Assembly: GCF_003730275.1 (NCBI RefSeq)
Contig: NZ_QTTA01000010.1
Location: 372,001-436,000, forward strand
DNA length: 64,000 nucleotides
Direction of reading: 5' to 3'
Origin: Brevundimonas halotolerans
Lineage (GTDB): Bacteria > Pseudomonadota > Alphaproteobacteria > Caulobacterales > Caulobacteraceae
The notes beneath the pieces are model-generated. The model ran no database searches. It saw only the letters and a program-made list of their open reading frames with translations, and had not been told where the DNA came from. How positions within the stretch are numbered: position 1 is the first letter of the stretch; every line of letters starts with the position of its first letter. The position numbers were made by a program, and so were the translations under genes. Shown here piece by piece: positions 1 to 64,000 of this stretch.

Positions 1-358
1 GGCCCAGGGGGTCACGGGCCATCCAGCTGTCGCCGATCTCGGCCTCGACGATGTCGCTGCAGAAGCGGGGCAGCATGAATCCGGGCCGGATGCGGGTCAG
101 GCACACCTTGTTGCGGTCGACCTGCCAGCGCGCGGTAATGCGGGTGCCGTCGGAGAAGCGGCCCTCATAGCTGCCGTCCCGATTGAACCAGTGCTTGACC
201 CAGCCGCCGTCGGGATAGTGGGACATGACCGTATTGTCGAAGGCCACAGCCATGAACGGCGGCACATCGCCGGCGCGGGTATCGCCCGCCTGCAGACCCG
301 TGCCGGACCCCAACACCAGACCCATGGCCATCACGGCCAGCAAAAGCGGCTTGCGCAT
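1..358 (-). CDS. Exported protein of unknown function (3' end outside window)
   Basis: This is the N-terminal 119 residues of a protein that runs off the left edge of the window. It begins with a typical Sec signal peptide: MRKPLL, a hydrophobic stretch, then a small-residue region around residue 22. The visible mature part is polar, with aromatic and glycine-rich turns (HYPDGGW, DGSYEGRF) and two cysteines that could pair. That pattern suggests a small periplasmic beta-rich domain. I do not recognise the family. The start was chosen because the signal peptide begins exactly at this ATG. It is divergent from the helicase gene. It could be a lipocalin-like or DUF protein, but nothing visible fixes a function. 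Confidence 0.6.
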   Translation of the reverse strand, partial: MRKPLLLAVMAMGLVLGSGTGLQAGDTRAGDVPPFMAVAFDNTVMSHYPDGGWVKHWFNRDGSYEGRFSDGTRITARWQVDRNKVCLTRIRPGFMLPRFCSDIVEAEIGDSWMARDPLG

Positions 359-443
359 GCGCGGCCCCCCTCCCCTTCCAATCTCCCGGGGCGGACTATT
401 AACGATCTGTTAGGTTTTGCAAGACCGCCGGCCGGTCAAATAC

Positions 444-471
444 TTGACTTCGACGTGTGGATATCTATATC
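444..471 (+). promoter_or_regulatory. Possible sigma-70 type promoter for the helicase gene
   Basis: TTGACT (444-449) and TATATC (466-471) are separated by 16 bases, inside an otherwise GC-rich intergenic region. They lie about 125 bases before the helicase start, so the transcript would have a leader of roughly 120 bases. Such a leader is common for DEAD-box helicase genes with cold or self-regulation. The call rests on motif match only. Confidence 0.35.
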
Positions 472-597
472 CGGCCCTCGTGCTCGGGACAGGAACGGCA
501 ACGGGGCCGCCCGCACGCCCAGAGGGGCGGTTTCGTGCACAGTCGGCTCCACACGGGGGCCCGCTCTTTCTCCTGTTCCCGAACATACAAGGTTTGA

Positions 598-2181
598 ATG
601 ACCGACTTTTCCCAGCTGGGCCTTTCGCCCACGACGCTGCAGGCCGTAATCGATACCGGCTACACCTCCGCCACCCCTATCCAGGCCCAGGCCATTCCGG
701 TCGCCCTCGCCGGGCGCGATGTTCTGGGGATTGCCCAGACCGGTACGGGCAAGACCGCCGCCTTTACCCTGCCGCTGGTCGAGCGGCTGGCGTCGGGCCG
801 GGCCAAGGCCCGGATGCCGCGCGCCCTGGTGCTGGCGCCGACCCGCGAGCTCGCGGACCAGGTGGCCGAGAGCTTTGCCAAATACGCCAAGGGCACCAAG
901 CTGAACTGGGTGCTGCTGATCGGCGGCGTGTCGATGGGCGACCAGGTCGCGGCCCTGAACAAGGGCGTGGATGTGCTGATTGCCACGCCCGGTCGCCTGC
1001 TGGACCTGTTTGACCGCGGCAAGATGCTGCTGACCGGCGTCGAGATCATGGTCGTCGACGAAGCCGACCGCATGCTGGACATGGGCTTCATCCCGGACAT
1101 CGAGAAAATCTTCAAGCTGACGCCGCCCAAGCGCCAGACGCTGTTCTTCTCGGCCACCATGCCGCCCGAGATCACCCGGCTGACCACCCAGTTCCTGAAA
1201 GACCCGACCCGGATCGAGGCCTCGCGCCCCGCCATGACGGCCGAGACCATCACCCAGTATCTGGTGCGTATTCCGGGCTCTGACCCCAAGCTGAAGCGCG
1301 AGGCGCTGCGCGCGCTGGTCGGCCGCGATGACGTCAAGAACGGCATCGTCTTCTGCAATCGCAAGTCGGAAGTGAACGTCGTCGCCAAGTCGCTGAAGCA
1401 ACACGGCTTTGACGCTTCGCCGATCCATGGCGATCTGGACCAGAGCCTGCGCACCAAGACGCTGGCCGACTTCCGCTCGGGTGCGCTGAAGATCCTGGTG
1501 GCCTCGGACGTGGCCGCGCGCGGTCTGGACATTCCCGACGTCAGCCATGTGTTCAACTATGACGTCGCGCACAATGCCGACGACTATGTGCACCGCATCG
1601 GCCGCACGGGGCGTGCCGGCAAGACCGGCCAGACCTTCATGATCGTGACGCCGTCGGATGACCGCTCGCTCGACAAGGTGCTGAAGCTGATCAAGATGAC
1701 GCCGGAAGAGCTGACGCTGGACCTGTCTTCGGGCGGCAAGGCCCGTCCGGCGAAGACGGAATCGGCGAAGGCCGCTGATGAGGGCGCCGCTGTAGAAAAG
1801 CCCACTCGGTCGCGTCGTCAGGCCAGCCCTGCCGTTGCTGAAGAGACCTCCGGCGAGGCCCCTGCCCACCGGTCGCGGTCGCGTCGCAAGCCCCTGAGCG
1901 AAACGGCCGAGGTGGAGACGGAAACGGCTCCGGTCGAGGTCCGGCCTGTCGACCAGCCGATTGAGGCACCGAAGCCGGAAGCCGCCGATGCCGAACCCCG
2001 CAAGCGCTCGCGCTCACGTGGTGGACGGGGTCGCAAGTCTGATGGTGCGCCGGAGGCCCGAAGCGACACGAACGCTCGCAAGGACAACGACGCCCGTAAG
2101 GACTCCGCGCCGATCAAGGCGTCGGACAGTTCGGCCTTCGGCAATGACGGCGTGCCCGCCTTCCTGCGGCGTCCCATCTGA
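598..2181 (+). CDS. rhlE: DEAD-box ATP-dependent RNA helicase, RhlE type
   Basis: This is a 527-residue DEAD-box helicase that unwinds short RNA duplexes in ribosome assembly or RNA decay. All core motifs are visible: motif I AQTGTGKT (46-53), PTRELA (81-86), TPGR (about 130-133), VDEAD (153-157), SAT (185-187) and HRIGRTGR (332-339). After about residue 385 the protein becomes a long low-complexity tail rich in Arg, Lys, Glu, Ala and Pro with RSRS and RGGRGR clusters. Such tails bind RNA or degradosome partners such as RNase E, which lies about 22 kb away. The start follows a roughly 240-base leader. The RhlE class is inferred from overall layout; RhlB or SrmB are less likely. Confidence 0.9.
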   Translation: MTDFSQLGLSPTTLQAVIDTGYTSATPIQAQAIPVALAGRDVLGIAQTGTGKTAAFTLPLVERLASGRAKARMPRALVLAPTRELADQVAESFAKYAKGTKLNWVLLIGGVSMGDQVAALNKGVDVLIATPGRLLDLFDRGKMLLTGVEIMVVDEADRMLDMGFIPDIEKIFKLTPPKRQTLFFSATMPPEITRLTTQFLKDPTRIEASRPAMTAETITQYLVRIPGSDPKLKREALRALVGRDDVKNGIVFCNRKSEVNVVAKSLKQHGFDASPIHGDLDQSLRTKTLADFRSGALKILVASDVAARGLDIPDVSHVFNYDVAHNADDYVHRIGRTGRAGKTGQTFMIVTPSDDRSLDKVLKLIKMTPEELTLDLSSGGKARPAKTESAKAADEGAAVEKPTRSRRQASPAVAEETSGEAPAHRSRSRRKPLSETAEVETETAPVEVRPVDQPIEAPKPEAADAEPRKRSRSRGGRGRKSDGAPEARSDTNARKDNDARKDSAPIKASDSSAFGNDGVPAFLRRPI

Positions 2182-2226
2182 CGTCGGGCTTGATCCCCCT
2201 CACGAATCCCGGTTCTTCGACCCCGC

Positions 2227-2241
2227 TTAACCCGCTGTTAC
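2227..2241 (+). promoter_or_regulatory. CtrA-like box upstream of the diguanylate cyclase
   Basis: The sequence reads TTAA-CCCGCTG-TTAC, one mismatch from the CtrA half-site pair TTAA-N7-TTAA. It sits 67 to 81 bases before the GGEEF gene start, where it could overlap a -35 region. CtrA is the cell-cycle master regulator of Caulobacterales. Control of this gene by CtrA is inference. Confidence 0.4.
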
Positions 2242-2307
2242 GCTTCGGCGGTTAGGCTTTTTAGCGTCGATCCAGAACGGGTCGGGGTACCCGGGGGGAC
2301 AGGACGC

Positions 2308-3363
2308 ATGACGGAAAAGGTCGACACCACCGTTCGGGGGCCGGAAGCCTATGGCCTGGCCCGGCGCGTGCTGGACGACATGGAAGCGGCCGGCGTCTGG
2401 CCGACCCCCGTCAACTTCGAGCTGTGGCTGCACTATGTCGGCGATCCGGAGGGCGCGCTGGGCCGCGAAATCCGGCGCATCCTGGCAACCAAGGAGCCCT
2501 TTTCGGAGTCGACCTCGGAGATGCTGGCCTCGGAATATCTGCCGCGCGGCCGCCTGAGCGAGGAAATCCGCGATGCGGGGCGCCTGCTGGACAAGGAACT
2601 GTCCTCGGTCGCCAGCACCATCGCCAATACCCACAAGGCGCAGGCCGAGTACGGCGCCACCCTGGCCGACGCCTCCGGCAAGATGGACGGGGTCGAAAAC
2701 GCCGAGAGCCTGAAATCACTGGTCAGCACGCTGGCCGACGCGACCCACAAGGCGCAGACCCAGAACAGCACGCTGGAAAAGAAGCTGGAAAGCTCGACCC
2801 GCGAAGTGGCCAAGCTGCGCGAGCACCTGGAGCAGGTGCGGCGCGATGCCATGACCGACGCCCTGACCAATCTGGCCAATCGCAAGGCCTTTGACGAACA
2901 TCTCGAAGGCTCGGTCGACGCGGCCCATGCAAACGGCAAGGCCCTGACGCTGGCGGTCATCGACATCGACCATTTCAAACGCTTCAACGACACTTGGGGT
3001 CATCAGACCGGCGACCAGGTGCTGCGCTATGTGGCCAGTGTGCTGGGCCGGACGGCCAAGTCACCGCGCCTCGCCGCCCGCTATGGCGGGGAAGAGTTCG
3101 CCATCATCTTCCCCGACGAGAACACTGCGGCCGTCGAGAAGGCGCTGAACGGGGTGCTCAAGGAAATCTCGTCGCGCGCCCTGCGGCGCCGGTCGACGAA
3201 TGACGAGCTGGGGGCGGTGACCATTTCGGCCGGCTTTGCCCGCCTGCGTCCCGAAGAGACCGCCGCCTGCCTGCTGGAGCGGGCCGATGCGGCCCTCTAT
3301 GCCTCCAAGCGAGGCGGCCGGAACCGGGTGACCAACGCGGACCAGCTTGAACAGGCTGCCTGA
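2308..3363 (+). CDS. dgcB: Diguanylate cyclase with N-terminal coiled coil, DgcB-like
   Basis: This cytoplasmic enzyme of 351 residues makes cyclic di-GMP from two GTP. The N-terminal 100 residues are a helical region without a membrane segment. A coiled coil covers roughly 100-180 and the GGDEF domain 180-345. DALTNLANR (184-192), the metal-site stretch DIDHFKRFND (219-228) and the active-site loop GGEEF (260-264) are intact. The product-inhibition I-site, usually RxxD five residues before GGEEF, reads KxxR (K251, R254), so allosteric feedback is probably lost. Overall architecture and location near suf recall Caulobacter DgcB, and the symbol rests on that recollection. A CtrA-like box lies upstream. 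The acyltransferase gene overlaps its 3' end, suggesting co-transcription. Confidence 0.9.
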   Translation: MTEKVDTTVRGPEAYGLARRVLDDMEAAGVWPTPVNFELWLHYVGDPEGALGREIRRILATKEPFSESTSEMLASEYLPRGRLSEEIRDAGRLLDKELSSVASTIANTHKAQAEYGATLADASGKMDGVENAESLKSLVSTLADATHKAQTQNSTLEKKLESSTREVAKLREHLEQVRRDAMTDALTNLANRKAFDEHLEGSVDAAHANGKALTLAVIDIDHFKRFNDTWGHQTGDQVLRYVASVLGRTAKSPRLAARYGGEEFAIIFPDENTAAVEKALNGVLKEISSRALRRRSTNDELGAVTISAGFARLRPEETAACLLERADAALYASKRGGRNRVTNADQLEQAA

Positions 3364-4177
3364 TATTCCCGCCGAGGGGCGCCTCGCCCCGTTCAGCCGC
3401 CCGCGCAGCCTCGCCTTCGCGGCGGCCTATTGGACCCTGTCGATCGTCTATTGCCTCGCCGCCGTGATCGCAGCCGTGCTGCCGGGGCGCAAGGCGACCG
3501 GCTGGATCATCCGGCGCTATGTGCGGCGCATGGTGCAGGCCATGCGGCTGCTGGCCGGGATCCGAACCGAGGTGCGCGGGCGTGAGCGCCTGCCCGACGG
3601 CGGCTTTATCGTTGCGGCCAAACACCAGAGCTGGGGAGACGGCTATACGGTCTATGACCAGTTTCCGGACCTGGCCTTCGTCACCGGCGACCACCTCGAG
3701 AAATTCCCGCTGATGAGTACGGTGCTGCGCAAGCTGGGCGCCATTGTGGTCAACAACTGCGGCGGCCACGAAGCGCGGGCGGCGCTGAAGCGTCGGGCGG
3801 CGGACGCCCACGCCGAGGGGCGCCGGATCCTGATCTATCCCGAGGGCAATCTGGCCAAGGTCGGGGAGAAATTCCGCTATCGCAGCGGCGTCTGGCATAT
3901 GTACCGCGACTTCGACATGCCGGTCGTACCGGTGGCGACCAATCTGGGCCTGTTCTGGCCGCAGGAGCAGTTCCTGAAACACCCGGGGACAGCGACGATC
4001 GAATTTCTTGAGCCCCTGCCGACCGGTCTGGGCAAGGAGGAATTCATGGCCGGGCTGGAAGCGGCGATCGAGGGCCGCACCGCAGAACTGGTCGCCGAAG
4101 CAACCGGTCAGCCGGTCACGCCTGCCGTACAGGTGCCGACCCCGGATGAGTTACGCAAGGCCGCTCAGGCGTCCTGA
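3347..4177 (+). CDS. 1-acyl-glycerol-3-phosphate acyltransferase family (PlsC-like)
   Basis: This is a 276-residue inner-membrane acyltransferase of the PlsC family, expected to transfer an acyl chain to a lysophospholipid such as lysophosphatidate. A hydrophobic segment lies at about 22-45. The catalytic HX4D motif is present as KHQSWGD (H93, D98), and YPEGN (164-168) is a variant of the EGTR substrate-binding motif. The start is a TTG inside the end of the diguanylate cyclase gene, a 17-base overlap; no ATG or GTG gives a full membrane segment. The 3' end overlaps sufA by 13 bases from the opposite strand. A role in another acylated lipid is possible. Confidence 0.82.
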   Translation: MNRLPDIPAEGRLAPFSRPRSLAFAAAYWTLSIVYCLAAVIAAVLPGRKATGWIIRRYVRRMVQAMRLLAGIRTEVRGRERLPDGGFIVAAKHQSWGDGYTVYDQFPDLAFVTGDHLEKFPLMSTVLRKLGAIVVNNCGGHEARAALKRRAADAHAEGRRILIYPEGNLAKVGEKFRYRSGVWHMYRDFDMPVVPVATNLGLFWPQEQFLKHPGTATIEFLEPLPTGLGKEEFMAGLEAAIEGRTAELVAEATGQPVTPAVQVPTPDELRKAAQAS

Positions 4178-4557
4178 GCCACCGGGGTGATGGTGACGCT
4201 CTCGCCGCAGCCGCAGGCGTCGGTCTGGTTCGGATTGCGAAACACGAATTTCGAAGCCAGGTCGGTGACCTGAAAGTCGATCTCGCTGCCGATCAGGAAC
4301 AGGATGGCCTTGGGGTCGATCAGCACTTTCGCCCCCATGTCTTCCACCACCTCGTCCAGCGGCTCGACGCGTTCGGCGTACTCAACGGTATATTCCTGAC
4401 CCGCGCAGCCGCCGTTCTTGACGCCGATGCGCAGACCCGCGCACGGGCCCGAGGCCGCCTCGGTCAGCTGGCGGATGCGGGCGGCGGCGGCCTCGGTCAG
4501 GCGAACGGCCTGGGGGCGCGGACGGCGGGCGGGGCGTGTGGCGGTCAGATCGGTCAT
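4165..4557 (-). CDS. sufA: Fe-S cluster assembly scaffold/carrier, SufA/IscA (HesB) family
   Basis: This is a 130-residue A-type carrier that takes Fe-S clusters from the SufBCD scaffold to client enzymes. The three family cysteines are present: C51 in NGGCAGQ and C115 and C117 in the CGCG tail motif. It is the last gene of the minus-strand suf operon, 4 bases after sufT. The chosen ATG gives a short basic leader before the conserved VRLTEAAA start. An upstream in-frame ATG exists but would overlap sufT further. Its 3' end overlaps the acyltransferase gene tail to tail. Confidence 0.93.
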   Translation of the reverse strand: MTDLTATRPARRPRPQAVRLTEAAAARIRQLTEAASGPCAGLRIGVKNGGCAGQEYTVEYAERVEPLDEVVEDMGAKVLIDPKAILFLIGSEIDFQVTDLASKFVFRNPNQTDACGCGESVTITPVAQDA

Positions 4558-4561
4558 GGGC

Positions 4562-4948
4562 CTAGAACATATTGAGGGCCAGTTTGGCCTCATCGCTCAT
4601 CTTGGAGGGATCCCACGGCGGGTCGAACACAAGATTGGCCCTGGCCGAGCGAATGCCCTCGACCGTCATGACAGCGTCCTCGACCCAGCCGGGCATTTCT
4701 CCGGCGACGGGACAGCCGGGCGCGGTCAGGGTCATTTCGACCAGCACGTCCTTGTCATCGGAAACGTCGACCTTGTAGATCAGGCCCAGCTCATAGATGT
4801 CGACCGGGATTTCCGGGTCGAACACGGTCTTCAGCGCCGTGACCAGATCGTCGGTCAGGCGGTCGAGCTCGGCCTGGCTGAGGGCGCTCTTTTGCGGGGC
4901 GTCCCAGCTCTCGGCGAAATCGGCGCTTTTGGTGATGGCGTCGTCCAT
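4562..4948 (-). CDS. sufT: SufT, MIP18/DUF59 family Fe-S assembly protein
   Basis: This 128-residue protein has the DUF59 (MIP18) fold. Family members help mature Fe-S proteins in the cytosol, often encoded within suf operons. Visible family marks are the FDPEIPVDIYELGL stretch (about 43-56) and TAPGCPVAG (about 76-84), which holds the conserved cysteine. The first 30 residues are a variable polar extension. It starts 2 bases after the sufS stop and ends 4 bases before sufA, so translation is probably coupled. It acts as an accessory factor, since the scaffold itself is SufBCD. Confidence 0.92.
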   Translation of the reverse strand: MDDAITKSADFAESWDAPQKSALSQAELDRLTDDLVTALKTVFDPEIPVDIYELGLIYKVDVSDDKDVLVEMTLTAPGCPVAGEMPGWVEDAVMTVEGIRSARANLVFDPPWDPSKMSDEAKLALNMF

Positions 4949-4950
4949 GA

Positions 4951-6333
4951 CTAAACGAAAAATTCCCTGGCCTTGATGAGAGCGGCGGCGAAGGCGTCGG
5001 CGTCCTCCACTGTATTATATAGGGCGAAACTGGCCCGCGTGCTTGAGGTCAGGCCAAATCGGGTGGCCAGCGGCTCGGCGCAGTGCAGACCGGCGCGCAC
5101 CGCCACGCCATAGCGGTCCATGATCTGGGCGATGTCGTGGGCGTGGGCGCCGTCGACGGTGAAAGTGAAGATGGCCCCCTTGCCGGGCGCCGTGCCGATC
5201 TCGGTCAGCCAGTTGAGGCCCGACAGGCGCTCGCGCACCCGCTCCAGCAATGCAGCCTCATGCGCCTGGACCGCTGCCCGGTCGTAGGTGGAGTACCACG
5301 TCAGGGCGGCCCCCAGACCGATGGCCTCGAGGATCGGCGGGGTGCCGGCCTCGAACCGCTGGGGCGGCTTTGCATAGGTGACGCGGTCCTCGCTGACCGA
5401 CTGGATCATCTCGCCCCCGCCCTGATACGGCGGCAGGGACTCCAGCGCTTCGGCGGTGCCATAGAGGGCACCGATGGCGGTCGGGCCGAACAGTTTGTGG
5501 CCGGTCAGGACATACCAGTCGCAGCCCATGGCCTGAACGTCCGGGTCGGCATGGACCGCACCCTGACAGCCGTCGACCAGCACCCGGGCCCCGGCGGCGT
5601 GCGCCAGACGGACGATGTCGGCCACCGGATTGAGGGTGCCCAGCACATTGGACATATGGGTGACGGCGACGACCCTGGTCTTCGGGCCCAGCAGCTCGGC
5701 ATAGGCCTCCATGTCGAGGGTGCCGTCGTCCTTGACCGGGATCCACTTCAGCACCGCGCCATGGCGCTCGCGCAGCATGTGCCAGGGCACGATGTTGGAG
5801 TGGTGCTCCATCTGGCTGACGAGGATCTCGTCGCCGGGCTGGAGGGACTGGCCAACACCGGCGGCGACCAGATTGATCGCCTCGGTGCCGCCCCGGGTCC
5901 ACACGATCTGGTCGGCGGAAGTAGCATTCAGATAGCGGGCGACGGTCTCGCGGGCGGCCTCGAAGGCCTCGGTCGTTTCATTGGCCAGGGTGTGCAGGCC
6001 GCGGTGGACATTGGCATAGCTACCCTCCATCGCCGCCGTCAGGGCGTCGATCACCGCGCGCGGCTTTTGCGCCGAGGCGGCCGAGTCCAGATAGACCAGC
6101 GGCTTGCCGTTCACCTGCCGCGACAGGATCGGGAACTGGGCCCGGACGGCGTGGACGTCGAAGTCTACTGATCCTCCCCTGCTTGCGGGGGAGGGGGACC
6201 GCGAAGCGGTGGTGGGGGCGGACCCAGCGGCGGCGTTTGAAGTCGCCCCCTCCACCGCCGTTCCGGCGGTCCCCCTCCCCCGTTCCGCTGCGCTACCCGG
6301 GGGAGGAGCTATCACGAGCTTTCCATCAGCCAT
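4951..6333 (-). CDS. sufS: Group II cysteine desulfurase SufS with inserted N-terminal segment
   Basis: This PLP enzyme takes sulfur from cysteine and feeds it to SufBCD. It has 460 residues against about 405 in most SufS proteins. The conserved part begins only at about residue 57 (VDFDVHAV). The PLP lysine is K280 in TGHKLFG and the persulfide cysteine is C418 in GLHCAEP. Residues about 8-55 are low-complexity Ala, Gly, Pro, Ser and Thr, encoded by a palindromic repeat (6173-6306) that fits in frame. The start ATG overlaps the end of sufD by 22 bases and has AGGAGG at 6341-6346, seven bases upstream. No start codon lies between the element and the conserved domain, so the segment is probably translated. 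Confidence 0.92.
   Translation of the reverse strand: MADGKLVIAPPPGSAAERGRGTAGTAVEGATSNAAAGSAPTTASRSPSPASRGGSVDFDVHAVRAQFPILSRQVNGKPLVYLDSAASAQKPRAVIDALTAAMEGSYANVHRGLHTLANETTEAFEAARETVARYLNATSADQIVWTRGGTEAINLVAAGVGQSLQPGDEILVSQMEHHSNIVPWHMLRERHGAVLKWIPVKDDGTLDMEAYAELLGPKTRVVAVTHMSNVLGTLNPVADIVRLAHAAGARVLVDGCQGAVHADPDVQAMGCDWYVLTGHKLFGPTAIGALYGTAEALESLPPYQGGGEMIQSVSEDRVTYAKPPQRFEAGTPPILEAIGLGAALTWYSTYDRAAVQAHEAALLERVRERLSGLNWLTEIGTAPGKGAIFTFTVDGAHAHDIAQIMDRYGVAVRAGLHCAEPLATRFGLTSSTRASFALYNTVEDADAFAAALIKAREFFV
6173..6306. repeat. Palindromic repeat element inserted in frame in sufS
   Basis: This is a GC-rich element with nested inverted repeats. Perfect 16-base arms lie at 6187-6202 and 6266-6281, a smaller hairpin ACCGC-GAA-GCGGT sits inside, and the ends read CCTCCCC and GGGGAGG. 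It resembles the intergenic palindromic repeats common in Caulobacterales genomes, but here it lies inside a gene. It adds about 45-48 codons to sufS without a stop. Confidence 0.75.
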
Positions 6334-7373
6334 GTGCGGACCTCCTCTCGCGCACCCTCGTGCTCGATGCGGTCGACGACCTCGAACAGGAAGGCGCGGG
6401 TCAGAAGCGCCCTCGCCTCCTCCGCCGACAGGCCGCGCTGCTGCATGTAGAACAGGGCGCTTTCGTCCAGATTACCGACCGTATTGCCGTGGGCGCACTG
6501 GACGTCGTCGGCATAGATGATCAGCTCGGGCTTGGCATCGACCTCACCCCGGTCTGAAAGGATCAGGGCGTGATGACCCATGCGGGCATCGGTGCCGTCG
6601 GCCCCGCGCTCGACCACGATCTTGCCCTGAAAGACGCCGCGCGCCGTGTCGCGCACCACGCCCTTGATCAGCTGCGAGGTCTGGCCGTCGGGCCCGGCGT
6701 GGGTGACGATGCTGGTCAGGTCGGCATGGCGATCCCCGGTCAGGGCATAGAGGCCGTCGGCACGAACGGTCGCGCCGTGACCGGGGTGGGTCACGTTCGT
6801 TTCGAAACGTTGGAGTTTCGCGCCCGTGGTCAGGATGGTTTGATTGAACTCCGAACCCTCGCTCAACGTCACATCAGCACGGGAAATAGAGATGGCTTCG
6901 GCGGTGTCATCGGCCAGAACGATCCGGTCAAGACGACCGCCTTCGAGGACAACGAAGTTGATCGCAGCGTTGGCGATATATGCGCCTGCCCGGCCCTCAT
7001 AGCTTTCAAGCAGCACGACATGATCATTTGGGCCGACTGTGTAGCCCAACGACGCCTGCCAACCACCAAAGGCGCTATCACTCACGAAGCGAATGGCATC
7101 TAGCAAGGGAGCATCAGGACGGACCGTCAGTCCCTTCCTGCCAAATCCCTTCAGTAAATTGTCGCCTTCATGGGTCCGACCGTTGCCAAAAGTCTGGTAT
7201 TCATTGGTGCAGAGCGCCCGGAACGGCCCGCCGTCGACCTCCACATCGATACGCTCCGCCGCAGCAGGCACCTCCCGAAGGTATCGGCGTACATCAGTGT
7301 ACTTCCACTGCTCGACCCGCCGTGACGGGAAGCTGGAGACGTCGTTCAGGTCGATCCGGGTAGCGAGGTTCAA
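6312..7373 (-). CDS. sufD: Fe-S assembly scaffold subunit SufD
   Basis: This 353-residue protein is the partner of SufB in the SufBC2D scaffold on which clusters are built. The C-terminal half carries the SufB/SufD beta-helix and the conserved end region CAHGNTVGNLDE, YMQQRGL and EARALLTRAF. The last of these is shared with SufB in this operon. The N-terminal half is variable, as in the family. It overlaps sufC by 4 bases (ATGA) and sufS by 22. Codon use changes along the gene: the first half (about 6830-7373) has many A/T-ending codons unlike the neighbours. Recombination with another lineage is one explanation. Confidence 0.93.
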   Translation of the reverse strand: MNLATRIDLNDVSSFPSRRVEQWKYTDVRRYLREVPAAAERIDVEVDGGPFRALCTNEYQTFGNGRTHEGDNLLKGFGRKGLTVRPDAPLLDAIRFVSDSAFGGWQASLGYTVGPNDHVVLLESYEGRAGAYIANAAINFVVLEGGRLDRIVLADDTAEAISISRADVTLSEGSEFNQTILTTGAKLQRFETNVTHPGHGATVRADGLYALTGDRHADLTSIVTHAGPDGQTSQLIKGVVRDTARGVFQGKIVVERGADGTDARMGHHALILSDRGEVDAKPELIIYADDVQCAHGNTVGNLDESALFYMQQRGLSAEEARALLTRAFLFEVVDRIEHEGAREEVRTWLMESS

Positions 7374-8119
7374 GCCGCCACCGGAAGGTATTTGTCATAC
7401 CCTTCCGCCTCGAGCTGGTGCGCCAGCTCCGGGCCGCCCGAGGCGACGATCTTGCCAGCGGCCAGCACATGCACCTTGTCCGGTTTGATGTAGTCCAGCA
7501 GGCGTTGATAGTGGGTGATGACCAGCATGGACCGCTCGGGTCCGCGCAGGGCGTTCACGCCGTCGGCGACGATCCGCAGGGCGTCGATGTCGAGGCCGGA
7601 GTCCGTCTCGTCGAGGATCAGCAGAGACGGCTCCAGCAGGGCCATCTGCAGGATCTCCATCCGCTTCTTCTCGCCGCCCGAGAAGCCGACATTCAGGGGC
7701 CGCTTCAGCATGTCGAAGTCCATCTTCAGGGCTTTCGACGCGGCCTTGACCTGCTTCAGGAACTCGGGCGCGGAGACCTCGGCCTCACCGCGCGCGCGCT
7801 TCTGGGCATTCAGCGCCGTGCGCACGAAAGTCAGGGCCGGAACGCCGGGGATCTCGATCGGATACTGGAACGACAGGAACACGCCCTTCGCCGCCCGCTC
7901 GGCCGGGTCGAGACCCAGCAGGTCCTCGCCGCGCCAGGTGACGGTGCCCTCGGTCGCCTCATAGCCGGGACGTCCCGAAACGGCATAGCCGAGCGTCGAC
8001 TTGCCCGCGCCATTGGGGCCCATGATGGCATGGACCTCGCCCGCCGGGACGTCGAGCGTCAGGCCCTTGAGGATGGGGGTGTCGGCGACAGAGACGTGGA
8101 AGTTGGAAATGGAGAGCAT
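7370..8119 (-). CDS. sufC: Fe-S assembly ATPase SufC
   Basis: This cytoplasmic ABC-type ATPase of 249 residues drives the SufBCD scaffold. Walker A is GPNGAGKST (34-42), the signature is FSGGEKK (146-152), and Walker B is LLILDE (166-171). A conserved FQYPIEIPG segment lies at 84-92. Its start follows directly after the toxin gene stop. A second, broken copy of its first 37 codons lies about 720 bases upstream (8682-8837). This intact copy therefore appears to be the functional one, separated from sufB by inserted genes. Confidence 0.96.
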   Translation of the reverse strand: MLSISNFHVSVADTPILKGLTLDVPAGEVHAIMGPNGAGKSTLGYAVSGRPGYEATEGTVTWRGEDLLGLDPAERAAKGVFLSFQYPIEIPGVPALTFVRTALNAQKRARGEAEVSAPEFLKQVKAASKALKMDFDMLKRPLNVGFSGGEKKRMEILQMALLEPSLLILDETDSGLDIDALRIVADGVNALRGPERSMLVITHYQRLLDYIKPDKVHVLAAGKIVASGGPELAHQLEAEGYDKYLPVAA

Positions 8120-8425
8120 TCAGTGGGACTCGGGTAAGGGGAAAACGCGGCCAAGGTCCTGACGGGCGTCGTAGAACGACACGATCACGACCTCATCCTG
8201 CAAAACCTGAAAAACGACGATCTTGTGCCAGCGTAGCAGGCTGGCCTCGCGCAAGCCTTTCCAGCGGGACGGACGATAGGAGAATGGATGTGCGCCGGTC
8301 CTGAGCGACAGGGCCTCGCTTTCCGAGAGGGCGCGATCGGTCAGGCGTGTGTCCTGGGCCTCCAGTCCATCCAGCCAGTCGCGTTGCGCGCTGCGAGCTT
8401 CCTGCGACCATCGCACGCGCCTCAT
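8120..8425 (-). CDS. Toxin of a type II toxin-antitoxin pair, RelE/ParE superfamily
   Basis: This is a small basic protein of 101 residues. The pattern fits RelE/ParE toxins: an N-terminal helix with RVRWSQEA, a central Arg-rich strand (YRPSRWKGLR) and a C-terminal strand pair with VVIVSFYDARQDLG. RelE members cut mRNA on the ribosome and ParE members poison gyrase; the sequence does not let me choose. It overlaps the antitoxin gene by 4 bases and ends immediately before the sufC start. It is unrelated to Fe-S assembly and is part of a cargo block inside the suf operon. Confidence 0.75.
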   Translation of the reverse strand: MRRVRWSQEARSAQRDWLDGLEAQDTRLTDRALSESEALSLRTGAHPFSYRPSRWKGLREASLLRWHKIVVFQVLQDEVVIVSFYDARQDLGRVFPLPESH

Positions 8426-8682
8426 CGCTTGTAGCGGGCCTTGAGCTCATCAAAGACCTCTGAATGATCATAGAGACGACCGGCCGCAACATCCTCCAGT
8501 CCACGCCTTATGGAAGCCGCCTGCTCTTCGGTCAGCGAGGCCCCGGCCTGCCCCTCATGGTCGGCGGCAACCTGCTCTGCCGCCGAGGCAATGAACTCTT
8601 CGAGCGACATGCCGATCTCGGCCGCCGCACGCTTCAGACGATCCGCAGCGTCAGCATCAAAGGGAATGGCTATGGTTTCCAT
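8422..8682 (-). CDS. Antitoxin of the adjacent RelE/ParE-type pair
   Basis: This 86-residue protein has the layout of a DNA-binding antitoxin. An N-terminal strand METIAIPFD is followed by two helices (ADRLKRAAAEIG, LEEFIASAAEQ), as in ribbon-helix-helix proteins. The C-terminal region ends with DHSEVFDELKARYKR, like the toxin-wrapping tail of RelB/ParD types. Its ATG overlaps the stop of the truncated sufC copy (TGATG), so ribosomes reading that fragment could re-initiate here. It overlaps the toxin gene by 4 bases. The pair is probably self-repressing, but it is also within the suf transcript. Confidence 0.72.
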   Translation of the reverse strand: METIAIPFDADAADRLKRAAAEIGMSLEEFIASAAEQVAADHEGQAGASLTEEQAASIRRGLEDVAAGRLYDHSEVFDELKARYKR

Positions 8683-8837
8683 CAGACAGTCCTCCGGTGA
8701 CGCAGCATCTTATCATAGTGGCCCCCACCCGTCGGACCCGTGACCACGTGCACCTCACCCGCCGGAACGTCGAGCGTCAGGCCCTTGAGAACGGGGGTGT
8801 CACCGACGGCGACGTGGAGGTTGGAGACGGAGAGCAT
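8682..8837 (-). pseudogene. Truncated duplicate of the sufC 5' end
   Basis: Codons 1-37 match the start of intact sufC closely, at about 87% of bases over the first 29 codons by eye. The encoded LKGLTLDVPAGEV is the same in both. The match dies within Walker A, where GPNGAGKST becomes GPTGGGH, followed by an unrelated tail of 14 codons and a stop that overlaps the antitoxin start. It sits 2 bases after the unknown 150-residue gene. It cannot make an ATPase. It is a scar of the event that placed the toxin-antitoxin pair next to sufC. Confidence 0.85.
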
Positions 8838-8839
8838 TG

Positions 8840-9292
8840 CTAAAGAGCCTTGGGATTTAAACCGATTGGAATTTCGTCATATCCCTCAATGTCAAGCCAA
8901 GCTCCTGCCGCCTCATTCAAGGCTGATCGAGCATTTACGGCATGAGGAAACCCGCGAGAAAGTTCGGTCCACATTTCGCGCGCTTTGGCTCTGAGTCTCA
9001 GCGAATTCCCGGCTCTCAACGTGTGGACCCAAACCATAAGACCCGAGGCCACTTGTGGAATGCCCTGCTTCTGAAGTCCGTGAACTACTTTCACGAGAGA
9101 GCTAACAGCGGTCGGATTCAGCGCATGAAAAACTAAGGGGTCCATCAAGTCGTAGCCTTGATCCTCCAACTCGTTCCGCCAACTAGCCGCCTGCGCGACC
9201 ACGAAGCCAAGCTCGTCAGCATCCACCGCCTTCAATCCATCGACGAAGGTTTGCATCTCCTTGAGCTGCACTCCCTCCCAGAAGTTCGCCAT
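8840..9292 (-). CDS. Hypothetical protein between sufB and the sufC fragment
   Basis: This 150-residue soluble, mainly helical protein has no signal peptide, cysteine cluster or recognisable motif. It opens with MANFWEGVQLKEM and carries aromatic and leucine-rich helices throughout. Codon use is visibly lower in GC than in sufB or sufC, with TTA, GTT, GTA and AGC codons, which suggests recent acquisition. It starts 14 bases after the sufB stop and is followed after 2 bases by the broken sufC copy. It may be an immunity or helper gene of the inserted block, but nothing in the sequence assigns a function. Confidence 0.6.
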   Translation of the reverse strand: MANFWEGVQLKEMQTFVDGLKAVDADELGFVVAQAASWRNELEDQGYDLMDPLVFHALNPTAVSSLVKVVHGLQKQGIPQVASGLMVWVHTLRAGNSLRLRAKAREMWTELSRGFPHAVNARSALNEAAGAWLDIEGYDEIPIGLNPKAL

Positions 9293-9306
9293 TAGACGCC
9301 CGAACA

Positions 9307-10772
<1,466 letters not shown>

Positions 10773-10773
<1 letters not shown>

Positions 10774-11897
10774 CAGGCGATCTCCCCGACGGGTTGGCGG
10801 GCGCGCAGGCGGGCGCGGGCCTCGCACCAGGCGTCGGCAAAGGTCTGCCAGTCGCTCTCGACCGTGCCCCAGCCGCCCGAGACGCGGATGGCGAAGGTGG
10901 CCAGCGGCTCCAGCCCCATGGCGACCATGGTTTTCGACGGTTTGGTCTTGCCCGAGGAACAGGCGCTACCCGCCGAGACCATGACGCCCTTGAGGTCGAG
11001 GCTGATCAACTGTTGCGGGCTGTCCCAGCCGTCCGTGGCGACGAACAGGGTGTTGGGCAGGCGGGGTGCGCCCTCGCCGACCACCACCGCGCCCTCGGCC
11101 TTGAGGCGTTCGGCGGCGGCGTCGCGCCAGGCGCTATGGTCGTGCGCGAGGTCACGCGCGGCGCATTCGGCGGCCACACCAAAGGCGGCGATGCCGGGGA
11201 CATTTTCGGTGCCGGCGCGCAGGCCGCGCTCCTGCCCCGCGCCGTGCAGGATGCGCACGGCGCTGCGGCCCGGGGCCAGCACCAGGGCGCCGACGCCCTG
11301 CAGTCCGCCCAGCTTGTGCCCGGACAGGGTCAGGGAGTCTGCGGCCAGGTCGGCCATGGAGACCGCGATCTTGCCCGCCGACTGGATGGCATCGACGTGC
11401 AGCCAGCCGTCGGCGGCGGCGACCAGCGCGCGGGCCTCGGCGATGGGCTGGATGACGCCGCTTTCATTATTGGCGTGGTGGATGCCGACCATGGCCCGGC
11501 CCGGACGTTTCAGCGCCCCGGCCAGCCATTCCAGATCGACCTGACCGTTGGCATCGACCGGCAGGGTCTCGACCGGGACCGACGACATGGCCGCGGTCTC
11601 GGCGACGCAGGGATGTTCGGTGGCCGAAACGATCAGCCGCTCACAGCCCGCCGCGATGGCGCTGGCGAGCGCCTGGGCGTTCGACTCAGTGCCGCCAGAA
11701 GAGAAGATCACCGCGCTGGTGTCGACCCCGACCAGATCGGCGACGCGGGTGCGGGCGGTCTCGATATGGGCGCGGGCGCGGCGGCCCCGGGCGTGGACAG
11801 CGTTGGGATTGCCACCCTCGGCCATGATCTGGGTGACCAGGGCCTGGACCTCGGGCCGGATCAGGGCGGAGGCGTTGTAGTCGAGATAGACGGTCAT
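10773..11897 (-). CDS. Cysteine desulfurase, IscS/NifS-like (second in the operon)
   Basis: This PLP enzyme of 374 residues releases sulfur from cysteine. The lysine that holds PLP is K195 in LSGHKLGG, and the persulfide cysteine is C313 in the SAGSACSSG loop typical of group I desulfurases. With SufS downstream, the operon encodes two desulfurases of different groups. This one may feed Fe-S assembly or supply sulfur to tRNA thiolation or thiamine. It overlaps iscR by 4 bases and sufB by one. A name such as iscS or nifS would be a family label, so no symbol is given. Confidence 0.92.
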
Positions 11898-12388
11898 GCG
11901 GCGGCTCCCACGCCGGGCGCGGATACAGACGGAGAGCAGGCCACACGACGGCGGCTGCCGGTGCGGTTCAGGACCACATCTTCCAGCGACACCCCGGCCA
12001 GATAGGCGTGGATCTCGGCGCCGAGGTCTTCCCAGAGGTTATGGGTGATGCAGCGCTCGCCCGAGGCCATACAGCCGCGCGGCGAGGCGTGGGCGACGCA
12101 GCGGGTGGCGCGGATCGGCTCATCGACGGCCAGCACGATATCGGCGACGACCGTCTCGTCCGCCGGTTTGGCCAGACGATAGCCGCCACCGGGCCCGCGT
12201 ACGCTTTTCACCAGTCCGCAGCGGCGCAGGCGGGCGAACAGCTGTTCCAGATAGCTGAGGGAAATCTCTTGCCGCTGGGCGATTTCGGACAAGGAGACAG
12301 AGCGGTCAGACCCGTCGAGCGCACGACCGTTGCGGGCCAGATCGGCCATCGCCATCACCGCATAGCGTCCCTTCGTCGACAGTCGCAT
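11894..12388 (-). CDS. iscR: Rrf2-family transcriptional regulator IscR/SufR
   Basis: This 164-residue winged-helix regulator senses Fe-S status and heads the suf operon. MRLSTKGRYA and SLSYLEQLFARLRRCGLV (about 43-60) are the Rrf2 DNA-binding region. Ligands for a [2Fe-2S] cluster are C97, C106, C113 and H116. The spacing between the first two cysteines is longer than in E. coli IscR, as often in alphaproteobacteria. An IscR-type palindrome overlaps the promoter, so it probably represses its own operon when clusters are plentiful. Confidence 0.93.
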   Translation of the reverse strand: MRLSTKGRYAVMAMADLARNGRALDGSDRSVSLSEIAQRQEISLSYLEQLFARLRRCGLVKSVRGPGGGYRLAKPADETVVADIVLAVDEPIRATRCVAHASPRGCMASGERCITHNLWEDLGAEIHAYLAGVSLEDVVLNRTGSRRRVACSPSVSAPGVGAAA

Positions 12389-12470
12389 CCCGCACCTTCA
12401 AAAATACCGCGCAGAGGCGACGAGGTATGTTAGAACCCGCGCCTTCGCCGCCGCGCCCATTGGGTACCGG

Positions 12471-12503
12471 CACTTAGAAAGTCCTACTACAGCAGTCAAG
12501 TAT
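12471..12503 (-). promoter_or_regulatory. suf operon promoter with IscR-type operator
   Basis: On the minus strand TTGACT (12494-12499) and TAAGTG (12471-12476) are spaced by 17 bases. Around the -35, positions 12481-12503 read ATACTTGACT, then GCTG, then TAGTAGGAC. This matches most of the type 1 IscR site (ATAS-YYGACT-R-www-YAGTC-RRSTAT). A repressor here would block RNA polymerase. Transcription would start about 75 bases before iscR. Confidence 0.6.
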
Positions 12504-12548
12504 TCGCCCGACCGCTGTGACCTTTTGAACCGGATGGTTTGAAGACAC

Positions 12549-13199
12549 ATGCCTGAAGTGATTTTGCCGGGTGCCTCCGGTCGTCTCGAAGCCCGCTATT
12601 CCCCCGGCAAGCGCCCCGATGCCCCGATCGCGCTGATCCTGCATCCGCACCCCAAGGCCGCCGGCCACATGAACAATCCGGTAGTGGTGACGCTGTTCCA
12701 GCTGTTCCAGCAGCGGGGCTTTGCCACCCTGCGCTACAACAGCCGCGGCGTCGGCAAGTCGCAGGGCGAGTTCGACTCGGGCATCGGCGAGCTGGCGGAT
12801 GCCGCCACCGCGCTGGACTGGCTTCAGGCCGAGAACCCCGCCGCCAGCCAGACCTGGGTCGCGGGCTATCAGTTCGGCGCCTATATCGGCATGCAGCTGT
12901 TGATGCGCCGGCCCGAGACGGACGGCTTCATCTCGGTGTCGCCGCCGTCCAACATCTATGATTTTTCCTTCCTGGCCCCCTGCCCGGCCTCCGGCCTGTT
13001 CCTGCACGGGACGGCCGACACCATCGTGCCGCCGGTCGAGGTCGAGCGCGTGGTCAACAAGCTGCGCACCCAGAAGGGCATCGTCATCGACTATGAGCTG
13101 GAGGACGGGGCCACCCACTTCTGGCAGGACCACATCGGTGCCGTCGACCGCCGCGTCGCCGCCTATCTGGACAAGCGGCTGGAAGAACGCCCGGCGTAA
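12549..13199 (+). CDS. Alpha/beta-hydrolase fold protein lacking the nucleophile serine
   Basis: This 216-residue cytoplasmic protein is of the short alpha/beta-hydrolase type (COG2945-like). HPHPKAAGHMNNPVV and RYNSRGVGKSQGEFD are conserved, and D157 (HGTADTIVPP) and H190 (ATHF) are at the expected Asp and His positions. The nucleophile elbow, normally GxSxG, reads GYQFG with Q108 in place of serine. It is therefore probably not a serine hydrolase; it may bind a ligand or have another role. It is divergent from iscR, and the shared region holds the suf promoter. The substrate is unknown. Confidence 0.8.
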   Translation: MPEVILPGASGRLEARYSPGKRPDAPIALILHPHPKAAGHMNNPVVVTLFQLFQQRGFATLRYNSRGVGKSQGEFDSGIGELADAATALDWLQAENPAASQTWVAGYQFGAYIGMQLLMRRPETDGFISVSPPSNIYDFSFLAPCPASGLFLHGTADTIVPPVEVERVVNKLRTQKGIVIDYELEDGATHFWQDHIGAVDRRVAAYLDKRLEERPA

Positions 13200-13205
13200 G
13201 GCCGC

Positions 13206-14408
13206 TCAGTAGATCAGGAACGCCTTGCGCGTTTCCGCCCACGCCGCTTCATCCGGCGTGGCGATGGCGTCGAGGTCGCCCGCCTCGGCCCCCGCGTCGT
13301 CCACCCACTCCCTGAGCGACCGGCCGCCGTTGATCACATCGATCGGTAGCTTGCCGAACGCATATTCGTACGGAAAATCCCGCCACAGGTCGTAGTCGGG
13401 CCAGAGGGCCCGGATGGCCTTGAAGCCCAGCGCCTGGACCCGCCAGGGGCGGAAGGCGGCGTGGTCATAGTGCGGGCCTTCGACGTGAATCTGCACCCCG
13501 TGGCACAGCTGGCCAACGTGTTTGTGGAAGGTCGGCTGGAACCACATTTCGCGGAGGGTACACCCGGCCAGCCAGTCGGGGGCTCGGCGCTGCATCTCGG
13601 CGATTGCGGCGCGGGCGTCGATGTCGGGGGCGCCGAACAGTTCCAGCGGGCGGGTGGTGCCGCGCCCTTCGGACAGGGTGGCGCCCTCCAGCATGACCGT
13701 GCCGGCATAGGTGCGGGCCATGCTGAGCGTCGGCGCATTGGGGCTGGGGTTGATCCACGCCCGCTCCAGCAGCGGCCAGCCGTAGCCGGGCGCGGCGTCA
13801 ATGGCATAGCCCTGCATCTCGATGACGCGGTAATCCACGTCGAGCTTGAAATGGTCGATGAACCAGTGGCCCAGCTCGCCCATGGTCAGGCCGTGGCGCA
13901 TGGGCATGGGGCCGGCCCCGACGAAACTCTCATAGCCGGGCTGCAGCAGGGTGCCCTCGACCGGGCGACCGGCGGGGTTGGGGCGGTCCAGCACCCAGAC
14001 CGTCTTGCCATGCTTCTGCGCGGCTTCCAGCACATACAGCAGGGTCGTCACATAGGTGTAGATGCGACAGCCAAGGTCCTGCAGGTCGATCAGGATGACA
14101 TCGAAGGTGTCCATCCATTCGTCCCTCGGACGGCGGACCTCGCCATACAGGCTGAACACCGGAAAGCCGTGCACCGGATCGCGATAGTCCGGGCTCTCCA
14201 TCATATTGTCCTGCAGGTCGCCCTTCATGCCGTGCTGGGGACCGAAGGCGGCGGTGATGTCGATGTCCGGGCAGGCGACCAGGGCGTCGATGGCATGGGT
14301 CAGGTCTTCGGTCACCGAGGCCGGATGGGCCAGCAGGGCCACGCGACGGCCCTTGAGCGGGGCACGCAGGTCCGGTTCGGACAGCAGGCGGTCGAGACCG
14401 GTCTTCAT
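13206..14408 (-). CDS. DUF1343 protein, exo-beta-N-acetylmuramidase NamZ-like
   Basis: This 400-residue protein matches the DUF1343 family in length and in blocks such as FGPQHGMKGD (about 55-64), DVILIDLQDLGCRIYTY, VWVLDRPNPAGR and PMRHGLTMGELG. The characterised member NamZ removes terminal N-acetylmuramic acid from peptidoglycan fragments. No signal peptide is visible, so it would act in the cytoplasm on recycled fragments. It overlaps the upstream DOMON-like gene by 4 bases, suggesting an operon of two genes, and converges on the hydrolase gene. Confidence 0.85.
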   Translation of the reverse strand: MKTGLDRLLSEPDLRAPLKGRRVALLAHPASVTEDLTHAIDALVACPDIDITAAFGPQHGMKGDLQDNMMESPDYRDPVHGFPVFSLYGEVRRPRDEWMDTFDVILIDLQDLGCRIYTYVTTLLYVLEAAQKHGKTVWVLDRPNPAGRPVEGTLLQPGYESFVGAGPMPMRHGLTMGELGHWFIDHFKLDVDYRVIEMQGYAIDAAPGYGWPLLERAWINPSPNAPTLSMARTYAGTVMLEGATLSEGRGTTRPLELFGAPDIDARAAIAEMQRRAPDWLAGCTLREMWFQPTFHKHVGQLCHGVQIHVEGPHYDHAAFRPWRVQALGFKAIRALWPDYDLWRDFPYEYAFGKLPIDVINGGRSLREWVDDAGAEAGDLDAIATPDEAAWAETRKAFLIY

Positions 14409-15034
14409 GAGAGCTCCAGCACGAACGAGTCGGGATGATGAAAGTCGGGCTTATCCGACGGATGCGCCAGCGCCCAGTAGCTGAGCGAGCCATCGCTCGC
14501 CTCGATCACGGCGGAGAGGGCGATGCGATCAATGTGGGGCCATTCGGGCCAGTGGAGGATGGCGTCCAGCTCGAACGCGCCACCTGCCTGTTCCGACCGG
14601 ATCACCTGGACATGACCATCAAGGTTCCCCCCCCCTTCACGATAGCTGCTGAAGTGGTAGGCAGCCCACTGCCCTGAGGGCGAGATGTTGAATTCGGCGT
14701 AGCTGCCGTCACGAAGCTGCGCGAAGACCTCAAAGCAGGTCGTGCGCCAAAGCCCGTCGGCTCGCCCAAGATCAGGGTCCGACGCCGTCAGCGGGTTTGC
14801 CTTCTTGCCATTTCTGTTTGCGACAAAGGCTGCCGCATAGTCAGCGCTTCGCCGAGCATGGGTGGCTGCAATCGAGTCCAGCCATTCCGGAAGCACGACC
14901 TGGCCTCCGAAACCGCTCAGCCGAAAGCTGACATGGATCCAGCTCCGCCCTTCGATATCGAACTCAACCGTGATCGCTTCCGAGTTATGAAAGCCGGACG
15001 CACCGAAGGCGGACAGGGCAGCATTCAGGATCAT
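14405..15034 (-). CDS. DOMON-like domain protein
   Basis: This 209-residue protein has the layout of DOMON-like ligand-binding beta-sandwiches. A conserved [13 protein letters not shown] (about 120-132) is followed by [13 protein letters not shown] and a C-terminal strand region ([20 protein letters not shown]). Related proteins bind carbohydrates or heme, though the ligand here is not evident. It is co-transcribed with the NamZ-like gene (4-base overlap). A run of nine G (minus strand; 14627-14635) codes for the GGG turn at residues about 154-156 and could slip. Codon use is less GC-rich than in the neighbours. Confidence 0.75.
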
Positions 15035-15109
15035 GGTTGCGCGCTCGGTTCGCCTAGCCAGATGTCCGTGCTACACGCCCCTTCCCTTTCCCGCCATGCC
15101 TTAAGCCCC

Positions 15110-16366
15110 ATGACCGATCACGCCTTTCAGTCCGACTTTCTCAAGACGCTGCGGGATCGCGGCTATATCCACCAGATCACCCATCCGGACGAGCTGGATG
15201 CGGCAACGCGGTCGGGCGTGGTGTCGGGCTATATCGGGTTTGACGCGACGGCCCCCAGCCTGCACGTCGGCTCGCTGATCCAGATCATGATGCTGCGCCG
15301 GCTGCAGCAGGCCGGGCATCGCCCCGTGGTGGTCATGGGCGGCGGCACGACCAAGGTCGGCGATCCGACCGGCAAGGATGCCTCGCGGCCCCAGCTGACC
15401 GACGAGACGATCCAGTCGAACATCGCCTCGATCCGCACGGTGTTCGAGAAATTCCTGACGTTCGGCGACGGGCCGACCGATGCGGTCATGATCGACAATG
15501 ACGACTGGCTGTCGACCTATGGCTACATCCAGTTCCTGAGGGACTACGGCACCCATTTCACGGTCAACCGCATGCTGGCCTTTGACTCGGTCAAACTGCG
15601 GCTTGAACGCGAGCAGCCGATGACCTTCCTCGAGTTCAACTACATGCTGATGCAGTCGGTGGACTTCCTCGAGCTGAACCGGCGGCTGAATGTGACGCTG
15701 CAGATGGGCGGCTCGGATCAGTGGGGGAATATTGTCTCGGGTGTCGATCTGGTGCGGCGGGTGGACCAGAAGGCCGCCTTTGGCCTGACCACGCCGCTGT
15801 TGACCACGGCATCGGGCGGCAAGATGGGCAAGACGGCCCAGGGTGCGGTGTGGCTGAACGCCGAGCAGCTGAGCCCGTACGACTACTGGCAGTTCTGGCG
15901 GAATGTGGATGATGCGGATGTGGGCAAATTCCTGCGCCTGTTCACCGACCTGCCGCTGGACGAGATCGCGCGGCTGGAAGCGCTGGACGGCGCGGCCATC
16001 AACGACGCCAAGAAGGCTCTGGCCGATGCCGCAACGACCATGCTGCACGGCGCCGGCGAGGCGGACAAGGCGCGCGCTGCGGCCGAGGGCGCGTTCGAGC
16101 GGGGAACGCTGTCTGCGGACCTGCCCACGGTTGAGCTGCCGCAGGACGAGGTGATTGGAGCGATGATCGCGGCCGTGACGACGCGGGCCGGCCTGACGGC
16201 CTCCAACGGTGAGGCCCGGCGTCTGGCCCAGGGGGGCGGGCTGCGGCTCAATGATGAACCGGTTGCCCATGGGGCCCGCCTGATCGAGGCGGCGGATATC
16301 AATGCAGACGGTGTCCTGAAACTGGCCGCCGGCAAGAAGAAGATCGTTCTGGTGAGACCTGTCTGA
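15110..16366 (+). CDS. tyrS: Tyrosyl-tRNA synthetase
   Basis: This class I aminoacyl-tRNA synthetase (418 residues) charges tRNA-Tyr. The HIGH motif is LHVGS (51-55), the KMSKS loop is KMGKT (238-242), and tyrosine-binding marks such as [10 protein letters not shown] (198-207) are present. A C-terminal S4-like RNA-binding domain covers about 350-415. The ATG used begins the typical [11 protein letters not shown]. The reading frame is open upstream, but that part has no conserved sequence. It is followed after 10 bases by the peroxiredoxin gene. Confidence 0.97.
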
Positions 16367-16376
16367 GGAGACGCAG

Positions 16377-16841
16377 ATGTCCGAGCTTGAAGGCAAACCC
16401 GTTCCGGCATTTGACATGCCGACCGCCGACGGGGACCGGGTCAGTGACGGGGCGCTGAAGGGCCGGCCCTATGTGCTCTACTTCTATCCGAAGGCGGACA
16501 CGCCCGGCTGCACGACCGAGGGCAAGGACTTCTCGTCCTTGATGGACGACTTTGCCGCCGCAGGGGCCCGGGTGATCGGCGTGTCGAAGGACACGGTTAA
16601 GAAGCTGTCGAACTTCAAGGCCAAGCACGACCTGACCGTCACCCTGGCGGCGGACGAGGATGAGAGCGTCTGTGCGGCGTTCGGCACCTGGGTCGAAAAG
16701 TCGATGTACGGCCGGACCTATATGGGCATCGAGCGCGCCACCTTCCTGATTGATGCCCAGGGCGTGATCCGCCACCAGTGGCCCCGGGTGAAGGTCAAGG
16801 GCCATGCCGAGGAGGTTCTGCAAGCTGTTCGCAGCTTGTAG
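16377..16841 (+). CDS. bcp: Peroxiredoxin, Bcp/PrxQ family
   Basis: This cytoplasmic thiol peroxidase of 154 residues reduces hydrogen peroxide and organic peroxides. The peroxidatic cysteine is C45 in DTPGCTTEG. The resolving cysteine seen five residues later in E. coli Bcp is replaced by K50. C99 (ESVCAAF) is the only other cysteine, so it may resolve the sulfenate, or the enzyme may use an external thiol. It lies 10 bases after tyrS and is probably in the same transcript. Confidence 0.93.
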   Translation: MSELEGKPVPAFDMPTADGDRVSDGALKGRPYVLYFYPKADTPGCTTEGKDFSSLMDDFAAAGARVIGVSKDTVKKLSNFKAKHDLTVTLAADEDESVCAAFGTWVEKSMYGRTYMGIERATFLIDAQGVIRHQWPRVKVKGHAEEVLQAVRSL

Positions 16842-16981
16842 ATTCGCAGTCCGACCTGCGAGACCGACAACTGTCCGAGAGCTGACGGGTCGTCACGGAA
16901 AGCCAGATTCGCGGTTCGCGTGACAGGCGAAATCCAGTCTTGCCGAGCAGCGTTATTCTCCGAATACGATTCCAAAGAGGG

Positions 16982-16996
16982 TTAATGCTTCCCTAA
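16982..16996 (+). promoter_or_regulatory. CtrA-like box upstream of the M23 peptidase-bactofilin pair
   Basis: TTAA-TGCTTCC-CTAA differs from the CtrA consensus TTAA-N7-TTAA at one position and is followed by C as in the full motif. It lies 58-72 bases before the M23 gene start, a location suited to a CtrA-activated promoter. The rest of the 16842-17053 gap shows nothing else convincing. Confidence 0.4.
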
Positions 16997-17053
16997 CAGG
17001 GTTGAAGCTTCACCGTCGCTGGCGCATAAAGCGTGCGTTCGGGGGTGTAGCGT

Positions 17054-18199
17054 ATGCGCGACGAGGCAGAAACGACCCGGACAGGATGGCTCCAACGGTG
17101 GTTTCCTGTCCGTTACATCTATCTTCGCACGGGCGATGAGGTTCAGGCCTACGCCCTGACGGCCCGACGCCAGATCCTGATGGGGGCGGTGGCCGTGGGA
17201 CTGATCGGCTGGGGCGCGATCGCCAGCTGCGGCTTCATCCTCGACATGATCGGCGTCAGCCAGGCCGAGCGCGCTGTGGCCCAGGCCCGCGCGACGTCCG
17301 AGCGCGTCAATGCCGATCTGCAGGCCCGTCTTGAGACCGCCGTGGTGCGGATGACCGCCAGCACCGGCTCGCTCGAGGAAATGGCCCAGATGGTCGAGCG
17401 GCGCCACGCCGCCCTGACCCAGGTCATGGGCACCTTCCGTGGCGTGGACGGCGCCGAGCTGGAGCTGCAGCCCGTCGTCATGAGCGACTCCGACAGCCGC
17501 ACGCCGATCGAGCGCATGGCCGCGGTGCGCATGGATCAGGAGCGTCTGATCGCCCGGGCTGAACAGTTCGCCGAGACCCGCGCCGAACGGCTGCGGCTAG
17601 CCTTCCGGCTGGCCGGGTTGAACCCTGCCGCCTACATCGGACAGGGCACCTCGCTGGGCGGGCCGCTGATCCAGGCGGACGATCCGAGCGCGCTGGCGGC
17701 CATTCTGGATGTCGATGAGCCGTTCGCCGCCCGCATCCTCAGCGCGACCAGCAATCTGGGCGATATGCGCGCCCTGACCGACGCGTCCGGCGGCCTGCCG
17801 TTTGCCCGGCCGACCCAGGCGCGCACGACCTCGGGCTTTGGCGTGCGGTTCGATCCGTTCAACGGTCGCCCTGCCCTGCATCAGGGTCAGGACTTTGCCG
17901 CGCCGCTGAATACGCCGATCTATTCGACCGCGCCGGGGGTGGTGTCTTTTGTTGGCGTTCGTTCAGGGTATGGCAACACCGTTGAGATAGACCACGGAGG
18001 CGGTTTCAAGACGCGCTACGCCCATCTCAACTCGGCGTCCGTTCAAATCGGGCAGCGGGTCGCGCTGGGCCAAAGAATCGGGGCCATGGGTTCGACCGGA
18101 CGGTCGACCGGTGTGCACCTGCACTATGAGGTCTGGATGAACGGCCGCGCCCAGAATCCAGCCCGCTTCATGAAAGCCGGAGATTATCTTGTTCAATAA
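17054..18199 (+). CDS. Membrane-anchored M23 (LytM) endopeptidase
   Basis: This 381-residue protein has one membrane anchor (about 39-66), a periplasmic coiled-coil region (about 68-125) and a C-terminal LytM domain. The zinc-binding residues are present: H276 and D280 in HQGQD, and H355 and H357 in HLHYE. It should therefore cut peptidoglycan crosslinks. The cytoplasmic head precedes the anchor. The bactofilin gene overlaps its end by 11 bases. In Hyphomonas the equivalent pair (LmdC-BacA) positions cell-wall hydrolysis, and a similar shape-related role is inferred here. Confidence 0.9.
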   Translation: MRDEAETTRTGWLQRWFPVRYIYLRTGDEVQAYALTARRQILMGAVAVGLIGWGAIASCGFILDMIGVSQAERAVAQARATSERVNADLQARLETAVVRMTASTGSLEEMAQMVERRHAALTQVMGTFRGVDGAELELQPVVMSDSDSRTPIERMAAVRMDQERLIARAEQFAETRAERLRLAFRLAGLNPAAYIGQGTSLGGPLIQADDPSALAAILDVDEPFAARILSATSNLGDMRALTDASGGLPFARPTQARTTSGFGVRFDPFNGRPALHQGQDFAAPLNTPIYSTAPGVVSFVGVRSGYGNTVEIDHGGGFKTRYAHLNSASVQIGQRVALGQRIGAMGSTGRSTGVHLHYEVWMNGRAQNPARFMKAGDYLVQ

Positions 18200-18767
18200 G
18201 TCGAAGTCCCCCGCCAAGCCGTCGTCGGTGCCGTCGATCCCGCCGCTGCCCGACATGCCGCAGGCGCCCCAGGCATCGCAGGCGGCACAGGCCCCCTCGT
18301 CCCAGCCGCGCCAGCCCGCGCCGCAACAGCAGTCGTCGGGCCGCAATCTGTCGACCCTGTCGGCGGACCTGCGGTTTGAAGGCAATATCTCGGGCTCGGG
18401 CGACCTGCAGGTCGACGGCCAGATCAAGGGCGACGTCAAGGTCGGTCGCCTGATTGTCGGCGAGACCGGCGCCATCGAAGGCAGCGTCAATGCCGACTAT
18501 GTCGAGGTGCGCGGCCGGATCGTCGGTGCCGTCTCGGGCAAGCAGGTCAAGCTGATCTCCACCGCCTACGTCGACGGCGACATCACCGCCGAACAGCTGT
18601 CGATCGACATCGGCGCCTATTTCCAGGGCCGCTGCATCCAGGGCAGCCGAAACGCCGCGCCGGCCTCGGCCCCGCGCCCGTCGGCCCAGCCTGCGGTTGC
18701 CGCCCAGGCCCCGCAGCCGGTGCCCCAGGCCGAAACGCCGCAACGGATCGACATGTCGTCCAACTAG
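18189..18767 (+). CDS. bacA: Bactofilin, BacA type
   Basis: This 192-residue cytoskeletal protein polymerises without nucleotide. A Pro/Gln/Ala-rich N-terminal tail (1-50) with a basic start for membrane contact precedes the bactofilin beta-helix (about 52-150), seen as DLRFEGNISGSGDLQVDGQIKG and similar hydrophobic-glycine repeats. The C-terminal tail is again Pro/Ala-rich. The start is TTG, giving MFNKSK, and overlaps the M23 gene by 11 bases; this is the only start in the right place. It probably recruits the M23 enzyme, and a terminator follows. Confidence 0.93.
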   Translation: MFNKSKSPAKPSSVPSIPPLPDMPQAPQASQAAQAPSSQPRQPAPQQQSSGRNLSTLSADLRFEGNISGSGDLQVDGQIKGDVKVGRLIVGETGAIEGSVNADYVEVRGRIVGAVSGKQVKLISTAYVDGDITAEQLSIDIGAYFQGRCIQGSRNAAPASAPRPSAQPAVAAQAPQPVPQAETPQRIDMSSN

Positions 18768-18793
18768 GGTCGGCAATCTCTTCGGATATGGAA

Positions 18794-18817
18794 ACGGGGC
18801 CTCGCGGCCCCGTTTTT
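18794..18817. terminator. Rho-independent terminator after bacA
   Basis: A perfect 8-base stem ACGGGGCC/GGCCCCGT with TCGC loop is followed by four more T. It lies 27 bases after bacA and just before the end of prfB on the other strand, so it could serve bacA directly. Confidence 0.8.
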
Positions 18818-18821
18818 CGTA

Positions 18822-19944
18822 TCAGCTGTCGGCACCATCGCGGGTCTCGCCGACCCGGGCCGCCAGCGCCGCGCCCATGAAGGCGTCCAGATCGCCGTTC
18901 AGCACGCCGTCGGTGTCGGAGGTTTCGACATTGGTCCGCAGGTCCTTGACCATCTGATAGGGCTGCAGGACGTAGGAACGGATCTGGTGGCCCCAGCCGA
19001 TGTCGGTCTTGGCGTCGGCCAAGGCCTGGGCCGCGGCCTCGCGCTTTTGCAGTTCCAGTTCGTACAGACGGGCGCGCAGCATCTTCCAGGCCTGTTCGCG
19101 GTTCTGGTGCTGGGAGCGCCCGGCCTGACAGGCCACAACCGTGTTGGTCGGTACGTGGGTCAGACGGACAGCCGAGTCGGTCTTGTTGATGTGCTGACCG
19201 CCCGCACCGGACGCGCGATAGGTGTCGGTGCGGACATCGGCCGGGTTGATGTCGATCTCGATGGTGTCATCCACGACGGGCGACACCCCGATCGAGGCGA
19301 AGCTGGTGTGGCGTTTGGCCGCCGCGTCATAGGGGCTGATGCGCACCAGCCGATGCACGCCCGACTCCGACTTCAGCCAGCCATAGGCGTTGGGTCCCTC
19401 GATCAGGAGGGTGGCCGACTTGACCCCCGCCTGTTCGCCGGATTCCTCGGCCTCGATCGTGACCTCATAGCCGTGGGCTTTGGCCCAGCGGGAATACATG
19501 CGCAGCAGCATGCCGGCCCAGTCGTTGGACTCGGTGCCGCCGGCGCCGGAGTTCACTTCCAGATAGGCGTCATTGCCATCGGCCTCACCGGACAGCAGGG
19601 CTTCCAGCTCGGCGCGCGCGGCGCGGTCCTTGATGGTCTTCAGGGATGCGACGGCTTCCTGATAGGTGGCCTCGTCGTCTTCCTCATCGGCCATTTCCGA
19701 GAGCATGATGCCCTCTTCCAGACCGGTCTCCATCTCGCGCACCGTGCCGATCCGGGCTTCCAGCTGCGAGCGTTCGCGGCTGACGGCCTGGGCCTGGTCG
19801 GGGTCATCCCACAGGGTCGGGTCCTCGACCCGGGCGTTCAGCTCATCCAGTTTCCGTAGGGCGACATCCCAGTCAAAGACGCCTCCTGAGCAGAGCCACG
19901 CTCTGCTCGATGTCAGCCTTCAAGGCCTCGACATCCGCTCTCAT
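18822..19944 (-). CDS. prfB: Peptide chain release factor 2, with programmed +1 frameshift
   Basis: RF2 ends translation at UGA and UAA. The gene starts at 19944, and the first 23 codons end with CTT before an in-frame TGA (19875-19873). A shift of +1 at CTT-TGA-C resumes reading at GAC and continues to 18822, giving about 373 residues. An SD-like AGGAGG lies just before the slip site, the standard autoregulatory arrangement. GGQ is visible in [11 protein letters not shown], and the stop-codon loop region is intact. It is not a pseudogene. mrcA lies upstream on the same strand with a terminator in between. Confidence 0.95.
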
Positions 19945-19966
19945 CGCCTACTCCTGCGATCTGATG

Positions 19967-19999
19967 AAAAGGCGCACCCGACCGTGAGGCCGGATGCGC
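19967..19999 (-). terminator. Terminator after mrcA
   Basis: On the minus strand GCGCATCCGGCC-TCAC-GGTCGGGTGCGC forms a 12-base stem, with two G-U pairs, followed by CTTTT. It sits 23 bases after the mrcA stop and before prfB. Confidence 0.75.
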
Positions 20000-20021
20000 G
20001 ACAAGCAGCGTACCTAGAGGG

Positions 20022-22433
20022 TCAGTAGAGCCCGCTCAAGTCCTCTGCCGGTTCCTTCTTGGGCGGAGGCGGCGTGGTGGCCGGGGGCGCAGTGGCCTCC
20101 TGACGCGTCTTTTCTTCCTGCTCGCGCCGGATGATGTCGTTGTAGTTCTGCGGCCCCGTCGGCGTTTCGGGCTCACGCGTGGGCTCGGGGATGCGGCGCT
20201 CGGTGCCGGGGCGGAAGGCTTCCTCGATACCGTTCACCGTGCGGAAGACGGCATTCCGGGGCTTGAGGAAAGGCCGCGCCGGATACTCCTTGAGGGCTTC
20301 CTGCATGAAGGCATTGAAGATGGGCACGGGCGTCGCCGCACCGGTCTCGCCCCGTCCCATGGGGCGGTTGTCGTCAAAGCCGATGAAGACGCCCACGACA
20401 ATGTCGGTCGTGAAGCCGACGAACCAGGCCGAACGGTATTCATTGGTCGTGCCGGTCTTGCCCCCGACCCAGCGGCCGAGACCGCGGGCGCTGGCGCCGG
20501 TGCCGCGCTGGATGACGCCTTCCAGCATCGAACTGACCTGATAGGCGGTGATGGGGTCGATGACCTGTTCCCCGCGCGGCTCGAGACGCGGTGATTCCTG
20601 CCCGCTGAAGCCCCGGGTGCACTCGCGGCAGGTGCGGTCTTCGGCATTGAACACCGTCTCGCCGTTCCGGTCCTGGATCAGTTCGATCAGATAGGGTTCG
20701 ATCCGGCGTCCACCATTGACGAAGGCGGCATAGGCGGCGGTGAGGTCATAGGGCGTGGTCTCGCCGGCGCCCAGCGACACCGACAGATTGGGCTGCAGGT
20801 CATCGGCCACACCCATGGTCTCGGCCAGATCGACGATCTTGCGCATGCCGACCTGATCGGCCAGCCGGACGGTCATGACGTTGCGCGACAGCTCCAGCCC
20901 CCGGCGCAGGGTCTGCGGGCCATAATATTCGCGGCTGTAATTTTCTGGCGTCCAGCGGGTGCCGTTCGGACCACCGGCAAAGCTGATCGGCGCGTCCAGT
21001 ACGATCGAGGCCGGGGTGAAGTCGCCCTCCAGCGCGGCGGCATAGACGATCGGCTTGAAGGCCGAGCCGGGCTGGCGTCGGGCCTGGGTCGCGCGGTTGA
21101 AGCTGGACAGGGCGTAGGAGTAGCCGCCGACCATGGCCAGTACCCGGCCGGTCTGGGGGTCGATGGCAACCAGGGCGCCGTTGACGGCCGGAATTTGTTT
21201 CAGCGCGAACTGGTCGCCACGCGGCTCGACAAAGATCAGGTCGCCCCGCTGCAGCCGTTTGTTGGCATTGGCCCAGGCGGCATCTGCCGGGACCAGAGCG
21301 CCAACACCGTCACTGACGGCCAGACGGATGCGAACGGTGTTGCCCGATACGCTCTCGACCGCCGCCGCCTGCCAGTTCCGCCGTTCAGGGGGCGTGGTTT
21401 TCTTCCGGGCCTCCTCCTGCCAGCCGTCTGCGAAGTCTGTGGTGCCCCAGGGGCCGCGCCAGCCGTGGCGGCGATCATAGGCCTCCAGCCCGGTCATCAG
21501 GGCGTTGCGGGCGGCCGTCTGGAGGGTCGGATCAAGGGTGGTGCGCAGGTAATAGCCGCCTGCATTGATGGCCTGGGCACCGTATTCGGCAATGGCCCGG
21601 CGGCGAGCTTCTTCCACGAAATAGTCGGCGTCGCGGTACTGGGCCCGCATCGGCGCGTCCTGGGTGATCAGGGGTTTGGCGCGCGCGGCAGCCAGCTCCT
21701 GCTGCGTCAGGGCCCGGTTGTCGGCCATTTCGCCGAGAACCCAGTCGCGCCGGGCCTTTGCGGCTTCGGGATAGCGTTTAGGGTGATAGTTGGTCGGTCC
21801 CTTGGGCAGGGCCGCGAGGAAGGCGGCTTCTTCAGGCGTCAGCTGCTCCAGCGACTTGCCGAAATAGTTGTAGGCCGCCGAAGCGATGCCATACGACCGA
21901 TAGCCCAGATAGATCTCGTTCAGGTACAGCTCGATGATCTGTTCCTTGCTGAGGGTCGCCTCAAGCCGGCTGGAAAGGATGGCCTCCTTCAACTTGCGGT
22001 TCACGCTGGTCTCATTGGTCAGCATGATGTTCTTGGCGACCTGCTGGGTGATGGTCGATCCACCCTCAAGCCTGCGCCCGGTCGCCACGTTGAAGATGTT
22101 CTTGAACATGGCCCGGCCGAGGCCCGAGACATCGACGCCGCCGTGGCTGAAGAAATTCCGGTCTTCGGCGGCCAGAAACGCCTGGATCACGACGGGCGGG
22201 ATCTGGTCGTAGGACACATAGATTCGGCGTTCTTCGGAAAACTCGCCGATCAGGGTGCCGTCACCGGCATAAACGCGCGTGGCCGTCGCCGGCCGGTAAT
22301 CGGCCAGCTCGGTCGCATCAGGCAGGTCATGGAAAAGCCACGCCGCGTAAACGGTGACCACCAGGCCAGCCAGGGCAATCGCGCCCAAAAGGCCGATACC
22401 CGCCATCACGAACCAACGTTCGGCTATCTTCAC
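20022..22433 (-). CDS. mrcA: Penicillin-binding protein 1A
   Basis: This bifunctional peptidoglycan synthase (803 residues) has an N-terminal membrane anchor (about 9-33), a GT51 glycosyltransferase domain and a transpeptidase domain. The catalytic glutamate is E90 in AAEDRNFFSHGG, and GGSTITQQ follows (124-131). The acyl-enzyme serine is S457 in GSAFK, and KTGTT lies near residue 655. The C-terminal 70 residues are Pro/Glu/Arg-rich and probably unstructured. It polymerises and crosslinks glycan strands in the periplasm. The amidase gene upstream on the same strand is about 90 bases away, so they may share a transcript. Confidence 0.96.
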   Translation of the reverse strand: MKIAERWFVMAGIGLLGAIALAGLVVTVYAAWLFHDLPDATELADYRPATATRVYAGDGTLIGEFSEERRIYVSYDQIPPVVIQAFLAAEDRNFFSHGGVDVSGLGRAMFKNIFNVATGRRLEGGSTITQQVAKNIMLTNETSVNRKLKEAILSSRLEATLSKEQIIELYLNEIYLGYRSYGIASAAYNYFGKSLEQLTPEEAAFLAALPKGPTNYHPKRYPEAAKARRDWVLGEMADNRALTQQELAAARAKPLITQDAPMRAQYRDADYFVEEARRRAIAEYGAQAINAGGYYLRTTLDPTLQTAARNALMTGLEAYDRRHGWRGPWGTTDFADGWQEEARKKTTPPERRNWQAAAVESVSGNTVRIRLAVSDGVGALVPADAAWANANKRLQRGDLIFVEPRGDQFALKQIPAVNGALVAIDPQTGRVLAMVGGYSYALSSFNRATQARRQPGSAFKPIVYAAALEGDFTPASIVLDAPISFAGGPNGTRWTPENYSREYYGPQTLRRGLELSRNVMTVRLADQVGMRKIVDLAETMGVADDLQPNLSVSLGAGETTPYDLTAAYAAFVNGGRRIEPYLIELIQDRNGETVFNAEDRTCRECTRGFSGQESPRLEPRGEQVIDPITAYQVSSMLEGVIQRGTGASARGLGRWVGGKTGTTNEYRSAWFVGFTTDIVVGVFIGFDDNRPMGRGETGAATPVPIFNAFMQEALKEYPARPFLKPRNAVFRTVNGIEEAFRPGTERRIPEPTREPETPTGPQNYNDIIRREQEEKTRQEATAPPATTPPPPKKEPAEDLSGLY

Positions 22434-22523
22434 CGCTCACTCCGACAGGACCTGTCCTGAGGGTTTAGCCCGCGTCGCCGCCCCGCGAAAGGGTCTGTAA
22501 CGTCACGGCGGGGCATTGGCCGG

Positions 22524-23765
22524 TCAGGGGGTGCCACCGGCCTGTGGCGTCCCGGCATAGCGGGTCGGGCTTTGCAGCGCCTGGAAATAGGCGTCGATGC
22601 CCGCCACCACGCCCCGCATGAGGTCGCGACGGCGGCGCTCGTCCAGCAGGATGCGTTCGTCCTCAGGATTGGTGACGAACCCCATCTCCAGCAGCACCGC
22701 CGGAACATCGGGGGCCAGCAGGACCGCCAGACCGGCATCACGGTGGCTGCGCCGCAGCATGGGGTGGCCGGTGCGCTCGATCTCGCCCAGCAGCGACCGC
22801 GCGAACCAGGCCGAGCGATTCTGGGTCGAACGCTGGGTCATATCCAGCAGGATGCGGTCCACCGACGGGTCCTGGCCGGGCAGATGCAGCTCGCGGTGCC
22901 AGTCATCGCGAACGGTAAACTCGCGTACGGCCCGCCCGGCGCCCTGTTCGGACAGGGTATAGACGCTGGCGCCGCGCGTGGCCGGATCGGCCCCGGCGTC
23001 GGCGTGCAGGCTGATGAACAGGTCCGCACCCGCCTCGCGGGCGATCTCGACCCGGCGCGGCAGGCCGACATAGACATCGGTCGAACGGGTCATGAGGACG
23101 CGATAACGGCCCGTGCGCTCCAGTTCAGCCTTGAGCGCCAGACCGGCGGCAAGGGTTATGGCACTTTCGCGCGACTGCTGGCCTGATGCGCCGGGGTCTC
23201 GCCCGCCATGACCGGGGTCGATGACGATCAGGGGCCGCTGATCCCCGCGCCGGCCACGCGCCGGTGTGGCGGCGCCCCGGGGCGGCGGCGTCGCCATGGC
23301 GGTCGACGCCTCGCCTGTGGCCTTCAGATCGATGACATAGCGATAGTGCTCGACGCCATCGCCGGGCGACAGCAGGAAGCGACGCTCGACTTCGACCCCC
23401 GACGCCAGGGCCAGTTCGATTCGCGAGCGGCTGCCGGCCTGGGCGACGCGATAGGTGCGCACCAGCCCCATCCCCGGCCCGCTCTGGCCACGACCGGCGC
23501 GAATATTGTCCAGATCGACGACCAGTTGGCCGCTGCCTCCGGCCTCGACGAGGGTGCCGCGCGTCGAGGCGTCCAGATCAATGACCACGCGGGTGCGCTG
23601 GGCATCCCCGCCGAAGCGCACCCTCAGGACATCACCGTCGGCTCCGAGAGCCAGCCCGCGCGTGGCGGTCAGCAGCAAGGTGCAAAGCACGACAAGGGCC
23701 AGGGCGGTCATGGCCCATTCCTTCGCCCCCCACCGGGCCAGATCGAATTTCAGTGTCGCGCGCAT
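22524..23765 (-). CDS. amiC: N-acetylmuramoyl-L-alanine amidase, AmiC-like
   Basis: This periplasmic zinc amidase cuts the stem peptide from MurNAc, which is needed to separate daughter cells. A signal segment lies at about 18-42, an AMIN-like beta domain at about 45-140 (VRFGGDAQRTRVVIDLD), and an Amidase_3 domain at about 185-395. VIDPGHGGRDPG, the second ligand region with E in RESAITLA, LFISLHADAG and LLEMGFVTN mark the active site. I chose the ATG at 23765, giving 413 residues and a normal signal peptide. An ATG at 23822 would add 19 residues without conserved features. It lies upstream of mrcA in the same direction. Confidence 0.9.
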   Translation of the reverse strand: MRATLKFDLARWGAKEWAMTALALVVLCTLLLTATRGLALGADGDVLRVRFGGDAQRTRVVIDLDASTRGTLVEAGGSGQLVVDLDNIRAGRGQSGPGMGLVRTYRVAQAGSRSRIELALASGVEVERRFLLSPGDGVEHYRYVIDLKATGEASTAMATPPPRGAATPARGRRGDQRPLIVIDPGHGGRDPGASGQQSRESAITLAAGLALKAELERTGRYRVLMTRSTDVYVGLPRRVEIAREAGADLFISLHADAGADPATRGASVYTLSEQGAGRAVREFTVRDDWHRELHLPGQDPSVDRILLDMTQRSTQNRSAWFARSLLGEIERTGHPMLRRSHRDAGLAVLLAPDVPAVLLEMGFVTNPEDERILLDERRRRDLMRGVVAGIDAYFQALQSPTRYAGTPQAGGTP

Positions 23766-24244
23766 TCTGTCGTAACCGCAGGTATTCACAGGACCGATTT
23801 TCGGTGATGCCACACCTGACACAGGCCTCTGTGGATTCCGTTAAGGCCAAGTCGCTTTCAATTCGCGCACGGGCTGCCTATTGTCTGTGTGCTGCGGTCG
23901 CGGCCCGTTTCGTGCGGGCCGTGCGGCCATCAGCCCCGATCCCACCCTTCTGACGCCCGCACGGCCTGACCGACGGACGACAGGGCGGAACCGGCCCCAC
24001 GGATGAAAGACCCCCGACGAAAGGGATGTCTGGCAGCCACCGGGCCGCGTTTCAGGAACACGCACGACCATGGGCCTTTCGACCCGCTCGAATCTGGAGA
24101 TCGAACCTGTTCGCACAGCCGACGGCCTGACCGTCTGCGCGGGGTTCATCCGGGTCCATGCCCCTCATTCATTCAGGCGAGCCGCTCGACCGGTCGGGAC
24201 ACGTCCCGACGGGCGGGGACCGGCGCGCCCAGGAAAGATCCTTC
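23766..24244. promoter_or_regulatory. Divergent region between amiC and rne; long rne leader
   Basis: No gene is evident in these 479 bases. Short open frames lack starts with ribosome sites. The region must hold the amiC and rne promoters, although no clear -35/-10 pair stands out. Several hairpins occur, including a perfect 8-base stem with a two-base loop at 24193-24210 (GTCGGGAC/GTCCCGAC), about 35 bases before rne. RNase E genes commonly have long structured leaders that the enzyme itself cleaves. That function is inference here. Confidence 0.45.
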
Positions 24245-26788
24245 ATGTCCAAGACAATGCTTATCGACGCGGCCCATGCCGAGGAGACCCGCGTCGCCAT
24301 CGTAGAGGCGCGCCAGGTTGAGGAATTCGACTTTGAATCCCGCGCCCGTCGCCAACTTCGCGGCAACATCTATCTGGCCAAGGTCACACGGGTAGAGCCC
24401 AGCCTTCAGGCCGCCTTCGTCGAATACGGCGGCAATCGCCACGGCTTCCTAGCCTTCAACGAAATCCACCCGGACTATTACCAGATCCCGGTCGCCGATC
24501 GCGAGGCGATCATGGCCGAGTTGTCCAATTCGTCATCCGATGACGACTCTGAGCACGACGATCTGGGCCGCGAGAGCGACGACGGTGAGTCGGAAGGCGG
24601 GCTGGCCGACGAGGAACGTCTGAAGCGGCGCCTGATGCGGCGCTACAAGATCCAGGACGTTATCCGCCGTCGTCAGATCCTGCTGGTGCAGGTGGTCAAG
24701 GACGAGCGCGGCGCCAAGGGCGCGGCCCTGACCACCTGGCTGTCGCTGGCCGGCCGCTACTGCGTGCTGATGCCCAACACCGGCAAGGGCGGCGGCATCT
24801 CGCGCAAGATCACCCAGGCCACGGATCGCAAGCGCCTGAAGGCGGCGGCAGCGGCACTGGACGTGCCCAAGGGCATGGGCCTGATCATCCGCACGGCCGG
24901 CGCCAAGCGCACCAAGGCCGAGATCAAGCGTGACTATGAATATCTGCTGCGACTGTGGGAGACGATCCGCGAGACCACCCTGGGCTCGAACGCGCCCAGT
25001 CTGATCTACGAAGAAGAAAACCTTGTCCGCCGCGCCGTGCGCGACATGTTCGACAAGGATTTCGACGGCATCCAGGTCGAGGGCTATGAGGGCTGGAAGC
25101 AGGCCCGCGACTTCATGCGCGTGCTGATGCCCGCCCATGCGAAGAAGGTGCACCTGTATACCGGCTCCAAGCCGCTGTTCGCCGCCCACGGCATCGAGGA
25201 TCTGCTGACCCAGATCCACCAGCCGACGGTGCCGCTGAAGTCCGGTGGCTATCTGGTGATCAACCAGACCGAGGCGCTGGTCGCCATCGACGTCAACTCG
25301 GGCCGCGCGACCAAGGAACGCAACGTCGAGCAGACAGCCTACAAGACCAATCTGGAAGCCGCCGTCGAGGCTGCGCGCCAGTTGCGGCTGCGCGATCTGG
25401 CCGGGCTGGTGGTCATCGACTTCATCGACATGGATGAGTCGAAGAACAACCGGTCGGTCGAAAAGACCATGAAGGATGCGCTGGCCAAGGATCGCGCCCG
25501 CATCCAGATGGGCCGTATCTCGGACTTTGGCCTGATGGAAATCAGCCGCCAGCGTCGTCGTCTGGGCGTGATCGAGGGGGCCACCGAGGTCTGCCCGCAC
25601 TGCCAGGGCGCCGGACGGGTTCGCTCGGCGGAGTCGGCGGCGTTGATGATGCTGCGCGGCGTCGATATCGAAGCCGGCAAGAATGGTGCCGGGACCATCG
25701 GCCTGAAAGTGCCGCTGGACGCAGCCCTGTACATCCTGAATCACAAGCGCGCCTATCTGGACGCCATGGCGCGGATGCGCGGCGTGGTGGTTATGGTCTC
25801 GGTCGACGAGAGCCTGGCGCCGGGCGACTATGCCATCGAGCGGCTGACCACGGATCCCGAGTTCGTCGCCCCCGAGGCCGATGCCCTGCCGGTCGATGAC
25901 ATGCCGGTCGACGATCTGGCCTTTGACGAGGACTATGAGGACGAAGACGAGGATGAGGACTTCGACGTCGCATCCGAGGATGCCGACGAAACCGTTCAGG
26001 AAGACCGCGCACCGCGCGACCGGGGCCGTCAGCGCGCACCGGCTCCGGAGGCTTCGGACGACGACAGCGAGGACGGGGGCCGCCGCCGCCGTCGGGGTCG
26101 TCGCGGCGGACGTCGCGTCCGCGAGGACAGCGAACGGGACGGCTTCAACTGGGTGCGCGGTCGCACACCCTCGCTGACCGACCCCTATGTCTGGTTCGAT
26201 CCGCTGAACCCCCATGCTGATACGGACTCGACCGAGCCCCGGCCTGTGCAGGCTGACAAGGCCGACAGCCATCCTGCCAATGATGACGGCGAGAACGAAG
26301 GCGAACGCGAGGGCGGTGGCCGTCGCCGTCGTCGCCGTCGTGGACGCGGACGGGATCGGACCGGTTCCGACGAGGCCAGCCCGCGCGCCGAGGCTCGCGC
26401 CGCCAATGAAGGCATGATCGACGAAGAGCCGGTCGATACCGCCGTCACCGCTTCGGCCGAGACCGAAACGTCGGTGCCTGTGACGGAAACGGCGGACGTC
26501 GAGCCCGCTCCGAAACGCCGCCGCGTGCGTCGTAAGGTCGTCACCGAAGCCACGGACGATGAGGTCCCCGTCGAGGTCGAAGCCGAGACGACCCTGCCGC
26601 CGACGCCGGTCGAACCGGAGGCCCCTGGTGAACCGGCACCTGTTGCCGAGGAACCTGCGGACGATGTCGTCGTCAGCAAGCCTGCTTCCGCGCGCAAGAC
26701 GGTCGATGTCGAGGAAATCCTGGCCAGCGACCCGAACCAGATCACGGCCCCTCCGCCCAAGCCCAAGCGCGGGTGGTGGCGCCTTTGA
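24245..26788 (+). CDS. rne: Ribonuclease E
   Basis: This is the main endoribonuclease for mRNA decay and rRNA/tRNA processing (847 residues). The N-terminal half has the S1 domain (about 35-185, with an acidic loop DDDSEHDD inserted), the catalytic region with VAIDVNSG and LVVIDFIDMD aspartates, and the zinc-link CPHCQGAG. The C-terminal half is disordered, with acidic stretches around residue 570, two Arg-rich patches ([21 protein letters not shown]) that bind RNA, and a final KRGWWRL. A terminal GWW motif binds PNPase in Caulobacter RNase E. The start with AGGAAAG upstream fits the conserved MSKTMLIDA opening. Confidence 0.96.
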   Translation: MSKTMLIDAAHAEETRVAIVEARQVEEFDFESRARRQLRGNIYLAKVTRVEPSLQAAFVEYGGNRHGFLAFNEIHPDYYQIPVADREAIMAELSNSSSDDDSEHDDLGRESDDGESEGGLADEERLKRRLMRRYKIQDVIRRRQILLVQVVKDERGAKGAALTTWLSLAGRYCVLMPNTGKGGGISRKITQATDRKRLKAAAAALDVPKGMGLIIRTAGAKRTKAEIKRDYEYLLRLWETIRETTLGSNAPSLIYEEENLVRRAVRDMFDKDFDGIQVEGYEGWKQARDFMRVLMPAHAKKVHLYTGSKPLFAAHGIEDLLTQIHQPTVPLKSGGYLVINQTEALVAIDVNSGRATKERNVEQTAYKTNLEAAVEAARQLRLRDLAGLVVIDFIDMDESKNNRSVEKTMKDALAKDRARIQMGRISDFGLMEISRQRRRLGVIEGATEVCPHCQGAGRVRSAESAALMMLRGVDIEAGKNGAGTIGLKVPLDAALYILNHKRAYLDAMARMRGVVVMVSVDESLAPGDYAIERLTTDPEFVAPEADALPVDDMPVDDLAFDEDYEDEDEDEDFDVASEDADETVQEDRAPRDRGRQRAPAPEASDDDSEDGGRRRRRGRRGGRRVREDSERDGFNWVRGRTPSLTDPYVWFDPLNPHADTDSTEPRPVQADKADSHPANDDGENEGEREGGGRRRRRRRGRGRDRTGSDEASPRAEARAANEGMIDEEPVDTAVTASAETETSVPVTETADVEPAPKRRRVRRKVVTEATDDEVPVEVEAETTLPPTPVEPEAPGEPAPVAEEPADDVVVSKPASARKTVDVEEILASDPNQITAPPPKPKRGWWRL

Positions 26789-26892
26789 CCTGACGCCCCA
26801 TCATGGGGGATGATCACGGTGACCGGTCATGCCGGGCGGGACGGCCATTGTTTGGCCTTGTCGCCCGGCGACCAATGACGATCCCGGAAAAG

Positions 26893-26911
26893 GGCGACCG
26901 GGCCGGTCGCC
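26893..26911. repeat. Perfect short palindrome before the M48 protease gene
   Basis: GGCGACCGG-G-CCGGTCGCC has 9-base arms and a one-base centre. It ends 7 bases before the ribosome site of the downstream gene. It may be an operator or an RNA hairpin in the leader. The rest of 26789-26929 holds only a small CCCCAT/ATGGGG hairpin. Confidence 0.4.
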
Positions 26912-26929
26912 GTCGGACAGGAGCGTACC

Positions 26930-28345
26930 TTGAGCTGGCTTAAGCGATCTGTTTCCCGCATCACCGGTGTAGCTGTCGCCATCGCGGCGCTGCTGGCGCT
27001 GCCAGCGCACGCCCAGGCCCAGAGCATCATCCGCGATACGGAGATCGAGGGAATCATCCACGACTGGTCCGCGCCCGTGTTCACGGCGATGGGACTGGAG
27101 CCGGATGAAATGACCATCCTGCTGGTCAATGATCCGTCGCTGAACGCCTTTGCCACGCGCGGCCGGATCATGGGGCTGAACACCGGCCTGATCCTCGAGA
27201 CCGACAATCCCAACCAACTGCTGGGCGTCATCGCCCATGAGGGCGGCCACATCCGCAACCGCCACACCCTGCGCGACGGGGTGCAGAACGCGGGCATGCA
27301 GCCGTTTCTTATGACCATGGCGCTGGGCGCGCTCGCCGCCGTGGCCGGTGCGCCGGACGCCGCCGCCATGCTGGTGGCCTCCAGCCAGTATTTTGGCACC
27401 CTGGGTGCGCTTCGGTATATGCAGAGCCAGGAGGGCGAGGCCGATATCACCGCCGCCCGAGCACTGGAGTCAGCTGGTCTTTCCGGTCGGGGCCTGATCG
27501 AATTCTTCGAGAATTTCCGCTCGCAGGAAGTCTTCTCCGAAGCCCGCCGCTTTCCCTATTTCCGCAGCCACCCCCTGTCCTCGCGCCGCATCGAGAACCT
27601 GCGCGGCCCGGTCGAGTCCTCCCCCTATTACGACGAGGTCGACAGCCCTGAGCGGATGGCGGAGCACGCCCTGATCATCGCCAAGATCCACGCCTTCATG
27701 GATCATCCGGGCATTACCCTGCGCGAATATCCCGAGAGCGACACCTCCCTGCCCGCCCGTTATGCGCGGACCATCGCCTGGTTCCGCGACGGTCAGACCG
27801 ACCGGGCGCTGGCTGCCGTGGACGCCCTGATCGAGGAACAGCCCGACAACCCCTTCTTCTGGGAGCTGAAGGGCCAGATCTATTTCGAGGAAGGCCGTCC
27901 GGTCGAGGCCATCGAGGCGCACCAGCGCTCGGTCGAGCTCATGCCGGACGCGCCGCTGCTTCGGATCAATCTGGGCCACGCCCTGCTGGAATCGCGCGAT
28001 GACGACCTGCTGGAACGCGCCGTCGTCGAGCTGAAACAGGCCACGGTACTGGAGCATGACAACCCCATGGCCTGGCGCCTGCTGGGTCAGGCCTATTCCC
28101 AGCTGGGCCGTGAGGGCGAGGCGCGGCTGGCCTCGGCCGAATACCACTACGCCATCGGTCAGGTTGATCAGGCGACCCAGTTTGCCCTGCGCGCCCGCGA
28201 CATGCTGGAGCCCGGCTCGATGGAATGGCGCCGCGCCATGGACATTATCCTGGCATCCGGAGCGACCATGGACGACCTGCGGGTGCTGGACGAATCGACG
28301 GCGAGGCGCCCAACAGGGGTCCTGCCTCCGGAACCCGTGAACTAG
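26930..28345 (+). CDS. Periplasmic M48 metalloprotease with TPR repeats, BepA-like
   Basis: This is a 471-residue zinc protease with a signal peptide (about 1-30, ending AHA-QA). The HExxH site is HEGGH (103-107), and the third ligand is the glutamate of QSQEGEAD. The C-terminal half (about 270-460) consists of TPR-type helix pairs. The layout is that of BepA/YfgC, which degrades or assists misassembled outer-membrane proteins such as LptD. The start is TTG with AGGAG about 7 bases upstream, which decides it. It lies 8 bases before the DsbA-like gene, so the two form an envelope quality-control operon. Confidence 0.9.
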   Translation: MSWLKRSVSRITGVAVAIAALLALPAHAQAQSIIRDTEIEGIIHDWSAPVFTAMGLEPDEMTILLVNDPSLNAFATRGRIMGLNTGLILETDNPNQLLGVIAHEGGHIRNRHTLRDGVQNAGMQPFLMTMALGALAAVAGAPDAAAMLVASSQYFGTLGALRYMQSQEGEADITAARALESAGLSGRGLIEFFENFRSQEVFSEARRFPYFRSHPLSSRRIENLRGPVESSPYYDEVDSPERMAEHALIIAKIHAFMDHPGITLREYPESDTSLPARYARTIAWFRDGQTDRALAAVDALIEEQPDNPFFWELKGQIYFEEGRPVEAIEAHQRSVELMPDAPLLRINLGHALLESRDDDLLERAVVELKQATVLEHDNPMAWRLLGQAYSQLGREGEARLASAEYHYAIGQVDQATQFALRARDMLEPGSMEWRRAMDIILASGATMDDLRVLDESTARRPTGVLPPEPVN

Positions 28346-28352
28346 AGACCGC

Positions 28353-29180
28353 ATGACCGACACACCGCCCGCCCCCAAGCGCCGCGCCGCGCGCAAGCCT
28401 GCCCCTGAGGCCGTCCAGCCGCCTCCGGCTCTCACGCCGGTTCCGCAACCCGGCTGGATGGCTCGCTATGGCGTGCAGGCCGCGGTGGCGGTGTCCGTGA
28501 TCGCGCTCGGCCTGTCGGCCTGGGCCAGCTTTGGCGGTGGCTTTGAGACCCGTGTGCGAACCTATCTGGTCGAAAACCCCCAGATCCTCGACGAAATGGT
28601 TCAGGCCCGCGACCAGCAGGCCGCCAGCCAGAGGATCGAGCGGCTGAACGCAGGCATCGCCGCCCTGCCCCAGGTGCTGGAGCCCGGGCCGGGCGAGCCG
28701 GTGTTCGGTCCGCCCGACGCGGCGGTGACCGTCGTCGAATATTTCGATTACCGCTGCCCGTACTGCAAGACGGCCGCACCCGGTGTGATGGAGCTGATGC
28801 GCGCCCATCCCGACGTCCGTTTCGTGTTCCGCGAATGGCCGATCCTGGATGCCGGCACCAGCACCGTCTCGCAGCACGCCGCGCGGGCCGCTCTGGTCGC
28901 GCACAGCCAAGGCAAGTACCTGGCGGTCCATCAGGCCCTGATGGCTGAGAGCGCCCTGTCGCACGAAGTCATCGACCGCATTCTGGCCGAGAACGGCGTC
29001 GACACCGGCCCGGACGGTGCGGCCCTGAACGCTCCGTCGGTCAGCCGCATTCTGGCGGATGTTCAGGCGGGGGCCGGCGCGGTCGGCATGGACGGCACGC
29101 CGACCTTCTTCATCAACGGCCGGGCCAGCGCCAGCAATGCCCCCGCGGCCATCGCCCAGGCCATCGCAGCGGCCCGCTAG
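28353..29180 (+). CDS. Membrane-anchored DsbA-family thiol oxidoreductase
   Basis: This is a 275-residue protein with a Pro/Ala-rich cytoplasmic head, one membrane segment (about 39-59) and a periplasmic DsbA/DsbG-like thioredoxin fold. The active site is CPYC (135-138) in [10 protein letters not shown], and the cis-proline loop is GTPTFFING near residue 250. It probably makes or repairs disulfides in exported proteins. Its neighbour, a BepA-like protease, works on the same clients. It overlaps thiG tail to tail by 4 bases. It could be a disulfide isomerase partner of a DsbD-type reductase. Confidence 0.9.
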
Positions 29181-29959
29181 ATCAGCCCACTGAGCGGCGA
29201 CGAGGCGCTGGCGTAGCGGCGCTTGGGCATGCGCCCGGCCAGATAGGCCTCGCGCCCCGCGATCACCGCATGCTTCATGGCGCGCGCCATGCGGATGGGG
29301 TCCTTGGCCTCAGCGATGGCGGTGTTCATCAGCACGGCGTCGCAGCCCAGTTCCATGGCGATGGCGGCATCCGATGCCGTGCCCACCCCGGCATCGACCA
29401 GCACCGGCACCTTGGCCTGTTCGACGATCAGCCGCACATTGACCCGGTTCTGGATGCCCAGACCCGAACCGATCGGGGCGGCGGCGGGCATGATGGCGGC
29501 GGCGCCTGCCTCTTCCAGATGGCGGGCCATGACCACGTCATCGGTGCAATAGACCATGACGTCAAAGCCGTCCTTGACCAGCATCTCCAGCGCGCGAAGC
29601 GTCTCGGGCATGTCGGGATAGAGGTGCGGCGTGTTCGACAGCACCTCCAGCTTGACCAGATTCCAGCCGCCCGCCTCGCGCGCCAGCCTGAGCGTCCGGA
29701 CCGCATCCTCGCCGGTGAAACAGCCGGCCGTATTGGGCAGATAGGTAAAGCGGTCGGGCTTCACGTGATCGACCAGCATCGGCTGGCTGGGGTCCGACAG
29801 GTTCACCCGGCGCAGGGCCACGGTGACGATCTCCGCCCCCGCCGCCTCGGCCGCCGCAGCGTTCTGGGCATAGTCAGCATACTTGCCGGTCCCCACGATC
29901 AGCCGCGAGGAAAAGGTGCGACCGGCAACGGTCCAGGTGTCGGAGTGTTTGTCAGTCAT
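29177..29959 (-). CDS. thiG: Thiazole synthase ThiG
   Basis: ThiG (260 residues) joins deoxyxylulose phosphate, a dehydroglycine imine and ThiS-bound sulfur into the thiazole of thiamine. The Schiff-base lysine is K103 in [14 protein letters not shown] (24-28), [20 protein letters not shown] and [10 protein letters not shown] are the family phosphate- and substrate-binding blocks. I used the ATG giving MTDKHSD; a second ATG three codons upstream is equally possible. It follows thiS by about 50 bases on the same strand, forming the usual thiSG pair. Confidence 0.95.
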
Positions 29960-30011
29960 GGGCGACACCTAGGCCTCCCGCGCATCCGGCAAAAGAGGCG
30001 TGAAGCGAAAT

Positions 30012-30212
30012 TCACCCCCCGCCGACGAACTGGACGATTTCGATGCGGTCGCCGTCGGTCAGGGTGGTGGTGGGGTGGAGGGACTTCGGCACGATCTCGA
30101 GGTTGCGCTCGATGGCGACCTTGCGCGGGTCGAGGCCCAGTTCCTCGACCAGGGCGGTCAGGGTGGTCGCGGTGACGTTGCGGTCTTCGCCATTGACCTG
30201 GATATGCAGCAC
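30012..30212 (-). CDS. thiS: Sulfur carrier protein ThiS
   Basis: This 66-residue ubiquitin-like carrier ends in GGG, the tail that is adenylated and thiocarboxylated to deliver sulfur to ThiG. It opens with a beta-grasp strand ([11 protein letters not shown]) and has the [11 protein letters not shown] helix. The start is GTG with AGGAAGGA seven bases upstream; the longer frame to an upstream ATG adds non-conserved residues. No thiamine riboswitch is visible in front of it. The sodium-channel gene lies 54 bases upstream on the same strand. Confidence 0.88.
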
Positions 30213-30266
30213 GGCAGCGTCCTTCCTCGGCAGGGGGCCCGGGTAGCACAGGGGCGGGGCCTGCAT

Positions 30267-31118
30267 CTAGCCGGGGCGACCCGTCAGGCTGGTGCTCAGA
30301 TCGGTCATGGCGCGTCTCAGCTCGGCCAGTTCGCCGCGCAGGGCGGCCATGTCGGCGACGTCTTCTGCATGGGCCTGCTGGCGTTCCTCGCTGGCCAGAC
30401 GCAGGTCCTCTTCCAGCTTGCGCCGCTCGGCCTTCGCCTCTTCCTCGTGCTCGGCCTGCATGGCGTTGACGACGATGCCGATGAACAGGTTCAGCATGGT
30501 GAAGGTGGTGCACAGGATGAACGGGACAAAGAACAGCCAGGCATAGGGATGCACCTCCATCACCGGCCGGACGATGCCCATCGACCAGCTCTCCAGCGTC
30601 ATGATCTGGAACAGGGAATAGGCCGAGGCCGGGATCGAACCGAACCACTGGGGGAAGTCGGCGCCAAACAGCTTGGTCGCCATGACCGACGCCACATAGA
30701 AGATCAGCCCCATCAGCAGCACGATCGAGCCCATGCCCGGCAGGGCGCTGATCAGGGCGCCGACCACCCGCTTCAGCGACGGCACAATGGTGATCATGCG
30801 CAGCACGCGCAGGATCCTCAGGGCGCGCAGCACCGAGAACGGGCCGGCCGCCGGCACCAGGGCGATGGCCACGACGCCGAAGTCGAACAGGCTCCACGGG
30901 TCCTTGAAAAAGGCCAGCCGGTGCACCGCGATGCGGGCCACCACCTCGACCACGAAGATGGCCAGCACGATCTTGTCCAGCACCAGCAGCACCGGGCCGA
31001 CGCGGTCCATGACCCAGGCGCTGGTCTCGAGCCCCAGGGTGATCGCATTCAGGATGATCAGGGCGAGAATGAATCGCTCGGTCCGGGGCGACGTCACAAT
31101 CTGTCTGAGGCGGTCCAA
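30267..31118 (-). CDS. Voltage-gated sodium channel, NaChBac/NavAb type
   Basis: This is a 283-residue inner-membrane protein with six predicted membrane helices. S4 (about 96-118) carries arginines every third residue (R98, R101, R104, R107), the voltage sensor. The selectivity filter TLESWSM (174-180) equals that of NavAb, so it should select sodium and assemble as a tetramer. S6 (about 195-222, [14 protein letters not shown]) is followed by a charged C-terminal coiled coil (about 225-275) typical of the family. Related channels serve motility, pH or sodium homeostasis. It lies upstream of thiSG on the same strand, with no evident functional link. Confidence 0.93.
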
Positions 31119-31273
31119 GGCAGTCTCCGGCGGAGGGGATTTGCCCGCCCCCTTGCCGCATTCCGAAAGGGGACGCCAGAGGCCCGGACGACGCGCTCCG
31201 CCGCGCCCGGTTGCCGCAGGGGCAATCTTTCACGCGCGCGGTTTGATAACCGCCCCGCCTCGGCTAAAAGGCA

Positions 31274-31297
31274 GGTCCGATTCCGGTCGGACCGCCC
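31274..31297 (+). other. Hairpin directly before aroQ
   Basis: GGTCCGA-TTCCG-GTCGGACC type arms (7-8 base pairs) are followed by GCCCTTTT, just before the aroQ ATG. It looks like a weak terminator or attenuator and occupies the place of a ribosome site. No Shine-Dalgarno sequence is seen otherwise. The wider 31119-31302 divergent region shows no clear promoter. Confidence 0.35.
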
Positions 31298-31302
31298 TTT
31301 TC

Positions 31303-31773
31303 ATGAGCGCAATGCCCGAGACCCTCGCCCTCCACGTTCTGAACGGCCCGAACCTCAACCTGCTGGGAGAGCGTGAGCCGGACATCTATGGTCGCGAGAC
31401 GCTGGCTGACATCCAGTCCCTGTGCGAGGCGGCGGCAGGCGACGTGCCGGTGGTCTTTCGCCAGTCGAACCACGAAGGTCAGCTGGTCGAATGGATTCAT
31501 GAGGCCCGGAGCAGCGCGCGGGCGCTGGTCATCAACCCGGCGGCCTTCACCCACACCTCGATTGCCCTGCTGGATGCGCTCAAGACCTTGGACATTCCGG
31601 TCGTGGAGTGCCATCTGAGCAATCCGGCGGCGCGGGAGGAGTTCCGGCGCCATTCCTATGTCTCGCTGGTGGCAACCGGCGTCATTTCGGGCTTTGGCCC
31701 CCATGGTTACGAGCTGGCGGTCAAGGCCGCGCTCCGGCTGGCGCAGGAACGCGCTGACGTCGCGGCTCGTTGA
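31303..31773 (+). CDS. aroQ: 3-dehydroquinate dehydratase, type II
   Basis: AroQ (156 residues) is the dodecameric enzyme of the third shikimate step, converting dehydroquinate to dehydroshikimate. [21 protein letters not shown] carries the active-site tyrosine, and [34 protein letters not shown] and [15 protein letters not shown] (catalytic His) are intact. An ATG three codons downstream is an alternative start. It lies 3 bases ahead of the accB frame, so aroQ-accB-accC-aat form one operon. Confidence 0.95.
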
Positions 31774-31776
31774 AGA

Positions 31777-32304
31777 ATGAACAAGAAGGTCCCTTCCCCT
31801 ATGGCTGTGAAGAAATTGCCGAACGACGCCGAGATCGACACCACCCTGGTTCGCCAGCTGGCGGACATCCTGAAGGAAACCGAGCTCTCGGAGATCGAGG
31901 TCGAGCGCGGTGAACTGAAGATCCGCGTGGCGCGCGAGCTGACGGTCGCGGCCGGACCCGTCACCTATGCCGCGGCCCCTGCACCGGCGGCCGCCCCGTC
32001 CCCCGCAGCCGCTGCCGCGCCCGCCGCGCCGATGCCCAGCGATCCGGCCACCATCGTCGCCCGCTCGGGCGAAGAGGTGAAGTCGCCGATGGTCGGCACC
32101 GTCTATCTGCAGGCCTCGCCCGAGGCTCCGCCGTTTGTGAACATCGGCGACAAGGTGAAGAAGGGCCAGACCCTGCTGATCGTCGAAGCCATGAAGACGA
32201 TGAACCCGATCCAGGCCCCGCGCGACGGCGTGGTCGCGGATGTGCTTGTGGGCGACGCCCAGCCGGTCGAGTTCGGCGAACCCCTCGTCCTGCTCGAGGC
32301 CTGA
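31777..32304 (+). CDS. accB: Biotin carboxyl carrier protein of acetyl-CoA carboxylase
   Basis: AccB (up to 175 residues) carries biotin between AccC and the carboxyltransferase in the first step of fatty-acid synthesis. An N-terminal helical region ([17 protein letters not shown]) is followed by an Ala/Pro linker and a C-terminal biotinyl domain with EAMKTMN, the lysine of which is biotinylated. Two starts are possible: 31777, or 31801 (MAVKKL), which has AAGAAGG about 11 bases upstream. accC begins 5 bases after the stop. Confidence 0.95.
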
Positions 32305-32308
32305 GCCG

Positions 32309-33664
32309 GTGTTTAGCAAGGTCCTGATTGCCAACCGGGGTGAGATCGCCCTGCGTATCCACCGCGCCTGCAAGGAGATGGGCATCTCCACCGTGGCCGT
32401 GCACTCGGAAGCCGACCGGGGCGCCATGTGGGTGCGGCTGGCCGACGAAAGCGTCTGCATCGGCCCGGCGCCGGCGGCCAAGTCGTATCTGAACATTCCC
32501 TCGATCATCGCGGCGGCCGAAATCACCGGTGCCCAGGCGATCCACCCCGGCTATGGATTCCTGTCGGAAAACGCCCGCTTCGCCGAGATCGTCGAGGCCC
32601 ACGGCATGACATTCATCGGGCCCAAGGCCGAGCACATCCGGGTCATGGGTGACAAGATCACGGCCAAGCAGACGGTGCTGGATGCCGGCATTCCCTGCGT
32701 GCCGGGCTCGAAGGGCGAGGTCGAGACCATCGAGGCGGCCATCGCGGCCTCGAAGACCATCGGCTTCCCCCTGATCGTCAAGGCAGCCGCCGGCGGCGGC
32801 GGGCGCGGCATGAAGGTGGCCCTGACCGCCGACGATCTGGTCGAGGCCGTCCAGACGGCCCAGTCCGAGGCCAAGGCGGCCTTTGGCAACGGCGCGGTCT
32901 ACATGGAGCGCTACCTCCAGAAGCCTCGCCATATCGAGCTTCAGGTCGTGGCCGACAGCCACGGCAATGTGGTGCACCTAGGCGAGCGCGACTGTTCGCT
33001 GCAGCGGCGCCACCAGAAGATCCTCGAAGAGGCCCCCTCGCCCGCCCTGTCGGCGGCTGAACGCGTCGCCATCGGCGAGACCGTCAACAAGGCCATCGCG
33101 GCCATCGGTTACCTCGGTGTCGGCACCATCGAATTCCTGTGGGAGGACGGCGAGTTCTTCTTCATCGAGATGAACACCCGCCTGCAGGTCGAGCATCCGG
33201 TGACGGAAATGATCACCGGCGTCGATCTGGTTCGCGAACAGATCCGCATTGCCGCCGGAGAGCCACTGTCGTTCACCCAGGACGATGTGAAATTCACCGG
33301 CCACGCCATCGAATGTCGCATCAATGCCGAGAATGCCGAGACCTTTACCCCCTCGCCCGGCACCATCACCGACTATCACGCGCCCGGCGGCCTGGGGGTG
33401 CGCATGGATAGCGCCATCTATGCCGGCTATACGATCCCGCCCTATTACGACAGCCTGATCGGCAAGCTGATCGTGCACGGTCGCGACCGCGAGGCCTGCC
33501 TCGCACGGCTGAAGCGCAGCCTGAACGAGATGGTCGTCGGCGGCATCGACACCACCATTCCCCTGTTCCAGAAGCTGTTGAACGAGCCCGATATCCTGTC
33601 CGGAGATTACGACATTCACTGGCTGGAGAACTGGGCCAAACGCCAGAAGGGTCCGGCCAGCTGA
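32309..33664 (+). CDS. accC: Biotin carboxylase subunit of acetyl-CoA carboxylase
   Basis: AccC (451 residues) carboxylates the biotin on AccB using ATP and bicarbonate. The start is GTG ([15 protein letters not shown] follows), the only one fitting the conserved N terminus. The ATP-grasp glycine loop [10 protein letters not shown], the [26 protein letters not shown] core and the [12 protein letters not shown]-terminal part are present. Its stop overlaps the aat start in CTGA, suggesting coupling of lipid synthesis genes with aat. Confidence 0.96.
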
Positions 33665-34353
33665 GCGAGGCGGTCTCCACGCCCATCGAGCCGGAGGCGC
33701 TGACCGCCGACTATCTGCTGCACGCCTATCGCCATGGGTCGTTTCCCATGGCCGACAGTCGGGACGACGACGCCCTGGTCATGATCCGCCCGCACTTTCG
33801 CGGGGTGATCCCGCTGGACCGGTTTCACATCCCGACGCGCCTCGCCCGGACGGTACGCAACACGGACCTCATCGTGCGGGTGAACGGCGACTTCCCCGGT
33901 GTCATCGCCGGATGCGCCGCGGTCATCCGTGACCGGTGGGACACCTGGATCAACCGCCGCATCGAGCAGGCCTACACCGAGTTGCACGATCGCGGGCATG
34001 CCCACAGCGTCGAATGCTGGGCGGGCGATACGCTGGTGGGCGGGCTCTATGGAGTACAGATCGGCGGGGCGTTTTTCGGCGAGAGCATGTTTACCCGCCA
34101 GCGCGACGCCTCAAAGGTGGCGCTGGTTCATCTGGTGGCGCGCCTCAACCGGGCGGGGTTCAGCCTGCTGGACGCCCAGTTCGTCAACGATCACCTGAAA
34201 CAGTTCAACATTCTCGACGTCCCGCACCGGCTCTACATGCAGGATCTGAGACCGGCGCTGGAGCAGACGCCCGACATGGCGGCGTTCAGGGCCGAGATGA
34301 CCGGTCAGCAGGCGCTGGACTATGCCCGGCAGTCGACCAGCCAGGCGTCATAG
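33661..34353 (+). CDS. aat: Leucyl/phenylalanyl-tRNA-protein transferase, probable CTG start
   Basis: Aat adds Leu or Phe from tRNA to proteins with N-terminal Lys or Arg, marking them for ClpAP degradation. The conserved opening [16 protein letters not shown] lies before the first ATG (33748), so that ATG would cut the N terminus. No ATG, GTG or TTG exists in this frame within the preceding part of accC. CTG at 33661 overlaps the accC stop (CTGA), just where an ATGA junction would be expected, giving 230 residues. [33 protein letters not shown] and DAQFVNDHL are family blocks. The end overlaps the DUF2155 gene by 34 bases, tail to tail. Confidence 0.88.
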
Positions 34354-35024
34354 ACGGGGTGTTCCAGCACGCCGAGGCCCGGCGATGAGGCGAACATCCA
34401 GCCCCGGAACAGCTGACGCGGCTCGGCCCCGGTGATCACGCCGCGCGGTTGCAGGCTGATTTCGAGATAGCCAGCCGCTTCCTGATCGCGTTCTCCCTCG
34501 GTCGAGACCTCGCAGGCCCGCACCCGGAAGATCAGCTCGCGCTTGAAGGCGACCGGGCGTCCGCCGACCTCGACCTCAAAGCGAATCGATTCCGCCGTGA
34601 CCTTGTCGACAGCCTGGACCACGGCGACGCGGCGGCGCTGGCGCGGGGGCGGAGGTCCTTCGGGTTCGGTCGGAGCCTGGACAACCTCGACCTCTTCTTC
34701 TTCCTCGTCCTCTTCCTCGGCGGGGGGCGCGATCTCGTTCAGAGCCTCGCCTTGCCGGGCCCGGTTCAGGGCGGCGGTGGTTTCCTCGGGCGTCGGCGGA
34801 ACGGGCACGGGTGCGGCCGGGGCCGGCTGGGCATTGGGCGCAGTCTCGGTCGGGCCGAGGCTATTGGTCTGAGCCGGGTCCTGCGCCGGGGTCGGACCGA
34901 CAGGTGGATCCTGAATCGGGCGGGCGTCCTGGGGACGGTCATTGAGCGCAGCAGTCACGCCCACGCCTCCGACCGCCAGGGTGGCGGCCACAACCAGTCC
35001 CAGAATGCGGGCCGGGCGCTTCAT
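34320..35024 (-). CDS. Exported DUF2155 domain protein
   Basis: This 234-residue protein has an N-terminal signal or anchor (about 5-27), a long Pro/Ala/Glu linker including a run of acidic residues (EEEDEEEEEVEVV), and a C-terminal DUF2155 domain (about 140-234). The domain is seen as VQAVDKVTAESIRFEVEVG, LIFRVRACEVS and [25 protein letters not shown]. The family is found beside NDUFA12 homologues in alphaproteobacteria but its role is unknown. The start ATG overlaps the stop of that gene (ATGA), which decides the start. The two cysteines may pair. Confidence 0.85.
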   Translation of the reverse strand: MKRPARILGLVVAATLAVGGVGVTAALNDRPQDARPIQDPPVGPTPAQDPAQTNSLGPTETAPNAQPAPAAPVPVPPTPEETTAALNRARQGEALNEIAPPAEEEDEEEEEVEVVQAPTEPEGPPPPRQRRRVAVVQAVDKVTAESIRFEVEVGGRPVAFKRELIFRVRACEVSTEGERDQEAAGYLEISLQPRGVITGAEPRQLFRGWMFASSPGLGVLEHPVYDAWLVDCRA

Positions 35025-35431
35025 TCGGGCTTCCACGCCTCATAGTCGCCGGTCGCGGCGGGGCGCTGGCCCTCGGTCAGGACCGAGCCCGGCGGACGCC
35101 AGGCCATGGGCGTCCCGCTCATATTGGGCATATGGTCCTTTTCCCAGCTCTGGCGGTGCAGGGCGTCCTCGGTCGGCGGTTCGTCAAAAGTGTAGTGCAG
35201 CCAGCCGTGCCAGTCGGGCGACACCTTGGTCGCCTCGGCATAGCCCTCATAGATCACCCAGCGCCGGTGCCGCCCGTCATAGCTCTGGGTGTCGCGCGAT
35301 TCGTAATAGCGGTTGCCCAGGGCGTCCGTTCCAACCAGACGACCGCGCTTGGCCACTGTGAACAGCGTGCCGATCGTCGCACCACTCCACCAGGAAAACA
35401 GTTTGGCCAGCACGTCTCGGAACCCAGTCAT
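35021..35431 (-). CDS. NADH:ubiquinone oxidoreductase NDUFA12-family protein
   Basis: This 136-residue protein matches the NDUFA12/B17.2 family, an accessory subunit of complex I in alphaproteobacteria and mitochondria. The conserved block RGRLVGTDALGNRYYE is followed by RRWVIYEGYAEATKVSPDWHGWLHYT and a C-terminal AWRPPGS. It should lie on the cytoplasmic arm of complex I. The start at MTGFRDVL is chosen because the longer frame upstream has no conserved residues. It is coupled to the DUF2155 gene and divergent from the first pentapeptide-repeat gene. Confidence 0.9.
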   Translation of the reverse strand: MTGFRDVLAKLFSWWSGATIGTLFTVAKRGRLVGTDALGNRYYESRDTQSYDGRHRRWVIYEGYAEATKVSPDWHGWLHYTFDEPPTEDALHRQSWEKDHMPNMSGTPMAWRPPGSVLTEGQRPAATGDYEAWKPE

Positions 35432-35580
35432 GACAGAAGGCGCGGACCTGTGCGCGCCGGTGGCATCATACGAACCGGCACCGGGCGCGTCCAGCGGTGG
35501 ATCGTCCCATGCCGAGGCTCTCGTCGCGGCGCGAAACTTGCAAGGCGGGGCGCGACCTATCACCGCCTGGGACGCCCTTG

Positions 35581-36093
35581 ATGACCCGACCATTCCTCGC
35601 CACCGCCCTCGGGCTGTCCGCCGTCATTCTGGTGCTGGCCGCCGCCCTGCCCGAACCGGCCCTGGCCCAGAACGCCAGCCAGATCGCGCGGGTCAGGGCG
35701 GGCCAGAGCTGCCCGGGCTGCAACCTGTTCCAGGGCGACTTTTCCTACATGGAGGCGCGCGGTCTGAACCTGTCCGGGGCGCGGCTGCGTCAGGCGAACC
35801 TCAGCCTGTCCGTGATGAACCGGACGCGCTTCACCAATGCGGACCTGCGCGATGTCGACGCCTATGGGGCCGTGTTTTCCAGCGCCCGATTCGGCGGGGC
35901 CAATCTGACCAACGCCAGTTTCGTCGGGACCTTTCTGGAAGGCGCCGACTTCTCCGGAGCCCGACTGGACGGCGTGAATTTCTCCGGCGCACAGATGCAG
36001 GGCGCCACCGGACTGACCCAGCGCCAGCTGGACCGGGCCTGCGGAGACGCGGCCACCCGCCTGCCGGGATCGCTTCGCATTCCCGCCTGCTGA
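35581..36093 (+). CDS. Exported pentapeptide-repeat protein 1
   Basis: This 170-residue protein has a clear signal peptide ending ALA-QNAS near residue 30. The mature part begins with a Cys pair (SCPGCNL), followed by about 18 pentapeptide repeats of the A(D/N)LxX type (35-145) that form a right-handed beta-helix. It ends with LTQRQLDRACGDAATRLP and a terminal cysteine. The closely similar end and Cys pair in the next gene indicate paralogues. No catalytic residues are visible; it is probably a structural or binding protein in the periplasm. Confidence 0.85.
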   Translation: MTRPFLATALGLSAVILVLAAALPEPALAQNASQIARVRAGQSCPGCNLFQGDFSYMEARGLNLSGARLRQANLSLSVMNRTRFTNADLRDVDAYGAVFSSARFGGANLTNASFVGTFLEGADFSGARLDGVNFSGAQMQGATGLTQRQLDRACGDAATRLPGSLRIPAC

Positions 36094-36155
36094 TGGTCTC
36101 CATCCTTACGGCGAATTAAGTAGGGATTTGTGGGCAATGACGGCATGGAGAAGGC

Positions 36156-37130
36156 GTGAAAAGTCTTGTGATCCCCTTTGCGAAGCCTGAGCCGAGCGGT
36201 CGGACCGCCCTGGTCGGACTGGCCCTGTTGACGGCCCTCGTCGCCACGACGGCGCGCGCCGGGGACACCGATGCCCACACGGGCCGTCAGGAGTCGCGCT
36301 TCACGCGCCAGATCCAGGACGTGCTGCCGGTCCAGGACGGCACCTTCCAGATTTACCCGCAGGATCCGGACGTGGCCCGCGTGGTCTCGCTGGGCGGCAC
36401 CTGCCGACGCTGCGAACTGTCGGGACGGAACCTGTCCGGCGCCACCTTTACGGCCGCCACCTTCATCGACGCCACCCTGGTGGAAACGGACCTGCGCGGG
36501 TCCGAACTGGTCGGCTCGAACTTCTCGGGCGCAGACTTCACCCGGGCCGACCTGCGCGGCGCGACGCTGGTCGCCGCCAACTTTACCGGTGCGGATTTCA
36601 CCAATGCCCGGCTGGACGGGGTCGAGGGGTTGGGATCGGTCTTCGTGCGCGCCGACATGTCCGGGGCCAATCTGTCCGGTGCGGCGCTCGGCGGTGCCAA
36701 TATGAACGGCGCCATTCTGGTGCGGGCCAATCTGAACGGGGCCGAGTTGTTCGGCGTCACCCTGGCCAATGTGAATGCACGCGGCGCCGATTTCCGCAAT
36801 GCCGAGGTCACCGCCTCGAACCTTTCCAACGGCAATTTCGCCGGTGCGGACTTCCGCGGCGCGGAGCTGAACGGGGCCCGACTGACGGGCGGCTCGTTCT
36901 CGCGGGCCGATTTCACCGGCGCCTCTCTGGAGCGGGCCGACATTCGCGGCACCGACCTCAGCCTGTCGCGCGGCCTGACCCAGTCCCAGATCAGCGAGGC
37001 TTGTGCCGACTCCTCGACCCGCCTGCCTGGTGGTCTGACGGGCCGCAGCTGCCGCAACCTGTCGCGGGTTCAGCCCCCGGCCGCCCCCCGCCCGCCGGCA
37101 CCGCCCCGCGTGGTGGTCGCAGGGCGCTAA
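36156..37130 (+). CDS. Exported pentapeptide-repeat protein 2
   Basis: This 324-residue paralogue of the preceding protein has a signal peptide ending near ARA-GD (about residue 36), a unique segment of 45 residues, and a Cys pair (TCRRCELS). About 35 pentapeptide repeats follow (about 85-275), then LTQSQISEACADSSTRLPGG with two cysteines and a Pro-rich tail. The start is GTG with AGAAGG just upstream. The two genes lie 62 bases apart and are probably co-transcribed. The function is unknown; the beta-helix could bind envelope proteins or act as a spacer. Confidence 0.82.
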   Translation: MKSLVIPFAKPEPSGRTALVGLALLTALVATTARAGDTDAHTGRQESRFTRQIQDVLPVQDGTFQIYPQDPDVARVVSLGGTCRRCELSGRNLSGATFTAATFIDATLVETDLRGSELVGSNFSGADFTRADLRGATLVAANFTGADFTNARLDGVEGLGSVFVRADMSGANLSGAALGGANMNGAILVRANLNGAELFGVTLANVNARGADFRNAEVTASNLSNGNFAGADFRGAELNGARLTGGSFSRADFTGASLERADIRGTDLSLSRGLTQSQISEACADSSTRLPGGLTGRSCRNLSRVQPPAAPRPPAPPRVVVAGR

Positions 37131-37141
37131 ACGGCCTCACG

Positions 37142-37229
37142 CGTCATCCTCTGGCTTGACCAGAGGATCGGTCCGGGCATGTCGCCTATGAGCGTGACAC
37201 CGACCCTCGGATCAAGTCCGAGGGTGACG
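37142..37229. repeat. Intergenic palindromic repeat between convergent genes
   Basis: The ends CGTCATCCTC and GAGGGTGACG are inverted copies with few mismatches. Inside lie two hairpins, CCTCTGG-CTTGA-CCAGAGG and CCCTCGGA-TCAAG-TCCGAGGG. Elements of this form are frequent between genes in alphaproteobacteria. It occupies the gap between the pentapeptide gene and aspS and may act as a two-way terminator. Confidence 0.7.
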
Positions 37230-37236
37230 GGCGTTC

Positions 37237-39078
37237 TCAGACCTTGATCGGCAGGGCCGTGCGGATGTGGACGTCCTTGAGCTGACGCTCGGCCGCTTCC
37301 GTCGGCGCGTTCATCAACAGATCCTCGCCCTGCTGGTTCAGTGGGAAGGCGATGACCTCGCGAATGGCCGTCTGGTTGGCCAGCAGCATGACGATCCGGT
37401 CGATGCCGGGGGCCAGACCGCCGTGCGGCGGCGCGCCATAGCGGAAGGCGTTCAGCATGCCGCCGAACTGGTCCTCGACCACCGAGGCGTCATAGCCGGC
37501 GATCTCGAAGGCCTTCAGCATGATCTCGGCCTTGTGGTTCCGGATGGCGCCCGAGCACAGCTCATAGCCGTTGCAGACGATGTCGTACTGATAGGCACGG
37601 ATGGTCAGGGGATCCTGGGTCTCCAGCGCCTCCAGCCCGCCTTGGGGCATCGAGAAGGGGTTGTGGCTGAAGTCGACCTTCTTCTCTTCCTCGGACCATT
37701 CGAACATCGGGAAGTCGACGATCCAGCAGAATTTGAACTGCGCCTCGTCGATCAGCTTCAGCTCGGACGCCACGCGCGTGCGGGCCAGACCGGCGAATTT
37801 GGCGAAGGTGGCGGGCAGGCCGGCGGCGAAGAAGGCGGCGTCGCCCTTGCCCAGACCCAGCGCGGTCATCAGGGCCTCGGTCGGCTCCTGACCCAGATTC
37901 TTGGCGATCGGCCCGCCCCAGGCCTGCTGGTCGTCGGACCAGAAGATGTAGCCGAGGCCGGGCTGGCCCTCGCCCTGAGCCCAGCTGTTCATGCGGTCGC
38001 AGAAGGCGCGCGAGCCGCCGGTCGGGGCCGGGATGGCCCAGACGGCGTTCTTCTGGTCGGCACCGAGGATCTTGTTGAACAGGCCAAAGCCGCCGTCGCG
38101 GAAGTGGTCCGACACGTCCTGCATCTTGATCGGGTTGCGGGTGTCCGGCTTGTCGGTGCCGTACCACTTCATCGACTGTTCGTAGGTCAGGCGCTCGAAG
38201 CCCTTGTGCTCCAGCGTCTGGCCAAAGTCGTTGGTGAAGGTCTGGGGCTGGTCGATCGGAGACACCGGCTTGCCGTCGGCGAACTCCTCGAACACGCCAT
38301 GCATGACCGGTTCGATGGCCGCAAAAACATCCTCTTGCGTGACGAAGCTCATCTCGACGTCCAGCTGATAGAATTCCAGCGAGCGGTCGGCGCGCAGGTC
38401 TTCATCGCGGAAACACGGCGCGATCTGGAAATAACGGTCGAAGCCCGAGACCATCAGCAGCTGTTTGAACTGCTGCGGGGCCTGCGGCAGGGCGTAGAAT
38501 TTGCCGGGATGCAGGCGCGACGGCACGAGGAAGTCGCGCGCACCTTCGGGGCTGGAGGCCGTCAGGATCGGGGTCTGGTACTCAAGGAAGCCCTGATCGA
38601 CCATCCGGCGGCGGATCGAGCTGATCACCTTCGAGCGCAGGACGATATTCTTGTGCAGGGTCTCGCGGCGCAGATCGAGGTAGCGGTGCTTCAGGCGCAG
38701 CTCCTCCGGATATTCCGGCTCGCCAAACACCGGCAGGGGCAGTTCGGCGGCTTCCGACAGGACCTCGACGGCCTTGACCTGGATCTCGATCTCGCCGGTC
38801 GGCAGGTTGGCATTCTTCGTTTCGGCCGAGCGGGCCACGACCTCGCCGTCCACGCGGATGACGCTTTCGGCCCGCAGGCGCTCGACCGCCTCAAAGCCCG
38901 GCGTCTCGGGGTGCAGCACCAGCTGGGTCAGGCCGTAGTGGTCCCGCAGGTCGATGAACAGCAGGCCGCCGTGGTCGCGCTTGCGGTGGACCCAGCCCGA
39001 CAGACGGACCGTCTTGCCGGCATCGTCACCCCGAAGGGCGCCGCAGGTGTGGGTACGATAAAGATGCGTCTCGGCCAT
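37237..39078 (-). CDS. aspS: Aspartyl-tRNA synthetase (bacterial type, long form)
   Basis: This class II synthetase (613 residues) charges tRNA-Asp, and in many alphaproteobacteria also tRNA-Asn. An N-terminal OB fold (about 1-105, [15 protein letters not shown]) is followed by the catalytic core with RYLDLRRE (motif 1 region), [10 protein letters not shown] (motif 2) and [13 protein letters not shown] (motif 3), plus the bacterial GAD insertion domain (about 300-420). The ATG giving MAETHLYR is the family start; the longer frame runs over unrelated sequence. A small exported-protein gene is divergent. Confidence 0.96.
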
Positions 39079-39231
39079 GGGTCTGGATCGGTCGTCAAAG
39101 GGGGAGAATTCGGGAGGGCGGAAGGGCGCATTATCGCCGCTGAAAGTCAAGCGTGCGGGCGCTCCGCCGTGCGGCACGCCGCCCCTCTCAGGGGGCTTTT
39201 CGCGGACGTTACAATGTAGCATAGGGGAGAC

Positions 39232-39624
39232 GTGACACGCGAACCGACCGATGAGATCAGCCTGACGCGGGCGCTGGCCATTCTGGCCGCGACCTTCGCC
39301 ATCGTGTTCGCCACCCTGCTGCCGTCCGCCGTCGCCGCTTCGACCGCCACCGACACTCCGGTCCAGCTGTGCTCGGGCCAGATCGTCCGCGTTATGCTGG
39401 ACGCCGATGGCCACCCGGTGCCAGCGGAAGATGACGACCGCGCCACCCTGACCTGCGCCATGGCCCTGCTGTCGGGCCTGCAGGCGGTCGATGTGCCGCC
39501 GGTCACCCTCGCGGCACCGCCGGTCGAGCCCCGCGCCACCGCTCCCGCGCCCCTGCCGGAGACCGCCCGGCCGGCCTTCCGCCATTCGCCCAAGCCGCCC
39601 GCGACCGCCCCACCGCAAGCCTGA
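39232..39624 (+). CDS. Small exported protein, DUF2946-like, ahead of PepSY gene
   Basis: This is a 130-residue protein with a hydrophobic signal segment (about 12-36), a short mature part with two cysteines (QLCSGQIV and TLTCAMAL) around 47 and 74, and a Pro/Ala-rich tail. The layout resembles DUF2946 proteins, which occur near metal-uptake genes, but the match is loose. The start is GTG with GGGGAGA eight bases upstream. It is followed after 71 bases by the PepSY membrane protein, suggesting a role in metal or heme handling. Confidence 0.6.
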
Positions 39625-39695
39625 TCAGACCTCCTCATCGTCCGCACGACGCCGTTGCGTGTGTGTTCCCTGTCTGATTCCAGGATCCTGCTTTT

Positions 39696-41009
39696 ATGAA
39701 TTCCCCCATTGTTTCCGACGCCTTCCGCGCTGTCTGGCGCTGGCATTTCTATGCCGGACTGTTTGTCCTGCCGTTCCTGATGCTGATGGCCCTGACCGGC
39801 GGCCTCTATCTCTACAAGGCCGAGATCGAGGGCGTCGCATACCGCTCGCTGGCCACCGTCGAGGTCCGCGAGGCCCGCACCTCGCCCGATCAATGGCGAC
39901 AGGCCGCTGAACAGGCGGTCGGCGGCACGGCTGCGGCCGTCGTGGTCCCGGACCGCCCGGACCGCGCCGTACAGGTTCGCGTCCGCACGGATCAGGGCGA
40001 GCGCACGGCCTTCGTCGATCCGTATACCGGTCAGGTCACCGGCACGGTCGGCGGACAGGGCGTGATGGAGATCGTCAAAAAGCTGCACAGCCTCGAACTG
40101 TTCGGCAAGCCCTTCAATATTCTGGTCGAGATCGTCGCCGGCTGGGCCATCATCCTGTTCGCCACCGGCCTGTTCCTGTGGTGGCCGCGCAAGGGCCGCG
40201 ACGTCGCCGTCGCCCTGCCCCGCCCCGGCGATCCGGCCCGGCGGCCCTTCTGGCGGAATGCCCATGCGGTGACCGGCCTCTATGCCGGCGGCATCATCCT
40301 GTTCCTCGCCCTGACCGGCATGCCCTGGTCGGCGGTCTGGGGCGACAAATTCCTCAATGTGATGCGCGAGAGCGGTCTGGGGCGGCCCCCCGCTCCGGCC
40401 GCCGCCAGCGCCTGGAGCCACGGCAAGGGTCACAACGCCCCATCCGGCACCGGTTGGACAATGGAGCACGCGGTCCTGCACGCGCCCTCCGAAGGCCCCG
40501 GCATCCTGTCGCGGGTGATCGCCACCGCCGAGGCCGAGGGCATGGGCCAGCCCTATACGGTGTCGATCCCGGAGGACCCGTCGCTGGCCTTCTCCATCGC
40601 GCGCCTGACCCGAAAGGCCGAGGACGCCCGCAGCCTCTATGTCGACGGCATGACCGGGCAGGTGGTGGGTGACCTGCGCTGGGAACAGTTCGGCGGCGGC
40701 GCCAAGGCGTTTGAGTGGGGCATCGCCGTTCACCAGGGCATGCAGTACGGCGAGATCAACCGGCTGCTGATGCTGTTCGGCTGTATCGGCATCTGGGTGC
40801 TGGGGATCAGCGGCGGGCTGATGGCGTGGAAGCGGCGGCCGAGAGGTGCTGGCCTGACCGCTCCGCCCCGGCCGACCGACCCCCGGGCCCGCGCGGCCGT
40901 GCTGGGGATTGTCGTGCCGCTGGGGGTGATCTTCCCGCTCACCGGCCTGTCGCTGCTGGCGGCACTCGGCCTTGAGGCGGCCTGGCGACGGGTCAGACGG
41001 CGACGCTGA
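39696..41009 (+). CDS. PepSY-associated transmembrane protein (PepSY_TM family)
   Basis: This is a 437-residue inner-membrane protein with four main membrane segments (about 15-40, 145-170, 195-220, 355-380). A PepSY-like periplasmic domain lies after the first segment, with DPYTGQVTG and YVDGMTGQVVGDLRWEQ repeats. The RWHFYAGLFVLPF start and conserved histidines (HAVTGLY, KLHSLELFG, AVHQGMQYGEINRLLM) are those of iron-regulated membrane reductases that use siderophore or ferric substrates. No Fur box is apparent upstream. The substrate is not known. Confidence 0.88.
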   Translation: MNSPIVSDAFRAVWRWHFYAGLFVLPFLMLMALTGGLYLYKAEIEGVAYRSLATVEVREARTSPDQWRQAAEQAVGGTAAAVVVPDRPDRAVQVRVRTDQGERTAFVDPYTGQVTGTVGGQGVMEIVKKLHSLELFGKPFNILVEIVAGWAIILFATGLFLWWPRKGRDVAVALPRPGDPARRPFWRNAHAVTGLYAGGIILFLALTGMPWSAVWGDKFLNVMRESGLGRPPAPAAASAWSHGKGHNAPSGTGWTMEHAVLHAPSEGPGILSRVIATAEAEGMGQPYTVSIPEDPSLAFSIARLTRKAEDARSLYVDGMTGQVVGDLRWEQFGGGAKAFEWGIAVHQGMQYGEINRLLMLFGCIGIWVLGISGGLMAWKRRPRGAGLTAPPRPTDPRARAAVLGIVVPLGVIFPLTGLSLLAALGLEAAWRRVRRRR

Positions 41010-41097
41010 ACCGGTTCATCCACAGGCGGGCGCGCTTGTCCCCCCTGACCACAGGCGGCCTTGATCGCTTTGGGCCGGGTTCTGATATGTCAGCGGC

Positions 41098-41778
41098 ATG
41101 ACAGCCTCCCCGGACAGGCCCGGACAGATGCGACTGCCCCTCCGGCGCGGCCTGAGCGGGCGCGAGGAGGCGTTTGTCGTCTCGGCGTCGAACGCGGCGG
41201 CCCATGAGGCGTTGCAGGGCTGGCCCACGGCACTGGGCGGGGCTGCGGCCCTTTTTGGCCCCGCAGGATCAGGCAAGAGCCATCTGGCGCGCCTGTGGGC
41301 CGAGCGTGTCGGCGCCCTGCCCTTTCACGGCATGGAGGTGGCACTGGCGGACCCGCTGGAGCTGGAGAGTCGCCCCCTGCTGCTGGATGCCGCCCAAACC
41401 GTCGATGACGAGACCCTGTTCCACCTGCTGAACCTGGCCCAGGCGCCGGGAGGATCTCTGCTGCTGGTCTCCCGCGACCCGCCCGGATCGTGGCCGGTGG
41501 AGCTGCCCGATCTGAAGTCGCGCCTGAATGGCCTTTTGGTTCTCGGCATCCAGCCGCCGGACGATGCCGTGCTCGCGGCCATGTTCCGGGCCCGTTTTGC
41601 CGAACGCAGTCTGCAGCCGGCCGACGATGTGATCGACTATCTGATCCGGCGCGTGGACCGGTCGGCCGACAGCGTCGAGCGGATCGTCGACCTGCTGGAT
41701 CAGGCCCACGCCCCGGTCACCCGGGTTCTGGCGCGCAAGGTTCTGGACGAAAGCGGCGACCTGTTCGCCCCGGAGTGA
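41098..41778 (+). CDS. hdaA: DnaA regulatory inactivator homologue HdaA
   Basis: HdaA (226 residues) is an AAA+ protein that, with the DNA clamp, triggers hydrolysis of ATP on DnaA so that replication starts only once. The clamp-binding hexapeptide QMRLPL is at 10-15, and Walker A GPAGSGKS is at 54-61. A degenerate Walker B LLLDAAQ and the sensor regions follow. The arginine-finger type R is within FAERSL-SVERIV. The order hdaA-ppk1-ppx is found in Caulobacterales. It starts 88 bases after the PepSY gene. Confidence 0.92.
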
Positions 41779-41822
41779 GATCGAAGGTTGCGGCTGTCAT
41801 TCGCACGGGCCAGAACCACATC

Positions 41823-44057
41823 ATGACGGAAACGCCTTCCCCCGAACTGTCCTCCATCACCGATCAGGCCGTCGGCGAGGTCGTGCCCTCGTCGCGCGCG
41901 CCCCAGCTCAAACTGTCGGAATCGCTGATGGCCTCGCCCGAGCGGTTCATCAATCGCGAACTGTCGTGGCTGGCCTTCAACGGCCGGGTCATGGAAGAGG
42001 CGTCGAACCCGGCCCATCCGCTGCTGGAACGCCTGCGCTTTCTGTCGATCTCGGCCAATAATCTGGATGAGTTCTTCATGACCCGCGTCGCCGGTCTGAA
42101 GGGTCAGGTGCGCGAGCGGGTGCGGGTGCTGTCGGCCGACGGCCTGACGCCCGCCCAGGCGCTGGAGCGGGTCAATGAAGCCGCCGGCGAGCTGATGGCC
42201 CACCAGCAGAAGCGCTGGCGCAAGCTGAAGGTCGAATTGGCACAAGCGGGCATCGAGGTGATCGACGCCAGCCGCGCCACGAAGACCGAGCGCGAGCGGC
42301 TGGAGCCCGAATTCCTGAACCAGCTCTTCGCCATCCTGACGCCGATGGCCATCGATCCGGCCCACCCCTTTCCCTTCCTGCCGAACCTCGGCTTTTCGCT
42401 GGCGCTGAAGCTGAGGCGGCGGAGAGACAACCGGATTCTGTATGCGCTGGTCCCGGTCCCGACCCAGGTCAAACGCTTCTGGCCGCTGGCTACCGACGGC
42501 CGTTCGACCAAGGGCCGCACCCGCTATGTGACGCTGGAGAGCCTGCTGATGCTCTTCATCGACCACCTGTTCCCCGGCTGCGACGTGCTGGAGCGCGGCA
42601 CCTTCCGCCTGATCCGCGATTCCGACATCGAGATTGAGGAAGAGGCCGAAGATCTGGTCATGGAGTTCGAGGAGGCGCTGAAGCAGCGGCGCATGGGCTC
42701 GGTGGTGCGGATCAAGATCGAGGCGTCCATGCCGGACGATCTGCGCGACTTCATCACCCGCGAACTGCACGCCCAGCCGCAGGACGTGGTGATGGTCGAC
42801 GGCATGCTGGGCCTGGCCCAGGTCTCCGACCTGATCCCGGGCGGGCATCCCGACCTTAAATTCCCCGGCTATGAGCCACGCTATCCCGAGCGGGTGCGCG
42901 ACCACGGGGGCGATGTCTTTGCGGCGATCCGCGAGAAGGACATGCTGATCCACCACCCGTTCGAGAGCTTCGATGTGGTGGTGCAGTTCCTGCGTCAGGC
43001 GGCACGCGACCCCAACGTCATCGCCATCAAACAGACGCTCTACCGCACCTCGCGCGACAGTCCCGTCGTCGCGGCCCTGATCGAGGCCGCCGAGAACGGC
43101 AAGAACGTCACCGCCGTTGTCGAGATCAAGGCGCGCTTTGACGAAGAGGCCAACCTGCGCTGGGCCCGGGCCATGGAGCGGGCCGGCGTGCACGTCGTGT
43201 TCGGCTTCGTCGAGTACAAGACCCACTCGAAGCTCAGTGTGGTGGTTCGCCGCGAGGGCGACACCCTGCGCTCCTACTGCCACGTGGGCACCGGCAACTA
43301 TCACCCGGTGACGGCGCGCATCTATACCGACCTGTCGCTGTTCTCCTGCCAGCCGGCCCTGACGCGCGATGCCAACCGGGTGTTCAACTACATCACCGGA
43401 TACGCCCAGCCCGACGACATGGAAGAGATGGTCGTCTCTCCGCTCAATATGAAGTCGACCCTGATCGCCCTGATCGAAAAGGAGATATCGGCGGCGGCAC
43501 GCGGCAAGCCCGCAGCTATCTGGGCCAAGATGAACTCGCTGGTCGATCCCGACATCATCGACGCCCTGTACCGGGCCAGCCAGTCGGGCGTGCGCATCGA
43601 TCTGGTGATCCGGGGCATCTGCTGCCTGCGACCGGGCGTGAAGGGCCTGTCCCAGAACATCCGCGTCAAATCGATCGTCGGCCGGTTCCTCGAGCACAGC
43701 CGCATCGTCGCCTTCGCCAACGGGCGCGACCTGCCCAATGACCGGGCCAAGGTCTATATCTCCTCGGCCGACTGGATGAATCGCAATCTGGACCGCCGGG
43801 TCGAGGTCATGGCCCCGGTGCTGAACGCCACCGTCCACGATCAGGTTCTGGACCAGATCATGGTCGCCAACCTCAAGGATGATGCCCAGAGCTGGGAGCT
43901 GGATTCGGACGGCAACTACCGTCGGCTCAAGCCCGCCGATCCCGAGCGGCCCTTCTCGGCCCACCGCTATTTCATGACCAATCCCAGCCTGTCGGGACGC
44001 GGCAGCAAGGTGAAGACCCTGCCGGCCGCGCTGCGCTACGATCGTCCGGATGCCTGA
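41823..44057 (+). CDS. ppk1: Polyphosphate kinase 1
   Basis: PPK1 (744 residues) makes long-chain polyphosphate from ATP. The N domain starts at [15 protein letters not shown] (about 41-55), and [13 protein letters not shown] follows. The catalytic histidine is H468 in [10 protein letters not shown], and [15 protein letters not shown] and [13 protein letters not shown] are conserved. The true start is MTETPSPE; the frame is open upstream across hdaA but has no family sequence. It overlaps ppx by 8 bases. Polyphosphate acts in starvation and cell-cycle delay. Confidence 0.95.
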
Positions 44058-45549
44058 GCCCTTACCGGCCACGGCCATGGCGTCCGCCGATGCGGCGGTG
44101 ATCGACATCGGCTCCAACTCGGTCCGTCTGGTGCTGTACCGGCTGGAAGGCCGCGCCATCTGGACCGTGTTTAACGAAAAGGTGCTGGCGGGTCTGGGCC
44201 GCGACCTCCCGCAGACCGGTCGCCTGTCGGAAGAGGGCGTGGCCATGGCCCTGCCGGCGCTTCGGCGGTTCGCCGCCGTGATCGAGGGGGTGCGCCCCCA
44301 GCATGTTTTCATTGCCGCCACCGCCGCCGTGCGTGAGGCCGAGGATGGCGTCACCTTCTGTGAGCGGGTGGCGGCCGAGACCGGCTTTCACGTTCGCGTC
44401 CTGTCGGGCGAGGATGAGGCCCGCTATGCCGCCCGGGGCGTTCTGGCCGGCCATCCGACCGCCGAGGGCGTCGCCGCCGACATGGGCGGCGCCAGTCTGG
44501 AGCTGATCCGGCTCGGCAAGGGCGAGGTCGGCCAGGGCATCACCCTGCCGCTTGGCCCTTTCTCGCTCGCGGACGACAGCGAGTTCGACGCCAAAAAGCT
44601 GCGCGCCAGGATCGACAAGCGCCTGAAGGGCAAGACCGCGGACTTCGAGACCCCGACCCTGCACGCGGTCGGCGGCGCCTGGCGCAGCATCGCCCAGCTG
44701 CACATGGCCATGTCCGACTATCCGCTGCAGATCGTCCATCAATACGCCATGACCGCCGACGATGCCCACGAGGTGGCGCGGTTCGTGTCGCGCCAGTCGC
44801 GGACCTCGCTGGACCGGACGCCGGGGGTGTCGCGCCGGCGGGCCGAGACCCTGCCCTATGCCGCCCTGGTGCTCGAGGCCCTGATCGAAAAGCTGGCACT
44901 CAAGACCGTCGAGTTTTCGGCCTGGGGTCTGCGCGAAGGCTTGCTGCAGGAAGCGCTCTCCGCCGAACATCTGGCCAGCGACCCGCTGATCGCCGGCTGC
45001 ACCACATGGGGCGCGCGTCAGGGGATCTCGCCCCTGCTGCCGGGCGCCGTTCAGGCGTGGATCGACCCGGTCCTGCCGGCCCTGCCCGAAACCTTTGGGC
45101 GCGAGCGCGACCGCACCCTGACCACCGCCGCCTGTCACCTGTGCGATCTCGGCGCGCGCCTGCATCCGGACCACCGGGTCGAACTGGTGTTCGAGCAGGT
45201 GCTGCGCGCACCGGTCCCGGGCCAGACCCACGCCGAGCGGGCCTTCCTCGCCTGCGCGCTGAATGCCCGCTATGGCGGACCCTCCGCTACGCCCCAGCCC
45301 GACGTCATCAACCGCCTGCTGGATGAGGAGGGCCGCCGCCACGCCAGGGCCCTGGGCCAGGCGATCCGGCTGGCCTGTGACCTGTCCGGCCGCGCGCCCC
45401 AGCTGCTGGCCGGTGCGCGCCTCGCGATCGATGACGGCACCCTGACGCTGACGCCTGCAGATGGCTACGCCGACATGCTGCTGGGCGAACAGACGCGCAG
45501 GCGTCTGAAATCCCTTGCCGATACGCTCGACCTTGTCTGCGGCGACTGA
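44050..45549 (+). CDS. ppx: Exopolyphosphatase / Ppx-GppA phosphatase
   Basis: This is a 499-residue ASKHA-fold phosphatase that removes phosphate from polyphosphate ends or from pppGpp. [14 protein letters not shown] (about 17-30) and [15 protein letters not shown] (about 145-160) are the two phosphate loops. The C-terminal helical HD-like half is present but degenerate. Directly behind ppk1 with an 8-base overlap, it closes a make-and-break pair. The choice between Ppx and GppA activity cannot be read from sequence. Confidence 0.92.
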
Positions 45550-45587
45550 GCCGGGCACGGTCCGGACCGGAACAGGGAGGGACACCC

Positions 45588-45956
45588 ATGGCAGTCACCG
45601 GCATCGGCGGCTTCTTCTTCAGATCAGATAACCCCGAGGGTCTGGCCGAATGGTATCTGACGCATCTGGGCGTCGGCGCCCCGCCGGGGGTCTTCATCTG
45701 GAACCAGCAGGCCGGACCCACGGTCTTTGCGCCGTTCAAGGCCGACAGCGACTATTTCGCCGCCGACAAACGCTGGATGCTGAACCTGCGCGTCGATGAT
45801 CTGGACGGCCTGATCGCCTCGCTGAAGGCCGCGGGCATCGACGTCCTGACCAAGGCCGAGTGGGACGCACCAGAGGTCGGTCGCTTTGCCCGCATCCACG
45901 ATCCCGAGGGCAATCCCATCGAGCTGTGGGAGCCCGCAGCGGCGCCCCCCGCCTAG
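45588..45956 (+). CDS. VOC (glyoxalase/bleomycin-resistance fold) protein
   Basis: This 122-residue protein has the two beta-alpha-beta-beta-beta units of the VOC superfamily. The first opens with ITGIGGFFFRSDNPEGLAEWY and the second carries RVDDLDGLIASLKAAGI and the end FARIHDPEGNPIELWEP, where the glutamate before LWEP is a common metal ligand. It may be a dioxygenase, a glyoxalase-like enzyme or a drug-binding protein; the substrate is not evident. AGGGAGG lies upstream of the ATG. It overlaps rnd by 4 bases tail to tail. Confidence 0.85.
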   Translation: MAVTGIGGFFFRSDNPEGLAEWYLTHLGVGAPPGVFIWNQQAGPTVFAPFKADSDYFAADKRWMLNLRVDDLDGLIASLKAAGIDVLTKAEWDAPEVGRFARIHDPEGNPIELWEPAAAPPA

Positions 45957-47104
45957 CCCTCGATCTCGACCACCTCGACGCGCGAGCCGTTCAGCACCAG
46001 CGCCAGTTCGCCGCGCTTCAGCTTCAGCGCATCCTCGCCGAACATCTCGCGCCTCCAGCCCCTCAGGGCGTCGACCGGGGCGTCGTCGTCCAGCGCGATC
46101 TTCTCGAGATCCGCGACATTGGCGATCATCTTGGTCGCCACGCCGGCATTGTCGCTCTTGGCCTTCAGCAGCACCTTTAACAGCTCGACCACCGACGGCG
46201 CTGCCGCCGGGCGATGCCCCGGGCGCTCGATATCCGGCGCATGGGCCTCAGGGTCGGCCAGCACGGTCTTCAGCTCGGCGATCAGGCTCTCGCCCAGCCG
46301 CGAGGCCCCGAATCCTTTGGACACCGACCGCAGGCGGTTGAAGGCGTCCGGATCGGTCGGCGCCTGGGTGGCGATTTCGTCGATCGCCTCATCCTTGATG
46401 ATTCGCCCGCGCGGCTGGTCGCGCTCCTGCGCCATGCGCTCGCGCCAGACGGCGGTGGCCACAAATGCCGCCAGATATTTGGCGGAATACTTCTTGGGCT
46501 TCAGGCGCTTCCAGGCGTTTTCGGGTGTGGTGTCGTAGAGCTGCGGATCGGTCAGGGCGCTCATTTCCTGCAGCACCCAGTCCAGCCGCCCGGCCTTGGC
46601 CAGCTGCTCGCGCAGCCGCGGATAGAGCGCGGCCAGATGCGTCACGTCGCCCAGCGCATAGGTCAGCTGCGCCTCCGACAGCGGCCGCCGGGCCCAGTCG
46701 GTGAAGCGGCTGCCCTTGTCCAATTCCTTTTTCAGCATCTGGCGGACCAGCGCCTCATAGGACACCTGATCACCAAAGCCCGCCGCCATCGCTGCCACCT
46801 GGGTGTCGAACATCGGCAGGGGCATGGCGCCCAGCCGCACAAAGATTTCAATGTCCTGCCGCGCCGCATGGAAGACCTTGATGATCTTCGGATCCCGCAG
46901 CAGGTCGAGGAAGGGCTCCATGTCCAGCCCCTCGGCCATCGGGTCGATGATCCCCGATACGTCCGCCGACGCCGCCTGGATCAGGCACAGCCGGGGCCAA
47001 TAGGTGGTCTCGCGCATGAACTCGGTGTCCACGGCGATGAACGGCGCCTTCGCCAGTTCCGCACAGAAGTCGACAAGGGCTGGATTGGTGGTGATCGGGG
47101 TCAT
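45953..47104 (-). CDS. rnd: Ribonuclease D
   Basis: RNase D (383 residues) is a 3'-to-5' exonuclease that trims tRNA precursors and other small RNAs. The DEDD residues are visible: D26 and E28 in AVDTEFM, an aspartate in [10 protein letters not shown], and the late aspartate of [14 protein letters not shown] with its tyrosine. An HRDC domain (about 210-290, [13 protein letters not shown]) follows. Length and order agree with alphaproteobacterial family members. The gene is divergent from purM. Confidence 0.94.
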
Positions 47105-47184
47105 TTGAATGCTATAGCCCCGGCGTGCGCCCTCATGGCAAGAGGGGCGCCGGAATTCCGTCCACTGATTCAGGTTCGTGTTCG

Positions 47185-48225
47185 ATGAGCGACAGTCCTT
47201 CTCCCCCGCCCAACGGCCTGACCTATGCCCAGGCGGGGGTGGATATCGACGCCGGAGAGCGGCTGGTCGACGCCATCAAGCCGCTGGCCAAATCCACCGC
47301 CCGCAAGGGGTCCGAGCCCTCGCTGGGCGGATTCGGCGCCCTGTTCGATCTCAAGGCCGCCGGCTTCACCGACCCGCTGATCGTCGCCACCACCGACGGC
47401 GTCGGCACCAAGCTGAAGATCGCCATCGACACCGGCCGCCACGACGGCGTCGGCATCGATCTGGTGGCCATGTGTGTCAATGACCTGCTGGCCCAGGGCG
47501 CCGAGCCCCTGTTGTTCCTCGACTACTATGCCACCGGCAAGCTGGACGTGGAGGCCGCCCGCCGCGTCGTGGCCGGCATCGCCGAGGGCTGTCGTCAGGC
47601 GGGCTGCGCCCTGGTCGGCGGCGAGACGGCGGAGATGCCCGGCCTCTATGAGGGCAGCGACTATGATCTGGCGGGCTTTTCGCTGGGCGCGGTCGAGCGC
47701 GGTCACACCCTGCCCCGCCACGACCTGCAGAACACCGGCGATGTCATCATCGGCCTGGCCTCCAGCGGCCCGCACTCGAACGGCTACTCCCTGATCCGCA
47801 AGGTGATCGAGACGCGCGGCCTGACCTGGGCCGACGATGCGCCCTTTGCCAACGACCGCACCCTGGCCCAGGCCCTGATGGAGCCGACCCGCATCTATGT
47901 GAAGCCGGTGCTGCCCCTGATGAAACAGGGCTGGATCAAGGGCGCGGCCCACATCACCGGCGGCGGCCTGATCGAAAACCCCCCGCGCTGCATCGCCCCC
48001 GGGCTGGAGGCCGTGTTCGACTGGCAGGCCTGGCCGCGCCCGGCGGTGTTCGACTGGCTGGCCGAGGCCGGTGGCATTTCGGACCGCGAGATGCGCCGCA
48101 CCTTCAACTGTGGCGTCGGCTTCATCCTGATCGTCGGGCCCGAGCACGTCGAGGATGTGCTGGAGGGCTTGCTGGAAGCCGGCGAGACCGCCTTTGTCTG
48201 CGGCCAGCTTCAGGCCAGCGCCTGA
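47185..48225 (+). CDS. purM: Phosphoribosylformylglycinamidine cyclo-ligase
   Basis: PurM (AIR synthetase, 346 residues) closes the imidazole ring in purine synthesis using ATP. The conserved [19 protein letters not shown] start, the [20 protein letters not shown] region, [23 protein letters not shown] and [12 protein letters not shown] are intact. The MSDSPSP start is used because the upstream part of the frame is not conserved. Its usual partner purN lies 1.45 kb away, beyond an M28 peptidase gene on the same strand. Confidence 0.96.
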
Positions 48226-48283
48226 GCGCTTGACCCCCGGGGGGCGATGCCGTCACGGTAACGCCCCTGTTCAGGAGATTGCC

Positions 48284-49669
48284 ATGCGTCTGATCGCGTC
48301 CCTCTGCCTTGCCGCCGGTGCCGCCCTGACCGTGGGCCTCGCGGCCCCGGCCGCCGCCCAGACCTCGGCTGCCGTGGACCAGCCCCAACTCCGGGCGCTC
48401 GGCCTGCTGGTTCAGCCCGAGCGGATGCGCGCCGACATCGAGACCATGGTCAGCTTCGGCACCCGCCACACCCTGTCGGAGACCGGGTCGGACACGCGCG
48501 GTATCGGCGCCGCCCGCCGCTGGGTCGCGCGGGAATTCGAGAGCATCAGTCAGACCTGCGGCGGCTGTATCGAGGTCGTCACCCCCTCCGAGGTCGTCAC
48601 CGGACGTCGCATCCCCAACCCGACCGAGGTGGTCAGCGTCGTCGCCATCCAGCGCGGGACCGGCGATCCCAACCGTGTCATCATCATCTCCGGCCATCTG
48701 GATTCGCGCGTCACCGATGTGATGGACTTCACTTCCGACGCGCCGGGCGCCAATGACGACGCTTCCGGCGTGGCCGCCCTGATCGAGACCGCCCGCATCC
48801 TGTCGGCCTATGAGTTCGAGGCCACCCTGGTCTATGCCGCCCTGACCGGCGAGGAGCAGGGTCTGGTCGGCGCCGGCATCGTCGCGGACTACGCCGTCGA
48901 ACAGGGCTGGTTCGTCCAGGCCAATCTGAACAACGACATGGTCGGCAATATCGAGGGCCAGAGCGGCGTCATCGACAACACCCGCATCCGCGTCTTCTCG
49001 GAAGGCACGAAGACGGTCGAGACCGACTCCCAGGCTGCCACGCGCCGCTACAACGGCGGTGAGGTCGACTCCTCCTCGCGCAACCTCGCCCGCTTCATCG
49101 ACAGCATCGCCGACCGCTATCTAACCAATTTCGATGTCGAGATGGTCTATCGCACCGACCGCTACGGTCGCGGCGGCGATCAGGTGGCCATGCTGCGCGT
49201 CGGCTTCCCCGCCGTCCGCATTACCGAAGGCTCCGAAAACTATGACCGCCAGCATCAGGACCTGCGGGTCGAGGACGGCGTTCGCTATGGCGACACCATC
49301 GACGGGGTCAATTTCGACTATCTGGCCCAGGCGACCCGCCTGAACGTGATCACCATGGCCGCCCTGGCCTGGGCTCCGGCGCCGCCCACCGGCGTGGTGG
49401 TCGAAGGCGCGGTGCTGCCCGACACCACCTTGCGCTGGCAGGCTGTACCGGGTGCGGCCGGCTACCGTGTCTGGTGGCGCTCGACCACGGCCCCGCAGTG
49501 GACCCACAGCCGCTGGATCCCGGGCGGCGACTCGACCTCGGCCGTGCTGGAAGGCGTGGTCATCGACGACTGGTTCTTTGGCGTCTCGGCCGTGTCCGAG
49601 GATGGCTTCGAAAGCCCGGTGACCTTCCCCGGTCCGGCTGGCGACTATCGCGTCGCGCCCGCACAGTAA
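48284..49669 (+). CDS. Secreted M28-family zinc aminopeptidase
   Basis: This is a 461-residue exported peptidase with a signal peptide ending AAA-QTS near residue 27. The zinc-binding residues of family M28 are visible: H and D in ISGHLDSRVTD, the aspartate of GANDDASGVAALIE, the EE of TGEEQGL, and a late His. A C-terminal fibronectin-like segment (about 365-450, RWQAVPGAAGYRVWWRS) may help substrate binding. Family members cleave N-terminal amino acids from peptides. AGGAGA lies 7 bases before the ATG. It lies between purM and purN without a known functional link. Confidence 0.9.
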   Translation: MRLIASLCLAAGAALTVGLAAPAAAQTSAAVDQPQLRALGLLVQPERMRADIETMVSFGTRHTLSETGSDTRGIGAARRWVAREFESISQTCGGCIEVVTPSEVVTGRRIPNPTEVVSVVAIQRGTGDPNRVIIISGHLDSRVTDVMDFTSDAPGANDDASGVAALIETARILSAYEFEATLVYAALTGEEQGLVGAGIVADYAVEQGWFVQANLNNDMVGNIEGQSGVIDNTRIRVFSEGTKTVETDSQAATRRYNGGEVDSSSRNLARFIDSIADRYLTNFDVEMVYRTDRYGRGGDQVAMLRVGFPAVRITEGSENYDRQHQDLRVEDGVRYGDTIDGVNFDYLAQATRLNVITMAALAWAPAPPTGVVVEGAVLPDTTLRWQAVPGAAGYRVWWRSTTAPQWTHSRWIPGGDSTSAVLEGVVIDDWFFGVSAVSEDGFESPVTFPGPAGDYRVAPAQ

Positions 49670-49678
49670 CCGCCGCGC

Positions 49679-50257
49679 GTGTCCCGTCCGCCTGTCCGCG
49701 TCGCTGTCCTGATCTCGGGAACAGGCAGTAATTTGCGGGCCTTGGTGGAGTGTTCTGACACGGCTTATGAAGTCAGTCTCGTGCTGTCGAACCGGCCCGA
49801 GGCGCCGGGTCTGGCCTGGGCCGCAGAGCGCGGCATCGCCACGGTCGCCCTGCCCCACGCCCCTTACGGCAAGAACCGGGAGGCTCACGAGGCCGCTCTC
49901 GACGAGGCCCTGCGCGCCCATGACATCGAGGTCGTGGCGCTGGCCGGCTATATGCGCGTCCTGACCCCCTGGCTGGTGGGCCGCTGGTCCGGTCGCATGC
50001 TGAACATCCACCCCAGCCTGCTGCCGAAATACCCCGGCCTCGATACCCACCGCCGCGCCCTCGACGCCGGCGACGCCGAGGCGGGCTGCACCGTCCACCT
50101 CGTCAGCGAAGGCGTCGACGAAGGCCCGATCCTCGATCAGGCGCGCGTGCCGGTGCTGGGGGGCGACACCCCGGAAACTCTCGCCGCCCGCGTGCTGGAG
50201 GCCGAACACCGGCTGTATCCGCAGGCGCTGGGGCGGTTCTGCGCGGGGCTGGACTGA
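49679..50257 (+). CDS. purN: Phosphoribosylglycinamide formyltransferase
   Basis: PurN (192 residues) transfers a formyl group from 10-formyl-THF to GAR in purine synthesis. VAVLISGTGSNLRALVE (about 8-24), LAGYMRVL, the catalytic stretch NIHPSLLPKYPGLDTHRRAL and HLVSEGVDEGPIL are present. The start is GTG nine bases after the M28 gene stop. It lies in the same direction as purM and the M28 gene, probably in one operon. Confidence 0.95.
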   Translation: MSRPPVRVAVLISGTGSNLRALVECSDTAYEVSLVLSNRPEAPGLAWAAERGIATVALPHAPYGKNREAHEAALDEALRAHDIEVVALAGYMRVLTPWLVGRWSGRMLNIHPSLLPKYPGLDTHRRALDAGDAEAGCTVHLVSEGVDEGPILDQARVPVLGGDTPETLAARVLEAEHRLYPQALGRFCAGLD

Positions 50258-50391
50258 CCGGACTCCACGTCCACCTGACAAATCCCGCGTCGGATCAACG
50301 TCCTGCGCGCGCCCGACGCCTTTCAGCCCGCCCTGCCTCCCGCTGCGCCTATACTGCCCGGTTCGCCGGACCAGCCGCGCAGGAGGGATTT

Positions 50392-50418
50392 CAGACGGTT
50401 CAGACGGTTCAGACGGTA
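50392..50418. repeat. Short tandem repeat, 9-base unit
   Basis: CAGACGGTT occurs twice and CAGACGGTA once, back to back, just before the ndk terminator. The 223-base gap 50258-50480 otherwise holds only that terminator. Confidence 0.6.
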
Positions 50419-50429
50419 TTTCGCCCACG

Positions 50430-50459
50430 AAAAAGGCCCCGGAGTTTCCCCCGGGGCCT
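50430..50459 (-). terminator. Rho-independent terminator of ndk
   Basis: On the minus strand AGGCCCCGG and CCGGGGCCT form a 9-base stem with a GGGAAACT loop, followed by TTTT. It lies about 22 bases after the ndk stop. Confidence 0.85.
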
Positions 50460-50480
50460 CAATCCGTGATCCGCTCGGGA

Positions 50481-50900
50481 TCAGCCGACGATCTGGTCGT
50501 CGGTGAAGAACTGGGCGATTTCGATGCCGGCGTTCTCGATCGAGTCCGAGCCGTGGACCGAATTCTCGCCGATCGACAGGGCGAACTGCTTGCGGATCGT
50601 GCCGTCGGCGGCCTGTTCCGGGTTGGTGGCGCCCATGACTTCGCGGTATTTGGCCACGGCGTTTTCGGCTTCCAGCACCTGGACGACGACGGGCTCGGCG
50701 GTCATCTGGCCGACCAGTTCGCCGTAAAAGGGGCGTTCGGCGTGGACTTCGTAGAATTTCCTGGCTTGCGCTTCGCTCAGCTTCACGCGGCGCTGAGCCA
50801 CGATGCGCAGGCCGGCGCCCTCGATCACGGCGTTGATCGCACCGGTCAGGTTGCGGCGCGTCGCGTCGGGCTTGATGATCGAGAAGGTACGTTCGGTCAT
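50481..50900 (-). CDS. ndk: Nucleoside diphosphate kinase
   Basis: Ndk (139 residues) moves the gamma phosphate between nucleoside triphosphates to balance nucleotide pools. The catalytic histidine is H116 in SVHGSDS. K10 of [22 protein letters not shown] and GATNPEQA are conserved. The longer frame upstream of MTERTFS is not conserved. A strong terminator follows. It is divergent from the ABC-F gene. Confidence 0.97.
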
Positions 50901-51038
50901 GGGGGTCAGTCTTCGTTTGGGGGTTTCGGGTCGCGGGCTTATAGCGGGGCGCCCGCGCCTTTCCAACCGTCTCCGTGACACCGGACATGCCCCCGTGCTT
51001 CCGGCGTCGCCCTGTCACATGCGATATTCCTCCTCCCC

Positions 51039-52928
51039 ATGCTTCAAATCACCAATCTGACCTTCAACGCCTGGGGCCGCCGGTTCCTGGACGATGCCTC
51101 TGTCTCCCTGCCGCCCGGCGCCAAGGTCGGCCTTGTCGGCCGCAACGGCATCGGCAAATCGACCCTGTTCAAGCTGATCCTCGGCGAGCTGGCCGCGGGC
51201 GGCGACGAGATCAGCCTGCCCAAGACCGCCCGCATCGGCTCGGTCGATCAGGAACACCCGGCCACGCCTGTCAGCGTGCTCGAAACGATTCTCGAGGCCG
51301 ACGAGGAGCGCCACGACCTGCTGACCCGGCTGGAAACCGCCGAGCCCGAGGAGATGGGTGAGATCTGGACGCGGCTGATCGAGATCGACGCCGACGCCGC
51401 CCCGGCCCGCGCCGCCGAAATCCTCGTCGGCCTCGGCTTCGACCAGGAGGACCAGCAACGGCCCATGTCGCATTTCTCGGGTGGCTGGCGGATGCGCGTG
51501 GCCCTCGCCGCGGCCCTGTTCGCCGAGCCGGACATGCTGCTGCTCGACGAACCGACCAACTATCTCGACCTCGAAGGCGCCCTGTGGCTGGAGGCCCGGC
51601 TCAAGAAATATCCGGCGACGGCGCTGATCATCTCCCACGACCGCGAGATGCTGAACGAGGTCTGCACCCACATCCTGCACCTCGCGAACCACACCCTGAC
51701 GCTCTACACCGGCAACTACGACCAGTTCGAACAGGCCCGCGCCGAAAAGGCCCGGCTGCAGCTGTCGGCCAAGGCCAAGCAGGACGCCGAGCGCGCCCAC
51801 CTGCAAGCCTTCGTCGACCGGTTCAAGGCCAAGGCCTCCAAGGCCGCCCAGGCCCAGTCCCGCATGAAGCGTCTGGCCAAGATGCAGCCCGTCGCCACCA
51901 CCATTGAGGAGCGCGTCGCCCCCTTCATCCTGCCCTCGCCGCCCCGGCCGCTGGCCCCGCCGCTGATCCGGCTGGAGCGGGCCAATGTCGGCTATGAGCC
52001 GGGCAAGCCGATCCTGCGCAATCTCAACCTGCGCATGGATCTGGACGACCGCATCGGCCTGCTGGGCGTCAACGGCGCCGGCAAGTCGACCTTCGCCAAG
52101 ATGATCGCCGGCGCGCTCGACATCTTTGAAGGCGAACTGCACCGCGACAAGAAGATGCGCGTGGGCTGGTTCCACCAGCACCAGATCGAGGCCATGGACC
52201 CGACCGACACCCCGCTCGAGATCGTCCGTCGCGCCATGCCGGATGCCTCCGAAAGCAGCCGCCGGTCGAAACTGGCCCAGTGGGGCCTCGGCTATGAGAA
52301 GCAGGAAACGACCGTCGCCAGCCTGTCCGGCGGCGAGCGCGCGCGCCTGTTGCTCAATCAGGTGGCCATGGACGCCCCGCACGTCCTGATCCTCGACGAA
52401 CCGACCAACCACCTCGACATCGACAGCCGGCGCGCCCTTCTGGATGCGCTCAATGAGTACAACGGCGCCGTCATCCTGATCACCCACGACCGCTCGCTGA
52501 TGGAGATGGTCGCCGACCGCCTGTGGTTGGCCGCCGACGGCACGGTCAAGCCGTGGGACGGCGACATGGACGATTATGCCAAATTCGTCCTCGACCGGGC
52601 CAGGGCCGCTGCGGTCAAGCCCAGCCAGATCAAGGAAGAGGCCGCCCCTCAAGCAGCGAGCACCCGCGGTGCGAGCGATAGGGGAAACAAAAAGAAATCC
52701 GGCCCTTCTCCTTCAACGCTGAGACACGCCGTGAAGAAGGCCGAAGAGCGGATGAACCAGCTGACCGCCGAGATCGCCCGCATCGACGACGACATGGCCA
52801 ATGCCTTGGTCAACAACCCCAAGGCGCTGGAAGGCCTGACCCGTGCCCGGGCGAAGACCCAATCCGACCTCGACGCCGCCGAAGCCGCATGGGTGGCGGC
52901 CGAGGAAGCCCTTGCGGAGGTGGCATGA
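51039..52928 (+). CDS. ABC-F family ATPase (Uup/EttA-like)
   Basis: This is a 629-residue soluble protein with two ABC ATPase domains and no membrane part. Walker A sites are GRNGIGKS (34-41) and GVNGAGKS (343-350). Signatures SHFSGGWRM and SLSGGERAR and Walker B stretches with LLDEPTN occur in both halves. The linker (about 235-285) is Lys/Ala-rich. The end (about 565-629) is a coiled coil. ABC-F proteins act on the ribosome to relieve stalling, or in the Uup class on DNA repair intermediates. An odd Thr/Arg/Gly/Ser stretch around residues 541-552 is encoded by a small hairpin-like sequence. Confidence 0.92.
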   Translation: MLQITNLTFNAWGRRFLDDASVSLPPGAKVGLVGRNGIGKSTLFKLILGELAAGGDEISLPKTARIGSVDQEHPATPVSVLETILEADEERHDLLTRLETAEPEEMGEIWTRLIEIDADAAPARAAEILVGLGFDQEDQQRPMSHFSGGWRMRVALAAALFAEPDMLLLDEPTNYLDLEGALWLEARLKKYPATALIISHDREMLNEVCTHILHLANHTLTLYTGNYDQFEQARAEKARLQLSAKAKQDAERAHLQAFVDRFKAKASKAAQAQSRMKRLAKMQPVATTIEERVAPFILPSPPRPLAPPLIRLERANVGYEPGKPILRNLNLRMDLDDRIGLLGVNGAGKSTFAKMIAGALDIFEGELHRDKKMRVGWFHQHQIEAMDPTDTPLEIVRRAMPDASESSRRSKLAQWGLGYEKQETTVASLSGGERARLLLNQVAMDAPHVLILDEPTNHLDIDSRRALLDALNEYNGAVILITHDRSLMEMVADRLWLAADGTVKPWDGDMDDYAKFVLDRARAAAVKPSQIKEEAAPQAASTRGASDRGNKKKSGPSPSTLRHAVKKAEERMNQLTAEIARIDDDMANALVNNPKALEGLTRARAKTQSDLDAAEAAWVAAEEALAEVA

Positions 52929-53179
52929 GCCGACCCATCGAACTCTCGCGCGAGGCCCGGCAGGCGGCCTCGGCCGGCCTACGTCAGGTTCTGGCCGACG
53001 AACTGGACGTCGAGATCGGCGCCCTGCAGGCCGATCTGATCCTCGATCGGGTCATCCTCGACCTCGGGCCCATCCTCTACAACCGCGCCATCACTGACGC
53101 CCGCGCCGTGATCGCGGCCCGGGCCGAGGATATGGATGAGGCCCTGTACGGCCTGCAGCGACAGACGGACCTGCGCTGA
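52925..53179 (+). CDS. DUF2164 family protein
   Basis: This is a small 84-residue cytoplasmic protein matching DUF2164: IELSREARQAASAGL at the start, then DELDVEIGALQADLILD, LGPILYNRAITDARAVI and a charged end. Its structure is predicted all-helical. The function of the family is unknown. The ATG overlaps the stop of the ABC-F gene (ATGA), so it is translated with it. The tRNA-Leu gene follows about 60 bases later. Confidence 0.82.
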   Translation: MSRPIELSREARQAASAGLRQVLADELDVEIGALQADLILDRVILDLGPILYNRAITDARAVIAARAEDMDEALYGLQRQTDLR

Positions 53180-53236
53180 GCGCAGCAGGCCCTTCCCCGC
53201 CCGGCCCGAAATGGGCTAAGGCCTGCCGCGAACCTT

Positions 53237-53321
53237 GCGGATGTGGCGGAACTGGTAGACGCACTGGATTTAGGTTCCAGCGCCGCGAGGCGTGGAGGTT
53301 CGAGTCCTCTCATCCGCACCA
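53237..53321 (+). tRNA. tRNA-Leu, anticodon UAG, CCA encoded
   Basis: The acceptor stem GCGGATG (53237-53243) pairs with CATCCGC (53311-53317), followed by ACCA. The anticodon stem CTGGA/TCCAG holds the loop TTTAGGT with anticodon TAG, which reads CUA and related leucine codons. A long variable arm (GCCGCGAGGCGT region) is typical of class II tRNA-Leu, and GGTTCGAGTCC forms the T arm. Confidence 0.96.
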
Positions 53322-53859
53322 ACCATGTCGAGAACATACTGTTATACCAGTACAATCTCGAACAGTGATCTTATGGCCAACCTGTTAGACCACCTATAAC
53401 CGCTTCCGCGGAGCCGTAGTATCTTGCGGGTCCCGTGGCCAACCGGGCGTCGCGACGCTCTCGCAAGCCAGTACGGCGCTGAAGCCGTTATAGAAGAGAC
53501 ACGTGCGAGAGAAGGTCATCCATAGCCCTGCACACACTGTCCGCCTGGACGCAGCGGTCAGTTCCGCAAAGGGGTACGGCTTGGCACCGGTAGGGTTTTC
53601 TGGGTTGGGTAGGACACTGATGCGAGGATCACCATGCGCTTCGCCGAGCGCGATCCGGACACCGGCTCGTGACCTGGCCAAAAAGCCCCCGGCGGTTGGC
53701 CGGGGGCTTTCTTGCAACTGCCCCTTTGGACACTCTCATGTTTCCGGGTCAGAGCCGTTTATACTCTGGGTGCCGGGCTGAAGGCCTCAGAGGCGAAGGT
53801 TCCGCAGCGTTTCGTCGGGTGATCTGACCCGGACGTGACCCGCAGACCCTCGACCGAAA
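53322..53859. other. Gene-poor stretch after tRNA-Leu
   Basis: These 538 bases hold no gene I can support. Two overlapping open frames (53503-53781 plus, 53394-53717 minus) have no ribosome sites and low-quality translations. A strong terminator-like hairpin lies at 53682-53710. No copy of the tRNA 3' end, as expected for an integration site, is seen. Confidence 0.5.
53682..53710. terminator. Strong hairpin terminator, both directions
   Basis: AAAGCCCCCGGC and GCCGGGGGCTTT form a perfect 12-base stem with loop GGTTG, flanked by A and T runs on both sides. No gene ends close to it on the plus strand except tRNA-Leu 360 bases away. A vanished gene or a small RNA ending here is possible. Confidence 0.75.
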
Positions 53860-54123
53860 CTACTGCTGACGGCAGAAGTAGCTAACATTGGCATTGCCAT
53901 CGACTGGCGTCACGCGGTCGAGTACCGACGTACGGCCTCGCGCTTCGCAGTAGCTGCGGGCGGCGCTTTCCGTTTCCGAAACCTTGGTCGACTTCACTTG
54001 ATAGGTGATCCCATCTTCGTTCGCGGAAAGAATACGGAGATCCTGGCCACCACCGATGGACGCACATGCCGACAGGACACCTGCAGCGGCAAAAGCGGTT
54101 GAAAGAATGACGATTTTTCGCAT
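53860..54123 (-). CDS. Small lipoprotein of unknown function, CtrA box upstream
   Basis: This is an 87-residue protein with a lipoprotein signal: MRKIVILS, a hydrophobic stretch, then the lipobox LSAC (C at about 20). The mature part is about 65 residues with ILSANEDGITYQVKST and two cysteines (SYCEARG and YFCRQQ) likely to pair. No family is recognised. The ATG chosen lies after a frame that is open further upstream, because the signal peptide starts there. A perfect CtrA box lies 26-41 bases upstream, so expression is probably tied to the cell cycle. Confidence 0.75.
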   Translation of the reverse strand: MRKIVILSTAFAAAGVLSACASIGGGQDLRILSANEDGITYQVKSTKVSETESAARSYCEARGRTSVLDRVTPVDGNANVSYFCRQQ

Positions 54124-54148
54124 TTTGATGTTCTTGCTTGGGCTGCGC

Positions 54149-54164
54149 GTTAATGCGCTCTTAA
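54149..54164 (-). promoter_or_regulatory. Perfect CtrA-binding box (TTAA-N7-TTAAC)
   Basis: On the minus strand the site reads TTAA-GAGCGCA-TTAAC, matching every fixed base of the full CtrA consensus. It ends 26 bases before the small lipoprotein gene, about where a -35 element would lie for a short-leader transcript. Confidence 0.65.
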
Positions 54165-54279
54165 ACACTTATTCGATTGGAAGGGTTTGTAAGTATATTT
54201 TTTCTGTAGCCTGAGTCTCCCGATACCTTCTGATCTGAAACCGAATTATGGCCGTCGGGGGGAACAGAGATCTGCTTTC

Positions 54280-54762
54280 ATGAACGAACCATCACCCTCG
54301 CCCGCCTTGCGATCGGCAGTGATCCGACTCGGACTTGCCGCAGTTGTTGCCGCCCTGCTTTTTGGCGGCGGGTATATGTCGCGCGACATCCCAGCCCGTG
54401 GCACGATTGGGGAACTTCGGGCCGCCCGCGACGCCAGCGAACTCAGGCTGCAGGCCCAGATGACGGCCAACGACCTTCTGATTGCCAATATATGGGTGTA
54501 TCGGGCCACCGTGGCGCTGGATGATCGAAATTTCGGCCTGGCCAACGACGCCATGGACCAGTCAGTCAGGGCGCTCGAGGCCGTGACATTGAATGAAGGC
54601 GACCCCCTGCAGAAGGACCTCTCTGAGGTGGTCGCGGCCGCCCGAGCTCTGGATATTTCGGTCGCCAGGAATCTGGCTCCTCAGCGAAAGGCACTTTTGG
54701 ACCTTGAACGACAAGTGAGCGGACTGACCGAACAGTCTCAGGCTCTTGCCTCCACAAAGTGA
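54280..54762 (+). CDS. Hypothetical single-span membrane protein
   Basis: This 160-residue protein has a short cytoplasmic head, one membrane helix (about 14-34, VIRLGLAAVVAALLFGGGYM) and a long helical periplasmic part with coiled-coil character (about 42-155). No cysteines or catalytic motifs are present. I do not recognise the family. Codon use is mixed, with more A/T-ending codons than the core genes. It is divergent from the CtrA-box lipoprotein, and the AT-rich region between them (54165-54279) probably holds both promoters. Confidence 0.65.
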   Translation: MNEPSPSPALRSAVIRLGLAAVVAALLFGGGYMSRDIPARGTIGELRAARDASELRLQAQMTANDLLIANIWVYRATVALDDRNFGLANDAMDQSVRALEAVTLNEGDPLQKDLSEVVAAARALDISVARNLAPQRKALLDLERQVSGLTEQSQALASTK

Positions 54763-54942
54763 TTACGGAACCCGGTTGCAGGCGGCGGAGCATCCCGGAA
54801 CAGTCGGCTGCCTTCTGACCGGCAGGCTCTTGCCATCCAGACTTCGTTTGCGTGCGTAACGGCAGGTTCTGATCAGCACGAGACCGCGTCTGGCCATTTT
54901 GGCGACTTTGCGTAGACGTCGCTTTGGGGGTAATAATCTGTT

Positions 54943-55497
54943 ATGCGCTTCATTCTGCTCTGCCTTCCCCTTGCAGTTTCTCTATGCTCCTGCAATGCAG
55001 GACAGTCGGCTAGGGGCGGGGTACAGCAGTTCCAGAGCGGATTTGGCGCTGCGGCCACCGCTCCCCTGGAAGACCTGAACCTCAACAAAGACGAGATCCC
55101 CGCCGTTCTTCTGGAAGCCCTGACCAGTCCCTATGGACTGAGGAACCTGAACCAGTGTCGCACCATCGCTGCCGAGATCGCCCGGCTTAACGAGGCCCTC
55201 GGCCCTGATGTTGACGAGCCAGCGCCGGATGATCCGGGCTTGCTTAGCGAGCGCGCCGCTGACGCAGCTGCAACGGCAGCCTTGGATTTGGTCCGGGATA
55301 CCAGCACTGACTTCATCCCGGGACGGAGCTGGATCCGGCGCCTGTCCGGCGCCGAGCAAAGCGACCGTCAGATGCAGTCAGCCGTCGAGGCTGGCCGCCT
55401 GCGCCGGGCCTTCCTGAAGGGGGTGGGGATGCAGCTCAACTGTGCCCCGCCTGCTGCGCCGGCGTGGTTCAGGCCGAGGGGCGCTGGGCGGCGCTAG
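54943..55497 (+). CDS. Hypothetical lipoprotein
   Basis: This is a 184-residue protein with a lipoprotein signal peptide (MRFILLCLPLAVSL, lipobox LCSC near residue 17). The mature part contains LNLNKDEIPAVLLEAL, SPYGLRNLNQCRTIAAEIARLNEALGPD, then an Asp/Pro linker and SADR-type helices ending in FLKGVGMQLNCAPP. The fold is probably helical, anchored to the outer membrane. No function can be assigned. The 180 bases before it (54763-54942) show nothing but a weak G-rich ribosome site. Confidence 0.68.
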   Translation: MRFILLCLPLAVSLCSCNAGQSARGGVQQFQSGFGAAATAPLEDLNLNKDEIPAVLLEALTSPYGLRNLNQCRTIAAEIARLNEALGPDVDEPAPDDPGLLSERAADAAATAALDLVRDTSTDFIPGRSWIRRLSGAEQSDRQMQSAVEAGRLRRAFLKGVGMQLNCAPPAAPAWFRPRGAGRR

Positions 55498-55596
55498 CTG
55501 TCGAAGCTACAGAGGTTGTCGGCGACGGAGCCTGACCGGTTAAGATGCAATCCCTACATTCCGCCAATGCTGTGAGTAAGGCTCCCGGATTGAGCC

Positions 55597-55719
55597 CGGT
55601 TCGTCTCCCGCAACCTCGACCTATGGGTCTACCCTCACGGGGTCACCCCGGATTTCAGTCAGCCCGGCAATTCGACGGACAATGCCTTCATAGAGCCCTC
55701 CAACGGCCGCTTCCGGGCG
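55597..55719 (+). pseudogene. Remnant of an IS3-family transposase (OrfB C-terminal part)
   Basis: One frame reads RFVSRNLDLWVYPHGV and then DFSQPGNSTDNAFIEPSNGRF, which matches the DDE integrase end of IS3-group transposases (usual form DFSRPGKPTDNAFIEAFNGRFR). The match stops after GRFRA, there is no upstream transposase, and the typical serine of ESFN is a proline. Only about 40 codons survive, and no terminal repeats are visible. The remainder of the 333-base gap 55498-55830 has nothing else. Confidence 0.75.
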
Positions 55720-55830
55720 GATCACGGCGGACGACACCAAGGGGTCGGGTCGGATAGCGCACAAATGGCCGGGCCCGAACCAGCCCCGCTGAAGAACGCA
55801 AGCGTTACGACCGCACCAACCCCCGGCCGG

Positions 55831-57489
<1,659 letters not shown>

Positions 57490-57602
57490 TCACCTTAGCG
57501 TCGATTCGCGGCGCGCACAGGGGCGATCCTCATCAAGGGACCAAACGCCTGTTGAAATCCGCAGGAAAGTTGGCCGAGCCGAGGGGCTGCGGGGTCGAAA
57601 GC

Positions 57603-58010
57603 CTACTGGGCGGGCTCTGCGCCGGCGAGCGAGTCGAGATCGTCCAGCGTCGGCGCTGCCGGGGCCGCGTCAGGTGCGGCGACCGGAGGCGGCGCAACGC
57701 CCGGCTCGGTGCCATCGGTCGCGGGGGCAGTCGGCTGGACCAGGGCGCCGACGGCATCAGCATCGATCCCGGAACTGGACCCGCGAGACATATTGCCCGC
57801 CACCGTCAGGCTGAGCGCCAGAATGAAAAACAGGATCGCCAGAATCCAGGTCGACTTGGTCAGCAGATTACCCGCACCGCGCGCCGTCATGAAGCCCGAC
57901 GGACCACCGCCCATGCCGAGCGCGCCCCCTTCGGAGCGCTGCAGCAGCACCAACGCCGTCATGGCGAGCGAAACGAGGATGATGGCGACGAGGAGAATGG
58001 TCTGGAGCAT
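57603..58010 (-). CDS. secG: Preprotein translocase subunit SecG
   Basis: SecG (135 residues) is the small membrane subunit of SecYEG. The first membrane helix (about 3-22), the LLQRSEGGALGMGGG loop (about 22-36) and the second helix (about 52-70) are conserved. The tail of 65 residues is Ala/Pro/Asp-rich and longer than in E. coli, as usual in alphaproteobacteria. It lies between tpiA and pyrG in the same direction, a common arrangement. Confidence 0.94.
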   Translation of the reverse strand: MLQTILLVAIILVSLAMTALVLLQRSEGGALGMGGGPSGFMTARGAGNLLTKSTWILAILFFILALSLTVAGNMSRGSSSGIDADAVGALVQPTAPATDGTEPGVAPPPVAAPDAAPAAPTLDDLDSLAGAEPAQ

Positions 58011-58102
58011 GGCTGCTTATATGTGTGGCACGGGGCTGCGCCGATCAAGCGGCGGGCTCTATCATTCTTGTCGTAAGGGCGCAAACGCGTTCGGGGCGCG
58101 GA

Positions 58103-58858
58103 TCAGGCCGCCCGGATGATGCGGATGAAATCGTCGGCCTTGAGCGACGCACCGCCGACAAGTCCGCCGCCGACCTCGGGGACCGCCAGGATTTCAGCCG
58201 CATTGTCCGGCTTCATCGACCCGCCGTACAGAATGGGGGGCCGACGACCGCCCTCGCCCAATCGCTCGACAAGGGCGTCACGGATGGCGGCATGGACCTC
58301 GGCGATCTGGTCCAGCGTGGGTGTCAGGCCAGTGCCGATGGCCCAGATGGGCTCATAGGCCAGGGCGAAGGGCCGGTCCTTCAGCGCATCGGGCAGGGAG
58401 GCCCGGACCTGGGCTGTGACAAAGGCAACGGCTTGACCGGCCTCGCGCGTCTCCAGCGACTCGCCGACGCAGACGATCGGCTCCAGCCCGGCACGCAGGG
58501 CCGCTTCAACCTTGGCGGCAACATCGGCGTCCGTTTCGCCAAACCCCTCGCGACGCTCGGAATGTCCCAGAATTACCAGCCGCGCGCCCGCGTCCGCCAG
58601 CATCGGGGCCGAAACAGAGCCGGTGAAGGCGCCGGAATCCTTGTCGTGACAGTCCTGCCCGCCCAGCTCGACCGGCCCGGCCCCCAGCTTCCACGCCATC
58701 TGCGCGATCAGGGTCGCGGGCGGGCAAAGGCCGACACGGGCGTTGACGGGATCAGCCTCCAGAGCCTGACGCAGGGCGCCGGCTTCTTCCAGCGCTGGCG
58801 TCAGGCCGTTCATCTTCCAGTTGCCGACAATCAGTTTCACGGGCGTTTCCATGGCCAA
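58103..58858 (-). CDS. tpiA: Triosephosphate isomerase
   Basis: TpiA (251 residues) interconverts dihydroxyacetone phosphate and glyceraldehyde 3-phosphate. NWKMNG holds the catalytic lysine, LGHSERR the histidine, and AYEPIWAIGTG the glutamate with the mobile loop. LYGGSMKPDNA is the phosphate-binding end. An ATG two codons further in is an alternative start. It is divergent from the PpiD-like gene. Confidence 0.97.
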   Translation of the reverse strand: MAMETPVKLIVGNWKMNGLTPALEEAGALRQALEADPVNARVGLCPPATLIAQMAWKLGAGPVELGGQDCHDKDSGAFTGSVSAPMLADAGARLVILGHSERREGFGETDADVAAKVEAALRAGLEPIVCVGESLETREAGQAVAFVTAQVRASLPDALKDRPFALAYEPIWAIGTGLTPTLDQIAEVHAAIRDALVERLGEGGRRPPILYGGSMKPDNAAEILAVPEVGGGLVGGASLKADDFIRIIRAA

Positions 58859-58972
58859 GGTTTAGGAGCAGATGACGGATGCGCCAAGCCTGTGTCTTGC
58901 CGCAAGGGGGGTGCTGCCCCTATACGCCGATAAGGCCCCGCGTGGGCACCTGCGCACTGCTCAAGGTTTGTC

Positions 58973-60874
58973 ATGATCAGCAACTTCCGCAACTTCGCCA
59001 AATCGCCCTGGGCGATTGCCATTATCGGGCTGATCGCCGTCAGCTTTTTGATCGTCGGCAACGAAGCGGACATCTTCGCCTCCCTTGGGCCGCGCGATGT
59101 GGTCAAGGCTGGCGACCGCAGCGTCACTCAGCAGGAATTCCTCGCGGATTTCGACCAGGTGCGCGCCAACTATCAGGAACAGACCGGCGCCCCGGTCACG
59201 ACCGAGGATCTGGTCGGCCAGAACATCCACATTCGATATCTTGAAGGCAAGACGCAGGAACTGGCCTTCCAGAACTGGGCGCGCCGCGTGGGAATTCGCC
59301 CGGGCAAGGAACTGGTCCTCAAGCAAATTCGCCAAATCCCCGCCTTCTTCAACCAGATCACCGGCCAATTTGACGAAGAGGCCTACCGCACCGTCCTGCA
59401 GGGCGAGAACATGACCCCTGCCGACCTCGAGCAGGATCTGACCGACCAGTACGCCCAGAATCACTTCGGTGCGTCGCTGTATGCGGCCGCCCGGGTGCCC
59501 CGGATCTATGGCGCCGTGATCGCCAATGGCGCGCTGGAACGCCGCGATGGCCGCTGGTTCGCCGTCACCCAGGAAATGGCCGGCACCGCGCCCGCCCCGA
59601 CCGACGCCCAGCTGACCACCTTCATGAACGAGAACGAGGCCCAGCTGCGCCGTCCCGAAACCCGGGTCGCCTCGATCGTGCTGTTCGACAATCCGCCCGG
59701 ACAGGCACCCGAGATCAGCGAAGAGGCCATCGTGGAGCGGTTCGAGTTCCGCAAGGACTCCCTGTCCATTCCCGAACGTCGGACCTTTGCCGTCTATCCG
59801 GCCGCGAGCAACGAGGCTGCCCAGCGGATTTCGACGGCCCTGAAGGCGGGCGAGAACCCCGGCGTCGAGCCCACCCCCTATTCCGAAACCCCGCAGAGCG
59901 CCGTGCCCGATCCCGCCGTGGGAGCCGCCGTGTTCGGTCTGGCTAGGCCGGGTGTCTCCGACCCCGTCCAGACCCGCGTCGGCTTTGCCGTCGTTCAGGT
60001 GACCGCCATCCAGCCCGGCGAGGCCGCGACGCTGGAAGGCGTGCGCGAGGCCATCGTTCAGGAGCTTCAGGCCGAGGCGGCCACGGGCGCTGAATTCGAG
60101 CGCGTTGAGCGTTACGAGGCGGCCCGCAACAGCGGCATGTCGCTGGAACAGGCCGTCGAAGAGGTCGGCGCCCGCATCATCACCCTGCCCGCCTTCACGG
60201 AACAGGGCTTCCGCGCGGACGGCAGCCAGATCAATGCGCCGCCCCAGATCTTCCAGACCGCATGGCGTCTGCCCGAAGGCGGTGTCAGCGATGTCATCGA
60301 CGCGGGTCAGGGCCAGTATTTCGTGCTGCGCCTCGACTCCATCCGCCCTGCGGCCATGCCGGCCCTGGACGATGTCCGCGAGATCCTCGTGCGCGAATGG
60401 ACGGCCCGTGAAAACAGCCGCCTGCTCAGCGCCAAGGCCGAGGAACTGGCCGCGCGCGTCCGCGCCGGTGAAGATATCGCCGAAGTCGCCCGCTCGGTCG
60501 GCGCTACCCTGATCACGCGCGAGAACACGCTTCAGGATGAGGAAACCCAGCAAGCCATCGGTCCGGGTGTGCTGCAGGGCCTGTTCGGTCAGGCCAAGGG
60601 GCAGGTATTTGTCCAGCCGGCCAGCCAGACGGCCTTTGCCGTCGGCGTCGTCGATGACATCCGCGCCTCCGACGCCGCCACAGTCGCGCCGATCGCGGAA
60701 CGGATACGCCCGCGGATCACCCAGGACCTGGTCTCCGGTCTGGGCGACAGCGCCATCCGCTGGACCCAGGCGAACTCCAAGGCCAGCTATGACGTCGGTG
60801 CCGCCCGCCAGGCTCTCGGTCTGCCTGAAGAGGCCCCCGCCGCCCCGGCGGGAGCCGCTGCCGGGGCTCAATGA
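58973..60874 (+). CDS. Membrane-anchored periplasmic chaperone/foldase, PpiD-like
   Basis: This is a 633-residue protein with an N-terminal anchor (about 11-32) and a SurA-N-like helical chaperone region (about 40-200, VTQQEFLADFDQVRANYQ). A parvulin-type region (about 255-370) and a second PPIase-like part (about 370-480) follow. The layout is that of PpiD, which sits at the Sec translocon exit and helps newly exported proteins fold. Key parvulin residues appear degenerate, so isomerase activity is doubtful. It overlaps trpE by 4 bases. Confidence 0.9.
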   Translation: MISNFRNFAKSPWAIAIIGLIAVSFLIVGNEADIFASLGPRDVVKAGDRSVTQQEFLADFDQVRANYQEQTGAPVTTEDLVGQNIHIRYLEGKTQELAFQNWARRVGIRPGKELVLKQIRQIPAFFNQITGQFDEEAYRTVLQGENMTPADLEQDLTDQYAQNHFGASLYAAARVPRIYGAVIANGALERRDGRWFAVTQEMAGTAPAPTDAQLTTFMNENEAQLRRPETRVASIVLFDNPPGQAPEISEEAIVERFEFRKDSLSIPERRTFAVYPAASNEAAQRISTALKAGENPGVEPTPYSETPQSAVPDPAVGAAVFGLARPGVSDPVQTRVGFAVVQVTAIQPGEAATLEGVREAIVQELQAEAATGAEFERVERYEAARNSGMSLEQAVEEVGARIITLPAFTEQGFRADGSQINAPPQIFQTAWRLPEGGVSDVIDAGQGQYFVLRLDSIRPAAMPALDDVREILVREWTARENSRLLSAKAEELAARVRAGEDIAEVARSVGATLITRENTLQDEETQQAIGPGVLQGLFGQAKGQVFVQPASQTAFAVGVVDDIRASDAATVAPIAERIRPRITQDLVSGLGDSAIRWTQANSKASYDVGAARQALGLPEEAPAAPAGAAAGAQ

Positions 60875-62382
60875 TCGACGAGCGTTCGCCGGTCGATCCA
60901 GAGGCCTTCGCCCGGGCCTGGAACGCGGGTACTCCCCAGGTCGTCGTCCGTCGTCGGATCGACGATCTGGAGACCCCGGTCTCGGCCTATCTGAAGGTCG
61001 GCAAGGGGCGCCCCTATGCCTTCCTGCTCGAGTCGGTCGAGGGGGGCGCCGTCAAGGGCCGCTATTCGATCCTGACCCTCGATCCCGACGTCGTCTGGCG
61101 CTGTCGGGACGGCAAGGCAGCGCTGGCGCGTGGCCCTGACGTCGCGACCGACCGGTTTGTCGATGAGGCGGATGATGCCCTGACGTCGCTGCGGCGTCTG
61201 ATGGCGGCCAGCCGCTTTGACCTTCCGGAAGACCTGCCCCCCATGGCCGCCGGCCTGTTCGGGGCGTTCGGCTATGACATGGTCCGCCTGCTGGAGCCGC
61301 TGGGTGAGGCCAATCCCGACCCGCTGAACCTGCCGGATGCCGTGCTGGCCCGCCCCTCGCTGGTCGCCATCTTCGACTCCGTCAGCCACGAGATCGTGCT
61401 GGTCGCCGCTGCCTATCCGGATGGAACCACGCCTGCCGATCAGGCCCTGTCGCAGGCCATCACCCGGCTGGATGATTTCGAGGCCCGGCTGGATCAGGGT
61501 CTGTCGCGCCCGCGCGCTGCGCCTCTGCCGACCCCCGTGTTCGACACCCGCGTCGACGCCCCCGCCTATGCCGCCATGGTCGACCGGGCCAAGCGCTATA
61601 TCGAGGCGGGTGACATCTTTCAGGTGGTGCTCAGCCACCGGCTGTCGGCGGAGTGGACGCGTGATCCGTTCGCCTTCTACCGCTCGCTGCGGCGTCAGAA
61701 CCCCTCGCCCTATCTGTTCTATCTGAACTTCGGCGGCTTCCAGATGGCGGGCTCCAGCCCCGAGATTCTGGTGCGGCTGAAGGACGGCGGCGTCACCATC
61801 CGGCCGCTGGCGGGCACCCGCGCGCGGGGCGCGACCGAGGCCGAGGACCAGCGACTGGAGGCCGAACTGCTGGCCGATCCCAAGGAGCGGGCCGAGCATC
61901 TGATGCTGCTGGATCTGGGCAGGAATGACGTGGGCCGGGTCAGCCGCCCGGGCAGCGTCACCGTCACCGAGAGCTTCGTCGTCGAACGCTACAGCCAGGT
62001 CATGCACATCGTCTCGAACGTGACCGGCAAGACGGACCCTCGGCTGGACGCCGTCGACACCCTGCTGGCCGCCCTGCCCGCCGGCACCCTGTCAGGCGCG
62101 CCCAAGGTGCGGGCCATGGAGATCATCGACGAGTTGGAGACCGAAAAGCGCGGCATCGGCTATGGCGGCGGGGTCGGCTACATCTCCAGCGACGGTCAGG
62201 CCGATATCTGTATCGTGCTGAGAACCGCCCTGTTCACACCGGGCCAGATCCATGTGCAGGCCGGTGCCGGGGTCGTCGCCGACAGCGATGCGGCCGCCGA
62301 ATATGCGGAGACCCTGGCCAAGGCCCGGGCCCCAATGCGCGCGGCAGAGGATGCGTGGCGTTTCGTCTCAGGAAACGACTGA
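60871..62382 (+). CDS. trpE: Anthranilate synthase component I
   Basis: TrpE (503 residues) makes anthranilate from chorismate with ammonia from TrpG. The feedback-site motif FLLESVEGG is at about 50-58, and the chorismate-binding core has FQVVLSHRL, GSSPEIL, RPLAGTRARG, ERAEHLMLLDLGRND and GTLSGAPKVRAME. It starts in the ATGA overlap with the PpiD-like gene. trpG lies 289 bases after the stop, with a small antisense gene between. No trp leader peptide or attenuator is evident. Confidence 0.97.
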   Translation: MIDERSPVDPEAFARAWNAGTPQVVVRRRIDDLETPVSAYLKVGKGRPYAFLLESVEGGAVKGRYSILTLDPDVVWRCRDGKAALARGPDVATDRFVDEADDALTSLRRLMAASRFDLPEDLPPMAAGLFGAFGYDMVRLLEPLGEANPDPLNLPDAVLARPSLVAIFDSVSHEIVLVAAAYPDGTTPADQALSQAITRLDDFEARLDQGLSRPRAAPLPTPVFDTRVDAPAYAAMVDRAKRYIEAGDIFQVVLSHRLSAEWTRDPFAFYRSLRRQNPSPYLFYLNFGGFQMAGSSPEILVRLKDGGVTIRPLAGTRARGATEAEDQRLEAELLADPKERAEHLMLLDLGRNDVGRVSRPGSVTVTESFVVERYSQVMHIVSNVTGKTDPRLDAVDTLLAALPAGTLSGAPKVRAMEIIDELETEKRGIGYGGGVGYISSDGQADICIVLRTALFTPGQIHVQAGAGVVADSDAAAEYAETLAKARAPMRAAEDAWRFVSGND

Positions 62383-62568
62383 GGTTGCGGGCGCAGGGTC
62401 CTCGAACTGGACGCCTGGGCCCAGCACCACGGCGCCGGCCATCAGCATCGCCGCCGCCGCCAGAAGGCCCATGGCCGCCAGCGCCCCGATCGCCTGTCGC
62501 GCCGCCGGTTTCGGGGCGTCCCCGTCCAGCAGACGGCGAGCTTCGGCAAGCTTGGGTGTGATGTCCAT
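62368..62568 (-). CDS. Small single-span membrane protein, antisense between trpE and trpG
   Basis: This 66-residue protein has a polar head (MDITPKLAEARRLLDGDAP) and one membrane helix (about 26-50, rich in Ala, Gly, Leu and Met). A strong ribosome site GGGAGG lies about 8 bases before the ATG, which supports a real gene. It overlaps the end of trpE by 15 bases on the other strand. The function is unknown. Confidence 0.65.
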   Translation of the reverse strand: MDITPKLAEARRLLDGDAPKPAARQAIGALAAMGLLAAAAMLMAGAVVLGPGVQFEDPAPATSVVS

Positions 62569-62671
62569 GGTCGGGCCTCCCTCTCAGGCCCCCAGACCAG
62601 TCTGATTGGGTTAACGCGCGGTTTACGCTCCGCCGCTTGGCGCGGGCGCGACAGCCCTCTAGAAGCCGCTC

Positions 62672-63262
62672 ATGATCCTCGTCATCGACAACTACGACAG
62701 CTTCACCTGGAACCTCGTCCACTATCTGGCCGAGCTGGGCGTCGAGACGCGCGTGGTCCGCAACGACGAGCTGACCGTCGATCAGGCCCTGTCCGCAGGC
62801 GCCGAGGCGGTGCTGCTGTCGCCCGGCCCGTGCTCGCCGAACGAGGCGGGCATCTGTCTGTCGCTGATCGAACAGGCGCCCGCGACCCTGCCGATCCTCG
62901 GCGTCTGTCTGGGCCATCAGGCGATCGGGCAGATTTTCGGCGGCGAGGTGATCCGGGCCAAGGCGCTGATGCACGGCAAGACCTCGCCCATCCATCACGA
63001 AGGCCAGACCCTGTTCGCCGGCCTGCCGTCGCCGTTCACGGCCACGCGCTATCACTCGCTGGCCGTGCGGCGCGAGACCCTGCCCGACGTCCTGACCGTC
63101 ACGGCCTGGACCGAGGACGGCGAGATCATGGGCCTCAGCCACGTGTCGCGGCCCATCCACGGCGTCCAGTTCCACCCCGAGTCGATCGCCACCGAGCACG
63201 GCCACGCCATGCTGGCCAACTTCCTCGACCTCGCGGGTGTCCGCCGCAAACGGGCGGCCTGA
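62672..63262 (+). CDS. trpG: Anthranilate synthase component II (glutamine amidotransferase)
   Basis: TrpG (196 residues) releases ammonia from glutamine for Trp[15 protein letters not shown] starts the protein, the catalytic cysteine is C79 in GVCLGHQ, and the His-Glu pair is in [22 protein letters not shown] is the oxyanion region. It may also serve p-aminobenzoate synthesis. trpD starts 2 bases after its stop. Confidence 0.96.
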
Positions 63263-63263
63263 G

Positions 63264-64000
63264 ATGTCCGACGGCTTCAAGGGACTGCTGGCCCAGCTGA
63301 TCGAGGGCCGCCCGCTGGCCGGGCCGGACGCGCGCGCCTTCTTCGCTGCCTGCCTTCGCGGTGAGCCCACCCCCGCCCAGGTCGCCGCCGCCGTCACCGC
63401 GCTGCGCATGCGCGGCGAAACGGTCGAGGAGATCGCCGCCTTCGCCACCGCCATGCGCGAAGCCGCCACCCCCTTCCCTGTGCCCTATCCCGTGATCGAC
63501 ACCTGCGGCACGGGCGGGGACGGTCGCCACACCTGGAACGTCTCGACGGCTGCGGCCCTCGTGCTGGCGGGTGCGGGGCTGAAGGTCGCCAAGCACGGCA
63601 ACCGGGCGCTGAGCTCAAAGTCCGGCTCATCCGATGTGCTGGCCGCGCTGGGTGTCGATCTGATGGCCCCGGCCGAGATCCAGCTGCGCGCTCTGGATCA
63701 GGCCGGGATCTGCTTCCTGTTCGCGCCCGCCTATCACGGCGCCATGCGCCACGTCGGCCCGATCCGCTCAGAAATCGGGTTCAGGACTGTCTTCAACCTG
63801 CTGGGGCCGCTGTCGAATCCGGCGAGGGCAAGGCGTCAGGTGATGGGCGTCTATGACCCGGCCCTGCTGGAGCCGCTGGCCGAGGTGCTGGGGCGTCTGG
63901 GGGCCGAGCGCGCCTGGACCGTCCACGGCGAGGGGCTGGACGAACTGACCACCACCGGCCCGACCGAGGTGGCCGAATGGCACAACGGCTCCGTCCGCCG
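63264..64000 (+). CDS. trpD: Anthranilate phosphoribosyltransferase (3' end outside window)
   Basis: The first 245 residues of TrpD are visible; the gene runs off the right edge. TrpD attaches phosphoribose to anthranilate. The PRPP site DTCGTGGDG (about 79-87) with NVSTAAALV, and the loop [17 protein letters not shown] (about 110-126) are intact, and [10 protein letters not shown] follows near 178. It begins 2 bases after trpG, consistent with a trpGD(C) operon. Confidence 0.95.

What the first reader, a model, noticed from the sequence alone, without database searches (positions are those of the whole stretch)
8120..9292. Cargo block with toxin-antitoxin pair inside the suf operon, flanked by a duplicated sufC start
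Between sufB and sufC, which are normally adjacent, lie an unknown 150-residue gene, a broken copy of the first 37 codons of sufC, and a RelE/ParE-type toxin-antitoxin pair. The broken copy ends exactly inside Walker A, then joins foreign sequence leading to the antitoxin. The intact sufC then begins right after the toxin. The simplest reading is that a toxin-antitoxin cassette entered the sufC 5' end and a second sufC start restored the gene. The two starts differ at roughly one base in eight, so the event is old or the cassette carried its own sufC start from a relative. Reliable capture of an intact essential gene by a toxin pair would be a neat way to persist.
Basis: partly seen in the sequence, partly recalled or inferred. 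Interest (0 to 1): 0.75.

Follow-up and report, generated by a model that had tools for sequence, protein, structure and literature searches.

The report
Toxin pair in suf cargo slot
In Brevundimonas and its relatives, the gap between two genes of an iron-sulfur assembly operon is a swappable slot for small genes, and a toxin-antitoxin pair whose close relatives were found only there has repeatedly been added together with a fresh start of the next gene, leaving the old gene start behind as a stub.

Summary
Between sufB and sufC lie a 150-aa ORF, a sufC stub (codons 1-39, ending in Walker A), an antitoxin, a ParE-fold toxin and intact sufC.

The wider picture is new. sufB|sufC is a cargo slot in this family: 90 of 125 Brevundimonas genomes carry 0.2-2.1 kb there, with 43 unrelated cargo clusters besides the toxin pair. 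The neighbouring iscS|sufB junction is always empty.

The 150-aa ORF is itself slot cargo: another genus has sufB-ORF-sufC with no stub or toxin pair. Every close relative of the toxin found sits in this slot, in two families.

Stubs recur in 10 genomes, with joints in sufC codons 28-46. One genome stacks two stub-toxin units. Another has three stubs, two fused in frame to the last 14 codons of a foreign sufB.

Best reading: two slot alleles are joined end to end. The left one is broken in its sufC start; the right one brings its cargo and an intact sufC. Stubs track toxin pairs (9/14 versus 1/76 genomes), which fits, but does not prove, that toxin pairs penalise replacement and favour addition. 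Growth-arrest activity is inferred from fold only.

The parts
9307..10773 (-). sufB, left wall of the cargo slot; its stop codon overlaps the start of the first cargo ORF (TAGTG)
8840..9307 (-). resident slot cargo, ORF of 155 codons (150 from the ATG at 9292), unknown function
   Evidence: no family; homologue, 45% aa identity, is the sole cargo between sufB and sufC in G237 of another genus
8721..8837 (-). sufC stub: codons 1-39 of an old sufC start, broken in Walker A
8683..8720 (-). leader between stub and antitoxin with a GGAG ribosome-binding-like site; the stub frame runs open through it to a TGATG stop/start overlap with the antitoxin
8422..8682 (-). antitoxin, ribbon-helix-helix / RelB-ParD-like
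   Evidence: weak matches; other members hit RHH_4
8120..8425 (-). toxin of the ParE/RelE superfamily, ParE type by fold
   Evidence: pLDDT 94; PaaA2-ParE2 and ParDE structures rank first
7370..8119 (-). intact sufC; ATG directly follows the toxin stop

Best explanation
The sufB|sufC junction is a cargo slot inside an operon needed for iron-sulfur cluster assembly. The window's version is two slot alleles joined end to end: sufB-ORF150-sufC on the left, broken inside its sufC start, and [leader]-antitoxin-toxin-sufC on the right. Joining kept one whole sufB and one whole sufC and left the left allele's sufC start as a stub. Likely molecular route (inferred): DNA of another strain pairs by ordinary homology in sufC or sufB, while the other joint forms at a few shared bases (homology-facilitated illegitimate recombination). 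Chains survive when translation runs on from gene to gene without a long untranslated gap. The pair then acts as a ParE-type toxin with a ribbon-helix-helix antitoxin (inferred from fold); losing it by allele replacement would be costly, so additive joints would be favoured over replacement (inferred).
For: (1) States on the left side exist: sufB-ORF150 homologue-sufC in another genus, and sufB-c9-sufC in G050/G105/G126/G127 against sufB-c9-stub-TA-sufC in G096, where the bases just before the stub ATG match those before sufC in those genomes. (2) States on the right side exist: sufB-TA-sufC without stub in G023, G112, G091, G102 and sufB-leader-TA-sufC in Caulobacter sp. D5. (3) Joined fossils: G130 has three stubs; in two, sufC codons 1-28 are fused in frame to the last 14 codons of sufB at a CGAGG micro-homology, those tails match other strains' sufB (44/45 bases) better than its own (40/45), and the cargos behind stubs 2 and 3 are of kinds that are sole cargo in other strains. 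(4) G114: two contigs overlap by 77 bp and read sufB-Y-stub-TA1-stub-TA2-sufC. (5) Joints fall at different sufC codons (28, about 33-34, about 37, 39, 39-46), so the event recurred. (6) The slot is specific: iscS-sufB distance is -1 to 4 nt in 86 genomes. (7) First-cargo starts overlap the sufB stop by 4 nt in 34 of 41 unrelated clusters (p=9e-11). (8) Stub-toxin association: 9 of 14 toxin-pair genomes against 1 of 76 others, Fisher p=3e-8 (not corrected for phylogeny).
Against: The donor of the window's own toxin pair is not identified, and G000's intact sufC also looks native (93% to G084), so which side was incoming is undecided. Toxin pairs sit with other cargo and no stub in G155 and in a Hyphomonadaceae genome, so addition does not need a stub. 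The stub peptide shows no amino-acid constraint, and its open frame is not unusual under neutral drift (joint P about 0.5), so coupling through the stub is plausible but unproven. The association test is not phylogenetically corrected. No toxin activity is shown.
Confidence: 0.66

Rival explanations
1. Local tandem duplication: the sufC 5' end was duplicated in place by slippage or unequal sister exchange, and the toxin pair was inserted between the copies afterwards.
For: Stub and intact copy in G000 both carry the clade-specific Thr14 codon (ACC) found in only 7 of the examined genomes.
Against: No genome shows a bare sufC-start duplication without cargo. In G130 the stubs are fused to foreign sufB ends with foreign cargo behind them, which local duplication cannot give. 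The stub is nearer to relatives' sufC than to its own intact copy.
Confidence: 0.1
2. The stub is a functional part of the cassette: a homology arm (or decoy sufC start) that lets stub-TA-sufC enter any sufC allele, or lets upstream cargo be exchanged, by ordinary RecA recombination without losing the toxin pair.
For: The codon-35 CCA variant occurs in the stubs of G078 and G121 and in the stub remnant of G045 but in 0 of 123 intact sufC genes, so the joint travels as a unit, while the upstream cargo differs in nearly every stub genome. G078 and G121 stubs are 95% identical although their toxins are 29% identical in amino acids. G114 shows the predicted stacking.
Against: Arms of about 105-120 bp are short. 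The G078 case could equally be replacement of the toxin pair behind a young joint. G096 and G066 share a stub-specific codon 3 (CAC) although their upstream cargo differs, so exchange would have had to occur almost at the ATG.
Confidence: 0.2
3. The toxin pair serves the host as a regulator tied to Fe-S supply: expressed from the IscR-controlled operon, it slows growth when suf expression and antitoxin supply fall out of balance; the stub is a by-product.
For: It is embedded and tightly spaced in the operon. In Caulobacter crescentus the gene between sufB and sufC is co-transcribed with suf, and the operon rises in low iron (PMC11475020).
Against: Present in only 14 of 125 genomes among many unrelated cargos that replace it, which is not what a conserved regulator looks like.
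Confidence: 0.1

Closest known systems
Type II toxin-antitoxin systems of the parDE / paaA-parE kind
   Same: Small antitoxin-toxin pair with 4-nt overlap; toxin profile hits E. coli ParE2 (5cw7, E=3e-8) and its fold matches PaaA2-ParE2 and ParDE structures.
   Different: Sits inside an essential operon, tightly spaced between two core genes; close relatives were found only at this position.
Homology-facilitated illegitimate recombination (known from natural transformation)
   Same: One joint by homology, the other at a few shared bases, adding foreign DNA without losing the target (my knowledge of the process; the term is in use).
   Different: Inferred from fossils only; repeated at one junction across a genus, with the target's own start left behind each time.
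Integration hotspots flanked by core genes
   Same: Unrelated cargo swaps between conserved neighbours.
   Different: Known hotspots usually lie between transcription units; here the slot is inside one operon, holds one to a few small genes and is fitted by stop/start overlaps.
Integrative elements that restore the end of the gene they enter (phages, integrative conjugative elements)
   Same: Carry a replacement piece of the target gene, leaving a truncated original.
   Different: No integrase, no att core, joints at several different codons, 5' end rather than the usual 3' end.
Hypothetical gene between sufB and sufC in Caulobacter crescentus and Rhodobacter
   Same: Both reported: a small ORF co-transcribed in C. 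crescentus (PMC11475020) and RSP_0439 (PMC6956336).
   Different: In the passages read, neither paper notes that the position is hypervariable or that gene-start stubs occur.

Membership tests
Type II TA, ParE/ParD kind | toxin with ParE/RelE fold | tested here: met
   AlphaFold model pLDDT 94; Foldseek best hits PaaA2-ParE2 (TM 0.80) and ParDE; Pfam ParE_toxin in 9 of 12 members, the window's own copy below cut-off at E=0.006
Type II TA, ParE/ParD kind | upstream DNA-binding antitoxin, overlapping or adjacent gene | tested here: met
   4-nt overlap; RHH_4 in 3 of 8 members, RelB/ParD-like C-terminus weak
Type II TA, ParE/ParD kind | toxin arrests growth (gyrase target for ParE) and antitoxin rescues | not testable with these tools
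   needs expression tests in a laboratory strain
Type II TA, ParE/ParD kind | own autoregulated promoter | tested here: inconclusive
   no sigma-70-type promoter found in 8080-9330; TATG-type elements in the leaders of some members seen by eye only
Integrase- or transposase-borne mobile element | recombinase gene in or beside the insert | tested here: not met
   only cargo, stub, antitoxin and toxin lie between sufB and sufC
Integrase- or transposase-borne mobile element | fixed insertion site / target-site repeat of fixed length | tested here: not met
   joints at sufC codons 28, about 33-34, about 37, 39, 39-46
Homology-facilitated illegitimate recombination product | micro-homology at the illegitimate joint | tested here: inconclusive
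   CGAGG shared by sufC and sufB at two G130 joints; donors of the other joints are not known exactly
Homology-facilitated illegitimate recombination product | homologous anchor on the other side | tested here: inconclusive
   sufC and downstream genes are shared by all alleles, but the exact crossover was not mapped

The most novel reading that the evidence does not exclude
A recombinase-free mobile cassette: a toxin pair flanked by two copies of an essential gene's start spreads through a species group by ordinary homologous recombination at that gene, adds itself behind any resident cargo, stacks, and resists loss by addiction; nucleases of the GIY-YIG kind resident in the same slot in other strains may supply the cuts.
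Probability: 0.2. Interest if true: 0.85.

Novelty: new variant of a known kind. Interest (0 to 1): 0.7.

Why it matters
It shows a hypervariable cargo slot inside an operon for iron-sulfur assembly, a place where insertions should be punished, and a readable fossil record (gene-start stubs, in-frame fusions of sufC starts to foreign sufB ends) of how genes get added to operons without breaking them. It gives a natural test of whether a toxin-antitoxin pair can hold a chromosomal position by punishing allele replacement: stubs occur in 9 of 14 slots with the pair and in 1 of 76 without it. It also gives a set of small uncharacterised genes that share one position and expression context.

Tried and rejected
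Stub as a functional peptide: rejected as a claim; synonymous/non-synonymous changes are near neutral and the open frame is not unusual. Stub from another ABC ATPase: rejected. Cassette borne on plasmids or viruses: no hit in plasmids or viral contigs. Stub 5' halves fresher than 3' halves as proof of renewal: only a slight trend. A foreign lineage for the G027 stub: differences too small. sigma-70 promoter or terminator in the block: none. PADLOC defence families: none. Structure of the 150-aa ORF: model too poor to use (pLDDT 51). sufB/sufC site changes in strains whose cargo is a GIY-YIG nuclease: nominal p about 0.002 near the sufB end, not significant after correction over the sites tested.

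Full report
What is there. On the - strand, between sufB (10773-9307) and sufC (8119-7370), lie a 150-aa ORF, a stub of sufC, an antitoxin and a toxin. The stub matches the sufC start over 118 bp at 81% identity, scores best against SufC models, and stops after Gly39 in Walker A. The gene starts and stops are fitted: sufB stop/ORF start TAGTG, stub stop/antitoxin start TGATG, antitoxin/toxin 4-nt overlap, toxin stop directly before the sufC ATG. The divergence is about one base in five, not one in eight.

The slot. I took the sufB-sufC interval from 125 Brevundimonas genomes. In 34 the genes are 9-21 bp apart, in one 88 bp, and in 90 the interval is 220-2085 bp. Apart from the toxin pair and stubs it holds 95 ORFs in 43 unrelated clusters, among them GIY-YIG nucleases, a 2-oxoglutarate Fe(II) oxygenase and a DUF1330 protein, and ORFs that read by eye as lipoproteins and membrane proteins. 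In 34 of 41 unrelated clusters the first cargo begins exactly on the sufB stop, where chance by frame is one third. The iscS-sufB junction is never interrupted in 86 genomes, and sufC-sufD is within 4 nt in 21 of 28. 14 of 20 genomes spread over other Caulobacteraceae genera also have 134-805 bp there, and other Alphaproteobacteria vary from -1 to 797. Published work notes a single small co-transcribed ORF there in C. crescentus (PMC11475020) and RSP_0439 in Rhodobacter (PMC6956336); I found no description of the position as hypervariable.

The 150-aa ORF is slot cargo. Its only good relative in a sample of 149 family genomes (45% identity) lies in another genus as the sole gene between sufB and sufC, starting on the sufB stop and ending on the sufC start. 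That is the state expected before the toxin pair came in.

The toxin pair belongs to the slot. In the genus, the window's toxin finds relatives in 14 genomes, all in the slot, plus one weak hit. A scan of 85,462 species genomes with a motif from the toxin profile gave seven loci: five Brevundimonas already known from the slot, Caulobacter sp. D5 and a Hyphomonadaceae genome, all between sufB and sufC. More distant ParE-like hits elsewhere exist. Plasmids and viral contigs gave none. The toxin folds as ParE (pLDDT 94, best hits PaaA2-ParE2 and ParDE); the antitoxins are ribbon-helix-helix-like with weak scores. Activity is not shown.

Stubs recur. Besides the window, stubs occur in G005, G027, G066, G078, G096, G109, G114, G121 (all with the toxin pair) and G130 (three stubs, other cargo). 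G114 reads sufB-Y-stub-TA1-stub-TA2-sufC across two contigs that overlap by 77 bp. In G130 two stubs are sufC codons 1-28 fused in frame to the last 14 codons of sufB; those tails match other strains' sufB ends (44/45) better than its own (40/45), and the cargo after stub 2 is 80% identical in DNA to the sole cargo of G116. These are slot alleles joined end to end. G096 has the same cargo and the same bases before the stub ATG as G050, G105, G126 and G127 have before sufC, so there the stub is where sufC used to begin. Joints lie at different codons between 28 and 46, so the event happened several times.

What travels together. The stub codon CCA for Pro35 is seen in G078, G121 and a stub remnant in G045 but in none of 123 intact genes: that joint is shared by descent, while upstream cargos differ. 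G078 and G121 stubs are 95% identical although their toxins share 29% of residues. Either stubs are renewed by recombination with sufC, or toxin pairs are exchanged behind the joint; I cannot separate these. A toxin tree places the Caulobacter sp. D5 copy among Brevundimonas copies, which suggests exchange between genera at the same locus, although several branches are long.

Mechanism and how sure. Shown: the slot, its specificity, the states expected before joining, the joined fossils, the recurrence, and the exclusive position of the close toxin relatives. Inferred: the route (one homologous joint, one short-homology joint), the need for continuous translation, and the idea that the toxin pair penalises replacement. 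The last rests on the association of stubs with toxin pairs (9/14 against 1/76, Fisher p=3e-8), not corrected for phylogeny, and on textbook behaviour of ParE toxins. For the window itself I cannot say which half was incoming: the stub resembles close relatives' sufC starts at 89.5% and its own at 81.9%, and the intact gene is 93% identical to G084 at its start.

Limits. Stub peptides look unconstrained. The genome-wide scan for similar stubs covered 456 kb only. The class-wide survey shows interval lengths, not cargo. G001 may hold a further duplication at a contig break but could not be resolved.

Noticed in passing
L006:2950-3288 (-), and slots of G001, G008, G030, G037, G046, G079, G103, G104: GIY-YIG nuclease cargo in the sufB-sufC slot (Pfam E=1e-10 for the G072 copy; the others group with it). 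G106 (L026:765-1502) has a T5orf172/MUG113 protein with a weak homing-endonuclease-associated repeat there. Possible source of cuts that drive exchange at the slot.
   Followed up: partly
G001 contigs C101 (end 34154) and C106 (end 37036): Both contigs end inside the sufC start, as expected if the start is duplicated around an unassembled insert.
   Followed up: no
G000 C1 252169-256496 (outside the window): In the pyruvate dehydrogenase operon small ORFs (127 aa and 99 aa) also sit between core genes with overlapping ends: pdhA-ORF-pdhB-ORF-pdhC; such slots may be more general.
   Followed up: no
sufC-sufD junction of G072, G034, G103, G003, G098, G117, G106: 144-193 nt between sufC and sufD in 7 of 28 genomes, against overlap in most others; content not examined.
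   Followed up: no
last about 12 nt of sufB in strains with GIY-YIG cargo: The sufB end differs from the usual sequence in 6 of 9 carriers (nominal p about 0.002, not corrected); could be a protected cleavage site or shared ancestry.
   Followed up: partly

Follow-up and report, generated by a model that had tools for sequence, protein, structure and literature searches.

Tandem pentapeptide-repeat proteins with predicted export signals in Brevundimonas halotolerans: a probable YjbI/PerA ortholog behind a putative UzcR-type operator, and its conserved sister

Introduction

The pentapeptide-repeat proteins Qnr and MfpA act in the cytoplasm. In the window, a 64,000-nucleotide stretch of the Brevundimonas halotolerans genome, two adjacent genes encode pentapeptide-repeat proteins that both begin with a signal-peptide-like segment, which raises the question of what such proteins do outside the cytoplasm and whether they do it together. 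A sequence-only reading of the locus saw a secreted, probably disulfide-capped pair that would form an envelope structure of unknown use.

Caulobacter crescentus secretes a pentapeptide protein that bears a cysteine pair at either end and has been described as YjbI, also named PerA (CCNA_01968). According to the available excerpts of that work (PMC12864828, EMBO J 2026), YjbI carries a functional export signal, acts at the outer membrane and silences UzcSR and ChvGI; stress by zinc, copper, acid or sucrose leads to its loss, which releases both responses. The same excerpts list the yjbI promoter as an UzcR ChIP target. PerA had been found earlier as a factor for killing by CdzC/D (excerpt of the review PMC7690452). 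Secreted pentapeptide proteins of known role are few, and YjbI, one of them, ties the state of the outer membrane to antibiotic entry. We find that the longer protein of the Brevundimonas pair, PRB, is very probably a member of this family, and that the shorter one, PRA, is a sister protein for which the literature searched (few subscription journals covered) yielded no published study.

Results

Locus and neighbouring genes

Table 1. Features of the PRA-PRB locus, in window coordinates.
Feature	Coordinates	Strand	Description
DUF2155 protein, neighbour	34320..35036	-	PF09923
NDUFA12 homologue, divergent neighbour	35021..35452	-	PF05071; NF006040 over its cut-off
PRA	35581..36093	+	ATG start, 170 aa, short pentapeptide-repeat protein, signal-peptide-like N-terminus
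Putative UzcR-type operator TTACGGCGAATTAAGTAG	36106..36123	+	PRA-PRB gap, upstream of PRB; TTAC-N6-TTAA core 36106-36119
PRB	36156..37130	+	GTG start, 324 aa, long pentapeptide-repeat protein, probable YjbI/PerA ortholog
aspS (aspartate-tRNA ligase), convergent downstream anchor of locus	37237..39090	-	NF001750, 825 bits vs cut-off 443

Inspection of the open reading frames places the two genes in tandem, 62 bp apart (Table 1). The sequence-only reading was right about two pentapeptide-repeat proteins of different lengths: PRA (170 aa) scores 79.4 bits and PRB (324 aa) 139.6 bits against PF00805 (cut-off 20.2). The NDUFA12 and DUF2155 genes that it had named beside them are confirmed by PF05071 and PF09923, and look like syntenic neighbours of the pair rather than partners.

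Searching genome contigs with PRA gave 79 loci (from the best 80 of 81 matches), mostly in Brevundimonas and other Caulobacterales, with some in Oceanicaulis, Maricaulis and Henriciella; seven distant ones, L089-L095, are not counted as orthologs. A separate PRB-type open reading frame on the same strand accompanies PRA in 70 of these 79 loci, the nine without it being L068, L079 and L089-L095. The pair is therefore conserved far beyond the strain, and the pairing is not due to chance. The opposite strand carries aspS in 65 of the same 79 loci and NDUFA12 in 51; where at least 4.9 kb is available upstream of PRA, NDUFA12 is found in 48 of 59 loci, and the 11 without it include five (L020, L023, L032, L037, L048) in which it is outside reach.

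NDUFA12 and PRA are 2.1-4.1 kb apart in 47 of the 51 loci, and about 0.13 kb, matching the window, in L017-L019 and L075. In L034 the protein encoded in this gap resembles vitamin-B12-dependent ribonucleotide reductase (best score 296 bits, short of the curated cut-off of 1737), and by similarity an nrdJ-like gene occupies it in L161-L167; for the other loci we infer such a gene from the spacing. Three genomes of group g13 (L165-L167) show the full order accC-aat-DUF2155-NDUFA12-nrdJ-PRA-PRB-aspS. We take them for Caulobacter. Group g13 includes that genus, since PRB and PRA of its member L132 are the same as those of the named Caulobacter locus L065.

In the window, the reductase-like gene of the relatives is missing upstream of PRA (35453-35580), and the spacing indicates the same for L017-L019 and L075. 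A search of the window's whole genome with the L034 protein finds nothing at E <= 0.001. The matches of the ribonucleotide reductase family model there are weak and partial (110 bits at best), but all 14 control genomes also stay under its cut-off, so this score alone says nothing about the absence of nrdJ.

Architecture of the two proteins

Export of both proteins, as claimed earlier, is supported by our own signal-peptide rule, a hydrophobic stretch together with an A-x-A-like site, which marks residues ~1-29 of PRA and ~1-35 of PRB. Among the orthologs, 69 of 70 PRA sequences pass, the sole miss (L049) lying at a contig end; for PRB, 65 of 69 have the hydrophobic stretch, 63 of 69 have stretch and A-x-A, and four sequences fall just under the threshold. 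The CxxC motifs before the repeats are present as described, CPGC in PRA and CRRC in PRB, the latter preceded by an unstructured linker. The shared C-terminal cap also holds, with the common pattern GLTQ..ACxD..TRLP..C and two cysteines in each protein (GLTQRQLDRACGDAATRLPGSLRIPAC in PRA, GLTQSQISEACADSSTRLPGGLTGRSC in PRB). Beyond its cap PRB continues into a proline/arginine-rich tail, RNLSRVQPPAAPRPPAPPRVVVAGR; PRA has neither such a linker nor a tail.

Structure prediction, which had been proposed as a check, gives a beta-helix for both proteins. The AlphaFold2 model of PRA (alignment of 46 sequences, the window and 45 of 70 loci) has a mean pLDDT of 98 and an estimated ~20 pentapeptides. 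That of PRB (40 sequences, the window and 39 of 69 loci) has helix blocks with pLDDT 95-99, an estimated ~38 pentapeptides, an unstructured linker and a low-confidence tail. The four cysteines flanking the PRB helix are invariant in all 40 aligned sequences, and the cysteine pairs are recognized by pattern in 67 of 69 loci, the exceptions being L038, where only the residue before the cysteine differs, and L081. The charged PRB tail has a median of 30 residues after the last cysteine (range 0-230, 69 loci). In PRA, 0-4 residues follow the last cysteine in 70 of 70 loci, so the charged tail is absent, and for this reason PRA was not assigned to YjbI. PRA is a well conserved sister of PRB that shares its caps but has roughly half its helix length and lacks the tail. 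Some PRB-type proteins of Oceanicaulis and Maricaulis (L078, L081, L084, L086) reach 398-481 aa through long C-terminal extensions past the cap.

The fold by itself would allow the two proteins to be gyrase-protecting DNA mimics of the Qnr/MfpA type, and Foldseek indeed places both among the pentapeptide proteins Rfr32 (2F3L/2G0Y), AT2G44920 (3N90), HetL, MfpA and Qnr, in line with matches to Qnr and MfpA models. HetL (3DU1), which shares the PF00805 beta-helix, is the first match of PRB (TM 0.63 by query). Both proteins nevertheless miss every curated Qnr, MfpA, HetL and Alr5209 cut-off: the best Qnr scores are 26 bits against 460 for PRA and 64 against 240 for PRB, and the nearest approach is PRB on Alr5209 (103.9 bits versus 125). 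Together with the signal-peptide-like N-termini and the functional export signal of C. crescentus YjbI (PMC12864828, excerpts), this makes gyrase mimicry extremely unlikely, and we dropped it. Rfr32, from a cyanobacterium, and AT2G44920, from a plastid, are lumenal proteins of the same fold, with 20-29% identity to PRA and PRB in the Foldseek alignments. 2G0Y is termed a YjbI ortholog in the excerpts of PMC12864828.

Relation of PRB to YjbI/PerA

PRB resembles YjbI/PerA, as far as the excerpts of PMC12864828 describe it, in its predicted signal peptide, its quadrilateral beta-helix, the cysteine pairs at both ends, the flexible, charged, proline-rich tail, the post-nrdJ position in relatives and the candidate UzcR-type box in the promoter. 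The window's PRB differs in its longer linker, in a tail based on arginine rather than lysine and in the missing nrdJ alongside. PRA, for its part, lacks the tail, about half of the helix and the UzcR-type box.

Gene order links PRB to the published locus tag. NrdJ is CCNA_01966 (excerpts of PMC6538847 and PMC5869019) and aspS is CC_1892 (excerpt of PMC3073932), so with the order nrdJ-PRA-PRB-aspS of L165-L167 PRB should be CCNA_01968. The window keeps the order except that nrdJ is absent beside the pair. What ties PRB to CCNA_01968 is gene order together with residue numbers, and an additional annotated reading frame could shift the order. The residue numbers fit in kind. In YjbI, residues 256-294 were left flexible as a C-terminal loop, and a tail mutant combines K284A/K287A with removal of the terminal lysine (PMC12864828, excerpts). 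PRB measures 281-316 aa in 12 translated g13 loci, and in the four that were counted (L131, L137, L128, L140) its last cysteine is residue 257. Near the end of these four, lysines stand three residues apart (283/286/289 in L131, L137 and L128; 287/290/293 in L140), and the run ends at the C-terminus or one residue before it. None of the four has lysine at both 284 and 287; the spacing fits and the exact numbers do not.

The assignment could also be reversed, with PRA as YjbI/PerA and PRB as the unstudied protein. PMC12864828 gives YjbI '183 residues' in one place, nearer to the length of PRA (160-171 aa in translated g13 loci, ending within 4 residues of the last cysteine), and this speaks against PRB; in g13 each of the two proteins carries a pair of cysteines on either side of the helix and a ~24-residue signal peptide, so that a signal at 1-24 is compatible with either. 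At PRA length, however, residues 256-294, K284, K287 and a lysine-bearing charged tail are impossible, PRA is the first gene after nrdJ (CCNA_01966) and not at the position of CCNA_01968, and the UzcR-type box goes with PRB. We consider the reversed assignment very unlikely. PRB is probably the ortholog of YjbI/PerA (CCNA_01968), as judged from gene order, residue numbering and the UzcR-type box. A further point against this assignment is that the published tail function rests on lysines, in place of which the window's PRB has arginines. We take '183 residues' as a probable slip in the excerpted text; residue numbers elsewhere in it run to 294, and a possible mix-up with the neighbouring gene could be settled by its authors.

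For PRB, then, the 'unknown use' of the sequence-only reading largely gives way to the outer-membrane role described in the excerpts of PMC12864828. The tag inferred for PRA, CCNA_01967, like CCNA_01969, CC_1890 and CC_1891, is not mentioned in the paper texts searched, and no study of such a PRA-PRB pair besides the YjbI work was found in that literature.

The comparison weakens the idea of disulfide caps. Maleimide-PEG labels two cysteines of YjbI on cells and another two once EGTA has been added, a result that the authors read as reactive cysteines (PMC12864828; in the excerpts, the use of reductant is not stated lane by lane). These results argue against disulfide caps, and disulfide capping was dropped as a key feature.

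Conservation and co-occurrence of the pair

In the aligned subsets, mean identity per column reaches 76% over the 146 columns of PRA and 54% over the 342 columns of PRB, figures that are not strictly comparable because the PRB value includes the variable tail and its set omits the most distant loci. Pairwise identities of the repeat regions to the window, PRA versus PRB, are 65% versus 48% in L065, 59% versus 30% in L078, 55% versus 31% in L084 and 47% versus 33% in L087. These distant pairs point the same way, suggesting that PRA is better conserved than PRB/YjbI. Across 289 genomes sampled from the class, the PRA profile matches 23 at E <= 1e-20; in five of these the match exceeds 120 bits, the window's own genome and one congener among them.

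We scored 390 genomes of the family for PRB at E <= 1e-15 (345 positive) and for PRA at E <= 1e-20 (271 positive). The PRB matches were graded by E-value as strong (286), middle (25) and weak (34), and strong and middle were counted as present (311). The weak class is mixed: six of its 34 members were later shown to be short PRBs, and the weak matches of G020, G035 and G039 lie away from the PRA locus. On this basis 227 genomes have a strong PRB with PRA, four a middle PRB with PRA and 39 neither; 40 have PRA only and 80 PRB only, the latter two counts being inflated by draft gaps and diverged copies.

These numbers bear on the idea of a single envelope structure of which PRA and PRB would be the two obligate subunits. 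The 70 of 79 loci (from the best 80 of 81 matches) with both genes, and the shared caps, would fit such a complex, as would Brevundimonas (g1), where 122 of 131 genomes have both genes, nine neither and none one alone at our thresholds; the two profiles also match over 132 columns, which is partly expected between any two pentapeptide families. Outside Brevundimonas, however, each gene is often found without the other, as the 40 and 80 single-gene genomes indicate. PRA occurs without PRB in 25/25 g4, 5/5 g21 and 3/3 g22 genomes, and a strong PRB without PRA in 33 of 101 g20 genomes. Four genomes examined at the locus itself show clean single absences: L161-L163 have no PRB between PRA and aspS, and L164 has no PRA between nrdJ and PRB. 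PRA and PRB are therefore linked in place and not obligate partners. We regard the obligate complex as doubtful and dropped it given the independent losses; the suggestion that the pair acts as one structure is not supported in the form in which it was made.

The putative UzcR-type operator upstream of PRB

The gap between PRA and PRB contains an element with the consensus TTACCGCGATTTAAGTAGGG. Not a single base differs in 13 of the 18 columns among 49 distinct sequences, preselected by a score of >=13/18 against the consensus, and the flanking columns carry <=0.9 bit except for the base just after the element (1.5 bit). The published half-sites of UzcR are CATTAC-N6-TTAA (PMC8963506, excerpt). 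TTAC-N6-TTAA is present in 66 of 68 gap regions, including the window, compared with 0.05% of shuffled regions; the regions of the loci extend into the start of PRB, and the two misses are L071 and L087.

The element could instead be the site of another regulator. The upstream CA of CATTAC-N6-TTAA is present in only one of the 68 gap regions, and conservation reaches past the published half-sites. Set against this, the complete CATTAC-N6-TTAA is found in all three g13 loci examined, L165 and L166 (CATTACCGCAATTTAAGTGG) and L167 (CATTACGGCGATTTAAGTGG), and the yjbI promoter is a ChIP target of UzcR itself (PMC12864828, excerpts). We judge a different regulator to be quite unlikely, and keep the assignment of the element, at 36106-36123 in the window, as a candidate UzcR box.

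Genome-wide, the 16-mer TTACNNCRAWTTAAGT occurs in 284 of the 390 family genomes, compared with 11 of 390 for its reversed control, and by reading of the table it is single-copy in 281 of the 284; its position at PRB was verified in the gap set and the examined loci, which make up a part of the 284. It is present in 276 of the 311 genomes with a strong or middle PRB (the exact 16-mer is absent from 35) versus 8 of the 79 without. Outside g1 it tracks PRB (158/189 with versus 8/70 without) and not PRA (93/149 with versus 73/110 without), these counts across genomes not being independent of ancestry. Of the eight box-positive, PRB-negative genomes, seven encode a short PRB of 183-190 aa that starts <=40 bp from the box, and in the eighth, G186, the contig ends just after it. 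The box thus serves as a cheap marker, having flagged seven short YjbI-type proteins that the protein search scored absent. In these seven genomes (L202-L208) the shortened PRB has no proline-rich tail and retains the N-cap, the cysteines and the UzcR-type box.

The loci with a single gene behave likewise. L164, with PRB only, retains the box before PRB; L161-L163, with PRA only, show none, either in the 300 bp preceding PRA or from the end of PRA up to aspS. Upstream of PRA no common motif resembling the PRB box stood out in 70 sequences (the window and 69 loci); the commonest 8-mer, in 32 of the 70, appears to be the 3' end of the nrdJ coding sequence. A wider UzcR regulon was not seen in the window's genome, as the looser core TTAC-N6-TTAAG is not enriched there (2 sites, versus 6 and 6 for the reversed control). 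What is new here is a near-invariant putative UzcR-type operator just upstream of PRB throughout the family.

Discussion

The locus suggests that the family has kept the feedback operator of YjbI almost unchanged, and that YjbI adjoins a well conserved sister that is exported as well. From the locus, the architecture, the fitting residue numbering and the family-wide box observed here, we infer the orthology itself and, by analogy, that the same circuit may run in the window's genome. Exported and folded as a quadrilateral beta-helix, PRB would sit on the outer membrane as a sentinel and keep the two-component systems UzcSR and ChvGI quiet. Zinc, copper, acid or sucrose stress would lead to its loss, upon which both systems would fire and change the set of outer-membrane receptors. 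UzcR would at the same time activate PRB through the box at 36106-36123 and so replenish it. Of these steps, the export signal, outer-membrane association, stress-induced loss, derepression and UzcR binding at the yjbI promoter are known from C. crescentus (PMC12864828, excerpts).

PRA, which has no UzcR-type box of its own, would be made outside the PRB feedback loop, and it is probably a second envelope-located pentapeptide protein. We hold the reading of PRB as a YjbI/PerA ortholog and outer-membrane sentinel under an UzcR feedback box to be highly probable, and propose PRA as a second envelope protein outside the loop with moderate confidence. More tentatively, PRA may be a second outer-envelope sentinel of the Caulobacterales, so that two exported proteins would respond to distinct inputs and one would stand in where the other is lost. 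This extension, to which we give somewhat less than even weight, draws on the presence of PRA without PRB in every g4 genome (25/25) and of PRB without PRA in many others.

The window's genome also contains a second tandem pentapeptide pair elsewhere, on contig C4 (L016:4264-5535 and 5532-6761). Its two genes overlap by 4 bp and encode proteins of 423 and 409 aa that show no signal peptide by eye, and they lie beside phosphoglycerate mutase, ribD-type and ribulose-phosphate epimerase genes.
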